Shown here piece by piece: positions 1 to 64,000 of a stretch of DNA of 64,000 nucleotides. Each line of letters starts with the position of its first letter. Position 1 is the first letter of the stretch. A model generated the notes under the pieces. The model was not told where the DNA came from and did no database searches. It saw only the letters and a list, made by a program, of their open reading frames with translations. The DNA comes from Robertkochia solimangrovi (lineage in GTDB: Bacteria; Bacteroidota; Bacteroidia; Flavobacteriales; Flavobacteriaceae), in contig NZ_QKWN01000007.1 of assembly GCF_007279655.1 (NCBI RefSeq), positions 186,001 to 250,000 on the forward strand, given 5' to 3'. The position numbers and the translations under genes are program-made.

Positions 1-392
1 TCGGTATCATAGAAAATACTTCAAGTGGTTACGCAACTGTACAGTCGGTTTTAAACACCTTATCGGAGATCAATGCAGCCGTAAAGAACACTAACAACTT
101 CGGATCTCTGCAATGGGATGGTAAGAACATCGATGTGGTTCAACTTGTGGATATCCTTAGAGCAGCCCCGATCAAGGCCGGAGATACGATCATCACCGGA
201 GGTATGTCCAGTATTTTCCCAAAAGGTATTCCTATCGGAACCATAAAGGATTTCAATCTCGACATTTCCGAGAACTACTATAAGATCAATGTACAACTGT
301 TCAACGACATGAGTACACTGGATCAGGTTTATATCATTGAGAACACTGACAAACAAGAGATCGAAGAACTGGAAGAATCCCTGAATGAATAA
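1..392 (+). CDS. mreC: Rod shape-determining protein MreC, C-terminal part (5' truncated by window edge)
   Basis: The reading frame is open from base 3 to the stop at 390-392, so only the C-terminal ~129 residues are present. The fragment contains the MreC beta-barrel ending: a segment near 230-260 reading FPKGIPIGTI, which is the conserved hydrophobic-glycine turn of MreC, followed by an acidic tail (EELEESLNE). MreC is a bitopic inner-membrane protein whose periplasmic part binds and activates PBP2 in the elongasome. Its stop overlaps the start of mreD by 8 nt, and PBP2 and rodA follow, which settles the identity. An internal GTG at 135 is not the true start, because coding sequence continues upstream of it. 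Confidence 0.9.
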   Translation, partial: GIIENTSSGYATVQSVLNTLSEINAAVKNTNNFGSLQWDGKNIDVVQLVDILRAAPIKAGDTIITGGMSSIFPKGIPIGTIKDFNLDISENYYKINVQLFNDMSTLDQVYIIENTDKQEIEELEESLNE

Positions 393-894
393 TACGATCG
401 TTTCAAATATCACCCGATTCATCATCCTGGTATTACTGCAGGTTACCCTATTCAATCACATTGATTTTTTGGGCTATCTGAACCCGTATATCTATATCCT
501 GTTCATCGTATATTTCCCGTTCGATAAGGAAACCAGAATTCCTTTTCTTTTCTTTTCCTTTCTCATTGGTTTATCCATCGATATATTCAGTGACAGCGGT
601 GGTGTCCATAGTGCTGCTTCGGTTGCCATCGCCTATTTACGCCCGGTAATTATGCGATGGGCATTCGGATTGAGTTATGACTATCAAACTTTAAAGATCA
701 GTAAAACGACTTTTGGTCAACGATTTAATTTTCTTTCACTCCTTATTTTAACACATCATTTGATCCTGTTCACACTTGAGATCTTTAGCTTTGCACAAGT
801 GGTGAACATCCTGAAAAAAACAATATTCTCTGCAATATTCACCCTGATCCTGTGTTTAATCTTTATCTCGTTATTCAGTAGAAAAAGATCATGA
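385..894 (+). CDS. mreD: Rod shape-determining protein MreD
   Basis: A 169-residue, very hydrophobic protein with about five predicted membrane segments (for example residues 11-30, 36-50, 55-70, 120-140 and 145-165). Size and topology match MreD, the integral membrane partner of MreC and MreB in side-wall peptidoglycan synthesis. Sequence conservation in this family is weak, so the call rests mostly on position between mreC and the PBP2 gene, with start and stop overlaps on both sides (8 nt and 4 nt) that imply translational coupling. The segment DIFSDSGGVHSAASV resembles the flavobacterial MreD core. Confidence 0.88.
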   Translation: MNNTIVSNITRFIILVLLQVTLFNHIDFLGYLNPYIYILFIVYFPFDKETRIPFLFFSFLIGLSIDIFSDSGGVHSAASVAIAYLRPVIMRWAFGLSYDYQTLKISKTTFGQRFNFLSLLILTHHLILFTLEIFSFAQVVNILKKTIFSAIFTLILCLIFISLFSRKRS

Positions 895-2810
895 GAAAGT
901 TTTTACTATCATCTATCATCATCATTCTTGCGATAATCTATATCGGAAGACTTTCCTATCTCCAACTCGTAGACAGTTCGAGCCAGAACCCCCTGGACGA
1001 TACAGCCATCAAAGCGGTCTATGACTATCCGGAAAGAGGCCATATCTATGATCGCAATAAAAATCTACTGGTAGCCAACCAGGCATTCTATGATGTCATG
1101 GTAATCCCCAGAGAGGTTAAACCTCTCGATACACTAGAATTTTGCCAGTTACTGAACATTACCAAAGAAGATTTTGATTCAAAATATAAGAAGGCATACA
1201 CCTATTCCCCAAGACTTCCATCGGTATTCCTCCCCCAGCTATCCAAGAAAGAATACGCTACGTTTCAGGAGAAGATGCGAAAGTATGAAGGGTTTTATAT
1301 TCAGAAACGATCGCTACGTCATTACATGACCGATGCCGGCTCCAATTTCCTGGGATATATCAGTGAGGTTAATGAGCGGGATCTGAAAAATAAACCCTAT
1401 TACCAATCCGGTGAACTTATCGGACGTCAGGGTGTGGAACAGGAATATGAAGAGATACTCCGGGGAAGAAAAGGCGTTAAATTTATTCAGAAAGACCGCT
1501 TTAACCGAGTTATAGGTCCGTATAAAAATGGAATGTACGATACGTTGCCGGATCAGGGTAAAGACATTCGCCTCACTATTGATAACGCTCTACAGAAGTA
1601 CGGAGAAGAACTAATGGTCAACAAAAGGGGTGGTATCGTTGCGATCGAACCCTCCTCAGGAGAGATTCTGGCATTGGTGACAGCTCCGAGTTACGACCCG
1701 GAACTACTGGTAGGAAGGAAGCGTTCGAAGAATTACACCGAACTTTACTATGACTCGATCGCCAAACCGACATATGATCGTGGCCTTTTAGCGCAATATC
1801 CTCCGGGATCACCTTTCAAAACCCTCAATGCCCTGATCGGTTTACAGGAAGGAGTGATTGACGAGAACACCACCTTCACCTGTTACCACGGCTATAAATA
1901 CGGAAGGAGATTCATGGGATGTCACTGCCCTTCAGGTTCGAGAAACAACCTCGACAGGGGTATTTATGAATCCTGTAACGCCTATTTCGCCAATACGTAT
2001 CGCCGAATCATTGAAAAGTACCCGACGGCTGCAGAAGGAATGGGTGTATGGGAAAAACATATCCGAAGTTTCGGACTTGGGGACTACCTCGGGTATGACC
2101 TGCCGATCGGAAAATCCGGAAAGGTACCTTCACCCGAATATTATAACCGCGCCTATGGTGAAAACCGTTGGTACTCCACCTTTACCCTATCTAATGCCAT
2201 TGGACAGGGCGAGGTACTCACTACTCCAATACAATTGGCGAACATGACAGCGACCATCGCAAATCGCGGGTATTATTATACGCCACATATCATCAAGAGC
2301 ATCGAAAACGATACGATCGATATTCATAAGTTTAAAACAAAACACCAAACCACTATTGACCCGGAACACTTCGAACCTGTGATCAAAGGCATGAACGACG
2401 TGTTTATTAAGGGTACGGCGAAATGGATACAGATTCCCGACATCAGTATTGCCGGGAAAACCGGAACCGCTGAAAATTTCGTAAAAGTAGACGGTCAGCG
2501 CATGCAGCTAACAGACCATTCTATTTTCATCGCTTTCGCTCCGGTGGAAGACCCGAAGATTGCCATAGCGGTGTTCGTGGAGAACGGATATTGGGGAAGC
2601 CGATGGGCAGGAAGGATCGCCGGCCTGATGATCGAAAAATATATCAAGGGTGAGATTACCAGAAAGGACATGGAGAAATTTGTTCTGGAAGGCAGCCTCC
2701 AGGAGGAATATGAGAAACCCTACAGTAAAAAACCATTTAGCATAAACGATGGTAAGAAGATGATCATCCCTGAATCTTCTACCGAGAATAAAGTGAGCGC
2801 TGCCCAATGA
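891..2810 (+). CDS. mrdA: Penicillin-binding protein 2, elongasome transpeptidase
   Basis: A 639-residue class B PBP that crosslinks peptidoglycan during cell elongation. It has one N-terminal membrane anchor (residues ~4-24), a pedestal domain with the GRQGVEQEYEE segment typical of PBP2, and a C-terminal transpeptidase domain. The three penicilloyl-transferase motifs are visible: SPFK with catalytic Ser307 and Lys310, SCN at 361-363, and KTGT starting at Lys523. The tail after residue ~600 is short, charged and likely disordered. The ATG overlaps the mreD stop (ATGA), and the gene's own stop overlaps rodA, so mreC-mreD-mrdA-rodA is one operon. The alternative, PBP3/FtsI, is unlikely given mreCD and rodA on either side. 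Confidence 0.95.
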   Translation: MRKFLLSSIIIILAIIYIGRLSYLQLVDSSSQNPLDDTAIKAVYDYPERGHIYDRNKNLLVANQAFYDVMVIPREVKPLDTLEFCQLLNITKEDFDSKYKKAYTYSPRLPSVFLPQLSKKEYATFQEKMRKYEGFYIQKRSLRHYMTDAGSNFLGYISEVNERDLKNKPYYQSGELIGRQGVEQEYEEILRGRKGVKFIQKDRFNRVIGPYKNGMYDTLPDQGKDIRLTIDNALQKYGEELMVNKRGGIVAIEPSSGEILALVTAPSYDPELLVGRKRSKNYTELYYDSIAKPTYDRGLLAQYPPGSPFKTLNALIGLQEGVIDENTTFTCYHGYKYGRRFMGCHCPSGSRNNLDRGIYESCNAYFANTYRRIIEKYPTAAEGMGVWEKHIRSFGLGDYLGYDLPIGKSGKVPSPEYYNRAYGENRWYSTFTLSNAIGQGEVLTTPIQLANMTATIANRGYYYTPHIIKSIENDTIDIHKFKTKHQTTIDPEHFEPVIKGMNDVFIKGTAKWIQIPDISIAGKTGTAENFVKVDGQRMQLTDHSIFIAFAPVEDPKIAIAVFVENGYWGSRWAGRIAGLMIEKYIKGEITRKDMEKFVLEGSLQEEYEKPYSKKPFSINDGKKMIIPESSTENKVSAAQ

Positions 2811-4075
2811 TCAAAAAATTCGACTGGTTAACCATACTTATCTATTTTCTCCTCGTAGCTATCGGATGGATCAATATCTATTCCGCTACCTATAAAGGAC
2901 CGGATGAGAGCATCTTCAATCTGAACGAACTGTATGGTAAACAAATGATGTTCATCATTGCCAGTGTAGTGATGATCGTCATCGTACTCTCCATAGAAGC
3001 AAAATTCTATGAACGCTTCAGCAGTGTGATCTATCTGGCCTCACTGTTACTGTTACTCGGACTTTTTGTCTTTGGAAAAAACATTAATGGGGCAACTTCA
3101 TGGTACGCTATCGGCGGAATGACCCTGCAGCCATCAGAGTTTGCAAAGGCGGCAACAGCATTGGCACTCTCCAAATATCTGAGCGACATTCAAACAAACA
3201 TACTTGAGTTCAAAGGCCTCATGAGAGCTGTTATAATAATAGCGCTACCGGCTCTTATCATCATACCGCAACCAGACCCCGGAAGCGCCCTGGTCTATGC
3301 TTCCTTCTTTTTTGTTTTACACCGGGAAGGCCTGTCACCTTGGTACCTGATGATCGGCTTTGTCGCCGTACTTCTGTTCGCATTAACACTCATGTTTGGA
3401 ACAATATGGGTAAGTTTAGGCACGGCACTATTGCTCACGTTGATATATTTTGTTTCTAAAAAGAGTAAAAAAAGGCTATCTATCCTTCAATTGACTGGAA
3501 TCTTACTTGTCTCTATCGTATTCTCGTATTCGGTAAACTTTATCTTTGAAAATGTTTTTGAACAAAGACACCGTGACAGATTTAGCCTTTGGCTGCGATT
3601 AGAAGACGATCCCGCCAAACTGGAAACCATTCGAAGAACTATCGGTTATAATACCTACCAGTCTGAATCTGCCATTGGTTCAGGCGGACTCATGGGAAAG
3701 GGATTTCTGGAAGGAACCAGAACCAAAGGGGATTTCGTACCCGAACAGCACACTGATTACATCTTCAGTACAGTAGGTGAAGAATGGGGCTTTATTGGAA
3801 CCGCAACGGTGGTCTTATTGTTCACGATCCTAATATTACGTTTACAATATCTCGCTGAACGGCAGAAATCGGCCTTTAGCCGCATGTACGGGTATTCAGT
3901 AGCCGCTATCATCTTTTTCCATTTCGCGATCAATATCGGGATGGTAATCGGCCTTCTGCCAACGATCGGAATCCCGCTACCGTTCTTCAGTTACGGAGGT
4001 TCCGGGTTGATGGGATTCACTATTCTACTCTTTATCTTTATCAAACTGGACGCCAACCGCATTAACGAGTGGTAG
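2807..4075 (+). CDS. rodA: Peptidoglycan glycosyltransferase RodA (SEDS family)
   Basis: A 422-residue polytopic SEDS protein with about ten membrane helices, which polymerises lipid II into glycan strands together with PBP2. Family signatures include GATSWY...QPSEFAK at residues ~95-114, QPDPGSA at 155-161, the extracellular PEQHTDYIF loop carrying the conserved Asp needed for polymerase activity, and the C-terminal LPFFSYGGSGL signature. The start overlaps the PBP2 stop by 4 nt (ATGA). It is the last gene of the operon; a long non-coding stretch and a strong terminator follow. Confidence 0.95.
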   Translation: MIKKFDWLTILIYFLLVAIGWINIYSATYKGPDESIFNLNELYGKQMMFIIASVVMIVIVLSIEAKFYERFSSVIYLASLLLLLGLFVFGKNINGATSWYAIGGMTLQPSEFAKAATALALSKYLSDIQTNILEFKGLMRAVIIIALPALIIIPQPDPGSALVYASFFFVLHREGLSPWYLMIGFVAVLLFALTLMFGTIWVSLGTALLLTLIYFVSKKSKKRLSILQLTGILLVSIVFSYSVNFIFENVFEQRHRDRFSLWLRLEDDPAKLETIRRTIGYNTYQSESAIGSGGLMGKGFLEGTRTKGDFVPEQHTDYIFSTVGEEWGFIGTATVVLLFTILILRLQYLAERQKSAFSRMYGYSVAAIIFFHFAINIGMVIGLLPTIGIPLPFFSYGGSGLMGFTILLFIFIKLDANRINEW

Positions 4076-4367
4076 CACCCTGCTACTGTCTGTTTACAGT
4101 ATTATTCATAAGAAGCTGAGCCCGCGAATTCCCAAAAAAACGTAGCCTGCTCCCGATTTCTCGGGACACTGCCACCACAAGACGCTCAAGCATCATCGTG
4201 TGCCAGCACTATGATCGCGGCGATATTCGACGCAGCTAAAGGCAGGAGCCTGCCTGCAGTAGGCAGGATCGTCACGCCTGCTTCGCCAAAGGCAAAAGCC
4301 AGGATCATCACTGCACAAAGCGCCAGCAGACGAAAAGACTTTAACCAAGCTACATTACACTTTTAAA
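4076..4367. other. Non-coding spacer with nested short palindromes
   Basis: About 290 bases between rodA and the terminator hold no credible gene and look more GC-rich than the neighbouring spacers. Two kinds of small inverted repeat are present: TCCCGA-TTTC-TCGGGA at 4151-4166, and AGGCAGG (4240-4246) / CCTGCCT (4249-4255) / AGGCAGG (4261-4267), where the central arm can pair with either flank. No promoter with a good -7 box was found on either strand. It could be a repeat-derived spacer or encode a structured RNA; the sequence alone does not decide. Confidence 0.5.
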
Positions 4368-4404
4368 ACAAAAAAACCCGGAAGTTCATTCCGGGTTTTT
4401 TTGT
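4368..4404. terminator. Bidirectional terminator between rodA and the S41 protease gene
   Basis: A perfect 16-bp inverted repeat (4368-4383 and 4389-4404) with a 5-nt loop. The GC core CCCGGAA/TTCCGGG is flanked by A7 on the left and T7 on the right, so it can stop transcription from both convergent genes. Confidence 0.93.
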
Positions 4405-4417
4405 TTATTTCGTTTTC

Positions 4418-6583
4418 TTATCCTTTGATATCGGCAAGTTTACCTTTTCTGATATTGTTCATCTGCAGGTCTTGCAATACATTCAGCGCTTCCTCGATAT
4501 ATACATCACCAGAAAGATTGGTATGCCAGCGTTCTCTTTTCTGCTTCAGAATGGAATCCTTTTTCATCATTTCCAATTCATAAGGAAGGGAAGTAAAAGA
4601 AAGATCATTTTCATAATCAGCGATCGCTCTGAACTTCTTGGCTACCTGCTCATCGTTATCAAGCTCATTCTGGTATTGTTCAAGATTCAGTGTGATCTCT
4701 TTTTTATCCTGTTGCTCCTTCACCCATTTCGCGTTCTCATCGATCAGTTTCAATTGTGAGCTCTGAGTCATACGCTCTTTACTCTTTTCAATAGTTTCTT
4801 CATAATCGATATATCCGTTCCAGTCTTCAAAATTAACCGCCTCGATCTTATCCCATGGAAGTGGATTGTTTTGATCCTTTTCTCCGATATGACGGTAACT
4901 GTATCGATCCGGCACCACTACATCACTCTTCACACCTTCCAATTGGGTAGAACCACCGTTAATACGATAGAATTTCTGTGTAGTAAGCTTTAAGGCCCCG
5001 ACATCACCGAATTCATTATTTCCTCTGAGGAATTGATTCAGGTCGATCACGTTCTGCACGGTTCCTTTTCCATAGGTTTGTTCACTTCCAAGAATGATCG
5101 CTCTTTTATAATCCTGCATTGCAGCAGCCAGGATCTCAGATGCGGAAGCAGAAAGTTCATTCACCAGGATCACAAGGGGACCATCCCACTGCAATCTGTC
5201 ATCTGTATCTGCAAGCACCTCTTTACCTCTTCCTGCAGACTTTACTTGCACAACCGGCCCTTCTTTGATGAAAAGTCCTGCCATATCCACAACGGTCTTC
5301 AGGGAACCACCTCCATTATCTCTCAGGTCAAGTACAAGCCCTTCCATTCCTGATTCTTTAAGGCGCTCTATCTCCATCGCTACATCAGTAGCAGCATTTC
5401 TATCCTTATAATCTGTAAAATCTACATAGAATTTCGGCAAGTTGATAACACCATAGGTCTTATCTCCTTTTTTCACCAAAGCAGATTTTGCGTAAGTCTC
5501 TTCAAGCTCTACCACGTCTCGAATCACCGACACCACTTCAATAGTACCATCCAAACGCTTCACGGTTAGTTTAACTTCAGACCCTTTAGGGCCTTTGATC
5601 AGTTTCACCGCATCATCGAGACGCATCCCTACCACACTTACCGGAGTTTCATCACCCTGAGCAACTTTAACGATCTCATCCCCTACTTCAAGGTCATCGT
5701 CTCTCCAGGCAGGACCACCACTGATGATCTCCACGATCTTGATATTATCGCTTTTCTTTTGAAGTCTGGCTCCGATACCTTCGAATTTCCCTGACATACT
5801 TACATCGAAACGATCTTTTTCTTCAGGAGCGAAATAGAATGTATGGGGATCGAATTCCTCTACGATAGAATTCAGATAAATCACGAACCAGTCTTTGCGT
5901 TCCAGATCCTCCATGAATTCAAAATATTCATCCATCGTCTTTCTGGTAGATTCACGAGTGTCCTTTTCTCGTTCGGTATCAGATTTATATTCCTTTCCAG
6001 CGTTAGCGTCATCATTCTCATCGAATTCTTCACCTTCAGCCCCGGCTACCTCTTTATCATTTGATTTGGACATCACATAACGCTCCAAAGAATTCAGCTT
6101 CAACTGCTTTCTCCAGCGATCCCATAGCTCATCCTTATCTTTGGCATAACCGATATTTTCATAATCAACTGAGATCGACTCATTCTCATTGAAATCGAAC
6201 GGCTGTTCCAATACTTTCTTGTAGATCACAGATGATTCATCCATACGTTGCATCAGCCGATCATAGGTCAGGCTAAAAAAGGAAATATCAGAGGTTTTGA
6301 TCTGATCATCGATAGCATCCCTGTACTTGCTGAACTCGTCGATGTCGCTCTGCAGAAAGTATCTTTTTAGCGGATCCAGCGCCTCGATATAACTATCGAA
6401 CACCTTATTTGAAAATTCATCATCGATATCCTTCGGTTGGAAATGTCCTTTTTCCAATACATACGTGATCAGATCGATGAGTAATTTATCTTTATCCGGA
6501 TTGTCAAATGTCTTATTAGTAAAACTACATGAGGCCGCGGACACCAATAATGCGGCCAGCAAATAAACAAACTTCCTTTTCAT
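4418..6583 (-). CDS. prc: Tail-specific (carboxy-terminal processing) protease, S41 family
   Basis: A 721-residue Prc/Tsp-type serine protease that degrades proteins from their C terminus in the periplasm. It starts with a lipoprotein signal (hydrophobic residues 4-18, lipobox ending SAASC, Cys19), so it is probably anchored to a membrane. The long N-terminal region (to ~260) is the Tsp-specific domain, a PDZ domain follows (GIGARLQ...GDEIVKV), and then the S41 catalytic core. The nucleophile lies in NELSASASEIL and the catalytic Lys in TYGKGTVQ. A charged C-terminal Tsp extension (~600-721) follows. An acidic insert near residues 180-200 is of unknown role. It is monocistronic, convergent with rodA and divergent from surE. 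Confidence 0.93.
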   Translation of the reverse strand: MKRKFVYLLAALLVSAASCSFTNKTFDNPDKDKLLIDLITYVLEKGHFQPKDIDDEFSNKVFDSYIEALDPLKRYFLQSDIDEFSKYRDAIDDQIKTSDISFFSLTYDRLMQRMDESSVIYKKVLEQPFDFNENESISVDYENIGYAKDKDELWDRWRKQLKLNSLERYVMSKSNDKEVAGAEGEEFDENDDANAGKEYKSDTEREKDTRESTRKTMDEYFEFMEDLERKDWFVIYLNSIVEEFDPHTFYFAPEEKDRFDVSMSGKFEGIGARLQKKSDNIKIVEIISGGPAWRDDDLEVGDEIVKVAQGDETPVSVVGMRLDDAVKLIKGPKGSEVKLTVKRLDGTIEVVSVIRDVVELEETYAKSALVKKGDKTYGVINLPKFYVDFTDYKDRNAATDVAMEIERLKESGMEGLVLDLRDNGGGSLKTVVDMAGLFIKEGPVVQVKSAGRGKEVLADTDDRLQWDGPLVILVNELSASASEILAAAMQDYKRAIILGSEQTYGKGTVQNVIDLNQFLRGNNEFGDVGALKLTTQKFYRINGGSTQLEGVKSDVVVPDRYSYRHIGEKDQNNPLPWDKIEAVNFEDWNGYIDYEETIEKSKERMTQSSQLKLIDENAKWVKEQQDKKEITLNLEQYQNELDNDEQVAKKFRAIADYENDLSFTSLPYELEMMKKDSILKQKRERWHTNLSGDVYIEEALNVLQDLQMNNIRKGKLADIKG

Positions 6584-6860
6584 ATATCTTTAATTTGAAC
6601 ATACCTGAAGGAACACAGGCAATCATTAGTATTCTGTTTTACAGGAAAGTGAACCACACCAACCTACTGTTACATTAAATTAAAAAAACATATCAGACAA
6701 TTATTCAGTGTATGATATGTCAATCGAACCTTTAAGTTAAACTAAAATAGTGAAAAAATTATGCCACAGCGTGTGAATTCGGCTAATTTTTTGTTAAAGC
6801 CGTCTTTCAAAAGATATGAAGGCTAAAATCATTATTTTAGCACAACAAATTCTACGAATA
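6584..6860. other. Divergent spacer between the S41 protease gene and surE
   Basis: About 277 AT-rich bases with no gene. It must hold the promoters for both neighbours. A TATTTTAG box (6833-6840) is a one-mismatch -7 candidate for surE; for the protease nothing convincing was seen. Confidence 0.4.
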
Positions 6861-7637
6861 ATGAAGAAACCATTGATCCTGGTTACCAACGATGATGGAA
6901 TAACTGCTCCGGGAATCAGAGCACTCATAGAAGTGATGAATACGATCGGAGATGTTGTGGTGGTGGCCCCGGATAAACCTCAAAGTGGAATGGGACATGC
7001 GATCACGGTAAATTCAACATTGTTCTGCAATCCCATCCGATTAGATCCCGAACATCCCCAAAAGGAATATAGTTGTACAGGGACCCCTGCCGATTGTGTT
7101 AAACTTGCTGTCAGGGAGATCCTGCATCGCACCCCTGACATCTGTGTCAGTGGCATCAATCATGGTTCCAATTCCTCGATTAACGTGATCTATTCCGGAA
7201 CGATGAGTGCAGCTGTTGAAGCCGGAATCGAAGGTATTCCTGCCATTGGATTTTCTTTATGCGATTATTCCTGGGATGCTGATTTTGAACCGATAAAAAA
7301 GCACGTAAAATCCATTACCGAACAAGCGCTGGTGCACGGCATGCCAAAAGGCGTAGTACTAAACGTTAATTTCCCGAAATTACCGGCAGAGGCGATAAAA
7401 GGCGTAAAAGTTTGCCGACAGGCCAAAGCAAACTGGGTAGAGGAATTTGACAAACGCACGAATCCGATGGGTAAGGATTATTACTGGCTTTCCGGTAAAT
7501 TTGTAAATCTGGACAAAGGAGAAGACACCGATGAATGGGCATTGGCAAACGGCTATGCTTCGTTGGTTCCCGTTCAATTCGACCTGACCGCTCATCATTG
7601 TATACAAGACCTAAACACTTGGGATTTTAATGACTAA
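6861..7637 (+). CDS. surE: 5'/3'-nucleotidase SurE
   Basis: A divalent-metal nucleotidase that dephosphorylates nucleoside monophosphates in the cytosol. The N-terminal NDDG motif (after ILVT) carries the metal-binding aspartates, and the SGINHGSN motif is the second SurE signature. I choose ATG 6861 (about 258 residues), because SurE normally begins a few residues before ILVTNDDG. An in-frame ATG at 6816 would add 15 atypical residues and lies upstream of a -7-like TATTTTAG at 6833-6840. The stop overlaps the next gene by 8 nt, and lpxB follows, so surE, the small membrane gene and lpxB are probably co-transcribed. Confidence 0.93.
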   Translation: MKKPLILVTNDDGITAPGIRALIEVMNTIGDVVVVAPDKPQSGMGHAITVNSTLFCNPIRLDPEHPQKEYSCTGTPADCVKLAVREILHRTPDICVSGINHGSNSSINVIYSGTMSAAVEAGIEGIPAIGFSLCDYSWDADFEPIKKHVKSITEQALVHGMPKGVVLNVNFPKLPAEAIKGVKVCRQAKANWVEEFDKRTNPMGKDYYWLSGKFVNLDKGEDTDEWALANGYASLVPVQFDLTAHHCIQDLNTWDFND

Positions 7638-7911
7638 GAAAGAAATATTTATTGGATTTGCAGTAGGAATTATTGCTAACATTCTAGGCACGCTTGCCTA
7701 TATTCTTATATTCTCTGAATACAAGATCGACGAAACCCTGAAGATCGCCAGAGAAGAAGGACATCTCGGAAGTCTGCTTGCTTTAGGAGCATTGTTAAAT
7801 CTTATAGCATTTTTCGGGTTTCTAAAGATCAAAAGAGATAACCGGGCTAAAGGTGTGCTTATCGCTACAATGCTGTGTGCCATCTTCATCCTGATTCTGA
7901 AAATTTTCTGA
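7630..7911 (+). CDS. Small membrane protein of unknown function
   Basis: A 93-residue hydrophobic protein with about three predicted membrane segments (residues 7-28, 46-64 and 74-92) separated by short charged loops. I do not recognise a family. The start overlaps the surE stop by 8 nt and lpxB begins 10 nt after its stop, which argues that it is translated. Its place between surE and lpxB suggests an envelope-related role, but that is only context. Confidence 0.75.
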   Translation: MTKKEIFIGFAVGIIANILGTLAYILIFSEYKIDETLKIAREEGHLGSLLALGALLNLIAFFGFLKIKRDNRAKGVLIATMLCAIFILILKIF

Positions 7912-7921
7912 TGCATCGATT

Positions 7922-9037
7922 ATGAAGTACTATATTATCGCCGGTGAAGCTTCCGGAGACCTGCATGGCTCCAACCTGATTAAAGGACTGAAAAAAGCAG
8001 ACCCGGATGCAGCGATTCGATGCTGGGGTGGAGATTTGATGGAAGCCGCAGGGGGAACTTTGGTTAAACATTACAAAGAACAATCGTTCATGGGCTTCTT
8101 CGAAGTAATCATGAACCTCAATAAAATCTTCAGCAATATAAAATTATGCAAGAAGGACATCGCCGCCTATAAACCGGATGTGATCATATTCATCGATTAT
8201 TCAGGTTTTAATCTGAGAATCGCAAAATGGGCAAAACCGCTGGGATATCGTACCTTCTATTATATCTCACCTCAGGTTTGGGCTTCGAGAGAAAGTCGGA
8301 TGAAAGCGATCAAAAGAGATATTGATGAAATTTTTGTCATACTTCCCTTTGAAAAAGACTTCTATGAAAAGAAACATAATTTCCCGGTTAATTTTGTAGG
8401 CCATCCACTTTTAGATGCTATTTCGGAAAAACCGGCAGTAGATCCTGAATTTTTTAGAAAGGAATTCAAACTGGATGACCGGCCTGTGATCGCACTTTTA
8501 CCGGGAAGCCGTAAACAAGAGATCACCAATATGCTGGAGGTGATGATAAACATTACTCCCGAATTCACAAAGGAATACCAGTTCGTTATCGCCGGAGCAC
8601 CCAGTCAGGATTTTGCGTTCTATGAGCAATTCCTGAAAGACACTCCAATTGCCTTTGTAAACAACCGAACCTATGACCTGCTGAACATTTCAACAGCAGC
8701 TCTGGTTACCAGTGGTACCGCCACTTTGGAAACAGCGCTTTTAAAAGTACCCGAGGTCGTTTGTTATAAAGGCAACTGGATCAGCTATCAAATCGCTAAA
8801 AGGATCATCACTCTTAAATTTATTTCCCTGGTAAATCTTATCATGGACCGGGAGGTGGTAAAGGAACTGATTCAGGACGAATTCAATGAAAAAAATCTTA
8901 AGAACGAACTCAGAAAGATTCTGGACCCTAAAGTGCGGGAGCGAATATTTGCAGACTACTACGAATTGGAACAAAGACTCGGTGGAAAAGGGGCAAGTGA
9001 GGCTGCTGCCAAGCTCATTTTCGAAAAAATTTCTTAA
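7922..9037 (+). CDS. lpxB: Lipid-A-disaccharide synthase LpxB
   Basis: A 371-residue GT19 glycosyltransferase that joins lipid X and UDP-2,3-diacylglucosamine into the lipid A disaccharide at the inner membrane. The N terminus has the characteristic GEASGDLHG motif. The middle contains YYISPQVWASRESR and LPGSRKQEI, and the C-terminal part has SGTATLE followed by a membrane-associating basic region, all typical of LpxB. Length is normal. It is the third gene of the surE cluster and shows that the organism makes lipid A, which matches lptC at 25 kb. Confidence 0.96.
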   Translation: MKYYIIAGEASGDLHGSNLIKGLKKADPDAAIRCWGGDLMEAAGGTLVKHYKEQSFMGFFEVIMNLNKIFSNIKLCKKDIAAYKPDVIIFIDYSGFNLRIAKWAKPLGYRTFYYISPQVWASRESRMKAIKRDIDEIFVILPFEKDFYEKKHNFPVNFVGHPLLDAISEKPAVDPEFFRKEFKLDDRPVIALLPGSRKQEITNMLEVMINITPEFTKEYQFVIAGAPSQDFAFYEQFLKDTPIAFVNNRTYDLLNISTAALVTSGTATLETALLKVPEVVCYKGNWISYQIAKRIITLKFISLVNLIMDREVVKELIQDEFNEKNLKNELRKILDPKVRERIFADYYELEQRLGGKGASEAAAKLIFEKIS

Positions 9038-9060
9038 TTTGGGGAAACCCTAAATTTTAG

Positions 9061-9618
9061 ATGAAGCGAATAATTTACATTTCAATGGCCGCTGCCTTTA
9101 TGATCTCCTGTAAATCATCAAAGCATGCAGCGTCCGACAGTAATAATCCCGGCTCGGTAACAGTTAAACACGGGAATGAACTCTCTACGGCTCTTCCTCC
9201 GGGAAATCTCCCTGAAGTCAAATCCCCTTCTGATCAACTTGCCGACAAGATTGTTCGCACAGCGCTCGGCTTCAGTGGGACCCGTTACCGGTATGGAGGA
9301 ACTACGAAAAAGGGAATGGATTGTTCCGGACTTGTCTATGTATCTTTTGGTGACAACGAGATCAGCATGGAACGTAGCTCTTCTCAAATGGCAACGCAGG
9401 GTGACGAAATTCCACTTCGAAAAGTAAAAAAAGGGGATCTTCTATTCTTCACCACCGGAAATAATAAAAGACGTATCAATCATGTCGGGCTGGTAGTATC
9501 CGTCGATGGTGATGATATACAATTCATTCACTCTACTACTTCCCGTGGCGTTTTGGTTTCTTCCTTGAGTGAAGGATATTGGAATTACGCATTTAATCAG
9601 GCCAGAAGAATTTTGTAG
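9061..9618 (+). CDS. NlpC/P60 (C40) cell-wall peptidase lipoprotein
   Basis: A 185-residue putative lipoprotein: hydrophobic signal and lipobox FMIS-Cys17, a ~45-residue linker, then an NlpC/P60 domain from ~residue 60. The catalytic triad is visible as Cys88 (GMDCSG), His141 (NHVGLVVS) and His157 (FIHSTTS). Family members cleave gamma-D-Glu-diamino acid bonds in peptidoglycan stem peptides (E. coli Spr/MepS type). It starts 23 nt after lpxB on the same strand. Which crosslink or stem peptide it cuts cannot be told from sequence. Confidence 0.92.
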   Translation: MKRIIYISMAAAFMISCKSSKHAASDSNNPGSVTVKHGNELSTALPPGNLPEVKSPSDQLADKIVRTALGFSGTRYRYGGTTKKGMDCSGLVYVSFGDNEISMERSSSQMATQGDEIPLRKVKKGDLLFFTTGNNKRRINHVGLVVSVDGDDIQFIHSTTSRGVLVSSLSEGYWNYAFNQARRIL

Positions 9619-9644
9619 AATATTTTCTATATTTAGTAGTTTCT

Positions 9645-11669
9645 ATGTGGAGACTACTGAACATAGCACTTTTAAAATGCACCTGCTTTCTTGCGATCGG
9701 GATTATATTCGGGTACTACCTGAATAATACCTCATACTCGCTTATCTTAGCACTGATCGCCACCCTGTCACTGATACTTTATCGCCTGTATTCAAGATCT
9801 GAACGGTGTTTCAGGATTTGCAGTGAATTTTTGATCGCCTGTATATTCATACTTTTTGGCTTCCTCAACATTCAGTTCCGTCATCACGATCGCAATCTGG
9901 CCTGGCAGTATTATGAGAACCCCGAATCAAAAGATTTAACGATACGGGTTACTAAAATCCTTAGGGAAACAAACTTTTCTTTCCGATATACCGGGGTGAT
10001 CCTTGCCGTTGATTGCCAAAAGGAATATATCCCGGTACTCATCCGAATTCCAAAAGACAGTATCTTCTCAAAGAGTCTGGAGCCTGGCGATGAACTAGTC
10101 ACCTCCATTCCGATAAAATCGATCCCACCACCCTTAAATCCCTACGCATTCAATTATCGAAAATACATGGCGTCGGAGCATATATTCTTTCAGGTAAGCA
10201 TAGACCCGGCATTACTCAAGGTCAGAACACCATCTGACAAATCTCCCGCTATTCTGGCCTACAAATTTCGTAAAAACATACAAAGTCAATTTGAAAGAAA
10301 TAATCTGAAGGAAAAGAATATCGCCTTACTTTGCGCTATACTACTCGGACAACGACAATACCTGGATCATACTACCTACAAACAATTCACCGATTCCGGT
10401 GCCGCACACTTTCTTGCCGTTTCCGGGCTGCATATCGGAATACTCCTTAGCGTTTTCAGCTTCCTTTTAAAGCCTTTAAACTATATCCAAAAAGGGAGAA
10501 CGCTACGCTTTCTCCTATTGATAACTTTCCTGTTGCTTTATGCCTTTATTACCGGGCTGTCCCCCTCCGTATTAAGAGCGATACTCATGTATGGTTTACT
10601 TACCTATGCACTACTCCTACAACGCAAAAACCCACCGATAAACACGCTCATTCTGTCTGCTTTTATCTTGCTTCTAGCTGAGCCAATAGAACTTTTCAGT
10701 GTGGGTTTCCAGTTAAGTTATCTCGCTGTTGGTGGAATCCTATTATTCTTCCCGCTATTGAATAAACTATGGACTGGACAACACTTTATATTTAAATATT
10801 TCTGGCAGCTTTGTATGATTTCTATCGCAGCACAAATCATGGTTACCCCTCTTATTCTATATTATTTCCACCAATTCCCCTTCCATTTTTTACTCACCAG
10901 TATGATCGTTACGCCCCTACTGGCATTGATACTCACTTATACAGTTATCCTTCTGGCCACATCTTGCCTTTTGGAATTACCACGGTTTCTATACGCATTC
11001 CTGGATAATCTACTAAGTGTGATCGATCTCATCACTCGCATCGGCGCTTCGTCTGAATCCCTGATCATAAAAAATATACAGCTGTCACTCCCGTCACTAC
11101 TGATCCTGTACTTCATCATTTCAACAACGCTGTATTGGATCACCCAAAGGAGAACAAGTCTGATGCTACTTCCCGTTTCCGGTCTCCTGCTATTGATGGT
11201 ACAATTTCTCTTTCATCCCTTTGCTCCTAAAACCAAAGATCATCTTCTGGTACTTCACAAAACAGCACAAAGCATGATTATCGGGATCAACAAGAGCCAT
11301 TTAATCCTTGAACATGACGATGAAAGAAACGAAACCATTATTATGGATCTTTATAACGGATTGCAACTGGATTCAATCGTAGTCTCAAAAGATAATATAA
11401 AAAGTATGCAGCAAAGATCCGGGTTGGTCATCATCGACAGCACTTTTCAAACCATAAGTTATCGTAAAGACAGTGTTTCCATCCTTTTGAGAAATTCAAC
11501 CGGAGTTCATCTGGAACGTTTACTGGATTCAACACCTGTTCGAAAGGTGATCGCAGATGGCAGCAACTACCTTTCATACATCCGACGATGGCGTGTAACC
11601 TGTTTCAAACGAAAGATCCCTTTTCACTACACTGGTGAAAAGGGATCATTTCGAATATATTTTGAATAA
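9645..11669 (+). CDS. comEC: ComEC/Rec2-family DNA-uptake channel protein
   Basis: A 674-residue polytopic protein. Two N-terminal helices precede a DUF4131-like soluble region (residues ~60-200). The competence domain follows, with the conserved HFLAVSGLHIGIL and ITGLSPSVLRA segments and about eight membrane helices to ~residue 530. The last ~140 residues lie where longer ComEC proteins carry a metallo-beta-lactamase nuclease domain, but no HxHxDH motif is seen. ComEC forms the inner-membrane pore for single-stranded DNA in natural transformation. The stop lies 8 nt from the convergent transporter stop. A 13-bp hairpin sits inside the 3' end of the gene. Confidence 0.9.
   Translation: MWRLLNIALLKCTCFLAIGIIFGYYLNNTSYSLILALIATLSLILYRLYSRSERCFRICSEFLIACIFILFGFLNIQFRHHDRNLAWQYYENPESKDLTIRVTKILRETNFSFRYTGVILAVDCQKEYIPVLIRIPKDSIFSKSLEPGDELVTSIPIKSIPPPLNPYAFNYRKYMASEHIFFQVSIDPALLKVRTPSDKSPAILAYKFRKNIQSQFERNNLKEKNIALLCAILLGQRQYLDHTTYKQFTDSGAAHFLAVSGLHIGILLSVFSFLLKPLNYIQKGRTLRFLLLITFLLLYAFITGLSPSVLRAILMYGLLTYALLLQRKNPPINTLILSAFILLLAEPIELFSVGFQLSYLAVGGILLFFPLLNKLWTGQHFIFKYFWQLCMISIAAQIMVTPLILYYFHQFPFHFLLTSMIVTPLLALILTYTVILLATSCLLELPRFLYAFLDNLLSVIDLITRIGASSESLIIKNIQLSLPSLLILYFIISTTLYWITQRRTSLMLLPVSGLLLLMVQFLFHPFAPKTKDHLLVLHKTAQSMIIGINKSHLILEHDDERNETIIMDLYNGLQLDSIVVSKDNIKSMQQRSGLVIIDSTFQTISYRKDSVSILLRNSTGVHLERLLDSTPVRKVIADGSNYLSYIRRWRVTCFKRKIPFHYTGEKGSFRIYFE
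11615..11647. terminator. Strong hairpin embedded in the 3' end of comEC
   Basis: The arms GATCCCTTTTCAC (11615-11627) and GTGAAAAGGGATC (11635-11647) form a perfect 13-bp stem with a 7-nt loop, all inside the last ~20 codons of comEC. comEC and the convergent POT gene are separated by only 8 nt, so there is no room for an intergenic terminator. This hairpin may serve both genes, although the U-tract is weak. Confidence 0.5.
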
Positions 11670-11677
11670 TTCACTGA

Positions 11678-13438
11678 TTAGCGAACACCATGCATCAATT
11701 TTTTGATCACCGGCTGGAAGATTATCGATAAAAGACCAATTACCACGGACACTATGGTAAGCATCCAAAAGAAGTAACTGATTCCTTCGGTATTGGCGAT
11801 CTTATCGATGTTTTCACCAAATTTACCGGCTCCTTTCATTCCTATTGCAACTGCAAGATACCAGATTCCAAACATGAATGCGATCATTCTTGCAGGCACC
11901 AGTTTACTGACATAGGACAGCCCTACCGGAGAGATACAAAGCTCTCCCATGGTATGGAACAGATATACTAAAATAAGCCATATCATACTTACGGATGCAG
12001 ACTTTGCTCCGGGTTCAATTCCCGAAGCTCCGAAGGCAACACAGGCCATTCCCAGCCCTAACAACATCATCCCGATTCCATATTTCATGTTGGCGGAAGG
12101 ATTATATTTACTTTCCCACCACTTTGAGAACATAGGGGCCAGCGTAATAATAAACAAGGAATTCAATGTAGAGAACCAGGATGCAGGAACCTCAAGTGAA
12201 GTCGTTTGTAACTGATCATAGATCTTCCAGATTCCGATACACCACAGAATAACAAAACTCGAGGCAAGAATCAGATTGGAAAGGGTATATTTCTTAAAGG
12301 TCTGTCCAAACAATTTGAGCAGCACCCAGGTAATAACGGCAAGCGGTATCAGAGTCATGAGCGCATCGATGATCATAAAGATTGTACCTGCACTACCCTC
12401 CAGAACGCGATTCGTATAATCTCTTGCAAAGATGGTCAGGGTTCCCGGTGATTGTTCAAAGATTGCCCAAAAGAAGATCGTCAGAAATGCAAAGAATGAT
12501 ACCGCGATCATCTTCTCGCGTGTAATCCTTGAATATTGTGTAAGTCGGTATATCAACAGAATAATAAACAATCCCAAAGCTGACAGGATTGCAATGTTAT
12601 TTCCTTCAGGCCCTAAGAAGGCAAAAATATTAAAACTCCCTTCTGTGATGATCGTTGCGGGATCATTAATGATCCATAGAAGTCCGAGTAAGGCAGAAAC
12701 GAAGATCAAAACCAACTGCCATGATGTAAAAGGCACTCTTTTATCTTCGCTTTCCTCTGTAGCGGAAATCGCTATTTTGTCCTTTTCCTTATCCTCTTTT
12801 TTAGGCTTCAAACCAATCTCTCCAAATATATTCTGTGCGAACCAAAATTGAAGCATTCCAAAAAGCATGAAGATACCGGCGAGTCCGAAGCCATAGCTCC
12901 AACCGATCTTTTCTCCCAAATAACCGCATAGCAGGATTCCGAAAAATGCTCCGGCATTCACCCCCATATAAAAGATGGTATAAGCGCCATCCTTCTTTTC
13001 AGGGCGATCTTTATACATCTCTGATATGATCGAGGTCATATTAGGCTTAAAAAAGCCATTACCAAATACAAGTAATCCGAGACCTAAATAAATAAAGAAC
13101 GGAGACTCCAAGGCCATTGAACCATGACCAAGTGTCATCAGCAAAGCACCTACAACCACCGCCCAGCGGAAACCTATCACCTTATCTGCAAAATACCCTC
13201 CTAACATAGTTGAAAGGTAAACCAGACCTACATAAGACCCGAATATTGCCATGGCGTGTTCCCGTGGCCATCCCCAACCTCCATCGATCAGAGAAGCAGT
13301 AAAGAACATAACGAGCAGGGCCCGCATACCATAAAATGAAAATCGCTCCCACATCTCCGTAAAGAAGAGCACAAATAATCCTGAAGGATGCCCCAGGACC
13401 TTACTTTGAAAAAACTGATCCGTTGAATTCTGATTCAT
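11678..13438 (-). CDS. Proton-dependent oligopeptide transporter (POT/PTR2), copy 1
   Basis: A 586-residue MFS transporter of the POT family, which couples proton entry to uptake of di- and tripeptides. The N-terminal ETEMWERFSFYGMRALL-type segment holds the ExxERF motif on helix 1 needed for proton coupling, and the FYMGVNAGAF segment matches the PTR2 signature. About 12-14 helices are expected; a charged loop near residues 215-240 separates the two halves. It is the last gene of an operon after DPP IV and a second POT gene (52 nt upstream). The two POT proteins are clearly related but diverged, so they may prefer different peptides. Confidence 0.92.
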   Translation of the reverse strand: MNQNSTDQFFQSKVLGHPSGLFVLFFTEMWERFSFYGMRALLVMFFTASLIDGGWGWPREHAMAIFGSYVGLVYLSTMLGGYFADKVIGFRWAVVVGALLMTLGHGSMALESPFFIYLGLGLLVFGNGFFKPNMTSIISEMYKDRPEKKDGAYTIFYMGVNAGAFFGILLCGYLGEKIGWSYGFGLAGIFMLFGMLQFWFAQNIFGEIGLKPKKEDKEKDKIAISATEESEDKRVPFTSWQLVLIFVSALLGLLWIINDPATIITEGSFNIFAFLGPEGNNIAILSALGLFIILLIYRLTQYSRITREKMIAVSFFAFLTIFFWAIFEQSPGTLTIFARDYTNRVLEGSAGTIFMIIDALMTLIPLAVITWVLLKLFGQTFKKYTLSNLILASSFVILWCIGIWKIYDQLQTTSLEVPASWFSTLNSLFIITLAPMFSKWWESKYNPSANMKYGIGMMLLGLGMACVAFGASGIEPGAKSASVSMIWLILVYLFHTMGELCISPVGLSYVSKLVPARMIAFMFGIWYLAVAIGMKGAGKFGENIDKIANTEGISYFFWMLTIVSVVIGLLSIIFQPVIKKLMHGVR

Positions 13439-13490
13439 CGTAAAAATTTAAAAGTTAGTATCTGTGGTGTGGTGGTTATGTTAATTATTT

Positions 13491-15065
13491 CTACGCTGCG
13501 GTATCCTTATCCACGTTATGCATCATGCGCTTAACGACCGGAGAGATAACCAGCAGTATAACACCGAATATCAACCCGGTATAGAACATATTTTCAAAAA
13601 GGCTCATATAGCTGTTCTTTGCAGTAACAAAATCAGCTACTTCACCTCCTGATGTATCGATACTTGCAAGGTTAGCGAGCAATGAGGCTATATACTCGGA
13701 ACCTGCAGTCGCCAGGAACCAGACTCCCATCATAAACCCTACGATCTTATGTGGAGATAGTTTGGTGGTATAAGACAACCCAACCGGAGACAAACAAAGT
13801 TCGCCCCAGGTATGTAACATATACATTACGATCAGGAAGATCATCGGAACTTTCCCGTCTCCAGACATTTTCCCTCCAAGAACAAGTACTCCGAATCCTA
13901 GACCGACAAGCATCAATGCGATCGCAAATTTGATCGCCGCGTTCGGATTCAGGTTCCGCTTATCCAGTTTTACCCACAACCAGGCAAATACAGGTGCAAA
14001 AAGAATGATAAAGATTGCATTAAAACTTAGAAAAACTCCAGCCTTGATCTCTCCGAACCATTCGGTCGTTCTATCTAACGCACGGTCAGCGAACAGGTTT
14101 AAGGAAGTATAAGCCTGCTCGAATAAGGCCCAGAATATAACAGAGAATACTATTAATACGGTCATTGCAAGTAAACGCTCACGTTGTACTTTATCCGACT
14201 TGAGTTTCACCAAAGCATACCACAGAATATAAACCAGTGATAAAAATCCACAGATCATCAGTAAACCTTCTACCACACTGTGGCGTTGAACCATTTGCCA
14301 CACCACAAAAGTAGCGAGAAATCCAAGTACATAAATGGTCAGCTCATTACTCATCCCTAACGGAGATTTCTTTTTAAGCAATACAGGATCACTTGGCTCT
14401 GCTTTACCATGGAAATACTTTCTTCCACCTACAAAGATTAAAAGTCCGAACAGCATTCCAACACCTGCCGCACCGAAGCCATAACTCCAGCCATAGGTTT
14501 CACCCAGATAACTACAAACTATAGTTGCCAATGCCGACCCCAGGTTAATCCCCATATAAAAAATTGTAAATCCGGAATCTCTTCTGGCATCCCCTTTATG
14601 GTAGAGTTCGCCAACAATAGATGAAATATTCGCTTTCAGAAAGCCAACTCCCATAATGATAAGAGACAAAGAAAAGTAGAACACCTGTAGTGCGGTTTCA
14701 TCCCGCTGTATCAATCCATCGGCCATTTCCGTCGCCGCATTTCCTTCATAGGCCATCCCGAGATGCCCTAATACCAGTAAGATCCCTCCAAAAGTTACCG
14801 CTTTCCGGAAACCGAGGTATTTATCCGCAAGGAATCCACCAATCACTGGCATGGCATACACCAGAGCTGCATAGCTTCCAACCAAAAGGTTACCAGAAGT
14901 ATCAGTAAACAAATGATATTTAACCAGATAAAAAATAAGCAGGGCTTTCATTCCATAGAATGAAAAGCGCTCCCACATCTCAGTTAGAAAAAGAATATAT
15001 AATCCTATCGGGTGTCCGAATAATTCTCTTTCGTGTTTTTCTTTGACAAGTGTCTCCATATGCAA
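13491..15065 (-). CDS. Proton-dependent oligopeptide transporter (POT/PTR2), copy 2
   Basis: A 524-residue POT-family peptide:proton symporter. It shows the ExxERFSFYGMKALL segment near residue 30, FYMGINLGSALA (PTR2 signature) and, near the C terminus, LSPVGLSYTTKL, which the neighbouring copy shares as ISPVGLSYVSKL. The start could be 15065 or the ATG two codons downstream (15059). It begins 40 nt downstream of the DPP IV stop, so it sits between the peptidase and the other transporter. The gene order implies that peptides released by the peptidase are its substrates. Confidence 0.92.
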   Translation of the reverse strand: MHMETLVKEKHERELFGHPIGLYILFLTEMWERFSFYGMKALLIFYLVKYHLFTDTSGNLLVGSYAALVYAMPVIGGFLADKYLGFRKAVTFGGILLVLGHLGMAYEGNAATEMADGLIQRDETALQVFYFSLSLIIMGVGFLKANISSIVGELYHKGDARRDSGFTIFYMGINLGSALATIVCSYLGETYGWSYGFGAAGVGMLFGLLIFVGGRKYFHGKAEPSDPVLLKKKSPLGMSNELTIYVLGFLATFVVWQMVQRHSVVEGLLMICGFLSLVYILWYALVKLKSDKVQRERLLAMTVLIVFSVIFWALFEQAYTSLNLFADRALDRTTEWFGEIKAGVFLSFNAIFIILFAPVFAWLWVKLDKRNLNPNAAIKFAIALMLVGLGFGVLVLGGKMSGDGKVPMIFLIVMYMLHTWGELCLSPVGLSYTTKLSPHKIVGFMMGVWFLATAGSEYIASLLANLASIDTSGGEVADFVTAKNSYMSLFENMFYTGLIFGVILLVISPVVKRMMHNVDKDTAA

Positions 15066-15105
15066 GGTTGTTGTTATTTAGTTTAAGATACCGGTTATCC
15101 AGGAA

Positions 15106-17310
15106 TTAATTCATCATCTGCTCTTTCTCAAAGTTTATTTTATCTCCGAGGTACTCATCGATGAAATTAGTCATTTTTGTGTAAAGTTGTAATCGGGTAT
15201 TTCCACCATAGATACCGTGATTCTTATCCGGGTAAATAGCCCAGTCGAATTGCTTATTGGCCTGAATAAGGGCCTCAGCCATTCTCATGGTGTTCTGAAC
15301 ATGTACATTGTCATCTCCGGAACCATGTATCAGCAGATAGTGTCCTTTTAAATTATCAACATAATTGATCGGAGAGTTGTTATCGTACCCTCCTGCATTT
15401 TCCTGAGGTGTCTGCATATAACGTTCTGTATAGATCGAATCGTAAAATCTCCAGCTCGTTACCGGAGCAACTGCGATCGCCATATTGAACACCTCATTGC
15501 CTTTCAGTATACAGTTACTACTCATAAATCCACCAAAACTCCACCCCCAGATACCGATACGTTCTGCGTCTATGTAAGCCCTTTTACCAAGAATCTTTGC
15601 GGCTTCAATCTGATCTTCAACCTCATACTTCCCTAATTCTTTGTAGGTAACCTTTTTGAATGCTGCTCCTTTGAAACCGGTTCCTCGTCCGTCTACACAC
15701 ACCACGATATAACCCTTCTGAGCAAGCATCTGATACCAGTAGTCATTATAGGCATTCCAGCGATTTGCAACACTTTGCGACCCCGGACCGGAATACTGGA
15801 ACATGAACAACGGGTATTCTTTACTCGGATCAAAATCGGCCGGTTTGATCATCCACATGTTCAAATCATTGCCGTTGACATTTATTGTTGAAAATTCCTT
15901 TGGAGACAAGGTATATTGCTTTAACTCATTCGTCAATTCGTCATTGTTAACGATCTCCTTGATTACCTTACCACTTTTGGAATCATTGAGGGTATAGCGG
16001 TAGGGCTCCTGAGCACTTGAAAAGGTATTTATGAAATAACTGAAATCCGCACTGAAGGTTGCATCGTTTGTGCCTTCTTTTGAAGAAAGTCGCTTTTTAT
16101 TTTTCCCGTTGATACGGATCGCATATACATCACGGTTTACGGAACCATTCTCTACCGACTGATAGAAAACCGTTTTATTATTTTCGTCATAACCATAATA
16201 ATTGGTCACTTCCCAATCGCCTTCAGTTACCTGATCGATGAGTTTACCATTTTCCGCATAATGATAGATATGATTATAACCACTCTGCTCGCTGGTCCAT
16301 ATAAAACTGTTATCCGGGAGGAAAGTCAGGTTATCGGTTATATCCACATACGCATCATCAGTTTCATGTAAAACGATTTCAGCCTTGTTCTTTGCTGCAT
16401 TATAGAATTCCAACTTAAGGTCATTCTGATGTCTGTTCAACACCTGAACACTCAAAATATCTTTATCATTGGTCCACTTTATTCTTGGAATATAATAAGC
16501 CTCGCCAAGGCTAACTTCATTCTTTTGACCACTTTTAAGATCATAACTAAACAATGTAACCACAGAATTGTTCTCACCAGCTTTCGGGTACTTAAACACC
16601 TGTTGTTGCGGATATAAAGATTGACCGTAAATATCCATAGAAAACTCAGGAACATCAGACTCATCAAATCGAAGGTAGGCTATTCTTGAACCATCGGCAT
16701 TCCAGTCAAAAGCACGTACAAAAGAAAATTCTTCCTCATACACCCAGTCGGTAACCCCGTTGATTATAGCATTTCTCTTTCCGTCATCCGTCAGCTGTGC
16801 AACAGTACCCTCTTTCAGGTCTTTAACGTACAAATTGTTTTCATAAACATAGGCCACTTTGGAGGCATCTGGAGAGAAAGTCGGCTCCTGAATCTTTACT
16901 TCCGAAATCTTAACCAATGACTTGTCTGCAATATTGTAGACATAGAAAACGCCGAGGGTGGAACGGCGATACACCGATTCAACTTCAGTAGCCAGAATCA
17001 TTTTGGTTTCATCCTTGCTAAATTCATAGGAAGTAAAGAAATCGATCCCATCGAGATCAAGGGAAGAAACGATAGTCTCTAACTTTGATAGCGTTTCATA
17101 ATCGTATTTATCAACGGAGGTTGAACGGGTATTTCGATTGAAATTCAAGACCGTATACTGCTTGCCGTTCTCCATGGAGTGAAGGACATCCATGCCTTCG
17201 GTGCTGAAAGCACCTCCCCATATTTTTTCTAATGTTATTTGTTGATTTTGGGCGGTAAGAAAAGAACTTAAACCTAAGAACAAAAGGGAAAGAACCTTAA
17301 TTTTTTTCAT
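15106..17310 (-). CDS. Dipeptidyl peptidase IV (S9B family)
   Basis: A 734-residue secreted serine peptidase that removes N-terminal Xaa-Pro or Xaa-Ala dipeptides. A signal peptide (residues 1-20, cleavage near LTAQ) exports it, probably to the periplasm. An eight-bladed beta-propeller (about 40-460) is followed by the alpha/beta-hydrolase domain. The catalytic triad is evident: Ser in GWSFGG, Asp in GSGDDNVH, His in DKNHGIYGG. A propeller motif DWVYEEEF supplies the double-Glu that binds the substrate amino terminus. First gene of an operon with two POT transporters, which suggests extracytoplasmic dipeptide release followed by uptake. Confidence 0.95.
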   Translation of the reverse strand: MKKIKVLSLLFLGLSSFLTAQNQQITLEKIWGGAFSTEGMDVLHSMENGKQYTVLNFNRNTRSTSVDKYDYETLSKLETIVSSLDLDGIDFFTSYEFSKDETKMILATEVESVYRRSTLGVFYVYNIADKSLVKISEVKIQEPTFSPDASKVAYVYENNLYVKDLKEGTVAQLTDDGKRNAIINGVTDWVYEEEFSFVRAFDWNADGSRIAYLRFDESDVPEFSMDIYGQSLYPQQQVFKYPKAGENNSVVTLFSYDLKSGQKNEVSLGEAYYIPRIKWTNDKDILSVQVLNRHQNDLKLEFYNAAKNKAEIVLHETDDAYVDITDNLTFLPDNSFIWTSEQSGYNHIYHYAENGKLIDQVTEGDWEVTNYYGYDENNKTVFYQSVENGSVNRDVYAIRINGKNKKRLSSKEGTNDATFSADFSYFINTFSSAQEPYRYTLNDSKSGKVIKEIVNNDELTNELKQYTLSPKEFSTINVNGNDLNMWMIKPADFDPSKEYPLFMFQYSGPGSQSVANRWNAYNDYWYQMLAQKGYIVVCVDGRGTGFKGAAFKKVTYKELGKYEVEDQIEAAKILGKRAYIDAERIGIWGWSFGGFMSSNCILKGNEVFNMAIAVAPVTSWRFYDSIYTERYMQTPQENAGGYDNNSPINYVDNLKGHYLLIHGSGDDNVHVQNTMRMAEALIQANKQFDWAIYPDKNHGIYGGNTRLQLYTKMTNFIDEYLGDKINFEKEQMMN

Positions 17311-17426
17311 TAAATAAGGGAATTTATTTTAAAGCTGTCAAGTTTACTAATTATTTTACAGAAAAAGGACTTTTTTTTGTTAAACCTTAACCTTGAGTTT
17401 ACACTGAAATCAACATTCACGGGCAT

Positions 17427-17460
17427 TTGAACCGTTCGCCAAGGTTAATTATTATCTTTG
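17427..17460 (+). promoter_or_regulatory. Bacteroidota-type promoter for HMG-CoA reductase
   Basis: TTG at 17427-17429, 23 bp, then TATCTTTG at 17453-17460, a perfect match to the TAnnTTTG -7 box. Transcription would start around 17467, just upstream of ATG 17485 and inside the possible upstream extension of the frame. This rules out the TTG at 17458 as the start. Confidence 0.75.
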
Positions 17461-17484
17461 CCCAATAACTCCATAAAGTCGAAA

Positions 17485-18813
17485 ATGAGCAAACCCGTAA
17501 AAGGATTTTCCAAGCTTACCAAAGAAGAAAAGATCAATTGGCTGGCTGACCATTATTTTTCTGATAAAAAAAATGGTATAGCACTTTTGATGCAATACTG
17601 GAACGAGGACGCCAAGCTTCAGCAACTACACGATGAGTTCATCGAAAACACGATCACCAATTTCTACCTCCCGCTGGGAGTTGCACCAAATTTCCTGATC
17701 AACGGGAAAATGCACACCATCCCAATGGCCATCGAAGAAAGTTCAGTGGTCGCCGCTGCAAGCAGGGCAGCTAAGTTCTGGCTAAAAAGAGGTGGATTTA
17801 AAACCTTTGTCAAAGGGACGGAAAAAATCGGACAGGTACATTTTCTTTACGAAGGAGATAAGACCAAACTGAACACCTTTTTCGAGACTATCAAACCGTT
17901 GCTATTTTCGAAAACCACCGACATCACCCGCAATATGGCCAAACGTGGCGGAGGGATCACGAATATTGAATTGCGTGACAAAACCGAAGCACTGGACAAC
18001 TATTTTCAGCTTCATTGTACCTTCAACACCCTTGATGCAATGGGAGCAAACTTTATCAATTCCTGCCTCGAGCAATTCGCCCGTTGCCTGAAAGATGAAG
18101 CCTCCCAATATGATCTCTTTACCGACGGTGAAAAAGACATACAGATCGTCATGAGCATTCTTTCAAATTACGTTCCCGACTGCACCGCTGTAGCTGAAGT
18201 ACGCTGTAAGATCGATGACCTTGACGAAGACAAGGAACTGGCACCGCATGCATTTGCAGAGAAATTTGTGAGAGCCGTTGCCATCGCGAAAGCCGAACCA
18301 TTTCGTGCCGTTACCCATAACAAAGGAATCATGAACGGAGTCGATGCCGTGGTATTGGCCACTGGAAATGATTTCAGAGCTGTGGAAGCCGGCGTTCATG
18401 CCTTTGCATCCAGAAAAGGAAGTTACAGCAGTTTATCGGACGCATGGATAGAAGGCGATGAATTCGTATTCAATATTGAACTTCCCCTGGCATTAGGAAC
18501 AGTTGGCGGACTTACGAAACTGCATCCTCTGGTTAAACTTTCACTGGAAATATTAGACAACCCTTCAGCTGAAGAACTCATGCAGATCGTAGCCGTTGCG
18601 GGTCTGGCTCAGAACTTTGCCGCTGTGCGTTCATTGATCACCACAGGAATCCAAAAAGGGCATATGAAAATGCACCTGATGAATATCCTGAATCAACTGG
18701 ATGCGACACCGGAAGAAAAGGCTCATTTTACCGCCTTCTTTAAAGATCGCACGGTTACCCATAGCGATGTAATCCGTGAGTTCTATGCTTACCGTGAGAA
18801 TATGATCAAATAA
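17485..18813 (+). CDS. mvaA: Hydroxymethylglutaryl-CoA reductase (class II-like)
   Basis: Reduces HMG-CoA to mevalonate, the committed step of the mevalonate isoprenoid route. The ~442-residue protein lacks the membrane anchor of eukaryotic enzymes. Signatures include ENTITNFYLPLGVAPN, the catalytic Glu in PMAIEESSVVAAASRAA, the DAMGANFIN segment, the GTVGGL region and a C-terminal GHMKMH with the catalytic His. Start ATG 17485 is chosen because a TTG-started extension to 17458 would overlap the promoter -7 box. A GHMP kinase follows 9 nt downstream, so both are probably co-transcribed. Cofactor preference (NADH or NADPH) cannot be read by eye. Confidence 0.94.
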   Translation: MSKPVKGFSKLTKEEKINWLADHYFSDKKNGIALLMQYWNEDAKLQQLHDEFIENTITNFYLPLGVAPNFLINGKMHTIPMAIEESSVVAAASRAAKFWLKRGGFKTFVKGTEKIGQVHFLYEGDKTKLNTFFETIKPLLFSKTTDITRNMAKRGGGITNIELRDKTEALDNYFQLHCTFNTLDAMGANFINSCLEQFARCLKDEASQYDLFTDGEKDIQIVMSILSNYVPDCTAVAEVRCKIDDLDEDKELAPHAFAEKFVRAVAIAKAEPFRAVTHNKGIMNGVDAVVLATGNDFRAVEAGVHAFASRKGSYSSLSDAWIEGDEFVFNIELPLALGTVGGLTKLHPLVKLSLEILDNPSAEELMQIVAVAGLAQNFAAVRSLITTGIQKGHMKMHLMNILNQLDATPEEKAHFTAFFKDRTVTHSDVIREFYAYRENMIK

Positions 18814-18822
18814 AATCCGGGC

Positions 18823-19788
18823 ATGAAAGAATTTTACAGTCATGGTAAATTACTTTTAAGCGCAGAATACCTGGTGCTTGACGGAGCGCTGGCACTAGCT
18901 ATACCCACTTGTTATGGTCAAAGCATGAGCGTTAGCACTATTCCCGGTTCAGCACTTGAAATATTCAGTTATGACAAGGATGGAGCACTATGGTTCGAAG
19001 GCCAGTTCAATAGTGAAAAAATGATCGCGCTTTCCGAGAACTTACCAGATGTTTTCGCAATAAAAAAAGTGGATCTGAGCAGTATTATTATTTCAACAAA
19101 TGCTTCAGAACCTGCACAGGCTTTAGCCAAAATTCTGATCACTGCTCTGTTTCTAAATCCTGGTCTTTCTCATGAAATCAAAGGTAAACGGGTCGCCAAT
19201 CATCTGGAATTCCCTACAAACTGGGGACTGGGTTCCTCGTCAACGCTGGTCAGCAATATTGCGCTTTGGACTCATACAGATCCCTATTTATTACTTCAGC
19301 ATAGTTTTGGAGGCAGTGGTTATGACCTTGCCTGCGCTCGTAGTGAATCTCCTCTTACCTATCGTATTACCACCGGCAAACCGGAAGTGAAGCCCGTGGA
19401 ATTCAATCCGCCCTTCAAAGATCAATTATTCTTTGTGCATCTGAATCAAAAACAGAATAGCAGGTCAGGAATTAAAGCCTATCATCAAAACAAAAAGAAT
19501 ACCGCTGCTGCCATAAAAGAGATCGAACAGATCACCAACGAGCTCATAATAACACAGGACCTGGCCAGGTTCCGGCAATTGATGGACACCCACGAAGAGA
19601 TAATCGCCGAAGTGACCGGGCAGGAAACCGTCAAGAATCACCTTTTTAAAGATTATCAGGGCAGTATTAAAAGTCTTGGGGCCTGGGGTGGGGATTTTAT
19701 CCTAGCAACCGGCACAGACGATGGAATGTCCTATTTCAGAGATAAAGGTTACAAAACAATACTGTCTTATTCAGAAATGACCCTTTAA
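18823..19788 (+). CDS. GHMP-family kinase, probably of the mevalonate pathway
   Basis: A 321-residue GHMP kinase. Motif 1 is HGKLLLSAEYLVLDGALALA, the ATP-binding motif 2 is NWGLGSSSTLVSN, and motif 3 is the degenerate GAWGGDF. It lies 9 nt after HMG-CoA reductase. A second GHMP kinase, more like mevalonate kinase, sits beside mvaD at 58.7 kb, so this copy may be the phosphomevalonate kinase or another mevalonate-route kinase. This is context inference; the substrate is not readable from sequence. An alternative is a kinase outside the pathway that is merely co-regulated. Confidence 0.8.
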   Translation: MKEFYSHGKLLLSAEYLVLDGALALAIPTCYGQSMSVSTIPGSALEIFSYDKDGALWFEGQFNSEKMIALSENLPDVFAIKKVDLSSIIISTNASEPAQALAKILITALFLNPGLSHEIKGKRVANHLEFPTNWGLGSSSTLVSNIALWTHTDPYLLLQHSFGGSGYDLACARSESPLTYRITTGKPEVKPVEFNPPFKDQLFFVHLNQKQNSRSGIKAYHQNKKNTAAAIKEIEQITNELIITQDLARFRQLMDTHEEIIAEVTGQETVKNHLFKDYQGSIKSLGAWGGDFILATGTDDGMSYFRDKGYKTILSYSEMTL

Positions 19789-19813
19789 AGCCATTTACCT
19801 ATTTATAGGCACA

Positions 19814-19843
19814 AAAAAAACCTCCCGCTTGGGAGGTTTTTTT
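19814..19843. terminator. Bidirectional terminator after the GHMP kinase gene
   Basis: The arms AAAAAAACCTCCC (19814-19826) and GGGAGGTTTTTTT (19831-19843) with a GCTT loop form a classic A-tract/T-tract hairpin. It serves the kinase gene on the plus strand and the convergent isomerase gene on the minus strand. Confidence 0.93.
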
Positions 19844-19865
19844 ATTATATAGAATTATGACTTTT

Positions 19866-21971
19866 CTAGTACATGAAGGCACGATCATCAACAACGTCAG
19901 CCTCATCTCTCAATGCCTGATATGCCGTTGAAAGCACTCGATTTCTGTTAAGTGTTTTCTGTGCATTTGCATAAGTGCTGTAATTATCAAGTGAAGGAGC
20001 AAGATTCTTGCTGGTTACCTCTACCATAAATACACCATTTTCACCTTCGATCAATGAGGAAGTAGATCCTTGATCGGTTGCGAAAGCGATACCTACTACC
20101 ATAGGCTCTCTACCCGCTCCTGCGATGGTTGGGTTCTTTAGAGTCAGTCCGCTTGCTGAAGCAACGTTCACATTGTTATTCTTAGCAACATCTGCCATTG
20201 ACTTACCTTCGTTTGCAGCGATAATCTGCGCTGCCTTCTTACGATTTCTCAGGATAGGACGTACCTGAGGAGCCGCATCTCTTGCCGTTGCAAGACCAGC
20301 TTTATGTCTTGCAGTGAGCTGAGCCACTACATAACCGTCAGGAGTTGAAAAACGTTTTACATCACCTACACTGGTTTCTTCATTGAATGTCCATTGAACA
20401 AGGCTACGCTGACTTCTAAGTCCGGGAAGATTCTCGTCCATGGCTTTGATTCCATTAACCGGTCTTACCGCAAAATCTGAAGTATTAGCAAGTTCTGCAA
20501 AATCTCCACCTTCCACTACGGCCATTTCAAATTTGGTAGTTTCAGTAAATACATTGCTGATCGTCTCTTCTGAAGCTTCGATCTTTCTAACGATAGTCGC
20601 CAGTTTCACAGCTGGATACGTATCGTCAACACGGATGACATGATATCCGAAATCAGTTTCTACAAGTCCTACAGAACCTTTCGCATTGCCAAAGATATAA
20701 TCATTGAATGCAGGAACCATGGTGCCTTGTGTAATGTTATCATACGTACCACCGCGGGTAGCAGATCCCGGATCATCGGAATATTCTGCAGCCAACTGTG
20801 TTAGTTCAGATGGATTAGCTTTCACTTTTGCCAATAGTTCATTGGCAAGTTTTTCAGCTTCCTCTTTTGTTCTTGATTCTTTTGGCGAAGCACTTGAACC
20901 GTCGAATGAGATCAGGATATGGCTAGCTTTCACTGCACCACCATCCTTTTTATCCAGCATTCTTGTCAGCTTATAGGCCTGACCATCCAAATAGGGTCCA
21001 TAAACCTCACCTGCATTCAGGTTGAAAAGGGTATCAGCTAACGCAGCCGGAAGTGCACTTTTCACAACATACGTTGAATCAAACTTAACATCAGAATACG
21101 CATTTACGAAATCTTCCACATCAGTGGTTTCTGCAAATCCAGGAATCGTTTTATCTCCTTTGGTAGTTTCATCAAATTCAACTTTAGCGGTCATCAATGC
21201 TTCCAAAGATTCCTTTGCAGCTTGTTTGTCAGCTTCAGAAGCTGCCTCAGAAAAGAAAACATAACGAATATCTCTTGAAGCTTCCTGTTCGAATTCTTTC
21301 TTATGCTCTTTCACATACGCCTCGATTTCACTGTCGCTGATCGTAATGGTACTGTCAGGAACAGACGTATAAGGAACCTTAACGTATTTGATATCTACTT
21401 TATCATTCTCGATATGATAAGCAAGCTCTCCTTCTTTCAAGGTAGTTCCAACTCCTGCTTTAACAAGGTTGAAATATGACTGCTCTTTTGAAGCACCGAT
21501 CAACATGTCTTCCTGTTGTTGCCATTGTGCATATGCAGCCGGATTGTTCGTTTTAAGTTGATAGATAAAATCGATAAACTTATTTTCATCAAATACTCCA
21601 GCCTCATTTAAAAAGTTAGGATCCTGTGCAAATGCAGGATTAGCTTTAACCACTTCAAGAATCTGATCTTTCTCAATATTGATCCCAAGGTTTTCGAACT
21701 GTTGATCAAGAATACGCTGACGTACTTCCTGATTCCACACCATGTTTACCACCTGAACCGTAGAAGCACTCCCCATCATTCTTGAAGATGATTCTACTTT
21801 CTGAGCAAACTCGTCTCTCGAGATACTTTCTCCGTTCACTTCACCTACTGAAGACTTCACTCCTGTGTTACCTTTTGAGAACACTCCTGAAATCACAAAT
21901 GCAAACAAAGACAGACCAATAACCAGAATAAGGATTAAAGACCTATTTCTTATTTTCTCTAGAATTGCCAT
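19866..21971 (-). CDS. PpiD/SurA-like peptidylprolyl isomerase, membrane-anchored
   Basis: A 701-residue envelope chaperone candidate. One N-terminal membrane helix (residues ~11-31) is followed by a SurA_N-like region (EVNGESISRDEFAQKVE onward) and a parvulin rotamase domain near residues 345-440, with the markers ASHILIS, GGTYDNITQGTMVPAFNDYIF and FGYHVIRVDD. A second, degenerate parvulin-like or helical region completes the protein. Architecture matches PpiD, which is tethered to the inner membrane and assists folding of outer-membrane proteins. It is the last gene of the minus-strand envelope block; the CBS-domain gene ends 92 nt upstream of its start. Confidence 0.9.
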   Translation of the reverse strand: MAILEKIRNRSLILILVIGLSLFAFVISGVFSKGNTGVKSSVGEVNGESISRDEFAQKVESSSRMMGSASTVQVVNMVWNQEVRQRILDQQFENLGINIEKDQILEVVKANPAFAQDPNFLNEAGVFDENKFIDFIYQLKTNNPAAYAQWQQQEDMLIGASKEQSYFNLVKAGVGTTLKEGELAYHIENDKVDIKYVKVPYTSVPDSTITISDSEIEAYVKEHKKEFEQEASRDIRYVFFSEAASEADKQAAKESLEALMTAKVEFDETTKGDKTIPGFAETTDVEDFVNAYSDVKFDSTYVVKSALPAALADTLFNLNAGEVYGPYLDGQAYKLTRMLDKKDGGAVKASHILISFDGSSASPKESRTKEEAEKLANELLAKVKANPSELTQLAAEYSDDPGSATRGGTYDNITQGTMVPAFNDYIFGNAKGSVGLVETDFGYHVIRVDDTYPAVKLATIVRKIEASEETISNVFTETTKFEMAVVEGGDFAELANTSDFAVRPVNGIKAMDENLPGLRSQRSLVQWTFNEETSVGDVKRFSTPDGYVVAQLTARHKAGLATARDAAPQVRPILRNRKKAAQIIAANEGKSMADVAKNNNVNVASASGLTLKNPTIAGAGREPMVVGIAFATDQGSTSSLIEGENGVFMVEVTSKNLAPSLDNYSTYANAQKTLNRNRVLSTAYQALRDEADVVDDRAFMY

Positions 21972-22063
21972 TTATCAATCTATTAGTTAAAAATTTAATG
22001 TGGGCGAAAATACCATTTTTTTGGAATAATTAAAACCTGCACAAATAATAATTCAGGCTTTTT

Positions 22064-23338
22064 TTAGTCTTCCTCAAGTACTTTCAGGTGTAGAAGATTT
22101 ATTTTGGTGTTACTCACATCCAGCACGGTAAAGAGATATTTATCAATCTTCACCTGCTCATCCTTGCCGGGAATCTCACCGATCCGGTTCACAATGAGTC
22201 CGCCAAGTGTCTCATAATTCTCACCTTCCGGAAGGTCGAGTTTATATTCTTCATTGATATAATCGACTTCGAGACGCGCAGAGAATCTAAATTCAGATTC
22301 GCTCAATTGTTCTTCATCAAGCACAATACTATCATGCTCATCTTCAATTTCTCCAAACAATTCCTCCACGATATCCTCTACAGTGATCATACCGCTGGTT
22401 CCTCCATATTCATCGAGGACTATGGCAATGCTTTTTCGCTTTTTGATCAGTACTTCCAGTATATCGCTGATCAGCATGGTTTCCGGAACAAATTCAACCG
22501 GCATCATAATATTTTTGATCCCCTTAGGCTTCTTAAAAAGCTCAAAAGAATGTACATATCCTACGATATCATCGATAGTATCTTTATAAACGAGAATCTT
22601 GGAATACCCGGTATCGGTAAATATGGAAGCGATGCCTTTAGGAGATTCATGCAACTCCACTGCGGTGATCTCAGTACGGGGAATCATAACTTCACGCGCC
22701 TTGATCTCAGCGAATTCCAGTGCATTTTGAAATATTTGAATCTCTGTATCGAGTTCATCTTCCTCATCAGCAGCCTCAACCTGCTCAGAGATATAATCGC
22801 CAAGCTCTACTTTTGAGAAAGCAAGTTGAAGATCATCACCACTGGTCTTAAAGAACACTTTCAAAATGATATCCGAGATCCATATAACGAACCCGGATAT
22901 AATCGAAAACAGCACATAGAACAGATAGGCAGGAACAGCGAAAAACTTCAACAAATTATTGGCATAAATCTGAAAGAACACCTTGGGAAGAAATTCCGCC
23001 GTAAACAGGATGATCAGGGTCGAGATCACCGTTTGAACCAGTATCACATCAAAAGGCAGGGTGTCCTGCCCCACATAATCCGGGTATATATCTGCAATAA
23101 TCAGCTGCCCCATGAAGAAACCATAGACCACCAGTGCAATATTATTACCCACCAGCATGGTTGCAATGAACTTAGACGGTTTTCGTGTCAGACGGGTAAG
23201 CACTTTTGCCAGTAATCCTTTTTGCTTCTTCTCGATCTCAATATGGATCTTGTTAGAGGATACATAAGCGATCTCCATTCCGGAAAAGAAGGCCGAAAGA
23301 AGCAAGGATACTATGATTATGACAATAGACAACGACAC
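22064..23338 (-). CDS. CNNM/CBS/CorC-HlyC domain membrane protein (hemolysin C family)
   Basis: A 424-residue protein with a CNNM-type transmembrane domain (residues ~1-160, starting LLLSAFFSGMEIAYVSS), paired CBS domains (residues ~200-330, with MIPRTEI and VLDEYGGTSGMITVEDIVEELFGEI) and a C-terminal transporter-associated CorC/HlyC domain (GGLIVNRIGEIPG). Family members are linked to magnesium or cobalt efflux, and flavobacterial GldE belongs to the same family. No gliding genes lie nearby, so GldE is not favoured. The name hemolysin is historical. Its start codon shares a base with the stop of the small upstream gene, which implies coupling. Confidence 0.9.
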   Translation of the reverse strand: MSLSIVIIIVSLLLSAFFSGMEIAYVSSNKIHIEIEKKQKGLLAKVLTRLTRKPSKFIATMLVGNNIALVVYGFFMGQLIIADIYPDYVGQDTLPFDVILVQTVISTLIILFTAEFLPKVFFQIYANNLLKFFAVPAYLFYVLFSIISGFVIWISDIILKVFFKTSGDDLQLAFSKVELGDYISEQVEAADEEDELDTEIQIFQNALEFAEIKAREVMIPRTEITAVELHESPKGIASIFTDTGYSKILVYKDTIDDIVGYVHSFELFKKPKGIKNIMMPVEFVPETMLISDILEVLIKKRKSIAIVLDEYGGTSGMITVEDIVEELFGEIEDEHDSIVLDEEQLSESEFRFSARLEVDYINEEYKLDLPEGENYETLGGLIVNRIGEIPGKDEQVKIDKYLFTVLDVSNTKINLLHLKVLEED

Positions 23339-23532
23339 TAGTTCTGCTTATCTCTGTTTTGAAATTTCCTTCTGTAGAATCTTCTGAAAAAGAACATAAA
23401 CAGTGAAAAAACCAGAAAGAAAAGAAACATATAAGCCCGCGTACGGTCAACGTTCCATTCCTGATATACTTCGTAGGCAGATACTACCGCAATTACCAGA
23501 TAGGCAATCTCAAATACTTTAAAATACTTCAT
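23338..23532 (-). CDS. Small two-helix membrane protein, unknown function
   Basis: A 64-residue protein with two predicted membrane helices (residues ~6-21 and ~32-49), separated by a charged turn (EWNVDRTR), and a strongly basic C-terminal tail (RRFYRRKFQNR). No family recognised. Its stop overlaps the start of the CBS-domain gene by one base, and it reads in the same direction as the envelope block, so it is likely a real translated gene. It may be a small partner of the CBS-domain protein, but that is a guess from coupling. Confidence 0.7.
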   Translation of the reverse strand: MKYFKVFEIAYLVIAVVSAYEVYQEWNVDRTRAYMFLFFLVFSLFMFFFRRFYRRKFQNRDKQN

Positions 23533-23612
23533 TTGTCTGAGGTCAATTAAACTCCTGCCCCAAAAATAAGCAAAAGATAATTATCCCTCTAAGGTAATTA
23601 AAGATCCTAACG

Positions 23613-24977
23613 CTATAGATTCGGAACTTTTATAGAGCCACCGATCCAGCATTTAACAGGGATCACTTTTCCAGCCATACCGGAATTGAAGATTTCCGAT
23701 TTTGTTGGTGCCCGGCCTTCATAACCGGCAGCAGCCTGTGAGGCTCTCGATTTCAGGGAAGGATCGACCTGTGCCGCCTTCCGCGCCATTTCAGCAGCCT
23801 TCCAGTTCACTGCCTTCTTATCAAACACGGTTTCACCACATTCATTTGCACTCTTATGATAAAGATCTGCAATTAAAAGATAAGCCTGCCCCTGCGCGGG
23901 ATTTGCATCCAGAGCCTGGCGCGCATATTTATAAGCAGTCATCGTCTGACCCCGTTTATTTGCTTTAACCGCGATACCTAACAGTTTGTTCGATTTCTTG
24001 TATTTATCGGTTTCCAGATCTATCGATTGCATGAAATACTCCATAGCCTTTGAATCCTCACCTCGCTGTTCATAGAGTGAACCCAGATAATACTTTGAGG
24101 ATGCGGAGGGCTCAAGAGCATCCAGTGCCTCTACCATCTTAACGAAAAGCGGATCACTGGTACATCCTTTAGCTTCCATACGGGCAGCTGCAGCATTAAG
24201 CCATTTAGCATCCGATTTCTTTGTATCAAAGTTCTTATTATACAATGGAATAAGATTCTCACAATCCGCTAACTTACCCAATTTACTATCGATTCCCTGA
24301 CTTATCTTTTCATACGAAGCTCCATTGGTCTGTGCCGCTTCATACATCTGTTTATCTTTTTTAGTGAGCGGCTTCCCTGCTTCTTCCTTCTGAACGTAAT
24401 CCAGCATAATCACAGAAAGCTCCTGATTCTCCTCTTCGATCTTTGCAGTGACCACATCATAGGTATCGAAAACCTCCTGCAGATCCTTTTTTCCGGCTTC
24501 ATGCAGGTTCACGAGCGTGGAGAAATACAGATAGAGTGCCTTGGGATTCTCAAAATTATCAGGATCATTTTTAAAAGCATTATCCAAGAGATTATAGATA
24601 TCTTCATCGGAGGCTCCCTGATCATTCATCAGTAAGGCGATATCTATGTCATTCTTGGTTTTATTGAGTTTATCAGGAAAGAGTTCAGGCCCCTTTTTAT
24701 AGACCTGCATAAGCTGATCTTCATATTTTTTCTTATTTGCAGGATCTTCTTTAATCCTGTTCTTCAATAGCAGCTCACCATAAGCAAAGGTTGCATAATG
24801 GTATTCCGGGCATTCGCTAAACACCTTTGTCCAGGGCTCATAGGCATTTGCATAATTACCAGCTTTCGCATCTTCAACAAAAAGACCGAAATTCAAAAGA
24901 CAATCCTGACTTTGGGAGAATCCATAGTTGCAGGAGAATAGCATCAGTAGTACTACCAGCAGGAATTTATTTTTCAT
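23613..24977 (-). CDS. Secreted TPR-repeat protein, copy B (paralogue of 25696-27063)
   Basis: A 454-residue exported protein with a signal peptide (MKNKFLLVVLLMLFSC then a Q-rich cleavage region) and a mature part dominated by TPR-like helices, for example SASSKYYLGSLYEQRGEDSK and AYLLIADLYHKSANEC. The C terminus ends with the conserved CWIGGSIKVPNL. It is a clear paralogue of the gene on the other side of lptC; the last ~170 residues agree at most positions. I start at ATG 24977, because the signal peptide begins there and the 17 upstream residues are atypical. A 162-nt gap separates it from lptC, so it may have its own promoter. Function unknown; TPR points to protein contacts in the periplasm. 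Confidence 0.85.
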   Translation of the reverse strand: MKNKFLLVVLLMLFSCNYGFSQSQDCLLNFGLFVEDAKAGNYANAYEPWTKVFSECPEYHYATFAYGELLLKNRIKEDPANKKKYEDQLMQVYKKGPELFPDKLNKTKNDIDIALLMNDQGASDEDIYNLLDNAFKNDPDNFENPKALYLYFSTLVNLHEAGKKDLQEVFDTYDVVTAKIEEENQELSVIMLDYVQKEEAGKPLTKKDKQMYEAAQTNGASYEKISQGIDSKLGKLADCENLIPLYNKNFDTKKSDAKWLNAAAARMEAKGCTSDPLFVKMVEALDALEPSASSKYYLGSLYEQRGEDSKAMEYFMQSIDLETDKYKKSNKLLGIAVKANKRGQTMTAYKYARQALDANPAQGQAYLLIADLYHKSANECGETVFDKKAVNWKAAEMARKAAQVDPSLKSRASQAAAGYEGRAPTKSEIFNSGMAGKVIPVKCWIGGSIKVPNL

Positions 24978-25139
24978 ATTCAAGAATTTTAAGAGTAAAT
25001 AGTGAATAAGTGGTCGAAACAATAACAACCCTTCTTTATAAATTTACATAAAATTCTGATAATCTGATAGTAAGAATATTTTTTGACACTATTCAGTCTC
25101 CAACAGGTCCTGAATCTATCTGAAAGAGCATTGTAGAAG

Positions 25140-25694
25140 TTACTCCTCAATCACCGCACTACCCTTTCTTCCGTGGAAGCGCAGTTGGGTATATTCTTTA
25201 TTGAAATCAATCCCGGTACCTTCCATATCATAATCCGGGCTGGTAAACTGAAATTCACCTTCGGTAAAGATCCAGTCATTTAACTGATCGTAGTATAATT
25301 GCGGTGCCTTCAACACTTTCCCATCAAAGGAAGTCACCACTACATTACCCTGTAGATCGATCAGCTTTGTTTCTGAGTAGATGATTCCATAATCGGCTTC
25401 CACCGTACTCTTTTGATTTTTGTCGTCGAAATATTCGACATGAACACCTTCTGGAAATTCCTGATAAGGGAACTTCTGATTACTAAAATCGCTATAGACC
25501 TTTCCGCTAACGATCGATCTCAGCTTCATTGAATCAACATAACGCAATTCAAAGTTTGTTGCCACACCAACGGGTACCAGTGCAGTCTCATCAATTTTGC
25601 GGACTTCATCATAATTACCCTGGCATGAAAAAAACATTGTCACAGTAAAAACTGTGACAATGTTCCATAAAATATATTTGGTATGCTGATTCAT
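25140..25694 (-). CDS. lptC: LPS export protein LptC-like lipoprotein
   Basis: A 184-residue protein with an N-terminal hydrophobic segment ending in a lipobox-like MFFSC (Cys24). The rest is beta-rich with the LptC/OstA-like pattern: an N-terminal EYFDDKNQKSTVEADYGIIY strand set, then LIDLQGNVVVTSFDGKVLKAPQLYYDQ. LptC links the LptBFG transporter to the periplasmic bridge that carries lipopolysaccharide outward. Bacteroidota LptC proteins are often annotated as lipoproteins of this length. It begins 1 nt after the stop of the TPR gene upstream, so the two are translated together. lpxB at 8 kb shows that lipid A is made. Confidence 0.85.
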   Translation of the reverse strand: MNQHTKYILWNIVTVFTVTMFFSCQGNYDEVRKIDETALVPVGVATNFELRYVDSMKLRSIVSGKVYSDFSNQKFPYQEFPEGVHVEYFDDKNQKSTVEADYGIIYSETKLIDLQGNVVVTSFDGKVLKAPQLYYDQLNDWIFTEGEFQFTSPDYDMEGTGIDFNKEYTQLRFHGRKGSAVIEE

Positions 25695-25695
25695 A

Positions 25696-27063
25696 TTACA
25701 GGTTAGGAACTTTTACACTTCCTCCTATCCAACAATTGATTTTAACAACTTTACCTGCCATACCTGAGTTAAAGATCTCAGATTTGGTTGGAGCTCTTCC
25801 TTCATAGCTACTTGCAGCCTGAGAAGCTCTTGTTTTAAGAGAAGGGTCAACCTGAGCAGCCTTTCTTGCCATTTCAGCAGCTTTCCAGTTTACAGCCTTT
25901 TTCTCGAAAACGGTAGAACCACAACTGTTAGCACTCTTATGATAAAGATCAGCGATCAACAGGTATGCACTACCCAAACCTGGGTTAGACTGCAAAGCCT
26001 CATTGGCATACTTATAAGCTGTAGTGGTCTGACCTTTCTTATTTGCTTTGATAGCGATACCAAGAAGCTTATTCGCTTTCTTGTACTTATCGGTTTCAAG
26101 ATCGATAGATTGCTTAAAGAATTCAAGTGCTTTTGCATTATCACCTTTTTCTTCATAAAGCGATCCAAGATAATATTTAGAAGAAGCAGAAGGCTCAAGA
26201 GCATCCAGTGCCTCCACTAGTTTTACGAACATAGGATCTCCGGTACAGTCCTTAGCATCCATACGTCCTGCTGCTTTTTTAAGCCAGTCAGCATTACTCT
26301 TATTCGCTTCGAAATTCTTTTGGTAAAGGGGAATAAGGTTTTCACAATCTGCCAAAGAACCTAATTTACTATCGATACTTCCGCTGATTTTTTCATAAGA
26401 ATCACCATTGATACGCGCATTCTTAAGAATCCTTGCTTCATTAGAGGTCAATGTACCTGCATCCTCTTTTTCCACATACTTAAGGATTGTTTCAGAAAGC
26501 TCCTGGTTTTCTTCCTCGATCTTACCGGTTACGGCATCATACGTATCGAAAACATCCTGTAACTCTTTTTTACCTGCTTTGTGAAGGTCTACCAAAGTAG
26601 AGAAATACAGATAAAGAGCTTTTGGGTTCTTAAAGTGGTCACGATCTTCCTTAAAAGCTTCATCGAGCATGTCGTAAATCTCCTCATCCGTACCGGTTTT
26701 GGTATCGTATTTAAGAAGCGCGACATCGATCATACTTTCCGCTTTGGAAAATTTGTTCGGGAAGTACTCAGGACCTTTTTCGTACACCTGCATTAAAGAC
26801 TGAATGTAAGCATCTTTGTTTGCAGGATCTTTTTCCATCTTATCCTTCAGGATCTTTTCACCATAGGCATAGGTTGCATAATGTAGCTGCGGACAATTCT
26901 CAAACACCATTTTCCACGGTTCATAGGCAGCATCATAGTTCTTAACCTTTGCGTGCTCGGCGAAAATGGATAGGTTTTGCATACATTCCGGGTTCTGAGC
27001 CTGTCCGAAAACGAAACCTACAGCTCCCAAAAGACCTAACACAATTGAAAGTTTCTTTTTCAT
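25696..27063 (-). CDS. Secreted TPR-repeat protein, copy A
   Basis: A 455-residue exported protein: signal peptide MKKKLSIVLGLLGAVGFVFG with cleavage near GQAQ, then helical TPR-type repeats across most of the chain, including SASSKYYLGSLYEEKGDNAK and AYLLIADLYHKSAN. The C terminus GKVVKINCWIGGSVKVPNL is shared with copy B. It is placed between the beta-barrel gene (21 nt upstream) and lptC (1 nt downstream), so it is in the core envelope operon, whereas copy B sits beyond lptC. The position suggests a role in envelope assembly or lipopolysaccharide export. No enzymatic motif is visible. Confidence 0.87.
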   Translation of the reverse strand: MKKKLSIVLGLLGAVGFVFGQAQNPECMQNLSIFAEHAKVKNYDAAYEPWKMVFENCPQLHYATYAYGEKILKDKMEKDPANKDAYIQSLMQVYEKGPEYFPNKFSKAESMIDVALLKYDTKTGTDEEIYDMLDEAFKEDRDHFKNPKALYLYFSTLVDLHKAGKKELQDVFDTYDAVTGKIEEENQELSETILKYVEKEDAGTLTSNEARILKNARINGDSYEKISGSIDSKLGSLADCENLIPLYQKNFEANKSNADWLKKAAGRMDAKDCTGDPMFVKLVEALDALEPSASSKYYLGSLYEEKGDNAKALEFFKQSIDLETDKYKKANKLLGIAIKANKKGQTTTAYKYANEALQSNPGLGSAYLLIADLYHKSANSCGSTVFEKKAVNWKAAEMARKAAQVDPSLKTRASQAASSYEGRAPTKSEIFNSGMAGKVVKINCWIGGSVKVPNL

Positions 27064-27084
27064 TTTTCTAATTTTAATTAATTA

Positions 27085-28353
27085 TTATTTAATCAACGTT
27101 TTTACAAACCATCTATCGTTCAGTGATAAACTGATACTGATGCTAAAGTAATTTTCCTGAACTCTGCCAAAATTGGTAGTACCGCGTTTTCCGATCTCAA
27201 ATCCAATATTAGCATTGGAAAAAGCTTCAACAGGTAATCCAAGACCAAAGGTCATGCCAAAATCATAAAGGGGTACATTATTGACCAGCAGGCCAGTCTT
27301 CTCATTCTTTATTCCAAGACGATAAGTAACTCGTTTCCAGTAAGAAGTGAATGAATTATAATCCGGGATCCAAAATCCTCCGGCTGAGAATTTTTCTGCA
27401 TCCTCATACTGCCCGAGCACCGAATTCATAAATTCGATGTTATATTCACTCATTTTTTTATACTGGTATTCTCCACCGACAAACCAGTTAAGCGGTTTTC
27501 CAACTCCCAATCCTACCGTATAGGCTTCCGGCTTATGCACATAAGTGGAATGCATACCATCGGTTACCAGATCAACATCTTCTGTCTCCACAACAGCCTG
27601 AGAGCCACTGGAACTAACAAATATAGTAGATATTTCTCTAACATTGGAAGAACTGATCTTAGTCTTAGGCACATATTGTAAAGTGGACTGTAATTGCAGA
27701 CTTTTGAAAACCTTCGTTTTATAGTTCAATGCGAAATTAAAATCCCAACCACTATAGTCAGATGTGCTCACTTCGCGCGTTCCATATTGTATCTGATCTA
27801 ATAACCTGAAGCTTGTTCTTTCGATACTACCGAAATTAAAATTACCGGTTGCCCCGACACTCAGATTTGGAGTTATGTTCCATCCTGCAGCGATGAACAC
27901 CTTATTGATATTACCGTTTCCAGTGTATTGGTTGAGCTGGATGGGTTCTACATCTTCATTCAATGACTGAAGACTATAATCTACCGAAGAATCCGCTAAA
28001 AGACCAAAACTCACACCCACGTTTCTCGCAACTGGCATTCCGAGTATGAGATAATCGAAACTTACATTTTTAGCACTTTCGGAAGCCGCATCCGTTTTCA
28101 GCGTCAACATATTGCTGGATCCGGAAACACCAAAAGTGGTTAAGCGCAGTCCTCCGAGAGAGGCCGGGTTAGAATAATTAAGGTGAATACTATCGGTAAA
28201 GACTGTGATACCTCCCATCGCACGGTTCTCGACCATTCCCTTAAAACGCTTATCACCTGTTCCGAAAAAAGAATATGGGGATAGACTTCCTTCCTGGGCA
28301 TAATTGAATCCGAAAACCAACAATGCCACCACAACAAATATCTTTTTAATCAT
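27085..28353 (-). CDS. Predicted outer-membrane beta-barrel protein
   Basis: A 422-residue protein with a signal peptide (MIKKIFVVVALLVFGFNYAQ, cleavage after the AQ region) and a mature chain rich in alternating hydrophobic and polar strands ending with aromatic residues, as in outer-membrane barrels. The N-terminal part (GMVENRAMGGITVFTDSIHLNYSNPASLGGL) resembles the start of FadL/OmpP1-like or PorV-like barrels in Bacteroidota, but I cannot assign a subfamily. The start shares its last base with the coaX stop. The gene leads into the TPR gene and lptC, which supports an envelope role. Confidence 0.8.
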   Translation of the reverse strand: MIKKIFVVVALLVFGFNYAQEGSLSPYSFFGTGDKRFKGMVENRAMGGITVFTDSIHLNYSNPASLGGLRLTTFGVSGSSNMLTLKTDAASESAKNVSFDYLILGMPVARNVGVSFGLLADSSVDYSLQSLNEDVEPIQLNQYTGNGNINKVFIAAGWNITPNLSVGATGNFNFGSIERTSFRLLDQIQYGTREVSTSDYSGWDFNFALNYKTKVFKSLQLQSTLQYVPKTKISSSNVREISTIFVSSSGSQAVVETEDVDLVTDGMHSTYVHKPEAYTVGLGVGKPLNWFVGGEYQYKKMSEYNIEFMNSVLGQYEDAEKFSAGGFWIPDYNSFTSYWKRVTYRLGIKNEKTGLLVNNVPLYDFGMTFGLGLPVEAFSNANIGFEIGKRGTTNFGRVQENYFSISISLSLNDRWFVKTLIK

Positions 28354-29081
28354 TAGCGTTTATTAAGTTCCAAAATATAGTTTAGTCCTTCCAGGAGGAA
28401 ATTAGAATGGGCAAATATGGTACTTTTTAATCTTTTTGACAAAAAATGACTGTCGCCGCCTGTTAAAATAACTGTTAAATCTTTGTAGATTACTTTATAA
28501 TCTGCAATAAATCCTTCAATTTCTTTAACAGTTCCATGTACAACCCCCGAAATCATTGAAGATTTTGTCGAATCCCCAATAATATTGTTAAAGTTATGAT
28601 CTTCAATCATCGGCAACTTATGGGTGAATTCATGCATAGCCTTAAACCGCATTCTAACTCCCGGCGAGATGGCTCCTCCGAGATATTCGGTTTCTTTATT
28701 GATAAAATCGTATGTGATACAGGTACCTGCATCGATCACAAGGCAGTTCTGCAACTTATAATTATAATAGGCTGCTGTAATGAGCGCCACCCGGTCCATC
28801 CCTAGTGTTTCCGGAGTGCCGTAACGATTGATGAAAGGCACTTTTGATTTTGGTGTCAATTCCTGAAACGGACAAAAAACCGCAATGGCTTTTAGCTCTG
28901 CTCCACTTAATTTTCCTACAGAAGACACCAGTGCATCCCTGATCTCAGGAAATTTTTCAAAAATATTTTTGAGTGCTTTCAGCAATTCTTCCCGGTCAAC
29001 ACGCATAACCTCCACCAACCTTTTCCCTTCAAAGACAGCTAGTTTGATAAAGGTATTTCCGACATCGATAACAAGATTCAT
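28353..29081 (-). CDS. coaX: Type III pantothenate kinase
   Basis: A 242-residue ASKHA-fold kinase that phosphorylates pantothenate in the first step of coenzyme A synthesis; unlike type I it is insensitive to CoA feedback. Signature motifs: DVGNTFIKLAVF (phosphate-binding loop), GMDRVALITAAYY, DAGTCITYDFI and GGAISPGVRMRFKAMHEFTHKLP. Length is normal. It is the first gene of the minus-strand envelope block; its stop overlaps the start of the barrel gene. It runs divergently from tRNA-Phe, so promoters for both lie in the ~115-nt gap. Confidence 0.95.
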   Translation of the reverse strand: MNLVIDVGNTFIKLAVFEGKRLVEVMRVDREELLKALKNIFEKFPEIRDALVSSVGKLSGAELKAIAVFCPFQELTPKSKVPFINRYGTPETLGMDRVALITAAYYNYKLQNCLVIDAGTCITYDFINKETEYLGGAISPGVRMRFKAMHEFTHKLPMIEDHNFNNIIGDSTKSSMISGVVHGTVKEIEGFIADYKVIYKDLTVILTGGDSHFLSKRLKSTIFAHSNFLLEGLNYILELNKR

Positions 29082-29134
29082 AATTAGGTTTTAAAGTTGT
29101 AAATTTACAAAATGGATTTTTTTAGAAATTCTTT

Positions 29135-29164
29135 TTGCAAATATTAAATTTGAACCTATATTTG
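29135..29164 (+). promoter_or_regulatory. Promoter of tRNA-Phe
   Basis: TTG at 29135-29137 (inside TTTTTG), a 19-bp spacer, and TATATTTG at 29157-29164 match the Bacteroidota consensus exactly. The tRNA begins 32 nt after the -7 box. Confidence 0.85.
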
Positions 29165-29196
29165 CACCCGCAATCGCAGTAATACTGCAAGCAACT

Positions 29197-29272
29197 GGTG
29201 CCTTAGCTCAGTTGGTAGAGCAAAGGACTGAAAATCCTTGTGTCCCTGGTTCGATTCCTGGAGGCACCACCA
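29197..29272 (+). tRNA. tRNA-Phe (anticodon GAA)
   Basis: A 76-nt cloverleaf with encoded CCA. The acceptor GGTGCCT pairs with AGGCACC, the D-arm is GCTC...GAGC, the anticodon loop CTGAAAA carries GAA between AAGGA and TCCTT, and the T-arm is CCTGG-TTCGATT-CCTGG. The discriminator is A at 29269 and CCA is 29270-29272. The 3' end is copied ~0.7 kb downstream around a small nuclease cassette. Confidence 0.97.
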
Positions 29273-29321
29273 TCAAAAGCCCGAACAGCAATGTTCGGGC
29301 TTTTTGGTTTTATAATATTTG
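29258..29321 (+). repeat. tRNA-Phe 3' end plus terminator, repeat copy 1
   Basis: 64 bp covering the last bases of the tRNA, CCA, the terminator and the trailing ATAATATTTG. It is identical to 29967-30030. Ten further matching bases lie upstream (29243-29252 versus 29941-29950), interrupted by a 5-nt versus 16-nt difference. Confidence 0.95.
29275..29305 (+). terminator. Terminator of tRNA-Phe
   Basis: AAAAGCCCGAACA, a GCAA tetraloop, then TGTTCGGGCTTTTT: a 13-bp stem with a T-tract starting 2 nt after the CCA end. A perfect second copy is at 29984-30014. Confidence 0.93.
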
Positions 29322-29357
29322 TATCCATGGTTCCCCCGATGCTTCGGGGCTGGAGGC
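29315..29357 (+). repeat. Palindrome-bearing repeat, copy 1
   Basis: 43 bp starting ATATTTG and ending GGAGGC, with the hairpin CCCCGA-TGCT-TCGGGG at 29334-29349. It matches 29932-29974 at 41 of 43 positions and overlaps the tail of the 64-bp repeat. Confidence 0.9.
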
Positions 29358-29551
29358 GTCGATTTGAAATTCATTTCAACTACAACCAAAATTAAAGAAT
29401 AAATATGTTTCAGATAAAATACGCTTAAAAGCCCCCAAATTTTTATTCTAAGGGTCATTTAAACAGGAAAAATCCTAAGCAATCCAAAAATCCTTCTAGT
29501 ATAACTTTTGACATCTATCTTATGTAACAATAAAAATCTAAGTTATAAGAC
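29358..29551 (+). other. AT-rich leader of the GIY-YIG gene
   Basis: About 190 bases between the first palindrome copy and the nuclease start, clearly AT-richer than the surrounding genes. No gene was found. The sequence TAACTTTTG near 29502 is a loose promoter-like match only. Confidence 0.4.
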
Positions 29552-29821
29552 ATGTATCTATATATTATTTACAGTAATAAAGTTGACAAATTCTATGTTG
29601 GAATCACTAAGAATCTTGAAACAAGATTAGCTAAACATAATTTAGCAATTTACAAAGGCAGCTTTACCAAAATTGCAAATGACTGGAAATATGTTCTGCA
29701 GTATAAGTGTAAAACAAAGAAGCATGCAAATGATATAGAAAAATTTATAAAGAGAATGAAAAGCAGAAAATTCATATCTAAAATTATAAATGACCCAAGT
29801 ATTCTCAAAACACTTCATTAA
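29552..29821 (+). CDS. GIY-YIG nuclease-domain protein
   Basis: An 89-residue single-domain protein of the UvrC N-terminal/YhbQ type. The GIY-YIG signature appears as YLYIIYSN...FYVGITKN near residues 2-21. The conserved Arg follows in LETRLAKHN and the metal-binding Glu in DIEKFIKRMKS. Such small proteins are frequent in Bacteroidota and their substrates are generally unknown. It is AT-rich compared with neighbours and stands alone between two copies of the tRNA-Phe 3' end, which suggests that it belongs to a mobile or formerly mobile cassette. A DNA-repair role is the alternative. Confidence 0.87.
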   Translation: MYLYIIYSNKVDKFYVGITKNLETRLAKHNLAIYKGSFTKIANDWKYVLQYKCKTKKHANDIEKFIKRMKSRKFISKIINDPSILKTLH

Positions 29822-29931
29822 TAAATATACTCCTACCAGTCAATTCCATGATTTATTATTCAATACTCTAACCTAGAAGATTTTGCAAAAATTCAGAATA
29901 TTTTCCAATTCGGACTCAATAAAGCTCATAG

Positions 29932-29974
29932 ATATTTGCATCCCTGGTTCCCCCGATGCTTCGGGGCTGGAGGC
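29932..29974 (+). repeat. Palindrome-bearing repeat, copy 2
   Basis: Second copy of the 43-bp repeat (2 mismatches to 29315-29357), with hairpin CCCCGA-TGCT-TCGGGG at 29951-29966. Here it runs directly into the 64-bp tRNA 3'-end copy. Confidence 0.9.
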
Positions 29975-30030
29975 ACCACCATCAAAAGCCCGAACAGCAA
30001 TGTTCGGGCTTTTTGGTTTTATAATATTTG
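29967..30030 (+). repeat. tRNA-Phe 3' end plus terminator, repeat copy 2
   Basis: Perfect 64-bp copy of 29258-29321, including AGGCACCACCA and the terminator hairpin (29984-30014). The T-loop bases GATTC of the real tRNA are replaced by the 16-bp palindrome, so this copy cannot form a functional T-arm. Confidence 0.95.
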
Positions 30031-30597
30031 GAAAACGGAAAACAGAAAACGGAAAACGGAAAACAGCCTTCAGCTTTCTGCATACTGCCTATTGCATACT
30101 GATTCACTACATACTACTTCACTACATACTGCCTCACAACTTCACAAGTAACTGGTAACTGGTAACAAAAAAAAACCTGCCGTTGCCGACAGGTTCCCGA
30201 TTTAAAAAACGAATTGAAAAGTAATATCCCTGGTAACTAAACTTCCGGATATTATCTTTCTTCTTTTCTTACAAATACAAAAAACTAAGGGGAGTTTATC
30301 ATGGATCTCCTGGCCATTTTACCGAGAACAGCTCTATTCCCCTTCTCAAATGTATAACAACTTCCACATTGAGTTCAAGCCTCTTTCATTCCTTAACGTT
30401 TATTTATCGTTGGCTTTCATTTCTCATTACATTGCTTTAACATGACCCTGTTTCAGTCTACAATTTGGTAATATTACCCAGACAGCGATAATGGTGATAA
30501 TAGTGACAATGGTGATAATAGTGATATTGGTAGGACTGGTCGTATTCAGGTCACAGAATTTGTGATAAAAGGATAGTAGCAAAATATTTAAAAACAG
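30031..30597. other. Repeat-rich non-coding DNA between the tRNA cassette and the usp genes
   Basis: No credible gene. From the left: a run of GGAAAAC-like heptamers (about 30030-30065); short echoes such as CACTACATACT and AACTGGT; an imperfect A9-preceded hairpin AACCTGCCG-TTG-CCGACAGGTT near 30174-30194, which would act on minus-strand transcripts; plain sequence to ~30480; then a 9-bp tandem repeat. Short frames crossing this area are made of the repeats. Confidence 0.55.
30485..30529. repeat. Five tandem copies of a 9-bp unit (GTGATAATG-like)
   Basis: Units start at 30485, 30494, 30503, 30512 and 30521: GCGATAATG, GTGATAATA, GTGACAATG, GTGATAATA, GTGATATTG. Spacing is exact. No open frame of note covers it. 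Confidence 0.85.
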
Positions 30598-30625
30598 AAA
30601 GTCCGAAGCATATGCTCCGGACTTT
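30598..30625 (-). terminator. Terminator of the usp gene group
   Basis: AAAGTCCG-A-AGCA / TGCT-C-CGGACTTT, a 12-bp paired stem with one mismatch and a 2-nt centre. On the minus strand it is followed by a T-rich run, as expected for the end of the convergent usp transcript. Confidence 0.75.
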
Positions 30626-30682
30626 CCGCCATCTAATTATTACACAAATGACTTTGCTGCCTTCGTTGTATTGCACTTTACA

Positions 30683-31522
30683 TTACAATACCAGCAGCGG
30701 CACTTTGGAATGATAACTCAATCCTTTAAGTGTAGATTTTTGTAGCATTTTCTCAAAAAAGCTATGTTGTCTGTTCACCAGTGCGATCATATCCACTCCG
30801 GTATCCTTTACAAACTTCTGAATAGCCTCTTCAGCATCATCATCTTCATCCGCTAATGTATATACCGCGATCTTTACATATTTGATAGCATCCAATATCT
30901 CTTCTTTAATCGATTGTTGTTTTTCCGTGAGCTCATCACCATCGGTTACATGCAACAATGAAATATCACTGTTACATTGTACTGCTATCTTATTGAGTAG
31001 CTCCATATGTCCGACGGGTACTTTCTCCTTATAGGTCACGGCAAGAGCGATCTCGCCGGGGTACTTAATTTCGCTGTGCTCAGGAATGATCAGCATCGGC
31101 ACCCCACCAACCTGGTCGAGCACATGAACCGTATTACTTCCTACCCAAACTTCACGACTTCCTGAAGATCCTTTGGTTCCCATAACCACCAGATCATAGT
31201 TACCGCTCTTCAACTGTGATTCGATCTCATCGGACAGATAATTATATTTACTCACCGTTTTAAATTGATGATGATGATTCTTGTTCGAAGCGATCAGATC
31301 CTGTCTTAGTGTTTTCAATTCGATCTCTGAATCTTTGGAAGCTTTTTCAACTTCAGCATCGCCTACCTGCCAGACAAGGGTCTGTGGCGACTTCATCCCA
31401 TCAGCACCAAAGGTGTGAAGCAATGTTAATTCACAGGATTCGTCATCGAACAATTTCAAAGCGAAATCAATCGCATGCCGTGCATTCTGCGAGAAATCAG
31501 TCGGTATTAATATTCTTTTCAT
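30683..31522 (-). CDS. Universal stress protein, tandem UspA domains (usp-1)
   Basis: A ~279-residue protein beginning MKRILIPTDFSQNARHAIDFA, which is the canonical first strand and helix of a Usp fold, so ATG 31522 is chosen over an in-frame start 37 codons upstream that overlaps the previous gene. The first domain has the nucleotide-loop-like VVMGTKGSSGSREVWVGSNT. The second (from ~150) is diverged and lacks a clear GxxG(9x)G(S/T) motif. Such double-Usp proteins are common in flavobacteria and are usually starvation- or stress-induced. It is the third gene of a usp tandem array. Confidence 0.9.
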   Translation of the reverse strand: MKRILIPTDFSQNARHAIDFALKLFDDESCELTLLHTFGADGMKSPQTLVWQVGDAEVEKASKDSEIELKTLRQDLIASNKNHHHQFKTVSKYNYLSDEIESQLKSGNYDLVVMGTKGSSGSREVWVGSNTVHVLDQVGGVPMLIIPEHSEIKYPGEIALAVTYKEKVPVGHMELLNKIAVQCNSDISLLHVTDGDELTEKQQSIKEEILDAIKYVKIAVYTLADEDDDAEEAIQKFVKDTGVDMIALVNRQHSFFEKMLQKSTLKGLSYHSKVPLLVL

Positions 31523-31625
31523 ATTTGTATTGTATTGACTTTCTTTTAGCCTGATAAAACTCCAGCAAAGGCCGGTCTTTAAGCCACCTTTAGCAAAACA
31601 AGTTTCATCTTTCTGCAAATTCAGG

Positions 31626-32474
31626 TCATTCAACTTCTGGCATTACCAGAAAAGGTACTTCTACATGAAAGGCCACCTGTTTTACTACAGGCTCCCGGAA
31701 GAGTCCATCCATAAAACTATGGTGATTATTGATCATACAAAGCATGCCCAACTTTTCATTTTCCAGATATTCCTGAATTGTTTCTGCTACTGAAAAATCC
31801 TTTTTTAGAACGATCTCAGATACTTTCACTCCTTCCAAAAGCCGGAATAGTTCAGTTTTATTCTTTAACTGGATTTCAGATAGTTCTTCACTTCCTTCCA
31901 GATAAAGAATCACAACCTCAGCACCTATTAGTTTGGCTATATTTTTTAACGGCCCAACCTCTTCCGGTTCGAAGTTTCTTTTGAAATCATTAGCAAAAAG
32001 AATCTTTTCAGGATTCTTGAATTTATAATTATCCGGTACTGCAAGCACCGGTGTATATTTTAAAGCCTTGATAACATCCACCGTATTACTCCCCAAAAAT
32101 ATCTCTGCCGCTCCGGTAGCCCCTTTCGTACCCATAACCACATAATCTGCTTTCATTTCTTTTGCAGCTTTATACATAGAAGATGAGATCGTCTCGTCGG
32201 TAGTGAAACCGCGAATTTTATGTTCCTCACCGATATGCTCTTCCCTGAGTTTTACCAGCAATGATTTCATCTCTTCTTTAGCCTTCTCCTCTGCAAGATG
32301 GTACACACGGGTATTTTTTTCCTTCTTTCGGGTACTGCTTAACGAAGAGGTACTTACATTGAAAGAATGGATAATGTCAAATTCACAGGATTCCCCTTCA
32401 AACATCTTAATGGCATAATGCAATGCATTCAATGAATTTTCAGAAAAATCCGTGGGCAACAAAACTTTGTTCAT
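31626..32474 (-). CDS. Universal stress protein, tandem UspA domains (usp-2)
   Basis: A 282-residue protein starting MNKVLLPTDFSENSLNALHYAI. The first Usp domain contains VVMGTKGATGAAEIFLGSNT, matching the ATP-binding GxxGxxx-type loop. The second domain is diverged. It follows usp-3 by 9 nt and precedes usp-1 by 103 nt, so the three are probably one transcript. The differing second domains suggest that the copies have separated functionally; ligands cannot be inferred. Confidence 0.91.
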   Translation of the reverse strand: MNKVLLPTDFSENSLNALHYAIKMFEGESCEFDIIHSFNVSTSSLSSTRKKEKNTRVYHLAEEKAKEEMKSLLVKLREEHIGEEHKIRGFTTDETISSSMYKAAKEMKADYVVMGTKGATGAAEIFLGSNTVDVIKALKYTPVLAVPDNYKFKNPEKILFANDFKRNFEPEEVGPLKNIAKLIGAEVVILYLEGSEELSEIQLKNKTELFRLLEGVKVSEIVLKKDFSVAETIQEYLENEKLGMLCMINNHHSFMDGLFREPVVKQVAFHVEVPFLVMPEVE

Positions 32475-32483
32475 CTGTATAAT

Positions 32484-33329
32484 CTATTTTAATTTCTCTC
32501 TTAAAACCAGAAACGGAATCTTGATCTCAAATCCTACACTATCAACATTCTGCCGTAACAGTAATCGCTCCATGAACGAATGTTTCCTGTTCATCATCAC
32601 CAGCAAATCAAAATCTTCCTTCTCTGTATATGCCTTAATCGCATCAGGCGGATATTCATTGTCCAACAAAGCGAAGGAGTAAGGAACTCCCTGAAACGCA
32701 TCTTCAAGAAACTTCTTATTAGACTCCTGCTCTTCTGAAAGGATATGTCCCTCATCGACATGAACTACCTGCACTTCAGCACCGTGAAGTCGGCAAAGAT
32801 CCAGAAGTTCCCCGAGTTCTTCCTTTTCATAATGCTTCAGGTAATCTGTCGGAAACAAAACCCTGTCAAGGGATTTAAAAGTGTAACCTTCAGGGATAGC
32901 CAAAACAGGGATTCTGGCGGTACGCATAACAAAAACCGTATTGCTTCCCAACAACACCTGCATTACCCCACTGGCACCTTTGGTTCCCATAATGATCATA
33001 TCGATGGACTGCTCAGAAGCGTACTCCCTGATCTCATCCGTCAATTGATTAAAGGCATAATGTGTATGAAATTTATGCTTAGGGTTATTAAATTTCTCAT
33101 GTATTCTTTCTAATGTATGTTCCAGCCCAGAAATAGTAGCCTGAATCATCGCATCATCGATACCTGAATAGGCAGGACCTCCCAAGGCATAATCAACGCG
33201 ATAAAAAGCCGGCACATAAGTATGCAGGATATAGAACTCGCAGGGGACATCGCTGAACATATCTATGGCATAAGAGATCGCATTCCAAGCGTTCTCTGAA
33301 AAGTCGGTGGGTAAAAGAACTTTTTTCAT
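32484..33329 (-). CDS. Universal stress protein, tandem UspA domains (usp-3)
   Basis: Starting at ATG 33329 the protein (~281 residues) reads MKKVLLPTDFSENAWNAISYA, a standard Usp beginning; one extra Met lies directly upstream at 33332. The first domain carries IIMGTKGASGVMQVLLGSNT. The second half resembles usp-1 and usp-2 and ends with the shared pattern LLVMMNRKHSFMERLL, seen as MIALVNRQHSFFEKML in usp-1. A TATATTTG box 63 nt upstream fits a promoter for the three-gene array. Confidence 0.9.
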   Translation of the reverse strand: MKKVLLPTDFSENAWNAISYAIDMFSDVPCEFYILHTYVPAFYRVDYALGGPAYSGIDDAMIQATISGLEHTLERIHEKFNNPKHKFHTHYAFNQLTDEIREYASEQSIDMIIMGTKGASGVMQVLLGSNTVFVMRTARIPVLAIPEGYTFKSLDRVLFPTDYLKHYEKEELGELLDLCRLHGAEVQVVHVDEGHILSEEQESNKKFLEDAFQGVPYSFALLDNEYPPDAIKAYTEKEDFDLLVMMNRKHSFMERLLLRQNVDSVGFEIKIPFLVLREKLK

Positions 33330-33391
33330 CATCTGATTTTTAAATGAACCCTTTTCCCGACACTCCCCCACTTGTGTAAGGTGATTCTACT

Positions 33392-33399
33392 CAAATATA
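33392..33399 (-). promoter_or_regulatory. -7 promoter box of the usp array
   Basis: CAAATATA on the plus strand is TATATTTG on the minus strand, a perfect -7 box 63 nt upstream of ATG 33329. No TTG at the usual 17-23 bp distance; one lies at 24 bp. Confidence 0.55.
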
Positions 33400-33448
33400 G
33401 CAAATCCTTAGCAACTTATTTGCCAATCATCTGTTAATCATAATTGAG

Positions 33449-33479
33449 TTGACTAATGCCGGACTCTTTCGTAAATTTA
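33449..33479 (+). promoter_or_regulatory. Candidate promoter of the thioredoxin gene
   Basis: TTG at 33449-33451, 20 bp, then TAAATTTA at 33472-33479 (last base A instead of G). It lies inside the upstream extension of the thioredoxin frame and therefore supports ATG 33498 as the start. Confidence 0.5.
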
Positions 33480-33497
33480 CCGGTATATAAAGCCGTC

Positions 33498-33797
33498 ATG
33501 AAAAGTAATTTTAACAATATCATCGCCTCTAAAACCCCGGTTCTCGTTGATTTTCACGCAGACTGGTGTGGTCCTTGTAAAATGCTTGCTCCAATTCTTA
33601 AGGAGGTCAAGGCAGAGCTGGGAGATTCTATCAAGATCGTTAAGATCGATGTTGACCGAAATCAGGAACTCTCGGGTAAGTTTCAGGTTCGTGGGGTTCC
33701 CACACTGATCCTTTTCAAAGAGGGTGTCCCGGTATGGCGACAGTCCGGAGTAGTTTCCAAACCGGATCTTATCAACATCCTTCGAAATTACAACTGA
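33498..33797 (+). CDS. trxA: Thioredoxin
   Basis: A ~99-residue thioredoxin with the active site WCGPCK (Cys24 and Cys27 counted from ATG 33498) and the cis-proline loop RGVPTLILF. It reduces cytosolic protein disulfides; no signal peptide is present when started here. An upstream ATG at 33456 would add 14 residues across a likely promoter, so it is rejected. The gene is embedded among usp genes, read in the opposite direction, and its stop touches that of usp-4 with no spacer. This suggests a shared stress role without being in one transcript. Confidence 0.93.
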   Translation: MKSNFNNIIASKTPVLVDFHADWCGPCKMLAPILKEVKAELGDSIKIVKIDVDRNQELSGKFQVRGVPTLILFKEGVPVWRQSGVVSKPDLINILRNYN

Positions 33798-34640
33798 TCA
33801 ATCCTGAATCTTAAATGTTATCACCGGAAGGGTGGCATGATTTGCCACGTCTTCTCCTATACTTCCCATAAAGAAATGAGATATACCTTTGCGACCATGG
33901 GTCGGTAATGAAATTATATCTGCATCAACCTTCTTACAAAATTCATAGATACCATTCTCGATGGTATAATCACAATAGTAATGAACCAGTTCTTTGTTAT
34001 CCAAAGAACCATTATCAGCCTCCATCAGGAAATTATCAACCCGTTCTTCCATTTCAAAAGAACTCAGGAAATTCTGATTTGGAACATTGATATATACCAG
34101 ATATACCTGGCTTCTCAACATACTGAAGAACTTCATCGCTTTGCGGTAAACCCCTATATTCTCAAATTTAAAATCACAAGCCAGTACCACAGAATCTGTT
34201 TTAAATTCCTGGTGTTCCTTTTTGATCACCAAAACCGGAATATCTGAATTCCTGACCACCTTTTCCGTATTGGAACCCACAAAGAAATCGTTGATGAACC
34301 CGGTTCCATGTGAACCCATTACGATGAGATCTATTCCCTTTTCCTTTGCCACTTCATTCACCTCAGAAAAGATCTTATAGTTCTGCACGATCTCCTCTAC
34401 TTCGATTCCCTGCATTTTTTCACTATTGATCATCTCCTGAAATTTCGCTTTCACTCCCTGAAGATAATAGATGGATTCTGCACCTGAATTATGATCTCCC
34501 TTGCCGATCACAGCCTGAGAGATTCCCATCATATGCAATAAATAAATTTTAGCTCCGTGAGTTCTGGCCAACTGAATTGCAACATCCAGTGCATGACCGG
34601 CAAACTCAGAAAAGTCAGTGGGTACCAGTATCTTTTTCAT
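33798..34640 (-). CDS. Universal stress protein, tandem UspA domains (usp-4)
   Basis: A 280-residue protein with two Usp domains. It starts MKKILVPTDFSEFAGHALDVA. Domain 1 carries IVMGSHGTGFINDFFVGSNTEKV; domain 2 ends with IISLPTHGRKGISHFFMGSIGEDV, so here both halves keep a recognisable GxxG...GS(N/I) nucleotide loop, unlike usp-1 to usp-3. This suggests that it is the least diverged copy. It is separated from the array by trxA and convergent with it. cbpM-cbpA lie upstream on the same strand after a 111-nt gap. Confidence 0.93.
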   Translation of the reverse strand: MKKILVPTDFSEFAGHALDVAIQLARTHGAKIYLLHMMGISQAVIGKGDHNSGAESIYYLQGVKAKFQEMINSEKMQGIEVEEIVQNYKIFSEVNEVAKEKGIDLIVMGSHGTGFINDFFVGSNTEKVVRNSDIPVLVIKKEHQEFKTDSVVLACDFKFENIGVYRKAMKFFSMLRSQVYLVYINVPNQNFLSSFEMEERVDNFLMEADNGSLDNKELVHYYCDYTIENGIYEFCKKVDADIISLPTHGRKGISHFFMGSIGEDVANHATLPVITFKIQD

Positions 34641-34751
34641 GACTGTTGTTTTACCTGTTTATCTACCTCTAAGTTACGGCTTTTTAAGCAGACAGAAACT
34701 GATATTTGTTAGGTCATCAGACTGCTTGAAGAAGTTCAAAAACAAACCGCA

Positions 34752-35045
34752 TCAATCTTCATAAATTCTTAAACGTGTACGTACTCGCAACAATTCCTGT
34801 TGCAAACCTTCCATACGCTCAAGCAGATAGTGTATAGTTTCCAGACCGGCAGGATTGATTCCCAGATCACGATGGAGGCGCACCATACGTTCGAGTAAAG
34901 GAATTTGATCGGTTGCGATAAATTTCTCAGATCCTGTATCCCTGAACTCCACAAGCTCCATTTCACAAATGGTGATCACAAAGGATTCTTCTACTTGAAA
35001 AGCTTCACAAATATCTGTTATTGTTATACTGAAATCTGTTTCCAT
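34752..35045 (-). CDS. cbpM: Chaperone modulator CbpM (MerR-like)
   Basis: A 97-residue helical protein. It starts 13 nt after the stop of the CbpA-type J-protein gene, which is the diagnostic arrangement for CbpM, an inhibitor of the CbpA J-domain. Features: an N-terminal DICEAFQVEESFVITICEMEL segment similar to a MerR-like helix-turn-helix, the LERMVRLHRDLGINPAGLETIHYLLERM core characteristic of the family, and a C-terminal coiled segment. Length fits (about 100 residues). Confidence 0.88.
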   Translation of the reverse strand: METDFSITITDICEAFQVEESFVITICEMELVEFRDTGSEKFIATDQIPLLERMVRLHRDLGINPAGLETIHYLLERMEGLQQELLRVRTRLRIYED

Positions 35046-35058
35046 AACATTTCTATAT

Positions 35059-35967
35059 TTAGAGTCCTGTCTTCTCCAGTTCCCGGAATAAACGCTCTTG
35101 TTCCGGTGTTAGTTTCCCGGGTAAACTCACCTCATAGGTCACAAAGAGATCCCCGAAGGACCCTTCCTTCTTATACACCGGAAATCCCTTTCCTTTAAGT
35201 TTGACCTTTGTGCCGTTCTTCGTACCGGGACTCAGCTTTAACTTCACCATACCATCAAAAGTATCAATAGTAATCTCACCTCCTAAAACCGCTTTAATAA
35301 GTGGTATTTGTTGCGTTTTATATAGGTTAGCTCCTTCTCTTTTAAAGTCGGAATCATTAAGAATCTGAAAGGTTAGATAGAGATCTCCCTTTGGCCCGCC
35401 ATTCACACCCGGACCACCATGACCTTTTATTTTAATGGTCTGGCCATCCTCGATACCAGCCGGCACCGTAATCCTGATATTGCTATTATTGACGGTAAAG
35501 GTGCGTTTATGAGATGTATAAGCCTCTTTTAAAGGAATGGATACCGAAGCGTTATAATCCTGCCCCCGGAATTTTGCCGATTGTGATCGGGATCGGAAAC
35601 CTCCGCCGAATCCACCACCACCGAACATCGATTCGAAAAAATCTGAAAAATCTTCTTCTGATGTACCACCGGAATAGGTGAACGGTCCGCTACCAGATTG
35701 GCTGTACTGTTGTGAAGCCTTTGCCTTTTCAAATTCCTCGGCATGCATCCAATCTTTTCCGTACTGGTCATATTTCTTCCGTTTTTCAGGATCGCTAAGC
35801 ACCTCGTTGGCCTCATTCAGCTGTTTAAACCTGAGTTCAGCATCCTTATCATTCGGATTGACATCCGGATGATATTTACGGGCGAGTTTGCGATAGGCTT
35901 TTTTAATATCGGCTGCGCTGGCACTTTTATCTATACCCAGCACTTTGTAGTAATCAATGAATTCCAT
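35059..35967 (-). CDS. cbpA: CbpA-type DnaJ-family co-chaperone
   Basis: A 302-residue class B J-protein. The N-terminal J-domain (residues ~5-70) has the HPD motif at 33-35, needed to stimulate DnaK. A Gly/Phe/Ser-rich linker (85-130, GGGGFGGGF) follows, then two beta-sandwich substrate domains ([20 protein letters not shown], and [12 protein letters not shown]). No cysteine zinc finger is present, which separates it from DnaJ itself. It is paired with cbpM and next to the usp genes and thioredoxin, so the region looks like a stationary-phase or stress island. Confidence 0.94.
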
Positions 35968-36086
35968 AGATTCAACCTGAAGTTATGGTGAAACCTGCGA
36001 TTTACAACTACTGTCCTTCAAACAAACAGCACCTTAAATTTACGGAATTCGCTTTACTTTTCGTAACTACAGCGTTGTGAATTTCC

Positions 36087-36719
36087 CTATTCGTCCAATT
36101 TTCCGGAAGGAGGATACCCGAAAACTTCCGTATGCAGTTTTACATAAGCCTCGGGAGTATCCGTATCGGCGAGGTATGCATCTGCGTTCAGCATATAGGT
36201 TTCCCTGATATTTCTCTTTAGAATACTTTTACCTCCGCTATCCGCATCGAGTACCATCAGCTCATCGAAATAACAGGAATCGTAATAAGCGGGCACTCCC
36301 GGAACATTTCCATAGGAGCTTGCCACGATACTTTTGGTCACCATGGAAGCTACCCGAAGCAGTTCTTCAAGATATTCAGCGGTCACTAATGGCTGATCTC
36401 CCAGAATTATCAATATGCCATCAAGGTCTTTATATTTTTCAAGCAAAGCTTTGGTTCCAAGGGCGATACTATTCCCTATGCCTTTTTCCCAATTCAGATT
36501 CACGAATACTTCAATACCTTCAGTCTTAATCGACTTCTTCACAGCAGCCGCTCCCGAACCGGTGACAACCGCAACGATTGGAGCAGAAGTCAACTCAGCT
36601 TGTTCGATCACATGACCTAATAAAGTAGTGTTTTTCCAGGGTAACAATTGTTTTGGAGTGCCCATTCTGGACGATCCTCCCGCTGCCAGTACAAGTATGG
36701 CTGTTTTCTTTGGGGTCAT
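36087..36719 (-). CDS. MocA-like nucleotidyltransferase (molybdopterin cytidylyltransferase type)
   Basis: A 210-residue protein beginning with ILVLAAGGSSRMGTPKQLLPW, the nucleotide-binding loop of MobA/MocA-like NTP transferases. GVPAYYDSCYFDELMVLDADSGGKSIL corresponds to the acceptor region of MocA. MocA adds CMP to molybdopterin for xanthine-dehydrogenase-family enzymes. It is the last gene of the cofactor operon and starts 11 nt after moeA. Since a MobA-like gene is also present, it may provide the cytosine form of the cofactor. A nucleotidyltransferase with another substrate is possible. Confidence 0.82.
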   Translation of the reverse strand: MTPKKTAILVLAAGGSSRMGTPKQLLPWKNTTLLGHVIEQAELTSAPIVAVVTGSGAAAVKKSIKTEGIEVFVNLNWEKGIGNSIALGTKALLEKYKDLDGILIILGDQPLVTAEYLEELLRVASMVTKSIVASSYGNVPGVPAYYDSCYFDELMVLDADSGGKSILKRNIRETYMLNADAYLADTDTPEAYVKLHTEVFGYPPSGKLDE

Positions 36720-36730
36720 TTTTAGGTTCT

Positions 36731-37918
36731 TTAACGTGTCGGCACAAAGATTAACACATCTCCGCTATTTATTTTTTTACCGGGATCTAACTTCACAAAC
36801 CCATCACAATCTTTAAGACTGACCAGGTCCCCGGAACCGTTATCTATAACAAACCGGGCCTTTATCACCCCGGAATCAATTCTCGTTCTCACCCCTTTGA
36901 AAAGGGTCAGGGGAAGTGTATTCTCAAAATCTTCCGCAATAAAAACACTGGCAATATCCGGAGTCAACCCATAAGAATTATTGAACCAGGGTGTAAAATA
37001 CAGATGATAGTTCACAAAAGTAGAGACCGGGTTTCCGGGAAAAGAAAATACGACCGTATTGTATTCCTTGTGAATACCAAACCAAAATGGTTTCCCGGGA
37101 CGCTGCATTACACGGTGAAATAATCGTTTCACCCCGAGAACATCCATCGCTTCCGGAATAAAATCAAACTTCCCTTTCGAAACACCTCCACTTAAAATAA
37201 GTACGTCTTTATCTTTTATTTCTGATTCCAATCGTGCCGTGATCTCCTCCCGGGTATCATTGATGTGTATCTGATCTGCCTGTATCCCTTTATTTCCAAG
37301 TAAGGATGCAAGACTATAGGTATTCGACCTCCTCACCTGATGCGGAAGGGGTGTTTTATTCACAGGTACGAGTTCGTTTCCCGTTGCGATCACGGAGACC
37401 TTTGGCAACGTTTGTACAGGTACTTCATCCATCCCTACCGAGGCTAGAATTCCGATCTCTGCCGGTCCTATTCTGGTGCCCGCAGTGATGATCACCGCAC
37501 CTTTACTGATATCCGAGCCTTTTCGATGAATATTAGCCCCTGGCTTCACCTGCCCTTCTATCTGTAAAATCCCATTTTCAATGGAAACATCTTCATACAT
37601 CACAACAGTATCCGCATTTGATGGAACCACTGCACCCGTCATTATCTCATAGAAACCAAAATCTGAATCCAACGACACAGCTGGCGAACCTGCAGGTATA
37701 ACCCCCAAACTCTTTAAGGGTTGACTTCCTGAGGACCAGGCCTCATAATTTATGGCTACGCCATCTTTGGTAGAACGATTGAACGGGGGGAAATCCCGAT
37801 CAGCTACCACGTCTACGCTCAGTGTTCTGCCATTAGACTTAAGGAGATCCACTTTCTCCTCACCCGGTGTAAACCGGGTCGAGAGCACCTCCTCTAATGC
37901 TTTATCAAAATCTATCAT
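36731..37918 (-). CDS. moeA: Molybdopterin molybdenumtransferase MoeA
   Basis: A 395-residue enzyme that inserts molybdate into adenylylated molybdopterin. Recognisable segments: PPFNRSTKDGVA near residue 43, EIMTGAVVPSNADTVVMYEDV, SVIATGNEL, the MoCF-fold signature LSGGVSKGKFDF and FSFPGNPVSTFVNY. Normally this domain starts with DxSAxDGxA; here it is FNRSTKDGVA, which keeps DG. It lies between the TauE-like gene (1 nt) and the MocA-like gene (11 nt) in the cofactor operon. Confidence 0.95.
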   Translation of the reverse strand: MIDFDKALEEVLSTRFTPGEEKVDLLKSNGRTLSVDVVADRDFPPFNRSTKDGVAINYEAWSSGSQPLKSLGVIPAGSPAVSLDSDFGFYEIMTGAVVPSNADTVVMYEDVSIENGILQIEGQVKPGANIHRKGSDISKGAVIITAGTRIGPAEIGILASVGMDEVPVQTLPKVSVIATGNELVPVNKTPLPHQVRRSNTYSLASLLGNKGIQADQIHINDTREEITARLESEIKDKDVLILSGGVSKGKFDFIPEAMDVLGVKRLFHRVMQRPGKPFWFGIHKEYNTVVFSFPGNPVSTFVNYHLYFTPWFNNSYGLTPDIASVFIAEDFENTLPLTLFKGVRTRIDSGVIKARFVIDNGSGDLVSLKDCDGFVKLDPGKKINSGDVLIFVPTR

Positions 37919-37919
37919 T

Positions 37920-38702
37920 TCAAATTGTGATTAGATGTAATCCATCATTTAACAGAACTTTTATTCCGATTAAAAACATAAGAATTGCAGTCGTTAACTT
38001 TATACGCTTTCCTGTCAGTTTACCGATACTCATTCTGCTACCGATCTGACCTCCCAACAATACCGCAGCCATCAGCAACAGAATTGACCGCCATGATACC
38101 ACAAACATATCATGAACCAACAAACCGGCTATCCCTGAAATGGAATTTACCAGTATAAAAAAAGTTGCAAGTGCTGCGATCTTTATGGAATAATCCCAAC
38201 GCATCTGGTTAAGGATGGGAACGAGAAAGATCCCTCCACCGATTCCGACCAATCCGGCAAGAAATCCGATCCCGGCTCCGAGCAAACAGATCACCCAGAT
38301 CGGGTACTTCCTGGCCGTTAGCCTGATCGACCTATCGCGTAAAATTTGGGACCCAAATAAGGTCGAAGATATGATGAGTGTCAAGCCTAGCAGGGCAAAG
38401 AACATTCCTTCCTCCAAACGAAAAGAAGTTCCGATAAAAGCCATAGGAATACTAGTCACTACAAAAGGCATAAATTTTTTCAGATCAAAGTGACCATTCT
38501 TATAATAAAGAAAATTACCTCCCGTGACCACGGTCAGATTACAGACCAGAGCAATCGTGCGTATTGCAAAAAAACTAACAGAAAAAAGTGACAGCACAGC
38601 CAGATAACCCGAACCTCCTGCAAAGCCTACGGAAGCATACAGTAAGGCTATGACAAAAAAACATATAGAAAGTAAGATCAGGTTCTCATCGGTTATCGGC
38701 AT
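37920..38702 (-). CDS. TauE/SafE-family sulfite or anion permease
   Basis: A 260-residue membrane protein with about eight predicted helices. Family signatures are GFLAGLVGIGGGIFLVPIL near residue 150 and the related N-terminal repeat SVGFAGGSGYLAVLSLF. TauE/SafE proteins export sulfite, sulfonates or related anions. It overlaps the moeB-like gene by 17 nt and precedes moeA by 1 nt, so it is translationally tied to cofactor genes. That placement suggests transport of an anion linked to molybdenum metabolism, such as sulfite, sulfate or molybdate; the ion is inference. Confidence 0.88.
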   Translation of the reverse strand: MPITDENLILLSICFFVIALLYASVGFAGGSGYLAVLSLFSVSFFAIRTIALVCNLTVVTGGNFLYYKNGHFDLKKFMPFVVTSIPMAFIGTSFRLEEGMFFALLGLTLIISSTLFGSQILRDRSIRLTARKYPIWVICLLGAGIGFLAGLVGIGGGIFLVPILNQMRWDYSIKIAALATFFILVNSISGIAGLLVHDMFVVSWRSILLLMAAVLLGGQIGSRMSIGKLTGKRIKLTTAILMFLIGIKVLLNDGLHLITI

Positions 38703-39756
38703 AGTATAAATAATTGTTTATTCCTCCTTTAAGTTCGTAGATAGGTATTTTCAATTCGGACAATATCGACACGGCTTTACGGCTTCTGATACCAGACTGA
38801 CAAACCACCAGAACCGCCTCGGTTTCGGGGATCTGCCCTAATTCGGCATTAAGTCTGCTCAGCGGCACATTCAGAGAGCCTTCTAAATGAAATTTATTAT
38901 ATTCTCTGTTCTCCCGAACATCGATAATCATCAGATCTCTGTGTGATAACATCAGCTTATTAATCTCTTCCGGCGAGATCGTAATACCGGATTCCACAGA
39001 CACTTCTTCATAATGACCGGCGAGCTCAGTGATATTAAAATGCGACGCTACTCTTTTGATTCCAACTTTAGTGATCCTTTGATTCCATCCGTCGTAGATC
39101 ATTAATTTTCCCGAACTCAGTTCTCCGATCCCTGTGATCAGCTTAACAGCTTCCAGTGCCTGAAAATTCCCTATAATTGCGGGTAATACCCCGAGCACTC
39201 CGTTTATGTTGCAATCAGGAACCTCATCTGGTCCTGGCATTTCTGGAAATAAACAGCGTAAACTCGGACCATTTTCATAATTAAAAATGCTCACCTGACC
39301 TTCATAACCGTATAGTCCGCCATAAACGAAAGGTTTCCCGTTCAGCACGCAAACATCATTGATCAGATATCGGGTTGCAAAATTATCGGTCGCATCGATT
39401 ACCAGATCAAAATCTGAAATCAATGCTTCCGCATTCTTTAATTTGAACTCCATTCTGTAAACCTGGATTTCCGTATCTGAATTCTGAGCAGACAACTTTT
39501 TCCCGGCAACATCGGCTTTATATTTCCCGATATCGCCTTCATCATAAAGTACCTGCCGATGAAGATTACTAAGCTCGATACGATCATGATCGACGATACC
39601 CAACGTTCCAATACCCATAGCATTCAGATACTGTAGAACCGGAACACCAAGTCCGCCTGCCCCAACCACCAGAACCTTAGCGGCCGATAGTTTCTCCTGT
39701 GCTTCCGGTCCAAAATTTTTCAAGGCCGTTTGCCTTATGTATTTGGGATTGCTCAA
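38686..39756 (-). CDS. moeB: MoeB/ThiF-type E1 adenylyltransferase fused to a rhodanese domain
   Basis: A 356-residue two-domain protein. The N-terminal ThiF fold (residues ~5-240) holds VGAGGLGVPVLQYLNAMGIG and VDHDRIELSNLHRQ and adenylates the MoaD C-terminal glycine. The C-terminal rhodanese (~255-350) carries VVCQSGIRSRKA with a cysteine at the active-site position, so activation and sulfur transfer may be joined in one chain, as in MOCS3. The zinc CxxC pairs of E. coli MoeB are not seen; near SLRCLFPE and KRVASHFN only one cysteine remains. It directly abuts the MobA-like gene and overlaps the TauE-like gene. Confidence 0.92.
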   Translation of the reverse strand: MSNPKYIRQTALKNFGPEAQEKLSAAKVLVVGAGGLGVPVLQYLNAMGIGTLGIVDHDRIELSNLHRQVLYDEGDIGKYKADVAGKKLSAQNSDTEIQVYRMEFKLKNAEALISDFDLVIDATDNFATRYLINDVCVLNGKPFVYGGLYGYEGQVSIFNYENGPSLRCLFPEMPGPDEVPDCNINGVLGVLPAIIGNFQALEAVKLITGIGELSSGKLMIYDGWNQRITKVGIKRVASHFNITELAGHYEEVSVESGITISPEEINKLMLSHRDLMIIDVRENREYNKFHLEGSLNVPLSRLNAELGQIPETEAVLVVCQSGIRSRKAVSILSELKIPIYELKGGINNYLYYADNR

Positions 39757-40347
39757 TCAATTGATATTTTCAAGTGCTGCATTGTAATCTTCCAATGAAT
39801 TTGCATTCATCAATACACGGTCATCCTTCGGATGGATCAGTTTGATCTCATTTTTGATCAAAAACTTTCTCGGACAGGAACCATTACCCTCATTTAGATA
39901 GTCTCCTGCCGCCTGAAGTCCGCCTACTTCCCACAAGGTACACATCGGTTCCGGCAGATCACTTCCAGACACCGCAAATGAGGTTGCAAACTTTTCTTTT
40001 GCTCTGGATTCTATCAGTTGCCGGATAGCCTCCTCATCGACCAGGGGTAGGTCGCAGGCTAAAACAAGCCACGCGACATCCGGGTAAATTTCATGTGCAC
40101 TTAGAATCCCGTTAAAGGGCCCTCTAAAAATATCTTGATCAGTGATCGTTTCAAACGCTGAGGAAATTGTAGCCACCTGATCCTCACGAATACTGAGAAA
40201 AGTACGGTCACAGAATTTATCGAGAAGTTCATACAGGTATTCGCGGTGTGGTTTACCATGATACTCCAATTTCCCTTTATCTTTTCCCATTCGGGTACTC
40301 TTACCTCCCGAAAGTATCAATCCGTATATCTTATCTGCTGAACTCAT
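39757..40347 (-). CDS. mobA: Molybdenum cofactor guanylyltransferase MobA-like
   Basis: A 196-residue NTP transferase whose N terminus GLILSGGKSTRMGKDKGKLEY is the classic MobA phosphate loop, and ACDLPLVDEEAI is the conserved metal-binding segment. MobA adds GMP to molybdopterin, giving the MGD form used by DMSO-reductase-family enzymes. It overlaps moaC by 17 nt and abuts the moeB-like gene. The presence of both MobA- and MocA-like proteins in one operon implies that two nucleotide forms of the cofactor may be made. Confidence 0.9.
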   Translation of the reverse strand: MSSADKIYGLILSGGKSTRMGKDKGKLEYHGKPHREYLYELLDKFCDRTFLSIREDQVATISSAFETITDQDIFRGPFNGILSAHEIYPDVAWLVLACDLPLVDEEAIRQLIESRAKEKFATSFAVSGSDLPEPMCTLWEVGGLQAAGDYLNEGNGSCPRKFLIKNEIKLIHPKDDRVLMNANSLEDYNAALENIN

Positions 40348-40804
40348 GCTTACCTCCGGTTTTCATTTCCAGTTTTATATCGGTAATAAGGATGTCATGT
40401 GAAAGTGCCTTACACATATCATAGATCGTGAGGGCACTCACTGATACCCCTGTCAAAGCCTCCATTTCAACGCCTGTCTTTCCGGTACATTTCACCATAC
40501 ATTTGATATGTAAAGCGTCTTCAAACGGCTGAATATCGATATCCACTTTAGACAACATCAGCTGATGGCAAAGGGGAATCAAATCACTCGTGCGTTTAAC
40601 CGCCTGTATTCCAGCGATAATTGCAGTTTGAATGATACCTCCTTTTTTATGGACGAAACCTTGTTCACTCAATTGAGAATACACTGACTCAGGAAAGAGA
40701 ACTTTGCCCGAAGCTACGGCTGTTCTTTCCGAAACAGATTTCATTCCAACGTCCACCATCACCGTGTTCCCTTCTTTATCTATATGTGATAAATCTGTAC
40801 TCAT
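40331..40804 (-). CDS. moaC: Cyclic pyranopterin monophosphate synthase MoaC
   Basis: A 157-residue protein that converts the MoaA product into cyclic pyranopterin monophosphate. It matches MoaC along its length: an N-terminal VDVGMKSVSERTAVASG, the central GIQAVKRTSDLIPLCHQL, and TGKTGVEMEALTGVSVSALTIYDMCKAL with the catalytic Lys/Asp region. It follows moaA by 6 nt and its stop overlaps the MobA-like gene. Confidence 0.96.
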   Translation of the reverse strand: MSTDLSHIDKEGNTVMVDVGMKSVSERTAVASGKVLFPESVYSQLSEQGFVHKKGGIIQTAIIAGIQAVKRTSDLIPLCHQLMLSKVDIDIQPFEDALHIKCMVKCTGKTGVEMEALTGVSVSALTIYDMCKALSHDILITDIKLEMKTGGKHEFSR

Positions 40805-40810
40805 ACTTAT

Positions 40811-41794
40811 CTATCCTCCTATGGAGGTCATTGAATTTTTAAATACGTTCTTGTATTTTTCCTGTTCTTCGAATCCTGTTTTCGACCTGTTTCCGATCGC
40901 CGCTCTGAATGTCTGCTTGACTGCATCATCCTCAGGTTCCAGACGCATAAGATCCCTGACATTAGCTCTTGGCTTTCCGTAGAGACAAGTAATAATATCT
41001 CCCGTGGCAGATACTCGAAGACGATTACAGCTTCCACAAAACGTCCTTGAAAACGAAGGGATTAAACCAAACGTCCCCTCATGGCCAGGTATACTGTAAT
41101 TGATGGAGGTAGAGGTAGGTTCAGACTCCAATTTTTGGATCGAAGGATATTTCACCTGTATATGTTTTAATATCCTTCTGAAATCCCATTGAATCTTATT
41201 AAATGTTCTGCTACCGCCATTGAATGGCATTTCTTCCAAAAACCTTACAGAAACAGGATAATGACGCGTAAGTTCCAGGAGCTCATAGATCTCCTCAATA
41301 TTCTGACCATCGAGAACGATACAATTCACCCTTACATTGAAACCTTCGGTGATCAGTCTGATCAGATTCTCATAAACCAGATCGAATTGATCTCTTCGGG
41401 TTATATTCTTGAATCGCTCTCTGGTGATAGCATCGAGACTCAGGTTTATATTCCTAATACCAAGTAGTTTCAACTCTTCAATATAGGGGCCTATCAGTGT
41501 TGCATTGGTTGTAATGGAGATATCCTTCAATGTTTCCAGTCCCGCAAGGAATCGCAACAAAGACATCAGGTCTTTCCGCGCAAATGGTTCCCCTCCGGTA
41601 ATACGAATTTTATCGATACCTTCCTCCACAAGTAATTTGGATAATCGTTTTAACTCCGCCATGGATAGCAAGTGATCTCGCGCAGCGAAATCTATACCTT
41701 CTGCGGGCATGCAATAATTACACCGGAGATTACAACGGTCGGTCACCGCTAATCTCAGGTAATTGATCACTCTGTTATGATTATCAATCAACAT
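40811..41794 (-). CDS. moaA: GTP 3',8-cyclase MoaA
   Basis: A 327-residue radical-SAM enzyme that rearranges GTP in the first step of molybdenum cofactor synthesis. The N-terminal [4Fe-4S] cluster binds Cys21, Cys25 and Cys28 (DRCNLRCNYCMP). The second, GTP-binding cluster is provided by the C-terminal CGSCNRLRVSATGDIITC. The chain ends with the double glycine (SIGG) needed for MoaA activity. Length is typical. It lies between moaD (55 nt upstream) and moaC (6 nt downstream). Confidence 0.96.
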   Translation of the reverse strand: MLIDNHNRVINYLRLAVTDRCNLRCNYCMPAEGIDFAARDHLLSMAELKRLSKLLVEEGIDKIRITGGEPFARKDLMSLLRFLAGLETLKDISITTNATLIGPYIEELKLLGIRNINLSLDAITRERFKNITRRDQFDLVYENLIRLITEGFNVRVNCIVLDGQNIEEIYELLELTRHYPVSVRFLEEMPFNGGSRTFNKIQWDFRRILKHIQVKYPSIQKLESEPTSTSINYSIPGHEGTFGLIPSFSRTFCGSCNRLRVSATGDIITCLYGKPRANVRDLMRLEPEDDAVKQTFRAAIGNRSKTGFEEQEKYKNVFKNSMTSIGG

Positions 41795-41849
41795 TCTTAA
41801 ATTCTTTTCTTTTTCAAAATCAGGATTAAAGATACAAAACGGTTAACAA

Positions 41850-42086
41850 TCAACCTCCGCTTACCGGTGGGATTAAAGCCAATTCGTCCGTATCTGAAAC
41901 CGGATGATCTTCAGATGTAAGTTCACTATTCACCGCAATTGCCAACGAAGAAAGGGACTGAAATTCCGGATATCGCTCGATCAGCATTTTCCTTAACTGT
42001 CCCACACTTTCAGGTTTTGCCCCCTGCCACACCAAAGTATGATCTCCGACAATATCACGTGTGATACCAAAAAGCAGAATTTCCAT
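41850..42086 (-). CDS. moaD: MoaD-like sulfur-carrier subunit of molybdopterin synthase
   Basis: A 78-residue ubiquitin-like protein ending in PPVSGG; the terminal GG is thiocarboxylated to carry sulfur for the dithiolene of molybdopterin. Family features also include LAIAVNSEL and LALIPPVSGG. It is the first gene of the cofactor operon. Its usual partner MoaE is not found in this window, so the catalytic subunit must be encoded elsewhere if the pathway works. Confidence 0.9.
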   Translation of the reverse strand: MEILLFGITRDIVGDHTLVWQGAKPESVGQLRKMLIERYPEFQSLSSLAIAVNSELTSEDHPVSDTDELALIPPVSGG

Positions 42087-42246
42087 ATAACCGATACTTT
42101 AATCATAGTCTGTGATCTGACCCTTCATGAATCCGGTCAAAATACACAGAAATTAAAGATTCAAGTTAATTAAAAAAACAGGAAAAAGACTTCACTTAAA
42201 GATAATTTAACAAGAAGCGTTCAATCGATTATATTTTATTGGAACT

Positions 42247-43584
42247 TCAAATATTCTCCATCTGTTTACCGGAAATTTCTTCTGAAAGTTTTTCCAAAGT
42301 TTCTCCTTTAGTTTCCGGCATCATAAAATGCACAAATATCAATTGTAACACCATCATAAAGGCAAAGAATGCAAATACAAGAGCCGGGCCTACCGAGCCA
42401 AAAAGTCCAGGTAAAGAAGCGGGAATCAAAGCCGCAAGAATCCAGTGTACCGAACTCCCAAATGACTGACCTGCTCCTCTGAGATGATTTGGAAAGATCT
42501 CAGCAATAAAGACCCAGATCACCGCACCTTGTCCGAAGGCATGCGCCGCTATAAATAGAAAAATGAAAGCTGGCACTGTACTCGGACCCCAATCGAAATA
42601 AAATGCTGCAGCTACCATGGATAAGGAACAAATATAGCCGATACTCCCCCAATACATCAGTGGTTTTCTACCTAACATATCTATCAAACTGAGTCCGACT
42701 ACCGTAAATACCAGATTGATCTGCCCAACTCCTATGGTACTTAGATACGCATAGTCATCCGCAAGTCCTGCCGCTTTAAAAATACGGGGAGCAAAATATA
42801 AGACCGCATTGATTCCAGACATCTGATTGAAAAAAGCGATCAGAAAGGTATATATCAAAGGCTTGCGAAACTTTTTATTAAAAATATTTTCACCTTTAGG
42901 TGCGTTCAGATTCTCTTCTCTATTGATCCTTTCCAGGATATCCTCAAAATTGCCTTCGGGATACAATCGATTCAATACGCTCATTGCTTCCTCGTATCTT
43001 CCAGTCATCAACAACCACCTCGGACTGAAGGGAACCCCTAAGACCAACAACAGAAATAAAAATGCCGGTATCACCTGAATACCCAGCATATAACGCCAGG
43101 CATTAGGCCCTGAATCCATCAACAGATAATTAGAGATATATGCTACCAGTATGCCAAGAACTATATTAATCTGATATAGCGCTACAAGACGCCCACGACT
43201 TTCCGGCGGAGCGATCTCTGCCACATAAGCGGGAGCCGCGATGGTAGACATTCCGATGGCGAGTCCTCCTGCAAATCTGAATAGGGCAAAAATATAGGGT
43301 GAATTGCAGAGTGAAGCACCCAGGGCAGCGATGATAAATACGATTCCTATAAGGATCAGGGTATGTTTTCTACCGATCCTGTTCACAGGAATACTACCGA
43401 ACATGGCTCCAAAAACCATTCCCCAAAGCGCCGGGGAAATAACGACCAAGCCATGAAAAATATCAGAAGTATTCCAAACCCGTTGCAAGGTCTGCTCCAT
43501 TCCAGAAACCACCACAGTGTCAAAACCGAGTAAAAAACCCGACAATGCCACAGTAATCGACCAAAATGTAATATTCTTTATCAT
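42247..43584 (-). CDS. Sugar porter-family MFS transporter
   Basis: A 445-residue MFS symporter with 12 predicted helices. Sugar porter motifs are present: GRKHTLI between helices 2 and 3, AEIAPPESRGRLVAL after helix 4, PFSPRWLL (a variant of PESPRWLL) near residue 190, and PETKGETLE at the C terminus. Members take up hexoses, pentoses or polyols with H+ or Na+; the substrate is not readable here. It is monocistronic; a 10-bp inverted repeat lies in its 5' region. Confidence 0.91.
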   Translation of the reverse strand: MIKNITFWSITVALSGFLLGFDTVVVSGMEQTLQRVWNTSDIFHGLVVISPALWGMVFGAMFGSIPVNRIGRKHTLILIGIVFIIAALGASLCNSPYIFALFRFAGGLAIGMSTIAAPAYVAEIAPPESRGRLVALYQINIVLGILVAYISNYLLMDSGPNAWRYMLGIQVIPAFLFLLLVLGVPFSPRWLLMTGRYEEAMSVLNRLYPEGNFEDILERINREENLNAPKGENIFNKKFRKPLIYTFLIAFFNQMSGINAVLYFAPRIFKAAGLADDYAYLSTIGVGQINLVFTVVGLSLIDMLGRKPLMYWGSIGYICSLSMVAAAFYFDWGPSTVPAFIFLFIAAHAFGQGAVIWVFIAEIFPNHLRGAGQSFGSSVHWILAALIPASLPGLFGSVGPALVFAFFAFMMVLQLIFVHFMMPETKGETLEKLSEEISGKQMENI

Positions 43585-43675
43585 ATACCTGCACTTTCAT
43601 AATACACAAAGCAATAAGAATAATTAAGGCAGATGAACCGGAAGAATTAAAGGGCTCCTGGTTATAAAATACAAA

Positions 43676-43726
43676 AACCGACGCTAATTCCGTATCCTTC
43701 AAACAGTCCAGGAAAAAGCGTCGGTT
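43676..43726. other. Perfect 10-bp inverted repeat in the sugar porter leader
   Basis: AACCGACGCT (43676-43685) and AGCGTCGGTT (43717-43726) with a 31-nt loop, between the HAD stop and the sugar porter start on the same strand. It may be a terminator, an operator or an RNA leader element. Loop length argues against a plain terminator. Confidence 0.5.
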
Positions 43727-43795
43727 AAATTTAAGATATACCGTTGAAATTTGTGAAATTTTATATCACAATTAACAGTAAATCAATATGTTAGT

Positions 43796-44572
43796 TTATA
43801 ATTCAAGTGCTTTTTTCACATCGAGATGTGCCACTGAATCAATGATCATTTCAGGCTTGAAAGCATAATCCTTCAGATCTTCGGGTTTTGAAACTCCAGA
43901 CAGGGTTAGAATCGTTGAATACCCTAACTGCACTCCACCGAGAATATCGGTATCCATAGTATCTCCGATAATAATGGTCTCACGTGCTTCCAGTCCGAGA
44001 TATTTGCGAGCAGATCTCATCATGACCGGACTTGGCTTTCCAACAGAAAACGCCTTTTTGCCCGTGGCTTCTTCGATCATGGCAACCACGGCTTTGATAC
44101 CGAGGTTGGACCATCCTTTTTTCTTAGGTGAAGGGTCAAGATTGGTAGCGATAAACTTTGATCCTGAAAGGATCATATCAACCGCAGTGTTCACCATTTC
44201 CAGCGTAAAGTTCCTTCCTTCTCCTACTACTACAAAATCAGGGCTGTGATTCACCATAGTGTATCCATGCTGATGCAAACTGGTAATTAGTCCGCCTTCT
44301 CCCAGTACATAGGCGGTACCATTCGGATTCATAAAGGATAGAAACCAGGCTGTCGCCATAGCACTTGTATAAACATTCTCCTCTTTGATCTTGATACCCA
44401 TCTTCGCCACCTTATTCACGGCATCAAGTGGTGTGCGTTGACTGTTATTGGTCATGAACAAAAAGGGAATCTTTTCCTTTTGAAGGGTATGGATGAATTT
44501 ATCAGCACCCGGGATCATATCATCTCCCGAATAGATCACTCCGTCCATATCTATTAAAAATCCTTTTTTCAT
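43796..44572 (-). CDS. HAD-IIA family phosphatase (NagD-like)
   Basis: A 258-residue HAD hydrolase. Motif I is LIDMDGVIY with nucleophile Asp8 and acid/base Asp10; motif II FMTNNSQRT; the C2A cap domain lies between ~80 and 180; motif III and IV are seen as VGKPSPVMM and IIGDTMDTDI. NagD-type enzymes dephosphorylate nucleotides and sugar phosphates. The gene upstream of the sugar porter might link it to sugar-phosphate stress, but a 211-nt gap separates them. Confidence 0.92.
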   Translation of the reverse strand: MKKGFLIDMDGVIYSGDDMIPGADKFIHTLQKEKIPFLFMTNNSQRTPLDAVNKVAKMGIKIKEENVYTSAMATAWFLSFMNPNGTAYVLGEGGLITSLHQHGYTMVNHSPDFVVVGEGRNFTLEMVNTAVDMILSGSKFIATNLDPSPKKKGWSNLGIKAVVAMIEEATGKKAFSVGKPSPVMMRSARKYLGLEARETIIIGDTMDTDILGGVQLGYSTILTLSGVSKPEDLKDYAFKPEMIIDSVAHLDVKKALEL

Positions 44573-44717
44573 TAAAATCCTTTTTTCTGTTAACTTTATA
44601 CAATTTTGCGGCTAAGTTACGATATAATATGTACAGCCGTTGTAAAGTTCAGACACTAAAAACGTCGAAATAACAAACATTTAATTTTAATCACCGGAAA
44701 CTGAAAAATCTACAACC

Positions 44718-45053
44718 ATGAGCAATAATTATTATGATCCTTCTGATTTACGAAAATTTTCCAGCATCACTGAATGGAGTGAAGAACTCGGAAATAAGTT
44801 CTTTGAATACTATGGAAAGGTTTTTGAAGAAGGTGCACTGACAGCAAGAGAAAAATCACTAATCGCTCTGGCAGTGGCACATGTGGTAAAATGTCCGTAT
44901 TGTATCGATGCTTATACTAAAGATGGCATGCAAAGAGGAATTACCAAAGAAGAGATGATGGAAGCCGTACATGCCGGCGCTGCAATTGAAAGCGGCGCAA
45001 CCCTGGTTCACGGAGTTCAAATGATGAATAAGTACAATAAACTATCGATGTAA
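44718..45053 (+). CDS. CMD/AhpD-like protein of the arsenosugar gene block
   Basis: A 111-residue carboxymuconolactone decarboxylase-like protein. It has the peroxidase-like CxxC motif KCPYC (Cys59, Cys62) followed by an AHVVKCPYCIDAYTKDG helix, typical of AhpD-like disulfide reductases. It lies 6 nt ahead of arsS, and proteins of this kind are named in protein databases as arsenosugar-biosynthesis-associated peroxidase-like. It may handle thiol or arsenic redox chemistry; direct evidence is lacking. It is the first gene of the four-gene operon. Confidence 0.85.
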   Translation: MSNNYYDPSDLRKFSSITEWSEELGNKFFEYYGKVFEEGALTAREKSLIALAVAHVVKCPYCIDAYTKDGMQRGITKEEMMEAVHAGAAIESGATLVHGVQMMNKYNKLSM

Positions 45054-45059
45054 TCACGA

Positions 45060-46118
45060 ATGTCAGTAACACAATCTTTAAAAAAAAGAAACAATAAATT
45101 ATCAGAAACGGCAAATCAGCTTGAATTGCTTTCAGGAGGTATTTTTACAAATGGGGAACTTCCTACCTTTAGAAAGAAGCTGGAATCCCATGGTAGCTTC
45201 CCTCTAAAACCTAAGCAACTTGAGATTCTGCAGATCAATGTAGGCTATATGTGTAATCAGGTCTGCGAACACTGCCATGTTGATGCTGGTCCGGACCGGA
45301 AAGAAATCATGACACGCGAAACCATGGAAATGTGCCTTGAAGTCATAAAATCGACAGGCGCCCATACGCTGGATCTGACCGGAGGTGCTCCTGAAATGAA
45401 TCCTGATTTCCGTTGGTTTGTGGAACAAGCGTCTGCTATTGGAGTAAAAGACCTCATTGTACGCAGTAATCTTACGATTATACTGGCAAATAAAAAGTAT
45501 CACGATCTTCCTGATTTCTTCAAGGAACATAATATACATGTGGTTTCTTCCCTTCCGCACTGGACCAAAGACCGAACCGATAAACAACGAGGCGAAGGGG
45601 TCTTCGACAAATCTATAGAAGCTTTGAAACTTTTGAATCATGTCGGATATGGTGATCCGGAAAGCGGGTTGATCCTCGATCTGGTTTATAATCCTTCCGG
45701 TGCGTTTTTACCCTCAGACCAGAAAGCTATGGAACAGGATTTCAAAAAAATTCTGGCTGAAAAGTTCGGGGTGCATTTCAATAACCTGTTTGCACTTACG
45801 AATCTTCCGATATCGAGGTTTCTTGATTTTCTGATCGCTTCAGAAAACTATGAAGATTATATGTATGCGCTGGTAGACGCCTATAATCCGGCAGCAACTG
45901 AGCATGTGATGTGCACAAACACACTATCTGTTGGATGGGATGGCTCCCTTTACGATTGTGATTTCAACCAAATGCTCGACCTTAAGGTCAAAGCGCCCAT
46001 AACCCATATCCGTGATTACAATGAAGCGATATTGCAGAATCGGGAAATAATTATCTCACAGCATTGCTTCGGATGTACCGCCGGTGCAGGAAGCAGTTGC
46101 CAGGGATCAGTAACTTAA
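45060..46118 (+). CDS. arsS: Arsenosugar biosynthesis radical SAM protein ArsS
   Basis: A 352-residue radical-SAM protein with cluster motif CNQVCEHC (Cys65, Cys69, Cys72), preceded by LQINVGYMC. Its C-terminal domain ends QHCFGCTAGAGSSCQGSVT (Cys336, Cys339, Cys347), the Cys-rich tail that defines the ArsS/rSAM-SeCys family; no in-frame TGA is used, so this version is the Cys form. In cyanobacteria ArsS transfers 5'-deoxyadenosyl to dimethylarsenic on the way to arsenosugars. The partner methyltransferase ArsM is not in this window. Confidence 0.92.
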   Translation: MSVTQSLKKRNNKLSETANQLELLSGGIFTNGELPTFRKKLESHGSFPLKPKQLEILQINVGYMCNQVCEHCHVDAGPDRKEIMTRETMEMCLEVIKSTGAHTLDLTGGAPEMNPDFRWFVEQASAIGVKDLIVRSNLTIILANKKYHDLPDFFKEHNIHVVSSLPHWTKDRTDKQRGEGVFDKSIEALKLLNHVGYGDPESGLILDLVYNPSGAFLPSDQKAMEQDFKKILAEKFGVHFNNLFALTNLPISRFLDFLIASENYEDYMYALVDAYNPAATEHVMCTNTLSVGWDGSLYDCDFNQMLDLKVKAPITHIRDYNEAILQNREIIISQHCFGCTAGAGSSCQGSVT

Positions 46119-46127
46119 GCTCGGAAA

Positions 46128-46733
46128 ATGAACAAACGTTTACTGATGATTTTCGTTCGCAATCCGGAATATGGAAAGGTAAAATCCCGAATTGCCCGGG
46201 ACACCGGGCCCGATATTGCGCTGAAAATTTATAATCGACTACTGGAATACACCAGGCAAACAACCATTCAACTGCCGGTCACGAAAGAGATCCATTATTC
46301 AGAACACGTTGCATCCCCGGACCTTTGGAACGAGCGCCTGTTCCATAAAACCATCCAACAGGGAGAAGATCTGGGAATACGAATGGAGCATGCATTTCGG
46401 GATGCTTTCGAAAGAGGATTCCGTGAAGTGATCCTTATCGGATCTGACTGCTATGAACTTACGGAACAAATCTTGACAGACGCTTTTGAAAAACTAAGCA
46501 AACATGATATATGTATCGGACCGGCAAAAGACGGTGGCTATTATCTCATCGGACTTAAGCAGGTTCCGAATGGAATATTTAAAAATAAAATCTGGGGTGA
46601 GTCTAAGGTTTTATCAGACACATTAAAGGATTTAGATTCTTATGATGTAGCTTTGTTAAAGGAACTGAATGATATAGATACGATCGAAGATGTACGCTCT
46701 CATCCAGATCTGAAACTTTATTTAAATCGATAA
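46128..46733 (+). CDS. TIGR04282-family (DUF2064) nucleotidyl/glycosyltransferase
   Basis: A 201-residue protein of the CofC/MobA-like fold. The N terminus reads LLMIFVRNPEYGKVKSRIAR, with a basic loop typical of DUF2064, and the GSDCYELTEQI and GPAKDGGYYLIGLK segments match the family. Members are called arsenosugar biosynthesis glycosyltransferases on the basis of gene neighbourhood. It starts 9 nt after arsS and ends 2 nt before the PNP gene, so it is part of the same operon. A role in attaching the sugar to an aglycone is inference. Confidence 0.85.
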   Translation: MNKRLLMIFVRNPEYGKVKSRIARDTGPDIALKIYNRLLEYTRQTTIQLPVTKEIHYSEHVASPDLWNERLFHKTIQQGEDLGIRMEHAFRDAFERGFREVILIGSDCYELTEQILTDAFEKLSKHDICIGPAKDGGYYLIGLKQVPNGIFKNKIWGESKVLSDTLKDLDSYDVALLKELNDIDTIEDVRSHPDLKLYLNR

Positions 46734-46735
46734 TT

Positions 46736-47548
46736 ATGATCAATGCACTGAAGGAAACAACAGCGTATTTAAAGAACAAAGGATTTGAAGATCCTGAAAT
46801 AGGGATCGTACTGGGTACCGGACTCGGTAAAATCGTTGATGATATTGAAAATCAAATAGTAGCACATTACAATCATATCCCTCATTTTCCGCTGGCAACG
46901 GTTGAGTTTCACAAGGGAAAACTGATCTATGGTGATCTCTATGGAAAAAAGGTAGTGGTGATGCAGGGTCGTTTTCATCATTATGAAGGATATGATTTTA
47001 TCGACATCACCTATCCGATACGGGCAATGGAAGCTTTGGGCATAAAAAAATTACTCGTTTCGAATGCTGCCGGTGCCATCAACCTGGAATTCAAAAGAGG
47101 AGAATTAATGCTGATCGAAGACCATATTAACCTTCAGGGAGGGTCCCCGCTGGCATTTAAGGAAGTATCTGCCTTCGGAGAAAGATTTGTCGACATGAGT
47201 GACCCTTATGACAAGGAGATGTGCGATCAGGCGAAGGCTATCGCAAAGGAACACAATCTTCCGATGAATACAGGAGTGTATGCCTCTGTGGTTGGGCCGC
47301 AACTCGAAACCAAAGCAGAATATCGATATCTGAAGATCATCGGTGCCGATGCTGTAGGCATGAGCACCGTACCGGAAGTGATTGTTGCAAACCATCTCAA
47401 ACTACCGGTATTTGCCATCAGCGTACTGACGGATGAATGTGATCCCGATAATCTGAAACCGGTAAACGTACAGGAGATCATTGAAGTTGCCGGCAAGGCT
47501 GAACCGATCATGATCAAACTGTTCAGGGAGCTCATACAACTCCAATAG
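46736..47548 (+). CDS. Purine-nucleoside phosphorylase
   Basis: A 270-residue trimeric-type PNP that cleaves purine nucleosides with phosphate. Characteristic segments: IGIVLGTGLGKI (phosphate loop), GRFHHYEGY, VSNAAGAINLEF, and GVYASVVGPQLETKAEYRYLKIIGADAVGMSTVPE for the active site. It follows the TIGR04282 gene by 2 nt. In an arsenosugar context it could remove adenine from the dimethylarsinoyl-deoxyadenosine intermediate, leaving the arsenoribose; general purine salvage is the alternative. Confidence 0.93.
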   Translation: MINALKETTAYLKNKGFEDPEIGIVLGTGLGKIVDDIENQIVAHYNHIPHFPLATVEFHKGKLIYGDLYGKKVVVMQGRFHHYEGYDFIDITYPIRAMEALGIKKLLVSNAAGAINLEFKRGELMLIEDHINLQGGSPLAFKEVSAFGERFVDMSDPYDKEMCDQAKAIAKEHNLPMNTGVYASVVGPQLETKAEYRYLKIIGADAVGMSTVPEVIVANHLKLPVFAISVLTDECDPDNLKPVNVQEIIEVAGKAEPIMIKLFRELIQLQ

Positions 47549-47582
47549 TCGGCTTTCCTTTTGAATCAGGAATAAACATAAA

Positions 47583-48473
47583 ATGGAAAAGTATTTTGAA
47601 ATATTTAAAAACTCCTATTCGGGTTATTTCAATTACCTGATCAGTGAGATCACCACCTTCCACTGGAGTAATTATTTCTATGGATTGATCGTGATATCAT
47701 TACTGGTATGGGGTCTGGAGATACTTTTTCCATGGCGCAAAGATCAAAAGATCTTCCGAAAAGACTTCTTTCTGGACACTTTCTACATGTTCTTTAATTT
47801 TTTCCTGTTGAATCTGATTGTACTCATCATGCTGTCAAATACTGCAGCTCAGATCTTTGATGATTTCCTCGGGTTGTTCGGCCTAAAACTGGATGATTTA
47901 CAACTTCTGGACATCGGCAGTCTGCCCTACGGACTCGGACTGCTGGTTTTCTTTCTCATCTCTGATTTCGTACAATGGAACACCCATCGATTATTACACA
48001 GAGTACCTTGGTTATGGAACTTTCATAAAGTACATCATTCGGTAAAGGAAATGGGATTTGCTGCACACTTGCGTTACCATTGGATGGAACCTGTTGTCTA
48101 CAAATCGATGCTCTATCTGCCCATCGCCATCATCGGAGGTTTTGAAGCAAATGATGTTGCCCTAATTCATTTCTTCAATATTACCATCGGTCATCTAAAT
48201 CATGCAAACCTGGGCTGGGATTATGGCCCTTTAAAATATATACTCAATAACCCTAAGATGCATATCTGGCATCACAGTCGGAAGTTGCCGAACCGGTACG
48301 GAGTCAATTTTGGAATCACACTGAGTCTTTGGGATTATCTTTTCAGAACCAACCACATACCTTATAACGGACGTGATATTGAACTTGGCTTTGAAGGTGA
48401 CGAGGAGTTTCCGGTAGATTTTGTAGGCCAGGAACTATATCCTGCGGATATCGGACACAATCCAAAAGATTAG
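47583..48473 (+). CDS. Sterol desaturase/fatty acid hydroxylase-family membrane protein
   Basis: A 296-residue protein with about five membrane helices and the di-iron histidine clusters of the family: THRLLHRVPWLWNFHKVHHS near residues 140-160, the middle HLNHANLG region, and MHIWHHSRKLPNRYG near 230. Members hydroxylate or desaturate lipids in the membrane. It begins 34 nt downstream of the PNP gene and may be the last gene of that operon. A link to an arsenic-containing lipid is tempting but unsupported. Its substrate is unknown. Confidence 0.88.
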   Translation: MEKYFEIFKNSYSGYFNYLISEITTFHWSNYFYGLIVISLLVWGLEILFPWRKDQKIFRKDFFLDTFYMFFNFFLLNLIVLIMLSNTAAQIFDDFLGLFGLKLDDLQLLDIGSLPYGLGLLVFFLISDFVQWNTHRLLHRVPWLWNFHKVHHSVKEMGFAAHLRYHWMEPVVYKSMLYLPIAIIGGFEANDVALIHFFNITIGHLNHANLGWDYGPLKYILNNPKMHIWHHSRKLPNRYGVNFGITLSLWDYLFRTNHIPYNGRDIELGFEGDEEFPVDFVGQELYPADIGHNPKD

Positions 48474-48528
48474 CTTTAACCCGACCTAAAGTTAGCTGAG
48501 AATATGGCTGATCTAAATCCAAAATATT

Positions 48529-48536
48529 TATATTTG
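48529..48536 (+). promoter_or_regulatory. -7 promoter box upstream of clpP
   Basis: TATATTTG, a perfect -7 box 22 nt before the ATG at 48559. No TTG at the standard distance; the short leader would be about 15 nt. Confidence 0.55.
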
Positions 48537-48558
48537 ATAAGTTTAAAATTTCAAAGGA

Positions 48559-49101
48559 ATGGCGAGTAATAAAATTCAGGATAAAATTGATGCTACCTTG
48601 CTTGAAGAACGCAAGGTATTTTTATGGGGACAGGTAGATGATAAATCGGCGAAACATGTGATCGACCGCCTTCTCTATCTCGACGCATTGAGTAACAAAG
48701 AGATCAAACTGATCATAAACAGTCCGGGCGGCTATGTTACTTCCGGATTTGCGATCCATGACACCATGAAATCATTAAAAAGTCCTGTGTCTACGATTTG
48801 TACAGGATTGGCTGCATCGATGGGTTCTATTCTGCTCTCAGCCGGTGAAAAAGGGAAGCGATTTATTTACCCTTATGCACGTGTCATGATCCACCAACCC
48901 AGTGGGGGTGCTCAGGGTCAGGCTTCTAATATTGAGATCCAGGCGAGAGAGATCATCAAAACTAAAGAAATCGGCGCTAAAATTCTTGCCGATAATTGTG
49001 GTCAGACCGTTGAAAAGATCATGAAGGATTTCAACCGTGATTACTGGATGGATGCTGAGGAATCTTTAGAATACGGAATCGTTGACGGAATATTAAAATA
49101 G
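48559..49101 (+). CDS. clpP: ClpP-family serine protease subunit
   Basis: A 180-residue ClpP-fold protein with the catalytic triad in order: Ser87 (GLAASMGS), His112 (MIHQPSGG) and Asp161 (NRDYWMDAEES). The oxyanion segment SPGGYVTSG is intact. ClpP forms double heptamers that degrade proteins delivered by ClpX or other AAA+ partners. No clpX or trigger-factor gene lies beside it, and it lacks the usual ~20-residue N-terminal prosegment, so it may be a second ClpP paralogue with its own promoter rather than the main one. Confidence 0.92.
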   Translation: MASNKIQDKIDATLLEERKVFLWGQVDDKSAKHVIDRLLYLDALSNKEIKLIINSPGGYVTSGFAIHDTMKSLKSPVSTICTGLAASMGSILLSAGEKGKRFIYPYARVMIHQPSGGAQGQASNIEIQAREIIKTKEIGAKILADNCGQTVEKIMKDFNRDYWMDAEESLEYGIVDGILK

Positions 49102-49126
49102 TAGCATTCCGGCTATTCATAAAATC

Positions 49127-49155
49127 AAAGGTGGGCAACAGCTCACCTTTTTTTA
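49127..49155. terminator. Terminator between clpP and the GH113-like gene
   Basis: The stem AAAGGTGGGC (49127-49136), AACA loop, GCTCACCTTT (49141-49150), with one G-T wobble, followed by Ts. It overlaps the 3' end of the convergent gene and could act in both directions. Confidence 0.75.
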
Positions 49156-50159
49156 TACAATGATTTTATCACCATTTCAGCAGGCTTGTTCTGTACGGTA
49201 AATCGATTGTCTGCAAGTCCGCCGACACGGCTGCGATCCGGAAACCATTTCCACAGGAATCCACCGGCAAACCAGTTTTCATTCCAGAACGATTCATGTA
49301 TAGCCTCTAAAGCCACCGATTGAGCGGTATGATTGACCCTTCCGGTAATGCGTTTCGCGTACCAGGGTTCCCGGGTTGAATGATCCATACTGCGATAACC
49401 ATATTCGGTAAACAAAACCGGTTTCTCCTCTTTATAGCTCAGATGCTTCAATTTTTTCTTATAATTCTTCCAGGAATCGAACAATTCCTCCTTTAACGGA
49501 GTTTGATTCTGTGATAATGGATAATATGCATTCACACCGATATAATCGAGATCTTCCCAGAAATCCACAGACTCAAAACTGTCCCAATTCTCCGCATAGG
49601 TAATCTTTCCTGAATACAGTACTCTCACGGAGGCGATCAGCGTTTTAAAATACTCACTACGCTGCACAGCAAACTTATTCAATTCGTTCCCGATACAGAA
49701 GACTTCTACTCCTTCATCTTCCGCCACTCTAGCAAAATCGAGAATGTATTTGGTATATTCATCTTCCAGTTTTTGCCAGGCCTTTTCAGAATCCGGCTCC
49801 ATATCTCCGGTAAAAATTCCATGCTGCACCCATACATGAGGCTTCAACATGACCTTGAGACCGCCCTTCTTTAAACACTGAATATATTGTCGAATCCCTA
49901 TTTTTCGTTCCCCGAACCATTGGCGGTTGGTATCATAGTATACCTGAGGATCTTTCACATCTGCAATAAAAGCATAAGGCATCACCGCTACATAATTAGC
50001 GTTGATATTCTTTATATCAAGGGCTTGCTGATCTGCCAGTGAATCACGCGTCGATACAAGACTGATACCATTCATCTTCTCTTCTATCCTGAATTCAGGA
50101 GTACAACCAAAAACGAAGCAGCAAATCAAAAAAACCACGCTCAATAACCTGAGGTACAT
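49143..50159 (-). CDS. GH113-like glycoside hydrolase lipoprotein
   Basis: A ~338-residue exported protein. From ATG 50159 it starts with a hydrophobic signal and lipobox VFGC, so it is a lipoprotein; an in-frame upstream ATG would add 14 polar residues before the signal. The mature chain is a TIM barrel with the acid/base Glu in FCIGNELNKF and the nucleophile Glu in LFTEYGYRS, matching clan GH-A and best resembling the GH113-type beta-mannanase/glycosidase family. It stands alone, convergent with clpP. Its substrate is unknown; a mannan-like or cell-surface glycan is likely. Confidence 0.8.
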   Translation of the reverse strand: MYLRLLSVVFLICCFVFGCTPEFRIEEKMNGISLVSTRDSLADQQALDIKNINANYVAVMPYAFIADVKDPQVYYDTNRQWFGERKIGIRQYIQCLKKGGLKVMLKPHVWVQHGIFTGDMEPDSEKAWQKLEDEYTKYILDFARVAEDEGVEVFCIGNELNKFAVQRSEYFKTLIASVRVLYSGKITYAENWDSFESVDFWEDLDYIGVNAYYPLSQNQTPLKEELFDSWKNYKKKLKHLSYKEEKPVLFTEYGYRSMDHSTREPWYAKRITGRVNHTAQSVALEAIHESFWNENWFAGGFLWKWFPDRSRVGGLADNRFTVQNKPAEMVIKSLYKKR

Positions 50160-50298
50160 ATATCTGAAATTTAGCCAGTTAATATAATGAATTCCGAACA
50201 ATTCCTATCCTATTAATTTATCGGTGTCTTCTAAATTATGGTCTTGATTTAAGTTCTTATCTTGTGGTTCGACAAAAAGAAGCAACCTCTACCCGCAA

Positions 50299-51600
50299 AT
50301 GAAACATATCGTTATCATAGGCAATGGCATAGCCGGTATAACCGCAGCCAGACATATCAGAAAACGAAGTGACAACCGCATTTCGGTTATCTCTTCCGAA
50401 AATAAATACTTCTTTTCAAGAACAGCATTGATGTATGTCTATATGGGGCATATGAAGTTCGAACATACGCAACCCTATGAAAACAACTTTTGGGAATCTA
50501 ACAGGATAGAATTAGTAGAGGATCATGTCAACTCAGTGACTCCTTCTGAAAACAAACTAGTGCTTCGTAAAGGAAAAAGTCTGGATTACGATGTGCTGAT
50601 CATAGCAACAGGATCTAAACCCAATCGGTTCGGCTGGCCCGGTCAGAACCTGAAAGGGGTTCAGGGACTTTATTCAAAACAGGACCTCGAACTGCTGGAG
50701 AAAAATGCCCCTAACGCAAAAGTTTGTAAACATGCCGTGATCACCGGCGGTGGACTAATCGGCATTGAACTTGCAGAAATGCTGCATTCAAGAAAGATCC
50801 CCGTTACCTTTCTGGTGCGTGAAAGCGGATTCTGGAGAAATGTTCTTCCCAAACCGGAATCGGAGATGATTAACAGACATATCCGTAAACACGGTATCGA
50901 TCTGCGACTAAATACGGAATTGAGTTCGATAACCGGCGACGAGAACTCATGTGTCGCTTCTGTAATTACCAATCACGAGGAAAGAATACCTTGTGATCTT
51001 GTAGGGCTAACTGCTGGTGTTTCCCCGTCCATAGAATTTCTAAAGGATTCAGGTATTGAAACTAACAAAGGTATATTGGTGGATAGCCACCTCAGAACAA
51101 CTATTGAAAACATATTTGCTATCGGTGATTGTGCGGAACTCAGAGAACCACTCCCTCACCGAAAAGCCGTGGAAGCCGTTTGGTATGCCGGAAGAATGAT
51201 GGGTGAAACCGTTGCCTGTACCGTGTGTGACCAACCCGTTGCATACCGGCCCGGTCATTGGTTCAATTCGGCTAAGTTCTTTGATATTGAATACCAGACC
51301 TATGGAAAGATCCACGCGGAGAAGACCGCTCAGGAAGAACAGCTTTACTGGGAATCGGAAGATGGCAATAAATGTATTCGCATAGCTTTCGAAAAAGAAA
51401 CCGGTGTCTTTATCGGAATGCATGCTCTAGGGGTACGCCTAAGTCATATGACCATAGACCGATGGCTTACCGAAAAACTGATGATCAACGATCTGCTACC
51501 ACAACTGGAAAAGGCAGCCTTCGATCCGGAGTTGTTTGATAAATCTCTGAAAAAGGCCAAAGCACATTTTCAGCAAAAAATGATAAAACTCCAATTCTGA
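50299..51600 (+). CDS. FAD-dependent pyridine nucleotide-disulfide oxidoreductase
   Basis: A 433-residue flavoprotein with two Rossmann motifs: IGNGIAGITAARHI at the N terminus for FAD and ITGGGLIGIELAEML near residue 150 for NAD(P)H, plus the FAD ribityl motif AIGDCAEL near 275. It is of the NirB/rubredoxin-reductase type, without a redox-active CxxxxC of disulfide reductases. The C-terminal ~130 residues are less conserved. It is the first gene of an operon: the next gene begins 1 nt after its stop. It is likely the NAD(P)H-side partner of the following iron-sulfur protein. Confidence 0.88.
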   Translation: MKHIVIIGNGIAGITAARHIRKRSDNRISVISSENKYFFSRTALMYVYMGHMKFEHTQPYENNFWESNRIELVEDHVNSVTPSENKLVLRKGKSLDYDVLIIATGSKPNRFGWPGQNLKGVQGLYSKQDLELLEKNAPNAKVCKHAVITGGGLIGIELAEMLHSRKIPVTFLVRESGFWRNVLPKPESEMINRHIRKHGIDLRLNTELSSITGDENSCVASVITNHEERIPCDLVGLTAGVSPSIEFLKDSGIETNKGILVDSHLRTTIENIFAIGDCAELREPLPHRKAVEAVWYAGRMMGETVACTVCDQPVAYRPGHWFNSAKFFDIEYQTYGKIHAEKTAQEEQLYWESEDGNKCIRIAFEKETGVFIGMHALGVRLSHMTIDRWLTEKLMINDLLPQLEKAAFDPELFDKSLKKAKAHFQQKMIKLQF

Positions 51601-51601
51601 A

Positions 51602-53203
51602 ATGATGAATTACGGAACACAAAAAAATATGGCACTGACCGGGGAACCTCCGGTTCAATTGAACAAAACTCAAAAATTAGGCACCCTGACCGGACTCACC
51701 GGATTGTTTATTCTTTTACTGGCAACGTTTAATGTTCAATTTCCTGAACGCACTTTCTGGCTAAGTGGATCACTGGTCCTTCTTTCAGCCGGAATACTGA
51801 TCTTTTCAATTGCTGCGTACAAGGATAAAACAGCCGGAATCAAGAATGACGGAGTATGGTTCAAAAGCCTGACCTCCAGAGGCTACCTTGCCTGGTGTCT
51901 TGGAATATTTCTGACGCTCTTTTATATTGTACTCTATTTTTACCCATCACTCCTCGGGCTTCGCGAGAACGGTGTGAATACCGGACTTATCGGATTTTTC
52001 GACCCGCTTAGTAAATTTCTCAGCGGGAATCCTGCCAGTCAATGGTTTGTTTATGGAGTTCTGTATACCCTCGCAATCCTCACCTTCGGAATAAAATTTA
52101 TATTAAAATACAGACATAATCGGTATGAAATGATCAGAACGATTAGCGTAATGTTCTTCCAAACCTGTTTTGCTTTTATCATTCCGGAATTGATGGCAAG
52201 GTTGAATTCACCTGATTTTTCACTACCGTATTATGATCTTAAAAATATTTGGCCACTCAATTATTATAACTTTGATCAATACAGGATCGACAGTTTTATC
52301 AGTTCCGGTGATATCGGACTGGCCTTACTCATCTTCGGGATAATTTCCATTCTGATCATCACCCCGGTACTTACTTATTTCTACGGAAAGCGATGGTATT
52401 GTTCGTGGGTCTGTGGTTGCGGCGGACTGGCAGAAACCATCGGGGATCCTTTTCGCCAGTTATCAGACAAAAGTATGTTCGCCTGGAAAGTAGAACGATG
52501 GGTGATCCATAGTGTGTTGGTATTCGTGGTACTAACGACCACGGCAACTATTTATTCCTATCTCAGCTATGATGCTCAAAAATACTGGCTTAACAAGGAT
52601 GTTTTTCTGATCGGCACCGGTGTAACACTTACCTTATTGTTCCTGCTCATCTGGATTTATAAACGAGAAGAACTTAGAAAGGATGCCCGATATGGTGCCC
52701 TGGCATACCTGAGCATAATGATCGGCCTGATCCTGATCCATTACCTCAGCGGCATGAATGTATTTATCTTTGATGCAGGAACGCTGAGAACCTGGTATGG
52801 ATTCATGATAGGTTCGATCTTTTCCGGTGTGATCGGAACTGGATTTTACCCTATCTTTGGCAGTCGGGTCTGGTGTCGTTTCGGATGTCCGATGGCAGCA
52901 ATTTTAGGTCTGCAACAACGTTTGTTCTCACGTTTCAGAATAACGACCAACGGAGGTCAATGTATCTCTTGTGGAAATTGCTCCGTTTATTGCGAAATGG
53001 GAATCGATGTACGTTCCTACGCCCAGAAAGGAGAAAACATCCTAAGAGCCTCTTGTGTTGGCTGTGGGATTTGTTCAGCCGTATGCCCCAGAGGAGTGCT
53101 TAAATTGGAGAACACTAAAAAAAGTGATCAACGGATCGATCCGGATGCCGTTTTAACCGGAAATAATCCGGATCTGCTGGATCTGCTTAAAAAAAACCAG
53201 TAA
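51602..53203 (+). CDS. NapH/NosR-like polyferredoxin membrane protein
   Basis: A 533-residue integral membrane protein with several helices and iron-sulfur motifs. WYCSWVCGC (Cys267, Cys271, Cys273) and CRFGC (Cys425, Cys429) are the paired CxxxCP-like motifs of NapH/NosR proteins. Two [4Fe-4S] ferredoxin motifs follow: CISCGNCSVYC (454-464) and CVGCGICSAVC (485-495), each ending with a further Cys. It can carry electrons across or along the membrane. It starts 1 nt after the FAD reductase and is followed by glycosyltransferase genes, an unusual arrangement. Its final electron acceptor is unknown. Confidence 0.88.
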   Translation: MMNYGTQKNMALTGEPPVQLNKTQKLGTLTGLTGLFILLLATFNVQFPERTFWLSGSLVLLSAGILIFSIAAYKDKTAGIKNDGVWFKSLTSRGYLAWCLGIFLTLFYIVLYFYPSLLGLRENGVNTGLIGFFDPLSKFLSGNPASQWFVYGVLYTLAILTFGIKFILKYRHNRYEMIRTISVMFFQTCFAFIIPELMARLNSPDFSLPYYDLKNIWPLNYYNFDQYRIDSFISSGDIGLALLIFGIISILIITPVLTYFYGKRWYCSWVCGCGGLAETIGDPFRQLSDKSMFAWKVERWVIHSVLVFVVLTTTATIYSYLSYDAQKYWLNKDVFLIGTGVTLTLLFLLIWIYKREELRKDARYGALAYLSIMIGLILIHYLSGMNVFIFDAGTLRTWYGFMIGSIFSGVIGTGFYPIFGSRVWCRFGCPMAAILGLQQRLFSRFRITTNGGQCISCGNCSVYCEMGIDVRSYAQKGENILRASCVGCGICSAVCPRGVLKLENTKKSDQRIDPDAVLTGNNPDLLDLLKKNQ

Positions 53204-53217
53204 TAACCTATTAAGTT

Positions 53218-53937
53218 ATGGGAGGAAATCCCGACGAATACCAAACGGGTATAATGATCGATGTGATCATACCGGCTTTTAATGAGGAGAATGCTATAGG
53301 AAAAGTCATTCAGGATATCCCGAATGTAGTCAGAGAGATCGTGGTGGTTGACAATAACAGCACGGACAGTACTTTTGAAACTGCTCGTGTGGCAGGTGCT
53401 ACAGTACTGAAGGAAGCGCGAAAAGGATATGGGTATGCCTGCCTGAAAGGAATAGAACATCTCATCCAAAAGCCACAACGACCTGATATCATCGTTTTTC
53501 TTGATGGTGATTACTCTGATTACCCGGAAGAGTTACCCCTGCTGACCGAACCTATAATAAAAGAGAAATTCGATATGGTAATCGGAGCGAGAAATGCTGC
53601 ATATCGCACCAAGGGTGCCATGACCCCACAACAGGTTTTTGGTAATTGGTTGGCGTGTACCCTGATGCGAATGTTCTATAATGCGCACTATACAGATCTG
53701 GGACCATTCCGGGCTATTCGAACCGACCGGTTACTGGATATGAAAATGGAAGATAAGACCTATGGCTGGACGGTTGAGATGCAATTAAAAGCTCTGAAAC
53801 ATCGTTTAAAATATACCGAAGTACCGGTTCGCTATCGCGCTCGAATCGGTGAATCTAAAGTATCAGGAACTGTGAAAGGAACAATCATGGCCGGATATAA
53901 GATTCTGGGATGGATTTTTAAATACAGTATACAATAA
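53218..53937 (+). CDS. GT2-family glycosyltransferase (DPM1-like)
   Basis: A 239-residue single-domain glycosyltransferase. VIIPAFNEENAIGKVI is the GT2 N-terminal motif; IVVVDNNSTDST and FLDGDYSDYPEEL (the DxD-type metal site) are the donor-binding segments. No membrane helices apart from a hydrophobic C-terminal tail, similar to polyprenyl-phosphate sugar transferases such as DPM1 and GtrB. It lies 14 nt after the NapH-like gene and 1 nt before the next glycosyltransferase. An internal ATG at 53254 is an equally possible start. A role in making a polyprenyl-linked sugar is suggested. Confidence 0.86.
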   Translation: MGGNPDEYQTGIMIDVIIPAFNEENAIGKVIQDIPNVVREIVVVDNNSTDSTFETARVAGATVLKEARKGYGYACLKGIEHLIQKPQRPDIIVFLDGDYSDYPEELPLLTEPIIKEKFDMVIGARNAAYRTKGAMTPQQVFGNWLACTLMRMFYNAHYTDLGPFRAIRTDRLLDMKMEDKTYGWTVEMQLKALKHRLKYTEVPVRYRARIGESKVSGTVKGTIMAGYKILGWIFKYSIQ

Positions 53938-53938
53938 A

Positions 53939-55420
53939 ATGGAAGTAGTTCTGGTCTATATAGTAGTGGTCATATATATCATCGCGCTATTGATGATCTT
54001 TATCTATAGTATTGCTCAGCTGAACCTATTGCTGAACTATCTAAGCGCTACGACGAACCGATTAAAGGATTCATATCCTGAAATAAAGTCTACTCAATAT
54101 CCCAATGTAACCATCCAGTTACCAGTTTATAATGAACTTTATGTTATAGATCGATTACTGGATTGTATCGCAGCAATCGACTATCCTCACGAACGGTTAC
54201 AGATTCAGGTATTGGATGATTCCACCGATGAATCGCTGGAACAAACCCGTTTAAAGATCGAAAAACTTAGGATCACAGGTCTGGACATCGTGCACGTTAC
54301 CAGAACAGACCGAAATGGTTTTAAGGCAGGTGCGCTTAAAGAAGGATTAAAATTTGCTACCGGAGATCTAATTGCAATTTTCGATGCAGATTTTATGCCT
54401 GCAAGTGATTGGCTAAAAAAAACCGTTCCGTTTTTTGTCGACCCGGAAATCGGAGTCGTACAGACACGTTGGGGGCACCTGAACAGAAACTATTCTTTTC
54501 TCACCAAAGTTCAGGCATTTGCACTTGATGCCCATTTTACCATTGAACAGGTGGGAAGAAATTCAAAAGGCCATTTCATCAATTTCAACGGCACTGCCGG
54601 CATCTGGCGAAAGGAATGTATTATCGATGCAGGTAATTGGGAAGGAGATACTTTAACCGAAGATCTTGACCTGAGCTACCGTGCTCAGTTAAGAAACTGG
54701 AAATTCAAATATTTAGAAGAAGTTGAAACACCCGCTGAACTTCCCGTACTGATCAGTGCCGCCAGATCGCAACAGTTCCGCTGGAATAAAGGAGGTGCAG
54801 AAAATTTCAGAAAAACTGCAGCCAGTGTGGTACGGGCCAGAAATATCGACTGGAGATCTAGGGTACATGGTATATTACATCTGCTCAACAGTTCGATGTT
54901 CCTTTTCGCATTCATTATCGCCATTCTAAGTATCCCTGTGATGTTCATTCAACATTATTATCCGGAGTTTAAGCCCGTATTAAAACTTACAGGCTTTTTT
55001 CTTGTCAGCTCTGTCATTCTATTCCTTACCTACTGGATAACTTTTAAAAGGATAAAGGGAGGTGGATTCCTAAGTTTTCTTAGCTATATTCCAATGTTCT
55101 TCGGGTTCTTTGCAGTAGCTCTGGGCTTTTCACTGAACAACAGCATCGCGGTTATTCAGGGACATCTGGGCAAGCGCAGTAGTTTTGTCAGAACTCCTAA
55201 ATTTAATCTATCCGGTAAAAAAGATACTCCGGTAAAGAACAAATATATATCAAGAAGACTTCCAGGAATCAGTATTCCGGAAATGATCCTGACCGCTTAT
55301 TTTCTATTTGGAATTCTGGGAGCCTGGCAACTCAGTAATTATGGCATGATGTTCTTTTCGGGAATGTTGTGTTTTGGTTTTGGTTTTGTAACTTACCTAA
55401 CCATAAAAAATGCTTCGTGA
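53939..55420 (+). CDS. Processive-type membrane glycosyltransferase (GT2, cellulose synthase-like)
   Basis: A 493-residue protein. An N-terminal helix (~5-25) is followed by a GT2 catalytic domain with LPVYNELYVIDRLL, DDSTDESLE, FDADFMPASDWL (DxD), TEDLDLSYR and QQFRWNKGG (QxxRW). Four or more C-terminal helices (~320-480) make the export-type membrane domain. It resembles cellulose-synthase-like and ceramide glucosyltransferase-like enzymes that use UDP-sugars. It follows the DPM1-like gene by 1 nt and its stop overlaps the GTG start of the next gene. The polymer or lipid it makes is not known. Confidence 0.88.
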   Translation: MEVVLVYIVVVIYIIALLMIFIYSIAQLNLLLNYLSATTNRLKDSYPEIKSTQYPNVTIQLPVYNELYVIDRLLDCIAAIDYPHERLQIQVLDDSTDESLEQTRLKIEKLRITGLDIVHVTRTDRNGFKAGALKEGLKFATGDLIAIFDADFMPASDWLKKTVPFFVDPEIGVVQTRWGHLNRNYSFLTKVQAFALDAHFTIEQVGRNSKGHFINFNGTAGIWRKECIIDAGNWEGDTLTEDLDLSYRAQLRNWKFKYLEEVETPAELPVLISAARSQQFRWNKGGAENFRKTAASVVRARNIDWRSRVHGILHLLNSSMFLFAFIIAILSIPVMFIQHYYPEFKPVLKLTGFFLVSSVILFLTYWITFKRIKGGGFLSFLSYIPMFFGFFAVALGFSLNNSIAVIQGHLGKRSSFVRTPKFNLSGKKDTPVKNKYISRRLPGISIPEMILTAYFLFGILGAWQLSNYGMMFFSGMLCFGFGFVTYLTIKNAS

Positions 55421-56781
55421 TCCTAACACTACTGCGTAAAAACACCATTACCTATGTATTTCTTGGGTTTAGCCTGTTATTTTATGCAGCATTTGCTTAT
55501 GACCTCGACAGAACAGACCTCCCTAAACTATTCGGACTTTACGGAGCGTTATTCTATTTTTTCTATCAGATCTATGGTAAAATTGCAGATGACAATAGGC
55601 TGGCTACTGGCTTCGGAATACTCAGTCGACTCATATTCCTGATTGCGATCCCCAACCTTTCTCAGGATTTTTACAGATTCCTGTGGGATGGTCATCTCCT
55701 CATAAAAGGGATGAACCCCTATACGGCCACCCCGGAAGCGCTGATCTCGAATACGGACCTGAACCTTGAGACTGCACAACGTCTGATCCAAGGAATGGGA
55801 TCACTGAATGCAAGTCATTACAGCAATTATCCTCCATTAAATCAACTTTTCTTTGCTATCGCAGCCTTTTTAGGCGGGTCGAACATTTCATTATCTGTGT
55901 TCATCCTCAGGTTATTTATCATAGGTGGCGACATCGTATTGCTTCACTTTGGGAAGAAAGTTTTAAAACTACTCGGCAAACCTGCCAAAACCATCTATCT
56001 GTATTTTTTAAACCCGTTCGTCATAATCGAACTCACCGGAAACCTTCATTTTGAAGGTGTCATGATGGCCTTAGCTGTAATCTCGATCTATTTCCTGTTG
56101 ACCAGCTCTCCGGTAAGATCAGCCCTGTTTTTAGGACTGTCGATTCTTGTCAAACTGATACCGTTGATGTTTCTTCCTTTGTATTTCAGTTACTTCAATG
56201 GGAAGATAAGTGCTTTAAAAGGGAAAGCTATCGGAAAAGCAACAGGATACTTGATTATAACATCAGGGGTGGTCATACTTGGATTCCTTCCCTTCTATTC
56301 GATCACAGATCTTTCCCATTTCAGTGAATCGATAATGCTTTGGTTCGGGAAGTTTGAATTCAATGCAAGTTTCTATTATATATTACGTGGAATCGGGTAT
56401 ATTATAAAAGGCTATAATACGATTGAAACGTTGAGCAAATCGATCGCTTTGGTTGTATTCGTCTCCATCTGCTGGCTAGCACTATTCAATGACAATCGCG
56501 AGGTTAAGAAGCTTCTGACTGCGATGTTATTTGCTGTAAGCCTGTACCTGTTTACCGCAACTACAGTGCATCCTTGGTATATAACTGTACCGCTGATTCT
56601 TTGTCTTTTCACTGAATATCGATTCCCGGTCGTATGGTCAGGAGTAGTGATTCTTAGCTACCACGCTTATGCCAGTGCACCCTACAATGAAAACTTCATT
56701 GTATTGGCACTGGAATATCTCGTGTTATATGGTTATTTGATCTATGAAGTACGAAGACTGCTTAAAGCATCTTTAGGTTGA
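55417..56781 (+). CDS. GT-C-like multi-spanning mannosyltransferase/glycosyltransferase
   Basis: A ~454-residue polytopic protein with about ten membrane helices. The conserved FYRFLWDGHLLIKGMNPY loop near the N terminus is typical of GT-C enzymes of the PMT/GT87/GPI-mannosyltransferase group, which use polyprenyl-phosphate sugars. GTG 55417 overlaps the previous stop (GTGA) and gives a start at a hydrophobic helix; an ATG at 55369 would overlap the preceding gene by 52 nt. It may use the lipid-linked sugar made by the DPM1-like enzyme two genes upstream. Confidence 0.83.
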   Translation: MILTLLRKNTITYVFLGFSLLFYAAFAYDLDRTDLPKLFGLYGALFYFFYQIYGKIADDNRLATGFGILSRLIFLIAIPNLSQDFYRFLWDGHLLIKGMNPYTATPEALISNTDLNLETAQRLIQGMGSLNASHYSNYPPLNQLFFAIAAFLGGSNISLSVFILRLFIIGGDIVLLHFGKKVLKLLGKPAKTIYLYFLNPFVIIELTGNLHFEGVMMALAVISIYFLLTSSPVRSALFLGLSILVKLIPLMFLPLYFSYFNGKISALKGKAIGKATGYLIITSGVVILGFLPFYSITDLSHFSESIMLWFGKFEFNASFYYILRGIGYIIKGYNTIETLSKSIALVVFVSICWLALFNDNREVKKLLTAMLFAVSLYLFTATTVHPWYITVPLILCLFTEYRFPVVWSGVVILSYHAYASAPYNENFIVLALEYLVLYGYLIYEVRRLLKASLG

Positions 56782-57637
56782 TGACTTCCTGAGCGGTTAG
56801 TTTTCTCCAGGTTCCACGCGGAAGGTCCTTTTTGGTAAGTCCGGCAAACACTACTCTGTCAAGTGAAACCACCTGATACCCGAGGTGTTCGAATATTCTG
56901 CGGACGATACGGTTACGTCCACTATGTATTTTCACACCGACTTCATTTTTTGATGCATTAGGAATATAGGAAACATCATCTACCAGAATCTCTCCATCTT
57001 CGAGTTGTAACCCATTCGCGATCTTATGAAGATCGGAACCACTCAATTTCTTATCCAATACTACATGGTAGATCTTTCGTATACCGTGTTTCGGATGTGT
57101 CAGTTTCTTAGCCAGATCACCGTCATTGGTAAATAGTAACAGTCCTGTAGTACCTCTATCCAGCCGTCCCACAGGCAAGATCCTTGAATTCGTTGCATTA
57201 CTCACAAGTTCCATTACGGTAGACCTTCCTTTTTCATCACTTGTAGTGGTGATAAATCCTTTGGGCTTGTTGAGCAGAATATATTCAGGCTTTTCCGGCT
57301 TGATCGACTTGCCATCGAACTTCACCTCATCGGAAATCTTTACTTTATAACCCATCTCGGTGACCACCTTTCCATTGACCATCACATTTCCTGCTGCGAT
57401 ATAGACATCGGCATCTCTTCTGGAACAAATTCCGCTGTGAGCGAGAAATTTATTGAGACGAACTTCATTTTTACCCAACTGATCAGCCTTATCTACCGGA
57501 TTCTTAGACAGCGGAGAGTTCCCACGTGAATAACTACCCCTCAGCAAATTACCTCCCTGACGTCCACTGTACTTTTTCTTATTTCCACCCTGACGTCCGG
57601 ATTGCTTTCCTCCATCACTTTTATCCTGTCTGCTCAT
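56762..57637 (-). CDS. rluB: 23S rRNA pseudouridine synthase RluB-like
   Basis: A ~291-residue pseudouridine synthase. A low-complexity basic/Gly-rich extension (1-55) precedes an S4 RNA-binding domain (LNKFLAHSGICSRRDADVYIAAGNV) and the catalytic domain with GRLDRGTTGLLLFTNDGDLA, whose Asp is catalytic. RluB/RsuA enzymes modify a uridine in 23S or 16S rRNA. I start at ATG 57637; an in-frame ATG six codons upstream lies inside the promoter -7 box. The 3' end overlaps the convergent GT-C gene by 20 nt. Confidence 0.9.
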   Translation of the reverse strand: MSRQDKSDGGKQSGRQGGNKKKYSGRQGGNLLRGSYSRGNSPLSKNPVDKADQLGKNEVRLNKFLAHSGICSRRDADVYIAAGNVMVNGKVVTEMGYKVKISDEVKFDGKSIKPEKPEYILLNKPKGFITTTSDEKGRSTVMELVSNATNSRILPVGRLDRGTTGLLLFTNDGDLAKKLTHPKHGIRKIYHVVLDKKLSGSDLHKIANGLQLEDGEILVDDVSYIPNASKNEVGVKIHSGRNRIVRRIFEHLGYQVVSLDRVVFAGLTKKDLPRGTWRKLTAQEVINLKML

Positions 57638-57652
57638 CTCAAAAATTTTTAG

Positions 57653-57660
57653 CAAAGATA
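57653..57660 (-). promoter_or_regulatory. -7 promoter box of rluB
   Basis: TATCTTTG on the minus strand, a perfect -7 box 15 nt before ATG 57637, which implies a very short leader. No TTG at the expected distance was seen. Confidence 0.6.
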
Positions 57661-57744
57661 TGGGTTTAGTTTGAAGTTGTTAAATTATTGCGAGTATGTA
57701 ATCTATTTTTGATCTGCCAACACCATTCATAGTTACGATACTGA

Positions 57745-58650
57745 TCAGATGATCCTGTTCAGCACGAGATCGATATCGATCAGGAGAATACTGAACACCC
57801 CCGCAACAATAATGACTTTAAGGATATTATGCAGGAGCAAATAATCTTTCTTATCTCCCGACCTCCATAACAGGATGAGAAAAAACAATAATGCTACCAT
57901 GCAGAAATAGAAGAAATAAGTCATATGCCCAACTTCGAAATATCGAATCAAGGAATAAGCAGGCACCAGCGTCAACACTACCAGGAGGGTGATGGTGATC
58001 TTTGACACCCGTTCTCCATAAAGAACGGGCAGGGTATTGTAGTCGTATACGATATCTCCTTTCATATTCTCAAGGTCCTTGACCATTTCCCTTATGAGTA
58101 TAATGAGAAAGAGGAAGATCGCATGGACGAATATCACCGGTTCGAAATTCCTATAAAAGATAAAGACCGCAAAGAAAGGAGTGATCGCCAATATGGCTGA
58201 AGTGATGTTGCCAACGATCGCAATCCTCTTGAGTTTATGAGAATAGAACCAGATTCCGAAAATATAGAGTGAGAAAAAGATCACTGCCCTAAAAGACACG
58301 TAGCTTGCAAAGATCACCGAGATAAAATTCAAAATAAAATAGGTGGATAATTTGAATTGCTGACTTATCTGCTGATCCAGCAAGGTCTTTCTCGGCCTGT
58401 TAATAAGATCTTTTTCAGCATCATAGAAGCTATTAATAATATAACCCGATGCGATGGCTACGGCGGATGCTGCTACGATCGCAAAAAGATTTGGATCGAA
58501 TAAAACCGCTCTCAGTGGTAAATGAGGTGCGAGTATGTAAATGGAAGCCAGGTATTGCGCCAGTACGATGACAAGGACATTATATCCCCGAACTACTGAA
58601 AACAGTCCCAATAATTTGAGTATGATCAGTTTTTGCCTTCGGCTGAACAT
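57745..58650 (-). CDS. UbiA-family prenyltransferase (geranylgeranylglycerol-phosphate transferase-like)
   Basis: A 301-residue membrane protein with about nine helices and two Asp-rich motifs that bind prenyl diphosphate and Mg2+: NSFYDAEKD near residue 70 and DLENMKGDIVYDYNTLP near 190. Flavobacterial copies beside mevalonate genes are usually named geranylgeranylglycerol-phosphate geranylgeranyltransferase. It follows mevalonate kinase by 9 nt, so it draws from the same isoprenoid supply. Acceptor unknown; a quinone or heme route is possible but less likely, as no such genes are near. Confidence 0.85.
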   Translation of the reverse strand: MFSRRQKLIILKLLGLFSVVRGYNVLVIVLAQYLASIYILAPHLPLRAVLFDPNLFAIVAASAVAIASGYIINSFYDAEKDLINRPRKTLLDQQISQQFKLSTYFILNFISVIFASYVSFRAVIFFSLYIFGIWFYSHKLKRIAIVGNITSAILAITPFFAVFIFYRNFEPVIFVHAIFLFLIILIREMVKDLENMKGDIVYDYNTLPVLYGERVSKITITLLVVLTLVPAYSLIRYFEVGHMTYFFYFCMVALLFFLILLWRSGDKKDYLLLHNILKVIIVAGVFSILLIDIDLVLNRII

Positions 58651-58659
58651 GCAATGGAT

Positions 58660-59598
58660 TTAGAAGTTATAGACAACTTCCAGCTTATAATCCTTCAGAG
58701 CATTTTTTGCTTTTTCAATATCTTCGGTAAACCCGAGAATATAACCTCCACCTCCGGATCCACAAAGCTTTAGATAGTAGTCATTAGTTTCGATACCCTT
58801 CGCCCAAAGCTTGTGAAACTGAGCCGGAATCATCGGTTTAAAGTGATCCAGAACAACATGTGAAAGCTGTTTGATATTCCCGAAGAGTGACTTTACGTCT
58901 CCTTTCAGAAAATCTTCAACACAAGCATCGGTATGTTTAACGAATTGATCCTTGATCATTTTACGGAAACCTTCCTGCTTCATGTTCTCCATAAAGATCT
59001 GCACCATCGGGGCAGTCTCTCCTGTAATACCACTGTCGATTAAAAATACCGCCCCCTTTCCATGAGTGGTCTGAGAAGGTATTCCCGTTGGTTCGATATT
59101 ATCCTTCGAATTGATAAGAATCGGCAAGCTGAGATAACTGTTCAATGGATCGAGCCCTGAAGACTTACCGTGAAAGAAAGATTCCATTTCAGAAAAAATC
59201 TGTTTCAGGACCAAAAGTTTTTCCCGGGTCAGATTTTCCAGAACGGTGATCTTGTCATAGGCATACTGATCATAAATAGCCGCTACCAGTGCCCCACTGC
59301 TACCCACTCCGTATCCCTGAGGAATAGAACTGTCGAAATACATCCCGTTCTCAATATCCTTCTTCAATTTTGCTATATCGAAACGTACAGGAGTGTCTTC
59401 CCGTAATTGAAGCTCTTCGAGAAAAGCTACAAAACGCTTGAGACTTTGATTTGATTTTTCAGCGGTCTCATCGAGTTCTGAGGAGGTTTTCAATGCTCCG
59501 TTATAGAAATTATAAGGTATGGAAAGTCCTTTGGAATCTTTAATGATCCCGTATTCTCCGAACAGGAGGATCTTAGAATAAAACAATGGTCCTTTCAT
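58660..59598 (-). CDS. Mevalonate kinase-like GHMP kinase
   Basis: A 312-residue GHMP kinase. Motif 1 YSKILLFGEYGIIKDSKGLS, motif 2 IPQGYGVGSSGALVAAIYDQ (the PxGxGxGSS loop binding ATP), and motif 3 KLCGSGGGGYILGFT are all clear. It sits between mvaD (152 nt upstream) and a UbiA prenyltransferase (9 nt downstream), which supports mevalonate phosphorylation. A tight TAACCC-CAAA-GGGTTA hairpin lies 8 nt ahead of the start. The other GHMP kinase at 18.8 kb is more diverged. Confidence 0.88.
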   Translation of the reverse strand: MKGPLFYSKILLFGEYGIIKDSKGLSIPYNFYNGALKTSSELDETAEKSNQSLKRFVAFLEELQLREDTPVRFDIAKLKKDIENGMYFDSSIPQGYGVGSSGALVAAIYDQYAYDKITVLENLTREKLLVLKQIFSEMESFFHGKSSGLDPLNSYLSLPILINSKDNIEPTGIPSQTTHGKGAVFLIDSGITGETAPMVQIFMENMKQEGFRKMIKDQFVKHTDACVEDFLKGDVKSLFGNIKQLSHVVLDHFKPMIPAQFHKLWAKGIETNDYYLKLCGSGGGGYILGFTEDIEKAKNALKDYKLEVVYNF

Positions 59599-59750
59599 AG
59601 GCTTGTAACCCCAAAGGGTTATAGATTATTTTGGCGGCACTAATTTTAACAGACTAAAGATAATCAAATTAATCTTCGTTTTCAACAAACTACGTTCCTG
59701 AATAAGATAAAACGTACATTTCCACGATAAATTATCAGATCATCGGAGAT

Positions 59751-60830
59751 CTATTTTAACATTTCGGCCCCTTTTCCAACACCGTCGCAAATATACTGCC
59801 CATTTTGACAATAACCAACCAGATCGGATTTGATAAATTCCATCACCCTGTCATTCTCCTCATCCGGGAACAGCAGGTGAACATTTGCTCCGGCATCTAG
59901 TGTGAAACATAACGCTGAGCCGGTCTCCTTTCTGTATTCCCATACTTTCTCGATAACTTGTAGCGTATTGGGTTTCATCAGGATATAGGAAGGAGTAGAT
60001 GCCAGCATTACCGCATGTAATGACAACGCCTCACTTTCCACCAATGCCGTAAAAGCACTTAGATCGCCACTTTGGAAGATTGTCTGCAGCAGATCCATAT
60101 TATTTCGGGCCTGATCAAATCGGGCTTCCGCATACGGATGTCCGCTCATAAGATTATGACCTACAGTACTACTTACTTTCTTAACACCTTTATCCACCAG
60201 TAAAATAACATCCCTGTACGTGGTGAACACCTCAGCTACCGGATGCGGATATGGTACCCCGAAAAGATCGGAACTACCCGGAATCGTAACATGCTCCCCC
60301 CATTCGATCAATGGACCATCAATACTGCGACAGGCACTGCCTGACCCCAGCCTTGACAAGAAGGATGCCTTTCTCTTAAATTCCCGCTTATCGATGACTC
60401 CTGTCAATTCTTCTTCAAGACTCATAAGCGCCAGGGACAGCGCAGACATACCACTCGCCGAAGACGCGATTCCACTCGAATGCGGAAAACTGTTGGAAGT
60501 TTCAATTTTAAAATGGAAATCTTCGAGGAATCCAAGGTATGGCTGAACACGTTCCAAAAACTTCTCAATCTTACCGTAGAATGCTATTTTCTTTTCTCCT
60601 TCAAAAAAAAGATCAAAGGAAAATCCTTCCGAATCTTTGGGCTGCCATGACAGTTTTGTCGTGGTCGCACATTCTGAAAGAGTAAAACTCACCGAAGGAT
60701 TCATCGGTAATTGTTGCCCATGTTTACCCCAATATTTCACTAAAGCGATATTACTAGGTGAACGCCAGGTTACAGATCCTGATGTGACCTGCTTCTCATA
60801 AACCGAGGGTAAAAAGTCGTTTACGGTCAT
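59751..60830 (-). CDS. mvaD: Diphosphomevalonate decarboxylase
   Basis: A 359-residue GHMP-fold enzyme that converts mevalonate diphosphate to isopentenyl diphosphate. Features: WRSPSNIALVKYWGKHG near the N terminus, NSFPHSSGIASSASGMSAL (ATP-binding), LGSGSACRSIDGP with the conserved Ser/Arg, and DAGANVHLLF, which contains the catalytic Asp region. It heads the minus-strand cluster with mevalonate kinase and the prenyltransferase. A TATATTTG box lies 19 nt upstream of the ATG. Confidence 0.95.
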   Translation of the reverse strand: MTVNDFLPSVYEKQVTSGSVTWRSPSNIALVKYWGKHGQQLPMNPSVSFTLSECATTTKLSWQPKDSEGFSFDLFFEGEKKIAFYGKIEKFLERVQPYLGFLEDFHFKIETSNSFPHSSGIASSASGMSALSLALMSLEEELTGVIDKREFKRKASFLSRLGSGSACRSIDGPLIEWGEHVTIPGSSDLFGVPYPHPVAEVFTTYRDVILLVDKGVKKVSSTVGHNLMSGHPYAEARFDQARNNMDLLQTIFQSGDLSAFTALVESEALSLHAVMLASTPSYILMKPNTLQVIEKVWEYRKETGSALCFTLDAGANVHLLFPDEENDRVMEFIKSDLVGYCQNGQYICDGVGKGAEMLK

Positions 60831-60849
60831 CTTAACATTTCAATTTGTG

Positions 60850-60857
60850 CAAATATA
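60850..60857 (-). promoter_or_regulatory. -7 promoter box of mvaD
   Basis: CAAATATA on the plus strand is TATATTTG on the minus strand, a perfect -7 box 19 nt before ATG 60830. A TTG partner was not found at the consensus distance. Confidence 0.55.
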
Positions 60858-60994
60858 CTTGAATTGTAAATGGTGAGCAGTATGGTTTTCCAGTGAATAC
60901 AGATAATTCAATATCCGAATTCTCAACCCGTCAACAATGATTTTCATTTAAAGTCTATTTATCCTTTACTTTGCAATAATCTTCAAGATAACTC

Positions 60995-62224
60995 ATGAAC
61001 CAATTCGATGTGATCATTGCCGGCGGTGGAGCTGCGGGATTTTTTGCGGCTATCCAGATTGCAGAAAACAATCCTGAGCTGCAGATCGTAATACTCGAGA
61101 AAGGCAAAGAAGTACTTTCAAAAGTTAGGATCTCAGGAGGTGGGCGTTGTAATGTTACGCACGCCGAATTTTCACCCGATCTTCTGGCAGGTTATTACCC
61201 TAGGGGTGAAAAAGAGTTAATAGGGCCTTTCCATAAATTCTGTAGCGGAGACACCATGGCATTCTTTGAAGAAAGAGGGGTTCCCTTGAAAATCGAAGCG
61301 GACGGCAGGATATTTCCTCAATCCGATTCCTCAACCTCTATTATCTCCTGTTTCCTCGATTGTTGTCACGCTTTAGGCATAAAGATCATAACGAGTTGCG
61401 GAGTACAGTCATTCAACAAACCCGATAAAAACTGGCTGCTCGAAACAACTTGTGGAAAATTCGAGGCGCCAGATCTGATGATCTGTACAGGCAGCAGCAA
61501 TAAGACCTGGAAATTATTGAGTTCTCTCGGCCATTCCATCGTGAGTCCGGTTCCCTCCTTATTCACCTTCAATTGCAAGGATCCCCGTATCAATGGTCTC
61601 ATGGGGTTAAGCTCAGAAGTAAGTATAGATATACCCGGAAGCAGTCTTCAGGCTTACGGCCCCTTACTCATCACACACTGGGGTTTTAGCGGACCTGCCA
61701 TTCTTCGTCTTTCTGCCTGGGGTGCCCGGGAACTGCACGAAAGGAATTATGAGTTTCGCATCCGTATCAGCTGGACACAAAACATGGATGCCGAAGACGT
61801 CTTTACGGAACTCCTCGAACTAAAGAAACAACATCCAAAACAAAGGCCCGCGAACAGCAGAATCGGAGCTATCCCAAAAAGACTTTACCTAAGCTTGCTG
61901 GAATATTGCGATCTGCATCAGATCGAACGATGGGCTGATGCTTCGAATAAACAGATTCGTAAGTTAGCAGACGAACTAACCGGTGGTACTTTTGCTATAA
62001 AAGGAAAAAGTACCTTCAAAGAGGAATTCGTAACCGCAGGCGGGGTCGACCTTAAGGAAGTGGACATGCGAACTTTTGAAAGCAAACTTCATGACCGACT
62101 CTATTTTGCCGGTGAGGTTTTGAATATCGATGCCATCACCGGAGGTTTTAATTTTCAAAATGCGTGGACCGGTGCATTTATAGCCGCGAGGACGATTCTG
62201 GACAAAAGACAGGTTAATTCATAA
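60995..62224 (+). CDS. HI0933/YhiN-family flavoprotein
   Basis: A 409-residue flavoprotein with an N-terminal FAD-binding Rossmann fold (VIIAGGGAAGFFAAIQIAE), the family motif ISGGGRCNVTH near residue 50, a middle substrate-like domain, and the C-terminal GEVLNIDAITGGFNFQNAWTGAFIAAR. Proteins of this family are widespread and their reaction is not established. A TTACTTTG box at 60966-60973 is a near match to the -7 consensus. The 3' end overlaps the convergent tspO gene by 11 nt. Confidence 0.93.
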   Translation: MNQFDVIIAGGGAAGFFAAIQIAENNPELQIVILEKGKEVLSKVRISGGGRCNVTHAEFSPDLLAGYYPRGEKELIGPFHKFCSGDTMAFFEERGVPLKIEADGRIFPQSDSSTSIISCFLDCCHALGIKIITSCGVQSFNKPDKNWLLETTCGKFEAPDLMICTGSSNKTWKLLSSLGHSIVSPVPSLFTFNCKDPRINGLMGLSSEVSIDIPGSSLQAYGPLLITHWGFSGPAILRLSAWGARELHERNYEFRIRISWTQNMDAEDVFTELLELKKQHPKQRPANSRIGAIPKRLYLSLLEYCDLHQIERWADASNKQIRKLADELTGGTFAIKGKSTFKEEFVTAGGVDLKEVDMRTFESKLHDRLYFAGEVLNIDAITGGFNFQNAWTGAFIAARTILDKRQVNS

Positions 62225-62687
62225 CCCAGATACTGCAATTCAGAATAGAAGCAAAACAAACCCAAAGAAAATAGGGCACCAGTAAATAAGCTGCCGTTCT
62301 GTTGACCACTTTAAACCACTTTATGGTAAGCCCAATAAGTATCAGTAAAGCGATAATAACCAGCATCGCCCAGAATGGTTTTTGAAATCCAAAAAATACA
62401 ATGCTCCATAAAGCATTCAACAACAATTGAAATACAAAGTGATACAATGCTGTCTTCACCCACTTATGGTAAAAGCCACGAGCCCATACCATTCCTGCCG
62501 CCACCCCCATCAATATATAAAGAAGGGTCCAAACAGGGGCAAATATCCAGTTCGGAGGATTGAAGGAGGGCTTATTCAGAGTAGTATACCAGGTATCAAC
62601 CGATGATTGTGTGGCAAATCCACTCAAAAAGCCGACCGCAAGACAGATCGCAACTGAAATTATGATTCTGGTAGTAGTTTTTGACAT
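62214..62687 (-). CDS. TspO/MBR (peripheral benzodiazepine receptor-like) membrane protein
   Basis: A 157-residue protein with five predicted helices and the family's tryptophan/proline-rich signature WYTTLNKPSFNPPNWIFAPVWTLLYILMG. TspO binds porphyrins and cholesterol-like ligands and is linked to stress and tetrapyrrole metabolism in bacteria. It runs convergent to the HI0933-like gene. No porphyrin genes are in the window, so its role here is not determined by neighbours. Confidence 0.92.
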   Translation of the reverse strand: MSKTTTRIIISVAICLAVGFLSGFATQSSVDTWYTTLNKPSFNPPNWIFAPVWTLLYILMGVAAGMVWARGFYHKWVKTALYHFVFQLLLNALWSIVFFGFQKPFWAMLVIIALLILIGLTIKWFKVVNRTAAYLLVPYFLWVCFASILNCSIWVMN

Positions 62688-62854
62688 AAATGGCGGATGT
62701 GCTCACTAAAATAATAATTTTTTTAACAGGTGTCAGGTAAAATATTTTTGTCTGCAGGCAGATTGAGAAACGTGATCATGCCCGAAGTCATCTAGTGTCG
62801 TAGCATACATAAACCTGTTAAAAGGAAGTAGTTATACTTTTAGAATAATTTCTT

Positions 62855-63592
62855 CTAAGACTCCATTGCATATAATTGCACCAATTCCGGATAGTCAGAA
62901 ATGATACCATCAACTCCTAAACTCAACATTCGTTTTATCTCATTTGGCTCATTAACGGTCCATGGATAAATTCTGAAACCTAACTGCTTTAATAAGGCAG
63001 CATTCCCGGTGATCAGGTTACGGTAATAAGGATGAATGGAAACGGCATCTAAACTCTTTGCAAAATCGATGATCAGTAAGGGATCTTCCTCCGTAAGTAC
63101 ACCGATCGCAATGCCGGGATCCAACTTTCTGAGATCAGCGAGTTCGTCATGAAGGAAACTGGAAACAACCAAATTTGAAGGATTCCAATGGAAAGCATGA
63201 GTCTTGCAGTTCAGGAGCACATGTAAAGGCAAAGCAGTGTCAGCTCCTTTTAACTCAATATTCAGGAACACTTTTCCCTGTAACAGAGAAAGCACTTCGG
63301 AAAGCAACGGTATACGATAAGTTTTCTGAACCAGAAGTTGACTGAGTTCAGCGTAAGAATGTTCCTCTACTAATCCAACACCATTGGTCAACCGCTCAAG
63401 CGTATGGTCATGGAAGACCACAAGTTCACCACTTTTGCAACGGAAAACATCAATTTCGATAGCATCGGCACCTAAGGAAAGGGCAGCACTGATCGATTCC
63501 AGCGTATTTTCAGCGATATGACCTTTAGCACCCCGGTGCCCGATCATCAGAGTCGAATTTTTTACGACTCCTTGCAAAAATCTATCCGTCAT
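62855..63592 (-). CDS. Glycerophosphodiester phosphodiesterase
   Basis: A 245-residue GDPD TIM barrel. Catalytic features are seen early: GHRGAKGHIAENT (His19, Arg20, Glu28), EIDVF (Glu46, Asp48), and FHDHTLERLTNG with the second catalytic His. No signal peptide is evident, which suggests a cytosolic enzyme. It hydrolyses glycerophosphodiesters to glycerol-3-phosphate and an alcohol. A 168-nt spacer with no clear promoter separates it from tspO. Confidence 0.93.
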   Translation of the reverse strand: MTDRFLQGVVKNSTLMIGHRGAKGHIAENTLESISAALSLGADAIEIDVFRCKSGELVVFHDHTLERLTNGVGLVEEHSYAELSQLLVQKTYRIPLLSEVLSLLQGKVFLNIELKGADTALPLHVLLNCKTHAFHWNPSNLVVSSFLHDELADLRKLDPGIAIGVLTEEDPLLIIDFAKSLDAVSIHPYYRNLITGNAALLKQLGFRIYPWTVNEPNEIKRMLSLGVDGIISDYPELVQLYAMES

Positions 63593-63753
63593 TCAGCACG
63601 TATTAAATCAGGATAATTAACCACATTTTCAATGCAAACGTAAGCTTATTTTTTGATTTCCAGAGTACTAAATTGTGTAGTTAATCTAAAAAAAAAGGAT
63701 TAAGTGTAGTTATAACAATATTTTTACTACATTAGGACTCCTTTGTCAAGAAT

Positions 63754-63990
63754 ATGGTTTCTATGAAAGCAAACTTAAGAAGTAAAAAAACGAACGTAAT
63801 ATTAAGTCTTCTACTGACTTCATTTCTTATTGCATCTGTTTTTATCTTTGATCTACTGCAAGTGAGAGCGAACCATTTTCTGAACATTTTCATCCCCTCA
63901 TCTTTTTACATAATTCTATCGATCATTAGCACCTATGCATTTACAACGATCCAAAAAAAGCTGGTCACCGTTCGTGTGAAAAAGCACTGA
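63754..63990 (+). CDS. Small two-helix membrane protein, unknown
   Basis: A 78-residue protein with two predicted helices (residues ~15-35 and ~45-65) and basic ends (KANLRSKKTN, KKLVTVRVKKH). No family recognised. An in-frame ATG at 63763 is an alternative start. It lies at the window edge and its gene neighbours to the right are unseen. The coding call rests on length and hydrophobic pattern only. Confidence 0.5.
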   Translation: MVSMKANLRSKKTNVILSLLLTSFLIASVFIFDLLQVRANHFLNIFIPSSFYIILSIISTYAFTTIQKKLVTVRVKKH

Positions 63991-64000
63991 TCAATTATTG

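What the first reader, a model, noticed from the sequence alone, without database searches (positions are those of the whole stretch)
29197..30030. tRNA-Phe 3' end duplicated around a GIY-YIG cassette and a palindrome
The last part of tRNA-Phe and its terminator (29258-29321) recur perfectly at 29967-30030, 709 bp away. A further 10 bp of the T-arm (29243-29252) recur at 29941-29950. Between these two matching blocks the real tRNA has 5 nt (GATTC) while the second copy has a 16-bp palindrome CCCCGATGCTTCGGGG. A 43-bp block with the same palindrome also sits directly after copy 1 (41 of 43 identical). The interval encodes one 89-residue GIY-YIG protein and is AT-rich. This looks like a minimal element that inserts at tRNA 3' ends and carries a replacement 3' end with terminator, without an integrase. 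The GIY-YIG protein could be the homing nuclease and the palindrome its cleavage or recombination site.
Basis: partly seen in the sequence, partly recalled or inferred. Interest (0 to 1): 0.75.

Follow-up and report, generated by a model that had tools for sequence, protein, structure and literature searches.

The report
Nuclease gene hopping into tRNA genes
A tiny DNA element, carrying little more than one GIY-YIG nuclease gene, sits inside a bacterial tRNA gene, leaves the tRNA intact by duplicating one end of it, and marks the displaced copy with a hairpin; relatives sit at many different tRNA genes across the phylum Bacteroidota, and I found no description of it.

Summary
In the window, tRNA-Phe and its terminator are intact. 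Downstream lie a GIY-YIG gene and a second copy of the tRNA 3' end plus terminator, with five T-loop bases replaced by a 16-nt hairpin. Three of four other genomes of the genus have the same tRNA-Phe locus with no insert. Profile searches hit 211 of 299 family genomes and 139 of 296 phylum genomes. All 91 copies with a tRNA within 1 kb lie on its strand. The GIY-YIG tree follows the tRNA occupied, not the host genome. The hairpin site is nearly fixed for each tRNA and insertion type, and its stem covaries. The duplicated tRNA end is the host's own. Copy number changes by whole units between 95%-identical relatives. A mirror-image class duplicates the tRNA 5' end. No integrase, intron, phage or plasmid link was found. 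I read it as an integrase-free mobile element. My favoured mechanism, hairpin cutting by an SLX1-like nuclease then insertion by ends-in recombination, is inference. Nearest precedents are T-even phage SegB and fungal mitochondrial mobile ORFs. No prior description was found in the open library searched.

The parts
29157..29164 (+). TATATTTG, likely -7 promoter element of tRNA-Phe
   Evidence: sequence; conserved in all five congeners; match to the flavobacterial TAnnTTTG consensus is from general knowledge
29197..29272 (+). intact tRNA-Phe (GAA)
   Evidence: ARAGORN, Rfam RF00005 E 7e-15
29258..29321 (+). copy 1 of the duplicated segment: tRNA-Phe 3' end plus terminator
   Evidence: the repeat finder D1
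29275..29304 (+). terminator hairpin, copy 1; stem and loop homologous to the native terminator of congener G002
29315..29357 (+). solo scar: T-arm fragment, hairpin, start of acceptor strand; no nuclease gene between it and copy 1
   Evidence: the repeat finder D3
29334..29349 (+). hairpin CCCCGATGCTTCGGGG in the solo scar
29552..29821 (+). GIY-YIG nuclease gene, 89 aa
   Evidence: Pfam PF01541; AlphaFold2 mean pLDDT 92.8; close relatives have dN/dS about 0.12
29941..29950 (+). core of the displaced tRNA copy: 5' side of the T-arm (tRNA positions 47-56)
29951..29966 (+). hairpin CCCCGATGCTTCGGGG replacing tRNA positions 57-61 (GATTC)
   Evidence: covariation in 38 related scars
29967..30030 (+). 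copy 2 of the duplicated segment: displaced tRNA 3' end plus terminator
   Evidence: the repeat finder D1

Best explanation
This is a tRNA-targeting GIY-YIG element: about 300-700 bp, integrase-free, one nuclease gene, occupying a tRNA gene at a loop or arm that is nearly fixed for its lineage. Shown by sequence: the unit is [tRNA 3' segment + terminator] - GIY-YIG gene - [short tRNA core - hairpin], or its mirror image at the 5' end; the host tRNA stays intact on one side, and the other side holds a displaced partial copy whose loop or arm is replaced by a GC-rich hairpin. Inferred mechanism: the nuclease, whose nearest solved relatives by sequence and fold are UPF0213, SLX1 and I-TevI, cuts at the hairpin in the displaced copy. 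That frees a unit whose two ends are the two sides of the tRNA loop. Such a fragment is an 'ends-in' recombination substrate. RecA-type repair at a tRNA gene of the same kind inserts it, rebuilds an intact tRNA, and duplicates the tRNA segment and terminator. Repeats of this give tandem arrays. Tails match the host when the move is within a genome or species; transfer from other species leaves mismatched tails.
For: Empty orthologous sites in 3 of 5 congeners. 91/91 GIY-YIG copies within 1 kb of a tRNA are on its strand; 68/68 in a second set of named genomes found by protein similarity alone; 25/26 loci mostly from other Bacteroidota families lie beside a tRNA, again same strand. Tree: 20 changes of tRNA target against 41 or more in 2000 shuffles, while host genome is no better than random. 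Hairpin site nearly fixed per tRNA and class; stem covaries, 19 double changes, no single-sided ones. Acceptor base concordant 30/30, terminators 31/36 identical within against 16/36 between genomes. Whole-unit copy-number difference between 95%-identical loci. Arrays of 3-8 units. Ectopic units beginning mid-tRNA. Purifying selection. SLX1/UPF0213/I-TevI similarity.
Against: No cleavage, excision or movement was observed. Ends-in gap repair would normally restore the loop, so retention of the hairpin needs an extra step (hairpin kept on one end). Host-matched terminators could also come from gene conversion after an old insertion. The hairpin could serve transcription, RNA stability or protection instead of being the substrate. 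Fold matches are weak (best Foldseek E 0.014). The tree rests on 85 columns.
Confidence: 0.55

Rival explanations
1. Classical free-standing homing endonuclease: the protein cuts tRNA genes lacking the element at the loop, and repair from a carrier chromosome copies the block in. The hairpin merely destroys the target in the displaced copy.
For: GIY-YIG domain with conserved catalytic residues; patchy occupancy; target-specific lineages; T-even SegB, a GIY-YIG enzyme, is implicated in cutting tRNA-containing DNA and drives tandem amplification (PMC13096335).
Against: In carriers the intact tRNA and its near flanks look like the empty allele, so a simple sequence-specific enzyme would keep cutting its own host; it does not explain why a covarying hairpin rather than any mutation is kept.
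Confidence: 0.25
2. Non-mobile, vertically inherited gene duplication with a domesticated nuclease; tandem change is ordinary unequal crossing-over between the direct repeats.
For: Strong purifying selection; congeners share the T-loop position; repeats allow unequal exchange; tails could be kept alike by gene conversion.
Against: Empty orthologous sites in the same genus and at most other tRNA-Phe loci; the window GIY is as close to Aureibaculum (62%) as to its congener (61%), while the neighbouring coaX is 51% and 62%; the tree ignores host genome.
Confidence: 0.1
3. RNA-level system: the scar is transcribed as a tRNA mimic (decoy or antitoxin) and the GIY-YIG protein acts on tRNA loops.
For: Hairpins replace tRNA loops or arms exactly, the gene is always on the tRNA strand, and the hairpin covaries as RNA would.
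Against: Many scars keep only 7-13 nt of one tRNA half and cannot fold as tRNA; some carry a further hairpin in the terminator loop; known GIY-YIG enzymes act on DNA (general knowledge); no match above noise in a defence-system library.
Confidence: 0.08
4. Integrase-made tRNA islands that shrank: a tyrosine recombinase made the duplication and the nuclease is a passenger.
For: tRNA 3' ends are classic attB sites and the duplicated segment resembles attL/attR.
Against: No unit read in full carries an integrase; units are 300-700 bp; breaks lie in D-, anticodon- or T-loops and also duplicate 5' ends; the GIY-YIG gene is the shared feature at every site.
Confidence: 0.02

Closest known systems
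SegB and other free-standing GIY-YIG homing endonucleases of T-even phages
   Same: Intron-less GIY-YIG gene beside a tRNA gene; SegB is implicated in cutting tRNA-containing DNA, and amplification joins the tRNA 5' region to the segB 3' region (PMC13096335).
   Different: Phage, not bacterial chromosomes; in the passages read no hairpin scar and no regenerated tRNA end are described; one tRNA region rather than many tRNA-specific lineages.
Mobile ORFs (mORFs) of fungal mitochondria (Allomyces atp6; Glomus atp6, atp9, cox2, nad3)
   Same: Endonuclease ORF (LAGLIDADG, GIY-YIG in atp9) inserted in a gene with a duplicate gene 3' end restoring it, the native end displaced downstream (PMC3630166).
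   Different: Protein genes in organelles; the restored end is foreign there but host-matched in most loci here; no covarying hairpin is described in the passages read; no mirror 5' class.
SLX1 / UPF0213 (YhbQ-YazA) GIY-YIG nucleases
   Same: Best sequence and fold matches; SLX1 cuts branched DNA (title of 6seh).
   Different: Cellular repair or unknown roles; not tied to tRNA genes as far as known. A UPF0213-like paralogue in congener G002 (L030) is not at a tRNA.
REP/RAYT and IS200/IS605 hairpin-ended elements
   Same: Tiny units with GC-rich hairpins near a nuclease gene.
   Different: Those use HUH Y1 transposases; none here. The tested hairpins are rare, not dispersed.
tRNA-borne integrative elements (genomic islands, tycheposons)
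   Same: tRNA gene as target, duplicated tRNA end restores the gene.
   Different: No recombinase; internal loop breakpoints; unit under 1 kb.

Membership tests
Free-standing GIY-YIG homing endonuclease gene | GIY-YIG catalytic domain with conserved Tyr, Tyr, Arg, Glu | tested here: met
   PF01541; Y4, Y15, R25, E63 invariant in 10 Phe-type relatives
Free-standing GIY-YIG homing endonuclease gene | not inside an intron or intein | tested here: met
   no intron family in Rfam scan; gene lies outside the intact tRNA
Free-standing GIY-YIG homing endonuclease gene | occupied and empty alleles of one site | tested here: met
   empty in G001-G003, filled in G000 and G004
Free-standing GIY-YIG homing endonuclease gene | cuts the empty allele and spares the carrier | not testable with these tools
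   carrier tRNA and near flank look like the empty allele, so sparing is unexplained
Fungal mitochondrial mORF | endonuclease ORF plus duplicate gene end, native end displaced | tested here: met
Fungal mitochondrial mORF | restored end is foreign | tested here: inconclusive
   host-matched in most loci, mismatched in some
Fungal mitochondrial mORF | organellar protein-coding host gene | tested here: not met
   bacterial tRNA genes
tRNA-integrating genomic island / ICE | site-specific recombinase in the element | tested here: not met
   the only ORF of 60 aa or more lying wholly between the repeats is the 89-aa GIY-YIG on the + strand
tRNA-integrating genomic island / ICE | direct repeat of the tRNA 3' end | tested here: met
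   64-bp repeat
REP/RAYT or IS200/IS605 | Y1 (HUH) transposase | tested here: not met
Mobile group I intron | intron RNA structure | tested here: not met
   NCBIfam grpIintron_endo far below cut-off (18.7 against 56 bits)

The most novel reading that the evidence does not exclude
A phylum-wide class of integrase-free mobile elements in which a structure-specific, SLX1-like GIY-YIG nuclease acts on a hairpin planted in a displaced tRNA loop, and the host's ends-in recombination does the insertion and rebuilds the tRNA. This would be a distinct way to colonise tRNA genes.
Probability: 0.35. Interest if true: 0.9.

Novelty: new variant of a known kind. Interest (0 to 1): 0.8.

Why it matters
It would add a common element, found in about half of the Bacteroidota genomes sampled and in most Flavobacteriaceae, to the tRNA-targeting mobile elements, until now mainly recombinase-driven. 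It gives naturally matched sets of nuclease lineage, tRNA target loop and hairpin, usable to study how GIY-YIG enzymes choose a site. It also explains many tRNA fragments, false tRNA-SeC calls and tRNA-linked repeats in these genomes, and gives context to many small unnamed GIY-YIG proteins.

Tried and rejected
Rfam scan: nothing but the tRNA; other hits far below gathering scores. Phage, plasmid and viral-contig searches: no relatives. Defence library: no meaningful hit. Dispersed REP-like hairpin idea: TCCCGATAGCTATCGGGA is absent or rare (0-7 places per genome) in 60 relatives, so not a dispersed repeat. Two-copy repeats D5, D6 and D8 downstream of copy 2 are simple A-rich or CATACTG-type repeats, judged unrelated.

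Full report
Observation. The window holds an intact tRNA-Phe(GAA) at 29197-29272. A perfect 64-bp direct repeat of its 3' end and terminator lies at 29258-29321 and 29967-30030. In the distal copy the T-arm decamer 29941-29950 is followed by CCCCGATGCTTCGGGG (29951-29966) where the tRNA has GATTC. A second hairpin block follows copy 1 directly (29315-29357, 41/43 identical). Between them is one 89-aa GIY-YIG ORF (29552-29821; PF01541 E 1.2e-11). The palindrome's 14-base core occurs only at these two places in the 4.4-Mb genome.

Empty sites. The genome set holds five genomes of the genus. One of them, G004, appears to be Robertkochia sp. 3YJGBD-33, because its contig has the same length (556,781 bases) and the same match position as that named record. 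All five share the tRNA-Phe locus, with the same promoter-proximal sequence and coaX upstream. G000 (window) and G004 are filled; G001, G002 and G003 have tRNA, terminator and no hairpin or GIY-YIG gene. The native terminator of G002 (CCCGAACAGCAATGTTCGGG) is the stem and loop found twice in G000, so the duplicated tail is of the host's own type. G004 differs: between its tRNA and GIY-YIG gene lies a remnant tRNA 3' end with GGCACC, whereas its own tRNA has GGTACC, and then a different terminator. I read this as a trace of foreign arrival (inference).

How common. A profile of 19 relatives hits 211 of 299 family genomes and 139 of 296 phylum genomes. In the loci read by then, 119 unique GIY-YIG copies were found; 91 have a recognisable tRNA within 1 kb and all 91 are on the same strand. 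The rest are mostly distal array members, units with only tRNA fragments, or contig ends; one (L030) is an ordinary UPF0213-like protein away from tRNAs. A further set of 78 loci from named genomes, found by Phe-type protein similarity alone, gave 68 with a tRNA in view, all on the same strand: 59 Phe, 6 Leu(UAA), 2 Cys, 1 Met; a few of these genomes overlap the first set. Of 26 further loci, mostly from other Bacteroidota families, 25 lie beside a tRNA on the same strand. At tRNA-Phe the element is rare: 1 of 69 family genomes read around that gene, and at least 7 of the 148 genomes with the pattern once known carriers are added. The 69 were not a strictly random draw, because some known carriers were skipped.

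Two mirror classes. In class D the GIY-YIG gene follows the intact tRNA and its terminator, and the scar lies beyond it: a short 5' core of mostly 7-13 nt, hairpin, tRNA 3' end, terminator. Phe, Val, Arg(UCU), most Asn and fMet-type loci are class D. In class U the gene precedes the intact tRNA and the scar lies upstream: tRNA 5' end, hairpin, short core. Arg(UCG/ACG), Pro(GGG), Asp, most Met and Leu(CAA) loci are class U; in 13 of 27 class U gene-tRNA pairs the gene's stop codon is supplied by the tRNA itself, ending at tRNA position 23. The hairpin replaces a loop or arm at a site that is nearly fixed per tRNA and class: Phe 56|62 (T-loop), Val 28|46 and Pro 28|46 (anticodon arm), Arg(UCU) 27-29|43-45, Asp 22|29, Asn 45|51 (class D) or 14|18 (class U), Arg(UCG) 22|23, Met 11|12. 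Exceptions exist, and some scars hold two hairpins or one in the terminator loop. The Phe-type clade also occupies the T-loop of Leu(UAA) in class D and of Cys in class U, so the protein lineage seems tied to the loop.

Hairpin. Across 38 distinct Phe-type scars the stem pairs in 99.6% of cells, with 19 double-sided changes (C-G to U-A) at the two outer pairs and no single-sided ones; none of 500 shuffles reached this covariation score, and slid controls are far lower. These scars were picked partly for pairing (at least four of six pairs), which raises the percentage paired but not the double changes. The structure is therefore kept, not just the letters. In the Phe-type set, 64 of 75 loci show a T-arm fragment plus hairpin automatically, and three more do by eye with degenerate sequence.

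Target tracking. On a tree of GIY-YIG proteins reduced to one per genome and target (65 tips, 14 targets, 52 genomes), target changes 20 times (minimum 13; shuffles mean 48, lowest 41 of 2000), whereas host genome is no better than random. Of 21 tips that could group either way, 16 have a same-target nearest neighbour and none a same-genome one. The alignment has only 85 columns, so deep branches are unsure. The window protein is 62% identical to that of Aureibaculum and 61% to its congener, while coaX next door is 51% and 62%.

Host-matched duplication. In 30 Phe-type loci the variable acceptor base of the scar equals that of the host tRNA every time (23 C/C, 7 T/T), and the two terminators agree at 31 of 36 positions within a genome against 16 between genomes. 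In single-unit loci identity often runs to the end of the terminator and then stops. In several arrays and a few other loci the last tail differs, as expected after arrival from elsewhere. Either insertion copies the host segment, or later gene conversion does; I cannot separate these.

Arrays and ectopic units. Arrays of 3 to 8 near-identical units are common. Two uncultured Maribacter loci, 95.5% identical over 1.8 kb, differ by exactly one unit of about 370 bp. GIY-less short units also occur (L201, L250), and the block at 29315-29357 is probably one. Some units begin mid-tRNA with no intact tRNA near them (L187-L189).

The protein. Close pairs have median dN/dS 0.12, so it is a maintained protein. 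AlphaFold2 gives a confident model (pLDDT 92.8). Nearest by sequence are UPF0213 and SLX1, and by fold UPF0213, SLX1 and I-TevI, though with weak Foldseek E-values. No NCBIfam model passes its cut-off. No relatives in phage, plasmid or viral collections.

Mechanism. The intact tRNA with its near flanks in a carrier looks like the empty allele, so a plain sequence-specific homing enzyme would cut its own host. What differs is the hairpin. I therefore favour a nuclease that acts on the hairpin-bearing scar. Cutting there frees a unit whose ends are the two sides of the tRNA loop, which is an ends-in substrate. Its repair at a matching tRNA yields the observed order: intact tRNA, tail, gene, core, scar, tail; class U is the mirror image. 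Shown: the anatomy, distribution, covariation, target tracking, empty sites and unit-number change. Inferred: cutting, excision, and RecA-type insertion. Ends-in repair would normally restore the loop, so an extra step must retain the hairpin; this is the weakest link.

Known relatives. SegB of T-even phages is a GIY-YIG enzyme implicated in cutting tRNA-containing DNA; it drives tandem amplification joining the tRNA 5' region and the segB 3' region (PMC13096335). Fungal mitochondrial mORFs carry an endonuclease and a duplicate gene 3' end (PMC3630166). Both share logic with this element. Neither is described, in the passages read, with tRNA loop specificity, covarying hairpin scars or mirror classes. 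Eight full-text searches of the open library found no description of the bacterial family; most subscription papers and preprints were not covered.

Noticed in passing
G000:C17:24602-24838 (L196:4600-4848): A second GIY-YIG element in the same genome, class U at tRNA-Leu(CAA), with CTGTC..GACAG-type hairpins.
   Followed up: partly
L187 (G185:C34), 6985-9784: Eight tandem GIY-YIG units with initiator-tRNA-like fragments and no intact tRNA within the 15 kb fetched.
   Followed up: partly
L203, L208, L204, L261: Second hairpin planted in the loop or stem of the displaced terminator, so loop-directed hairpin insertion is not limited to tRNA.
   Followed up: partly
L010, L014, L020, L021: ARAGORN calls tRNA-SeC on scars whose anticodon arm is replaced by a hairpin; such scars may pollute tRNA annotation.
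   Followed up: no
window 30683-34640: Four Usp-like genes on the minus strand, with a thioredoxin-like ORF on the plus strand among them (only one was tested by Pfam).
   Followed up: no
window 30030-30160 and 30484-30528: Short simple repeats (GGAAAACGGAAAACAG, CATACTGCCT-like, and a 9-mer tandem like GATAATGGT) after copy 2.
   Followed up: no
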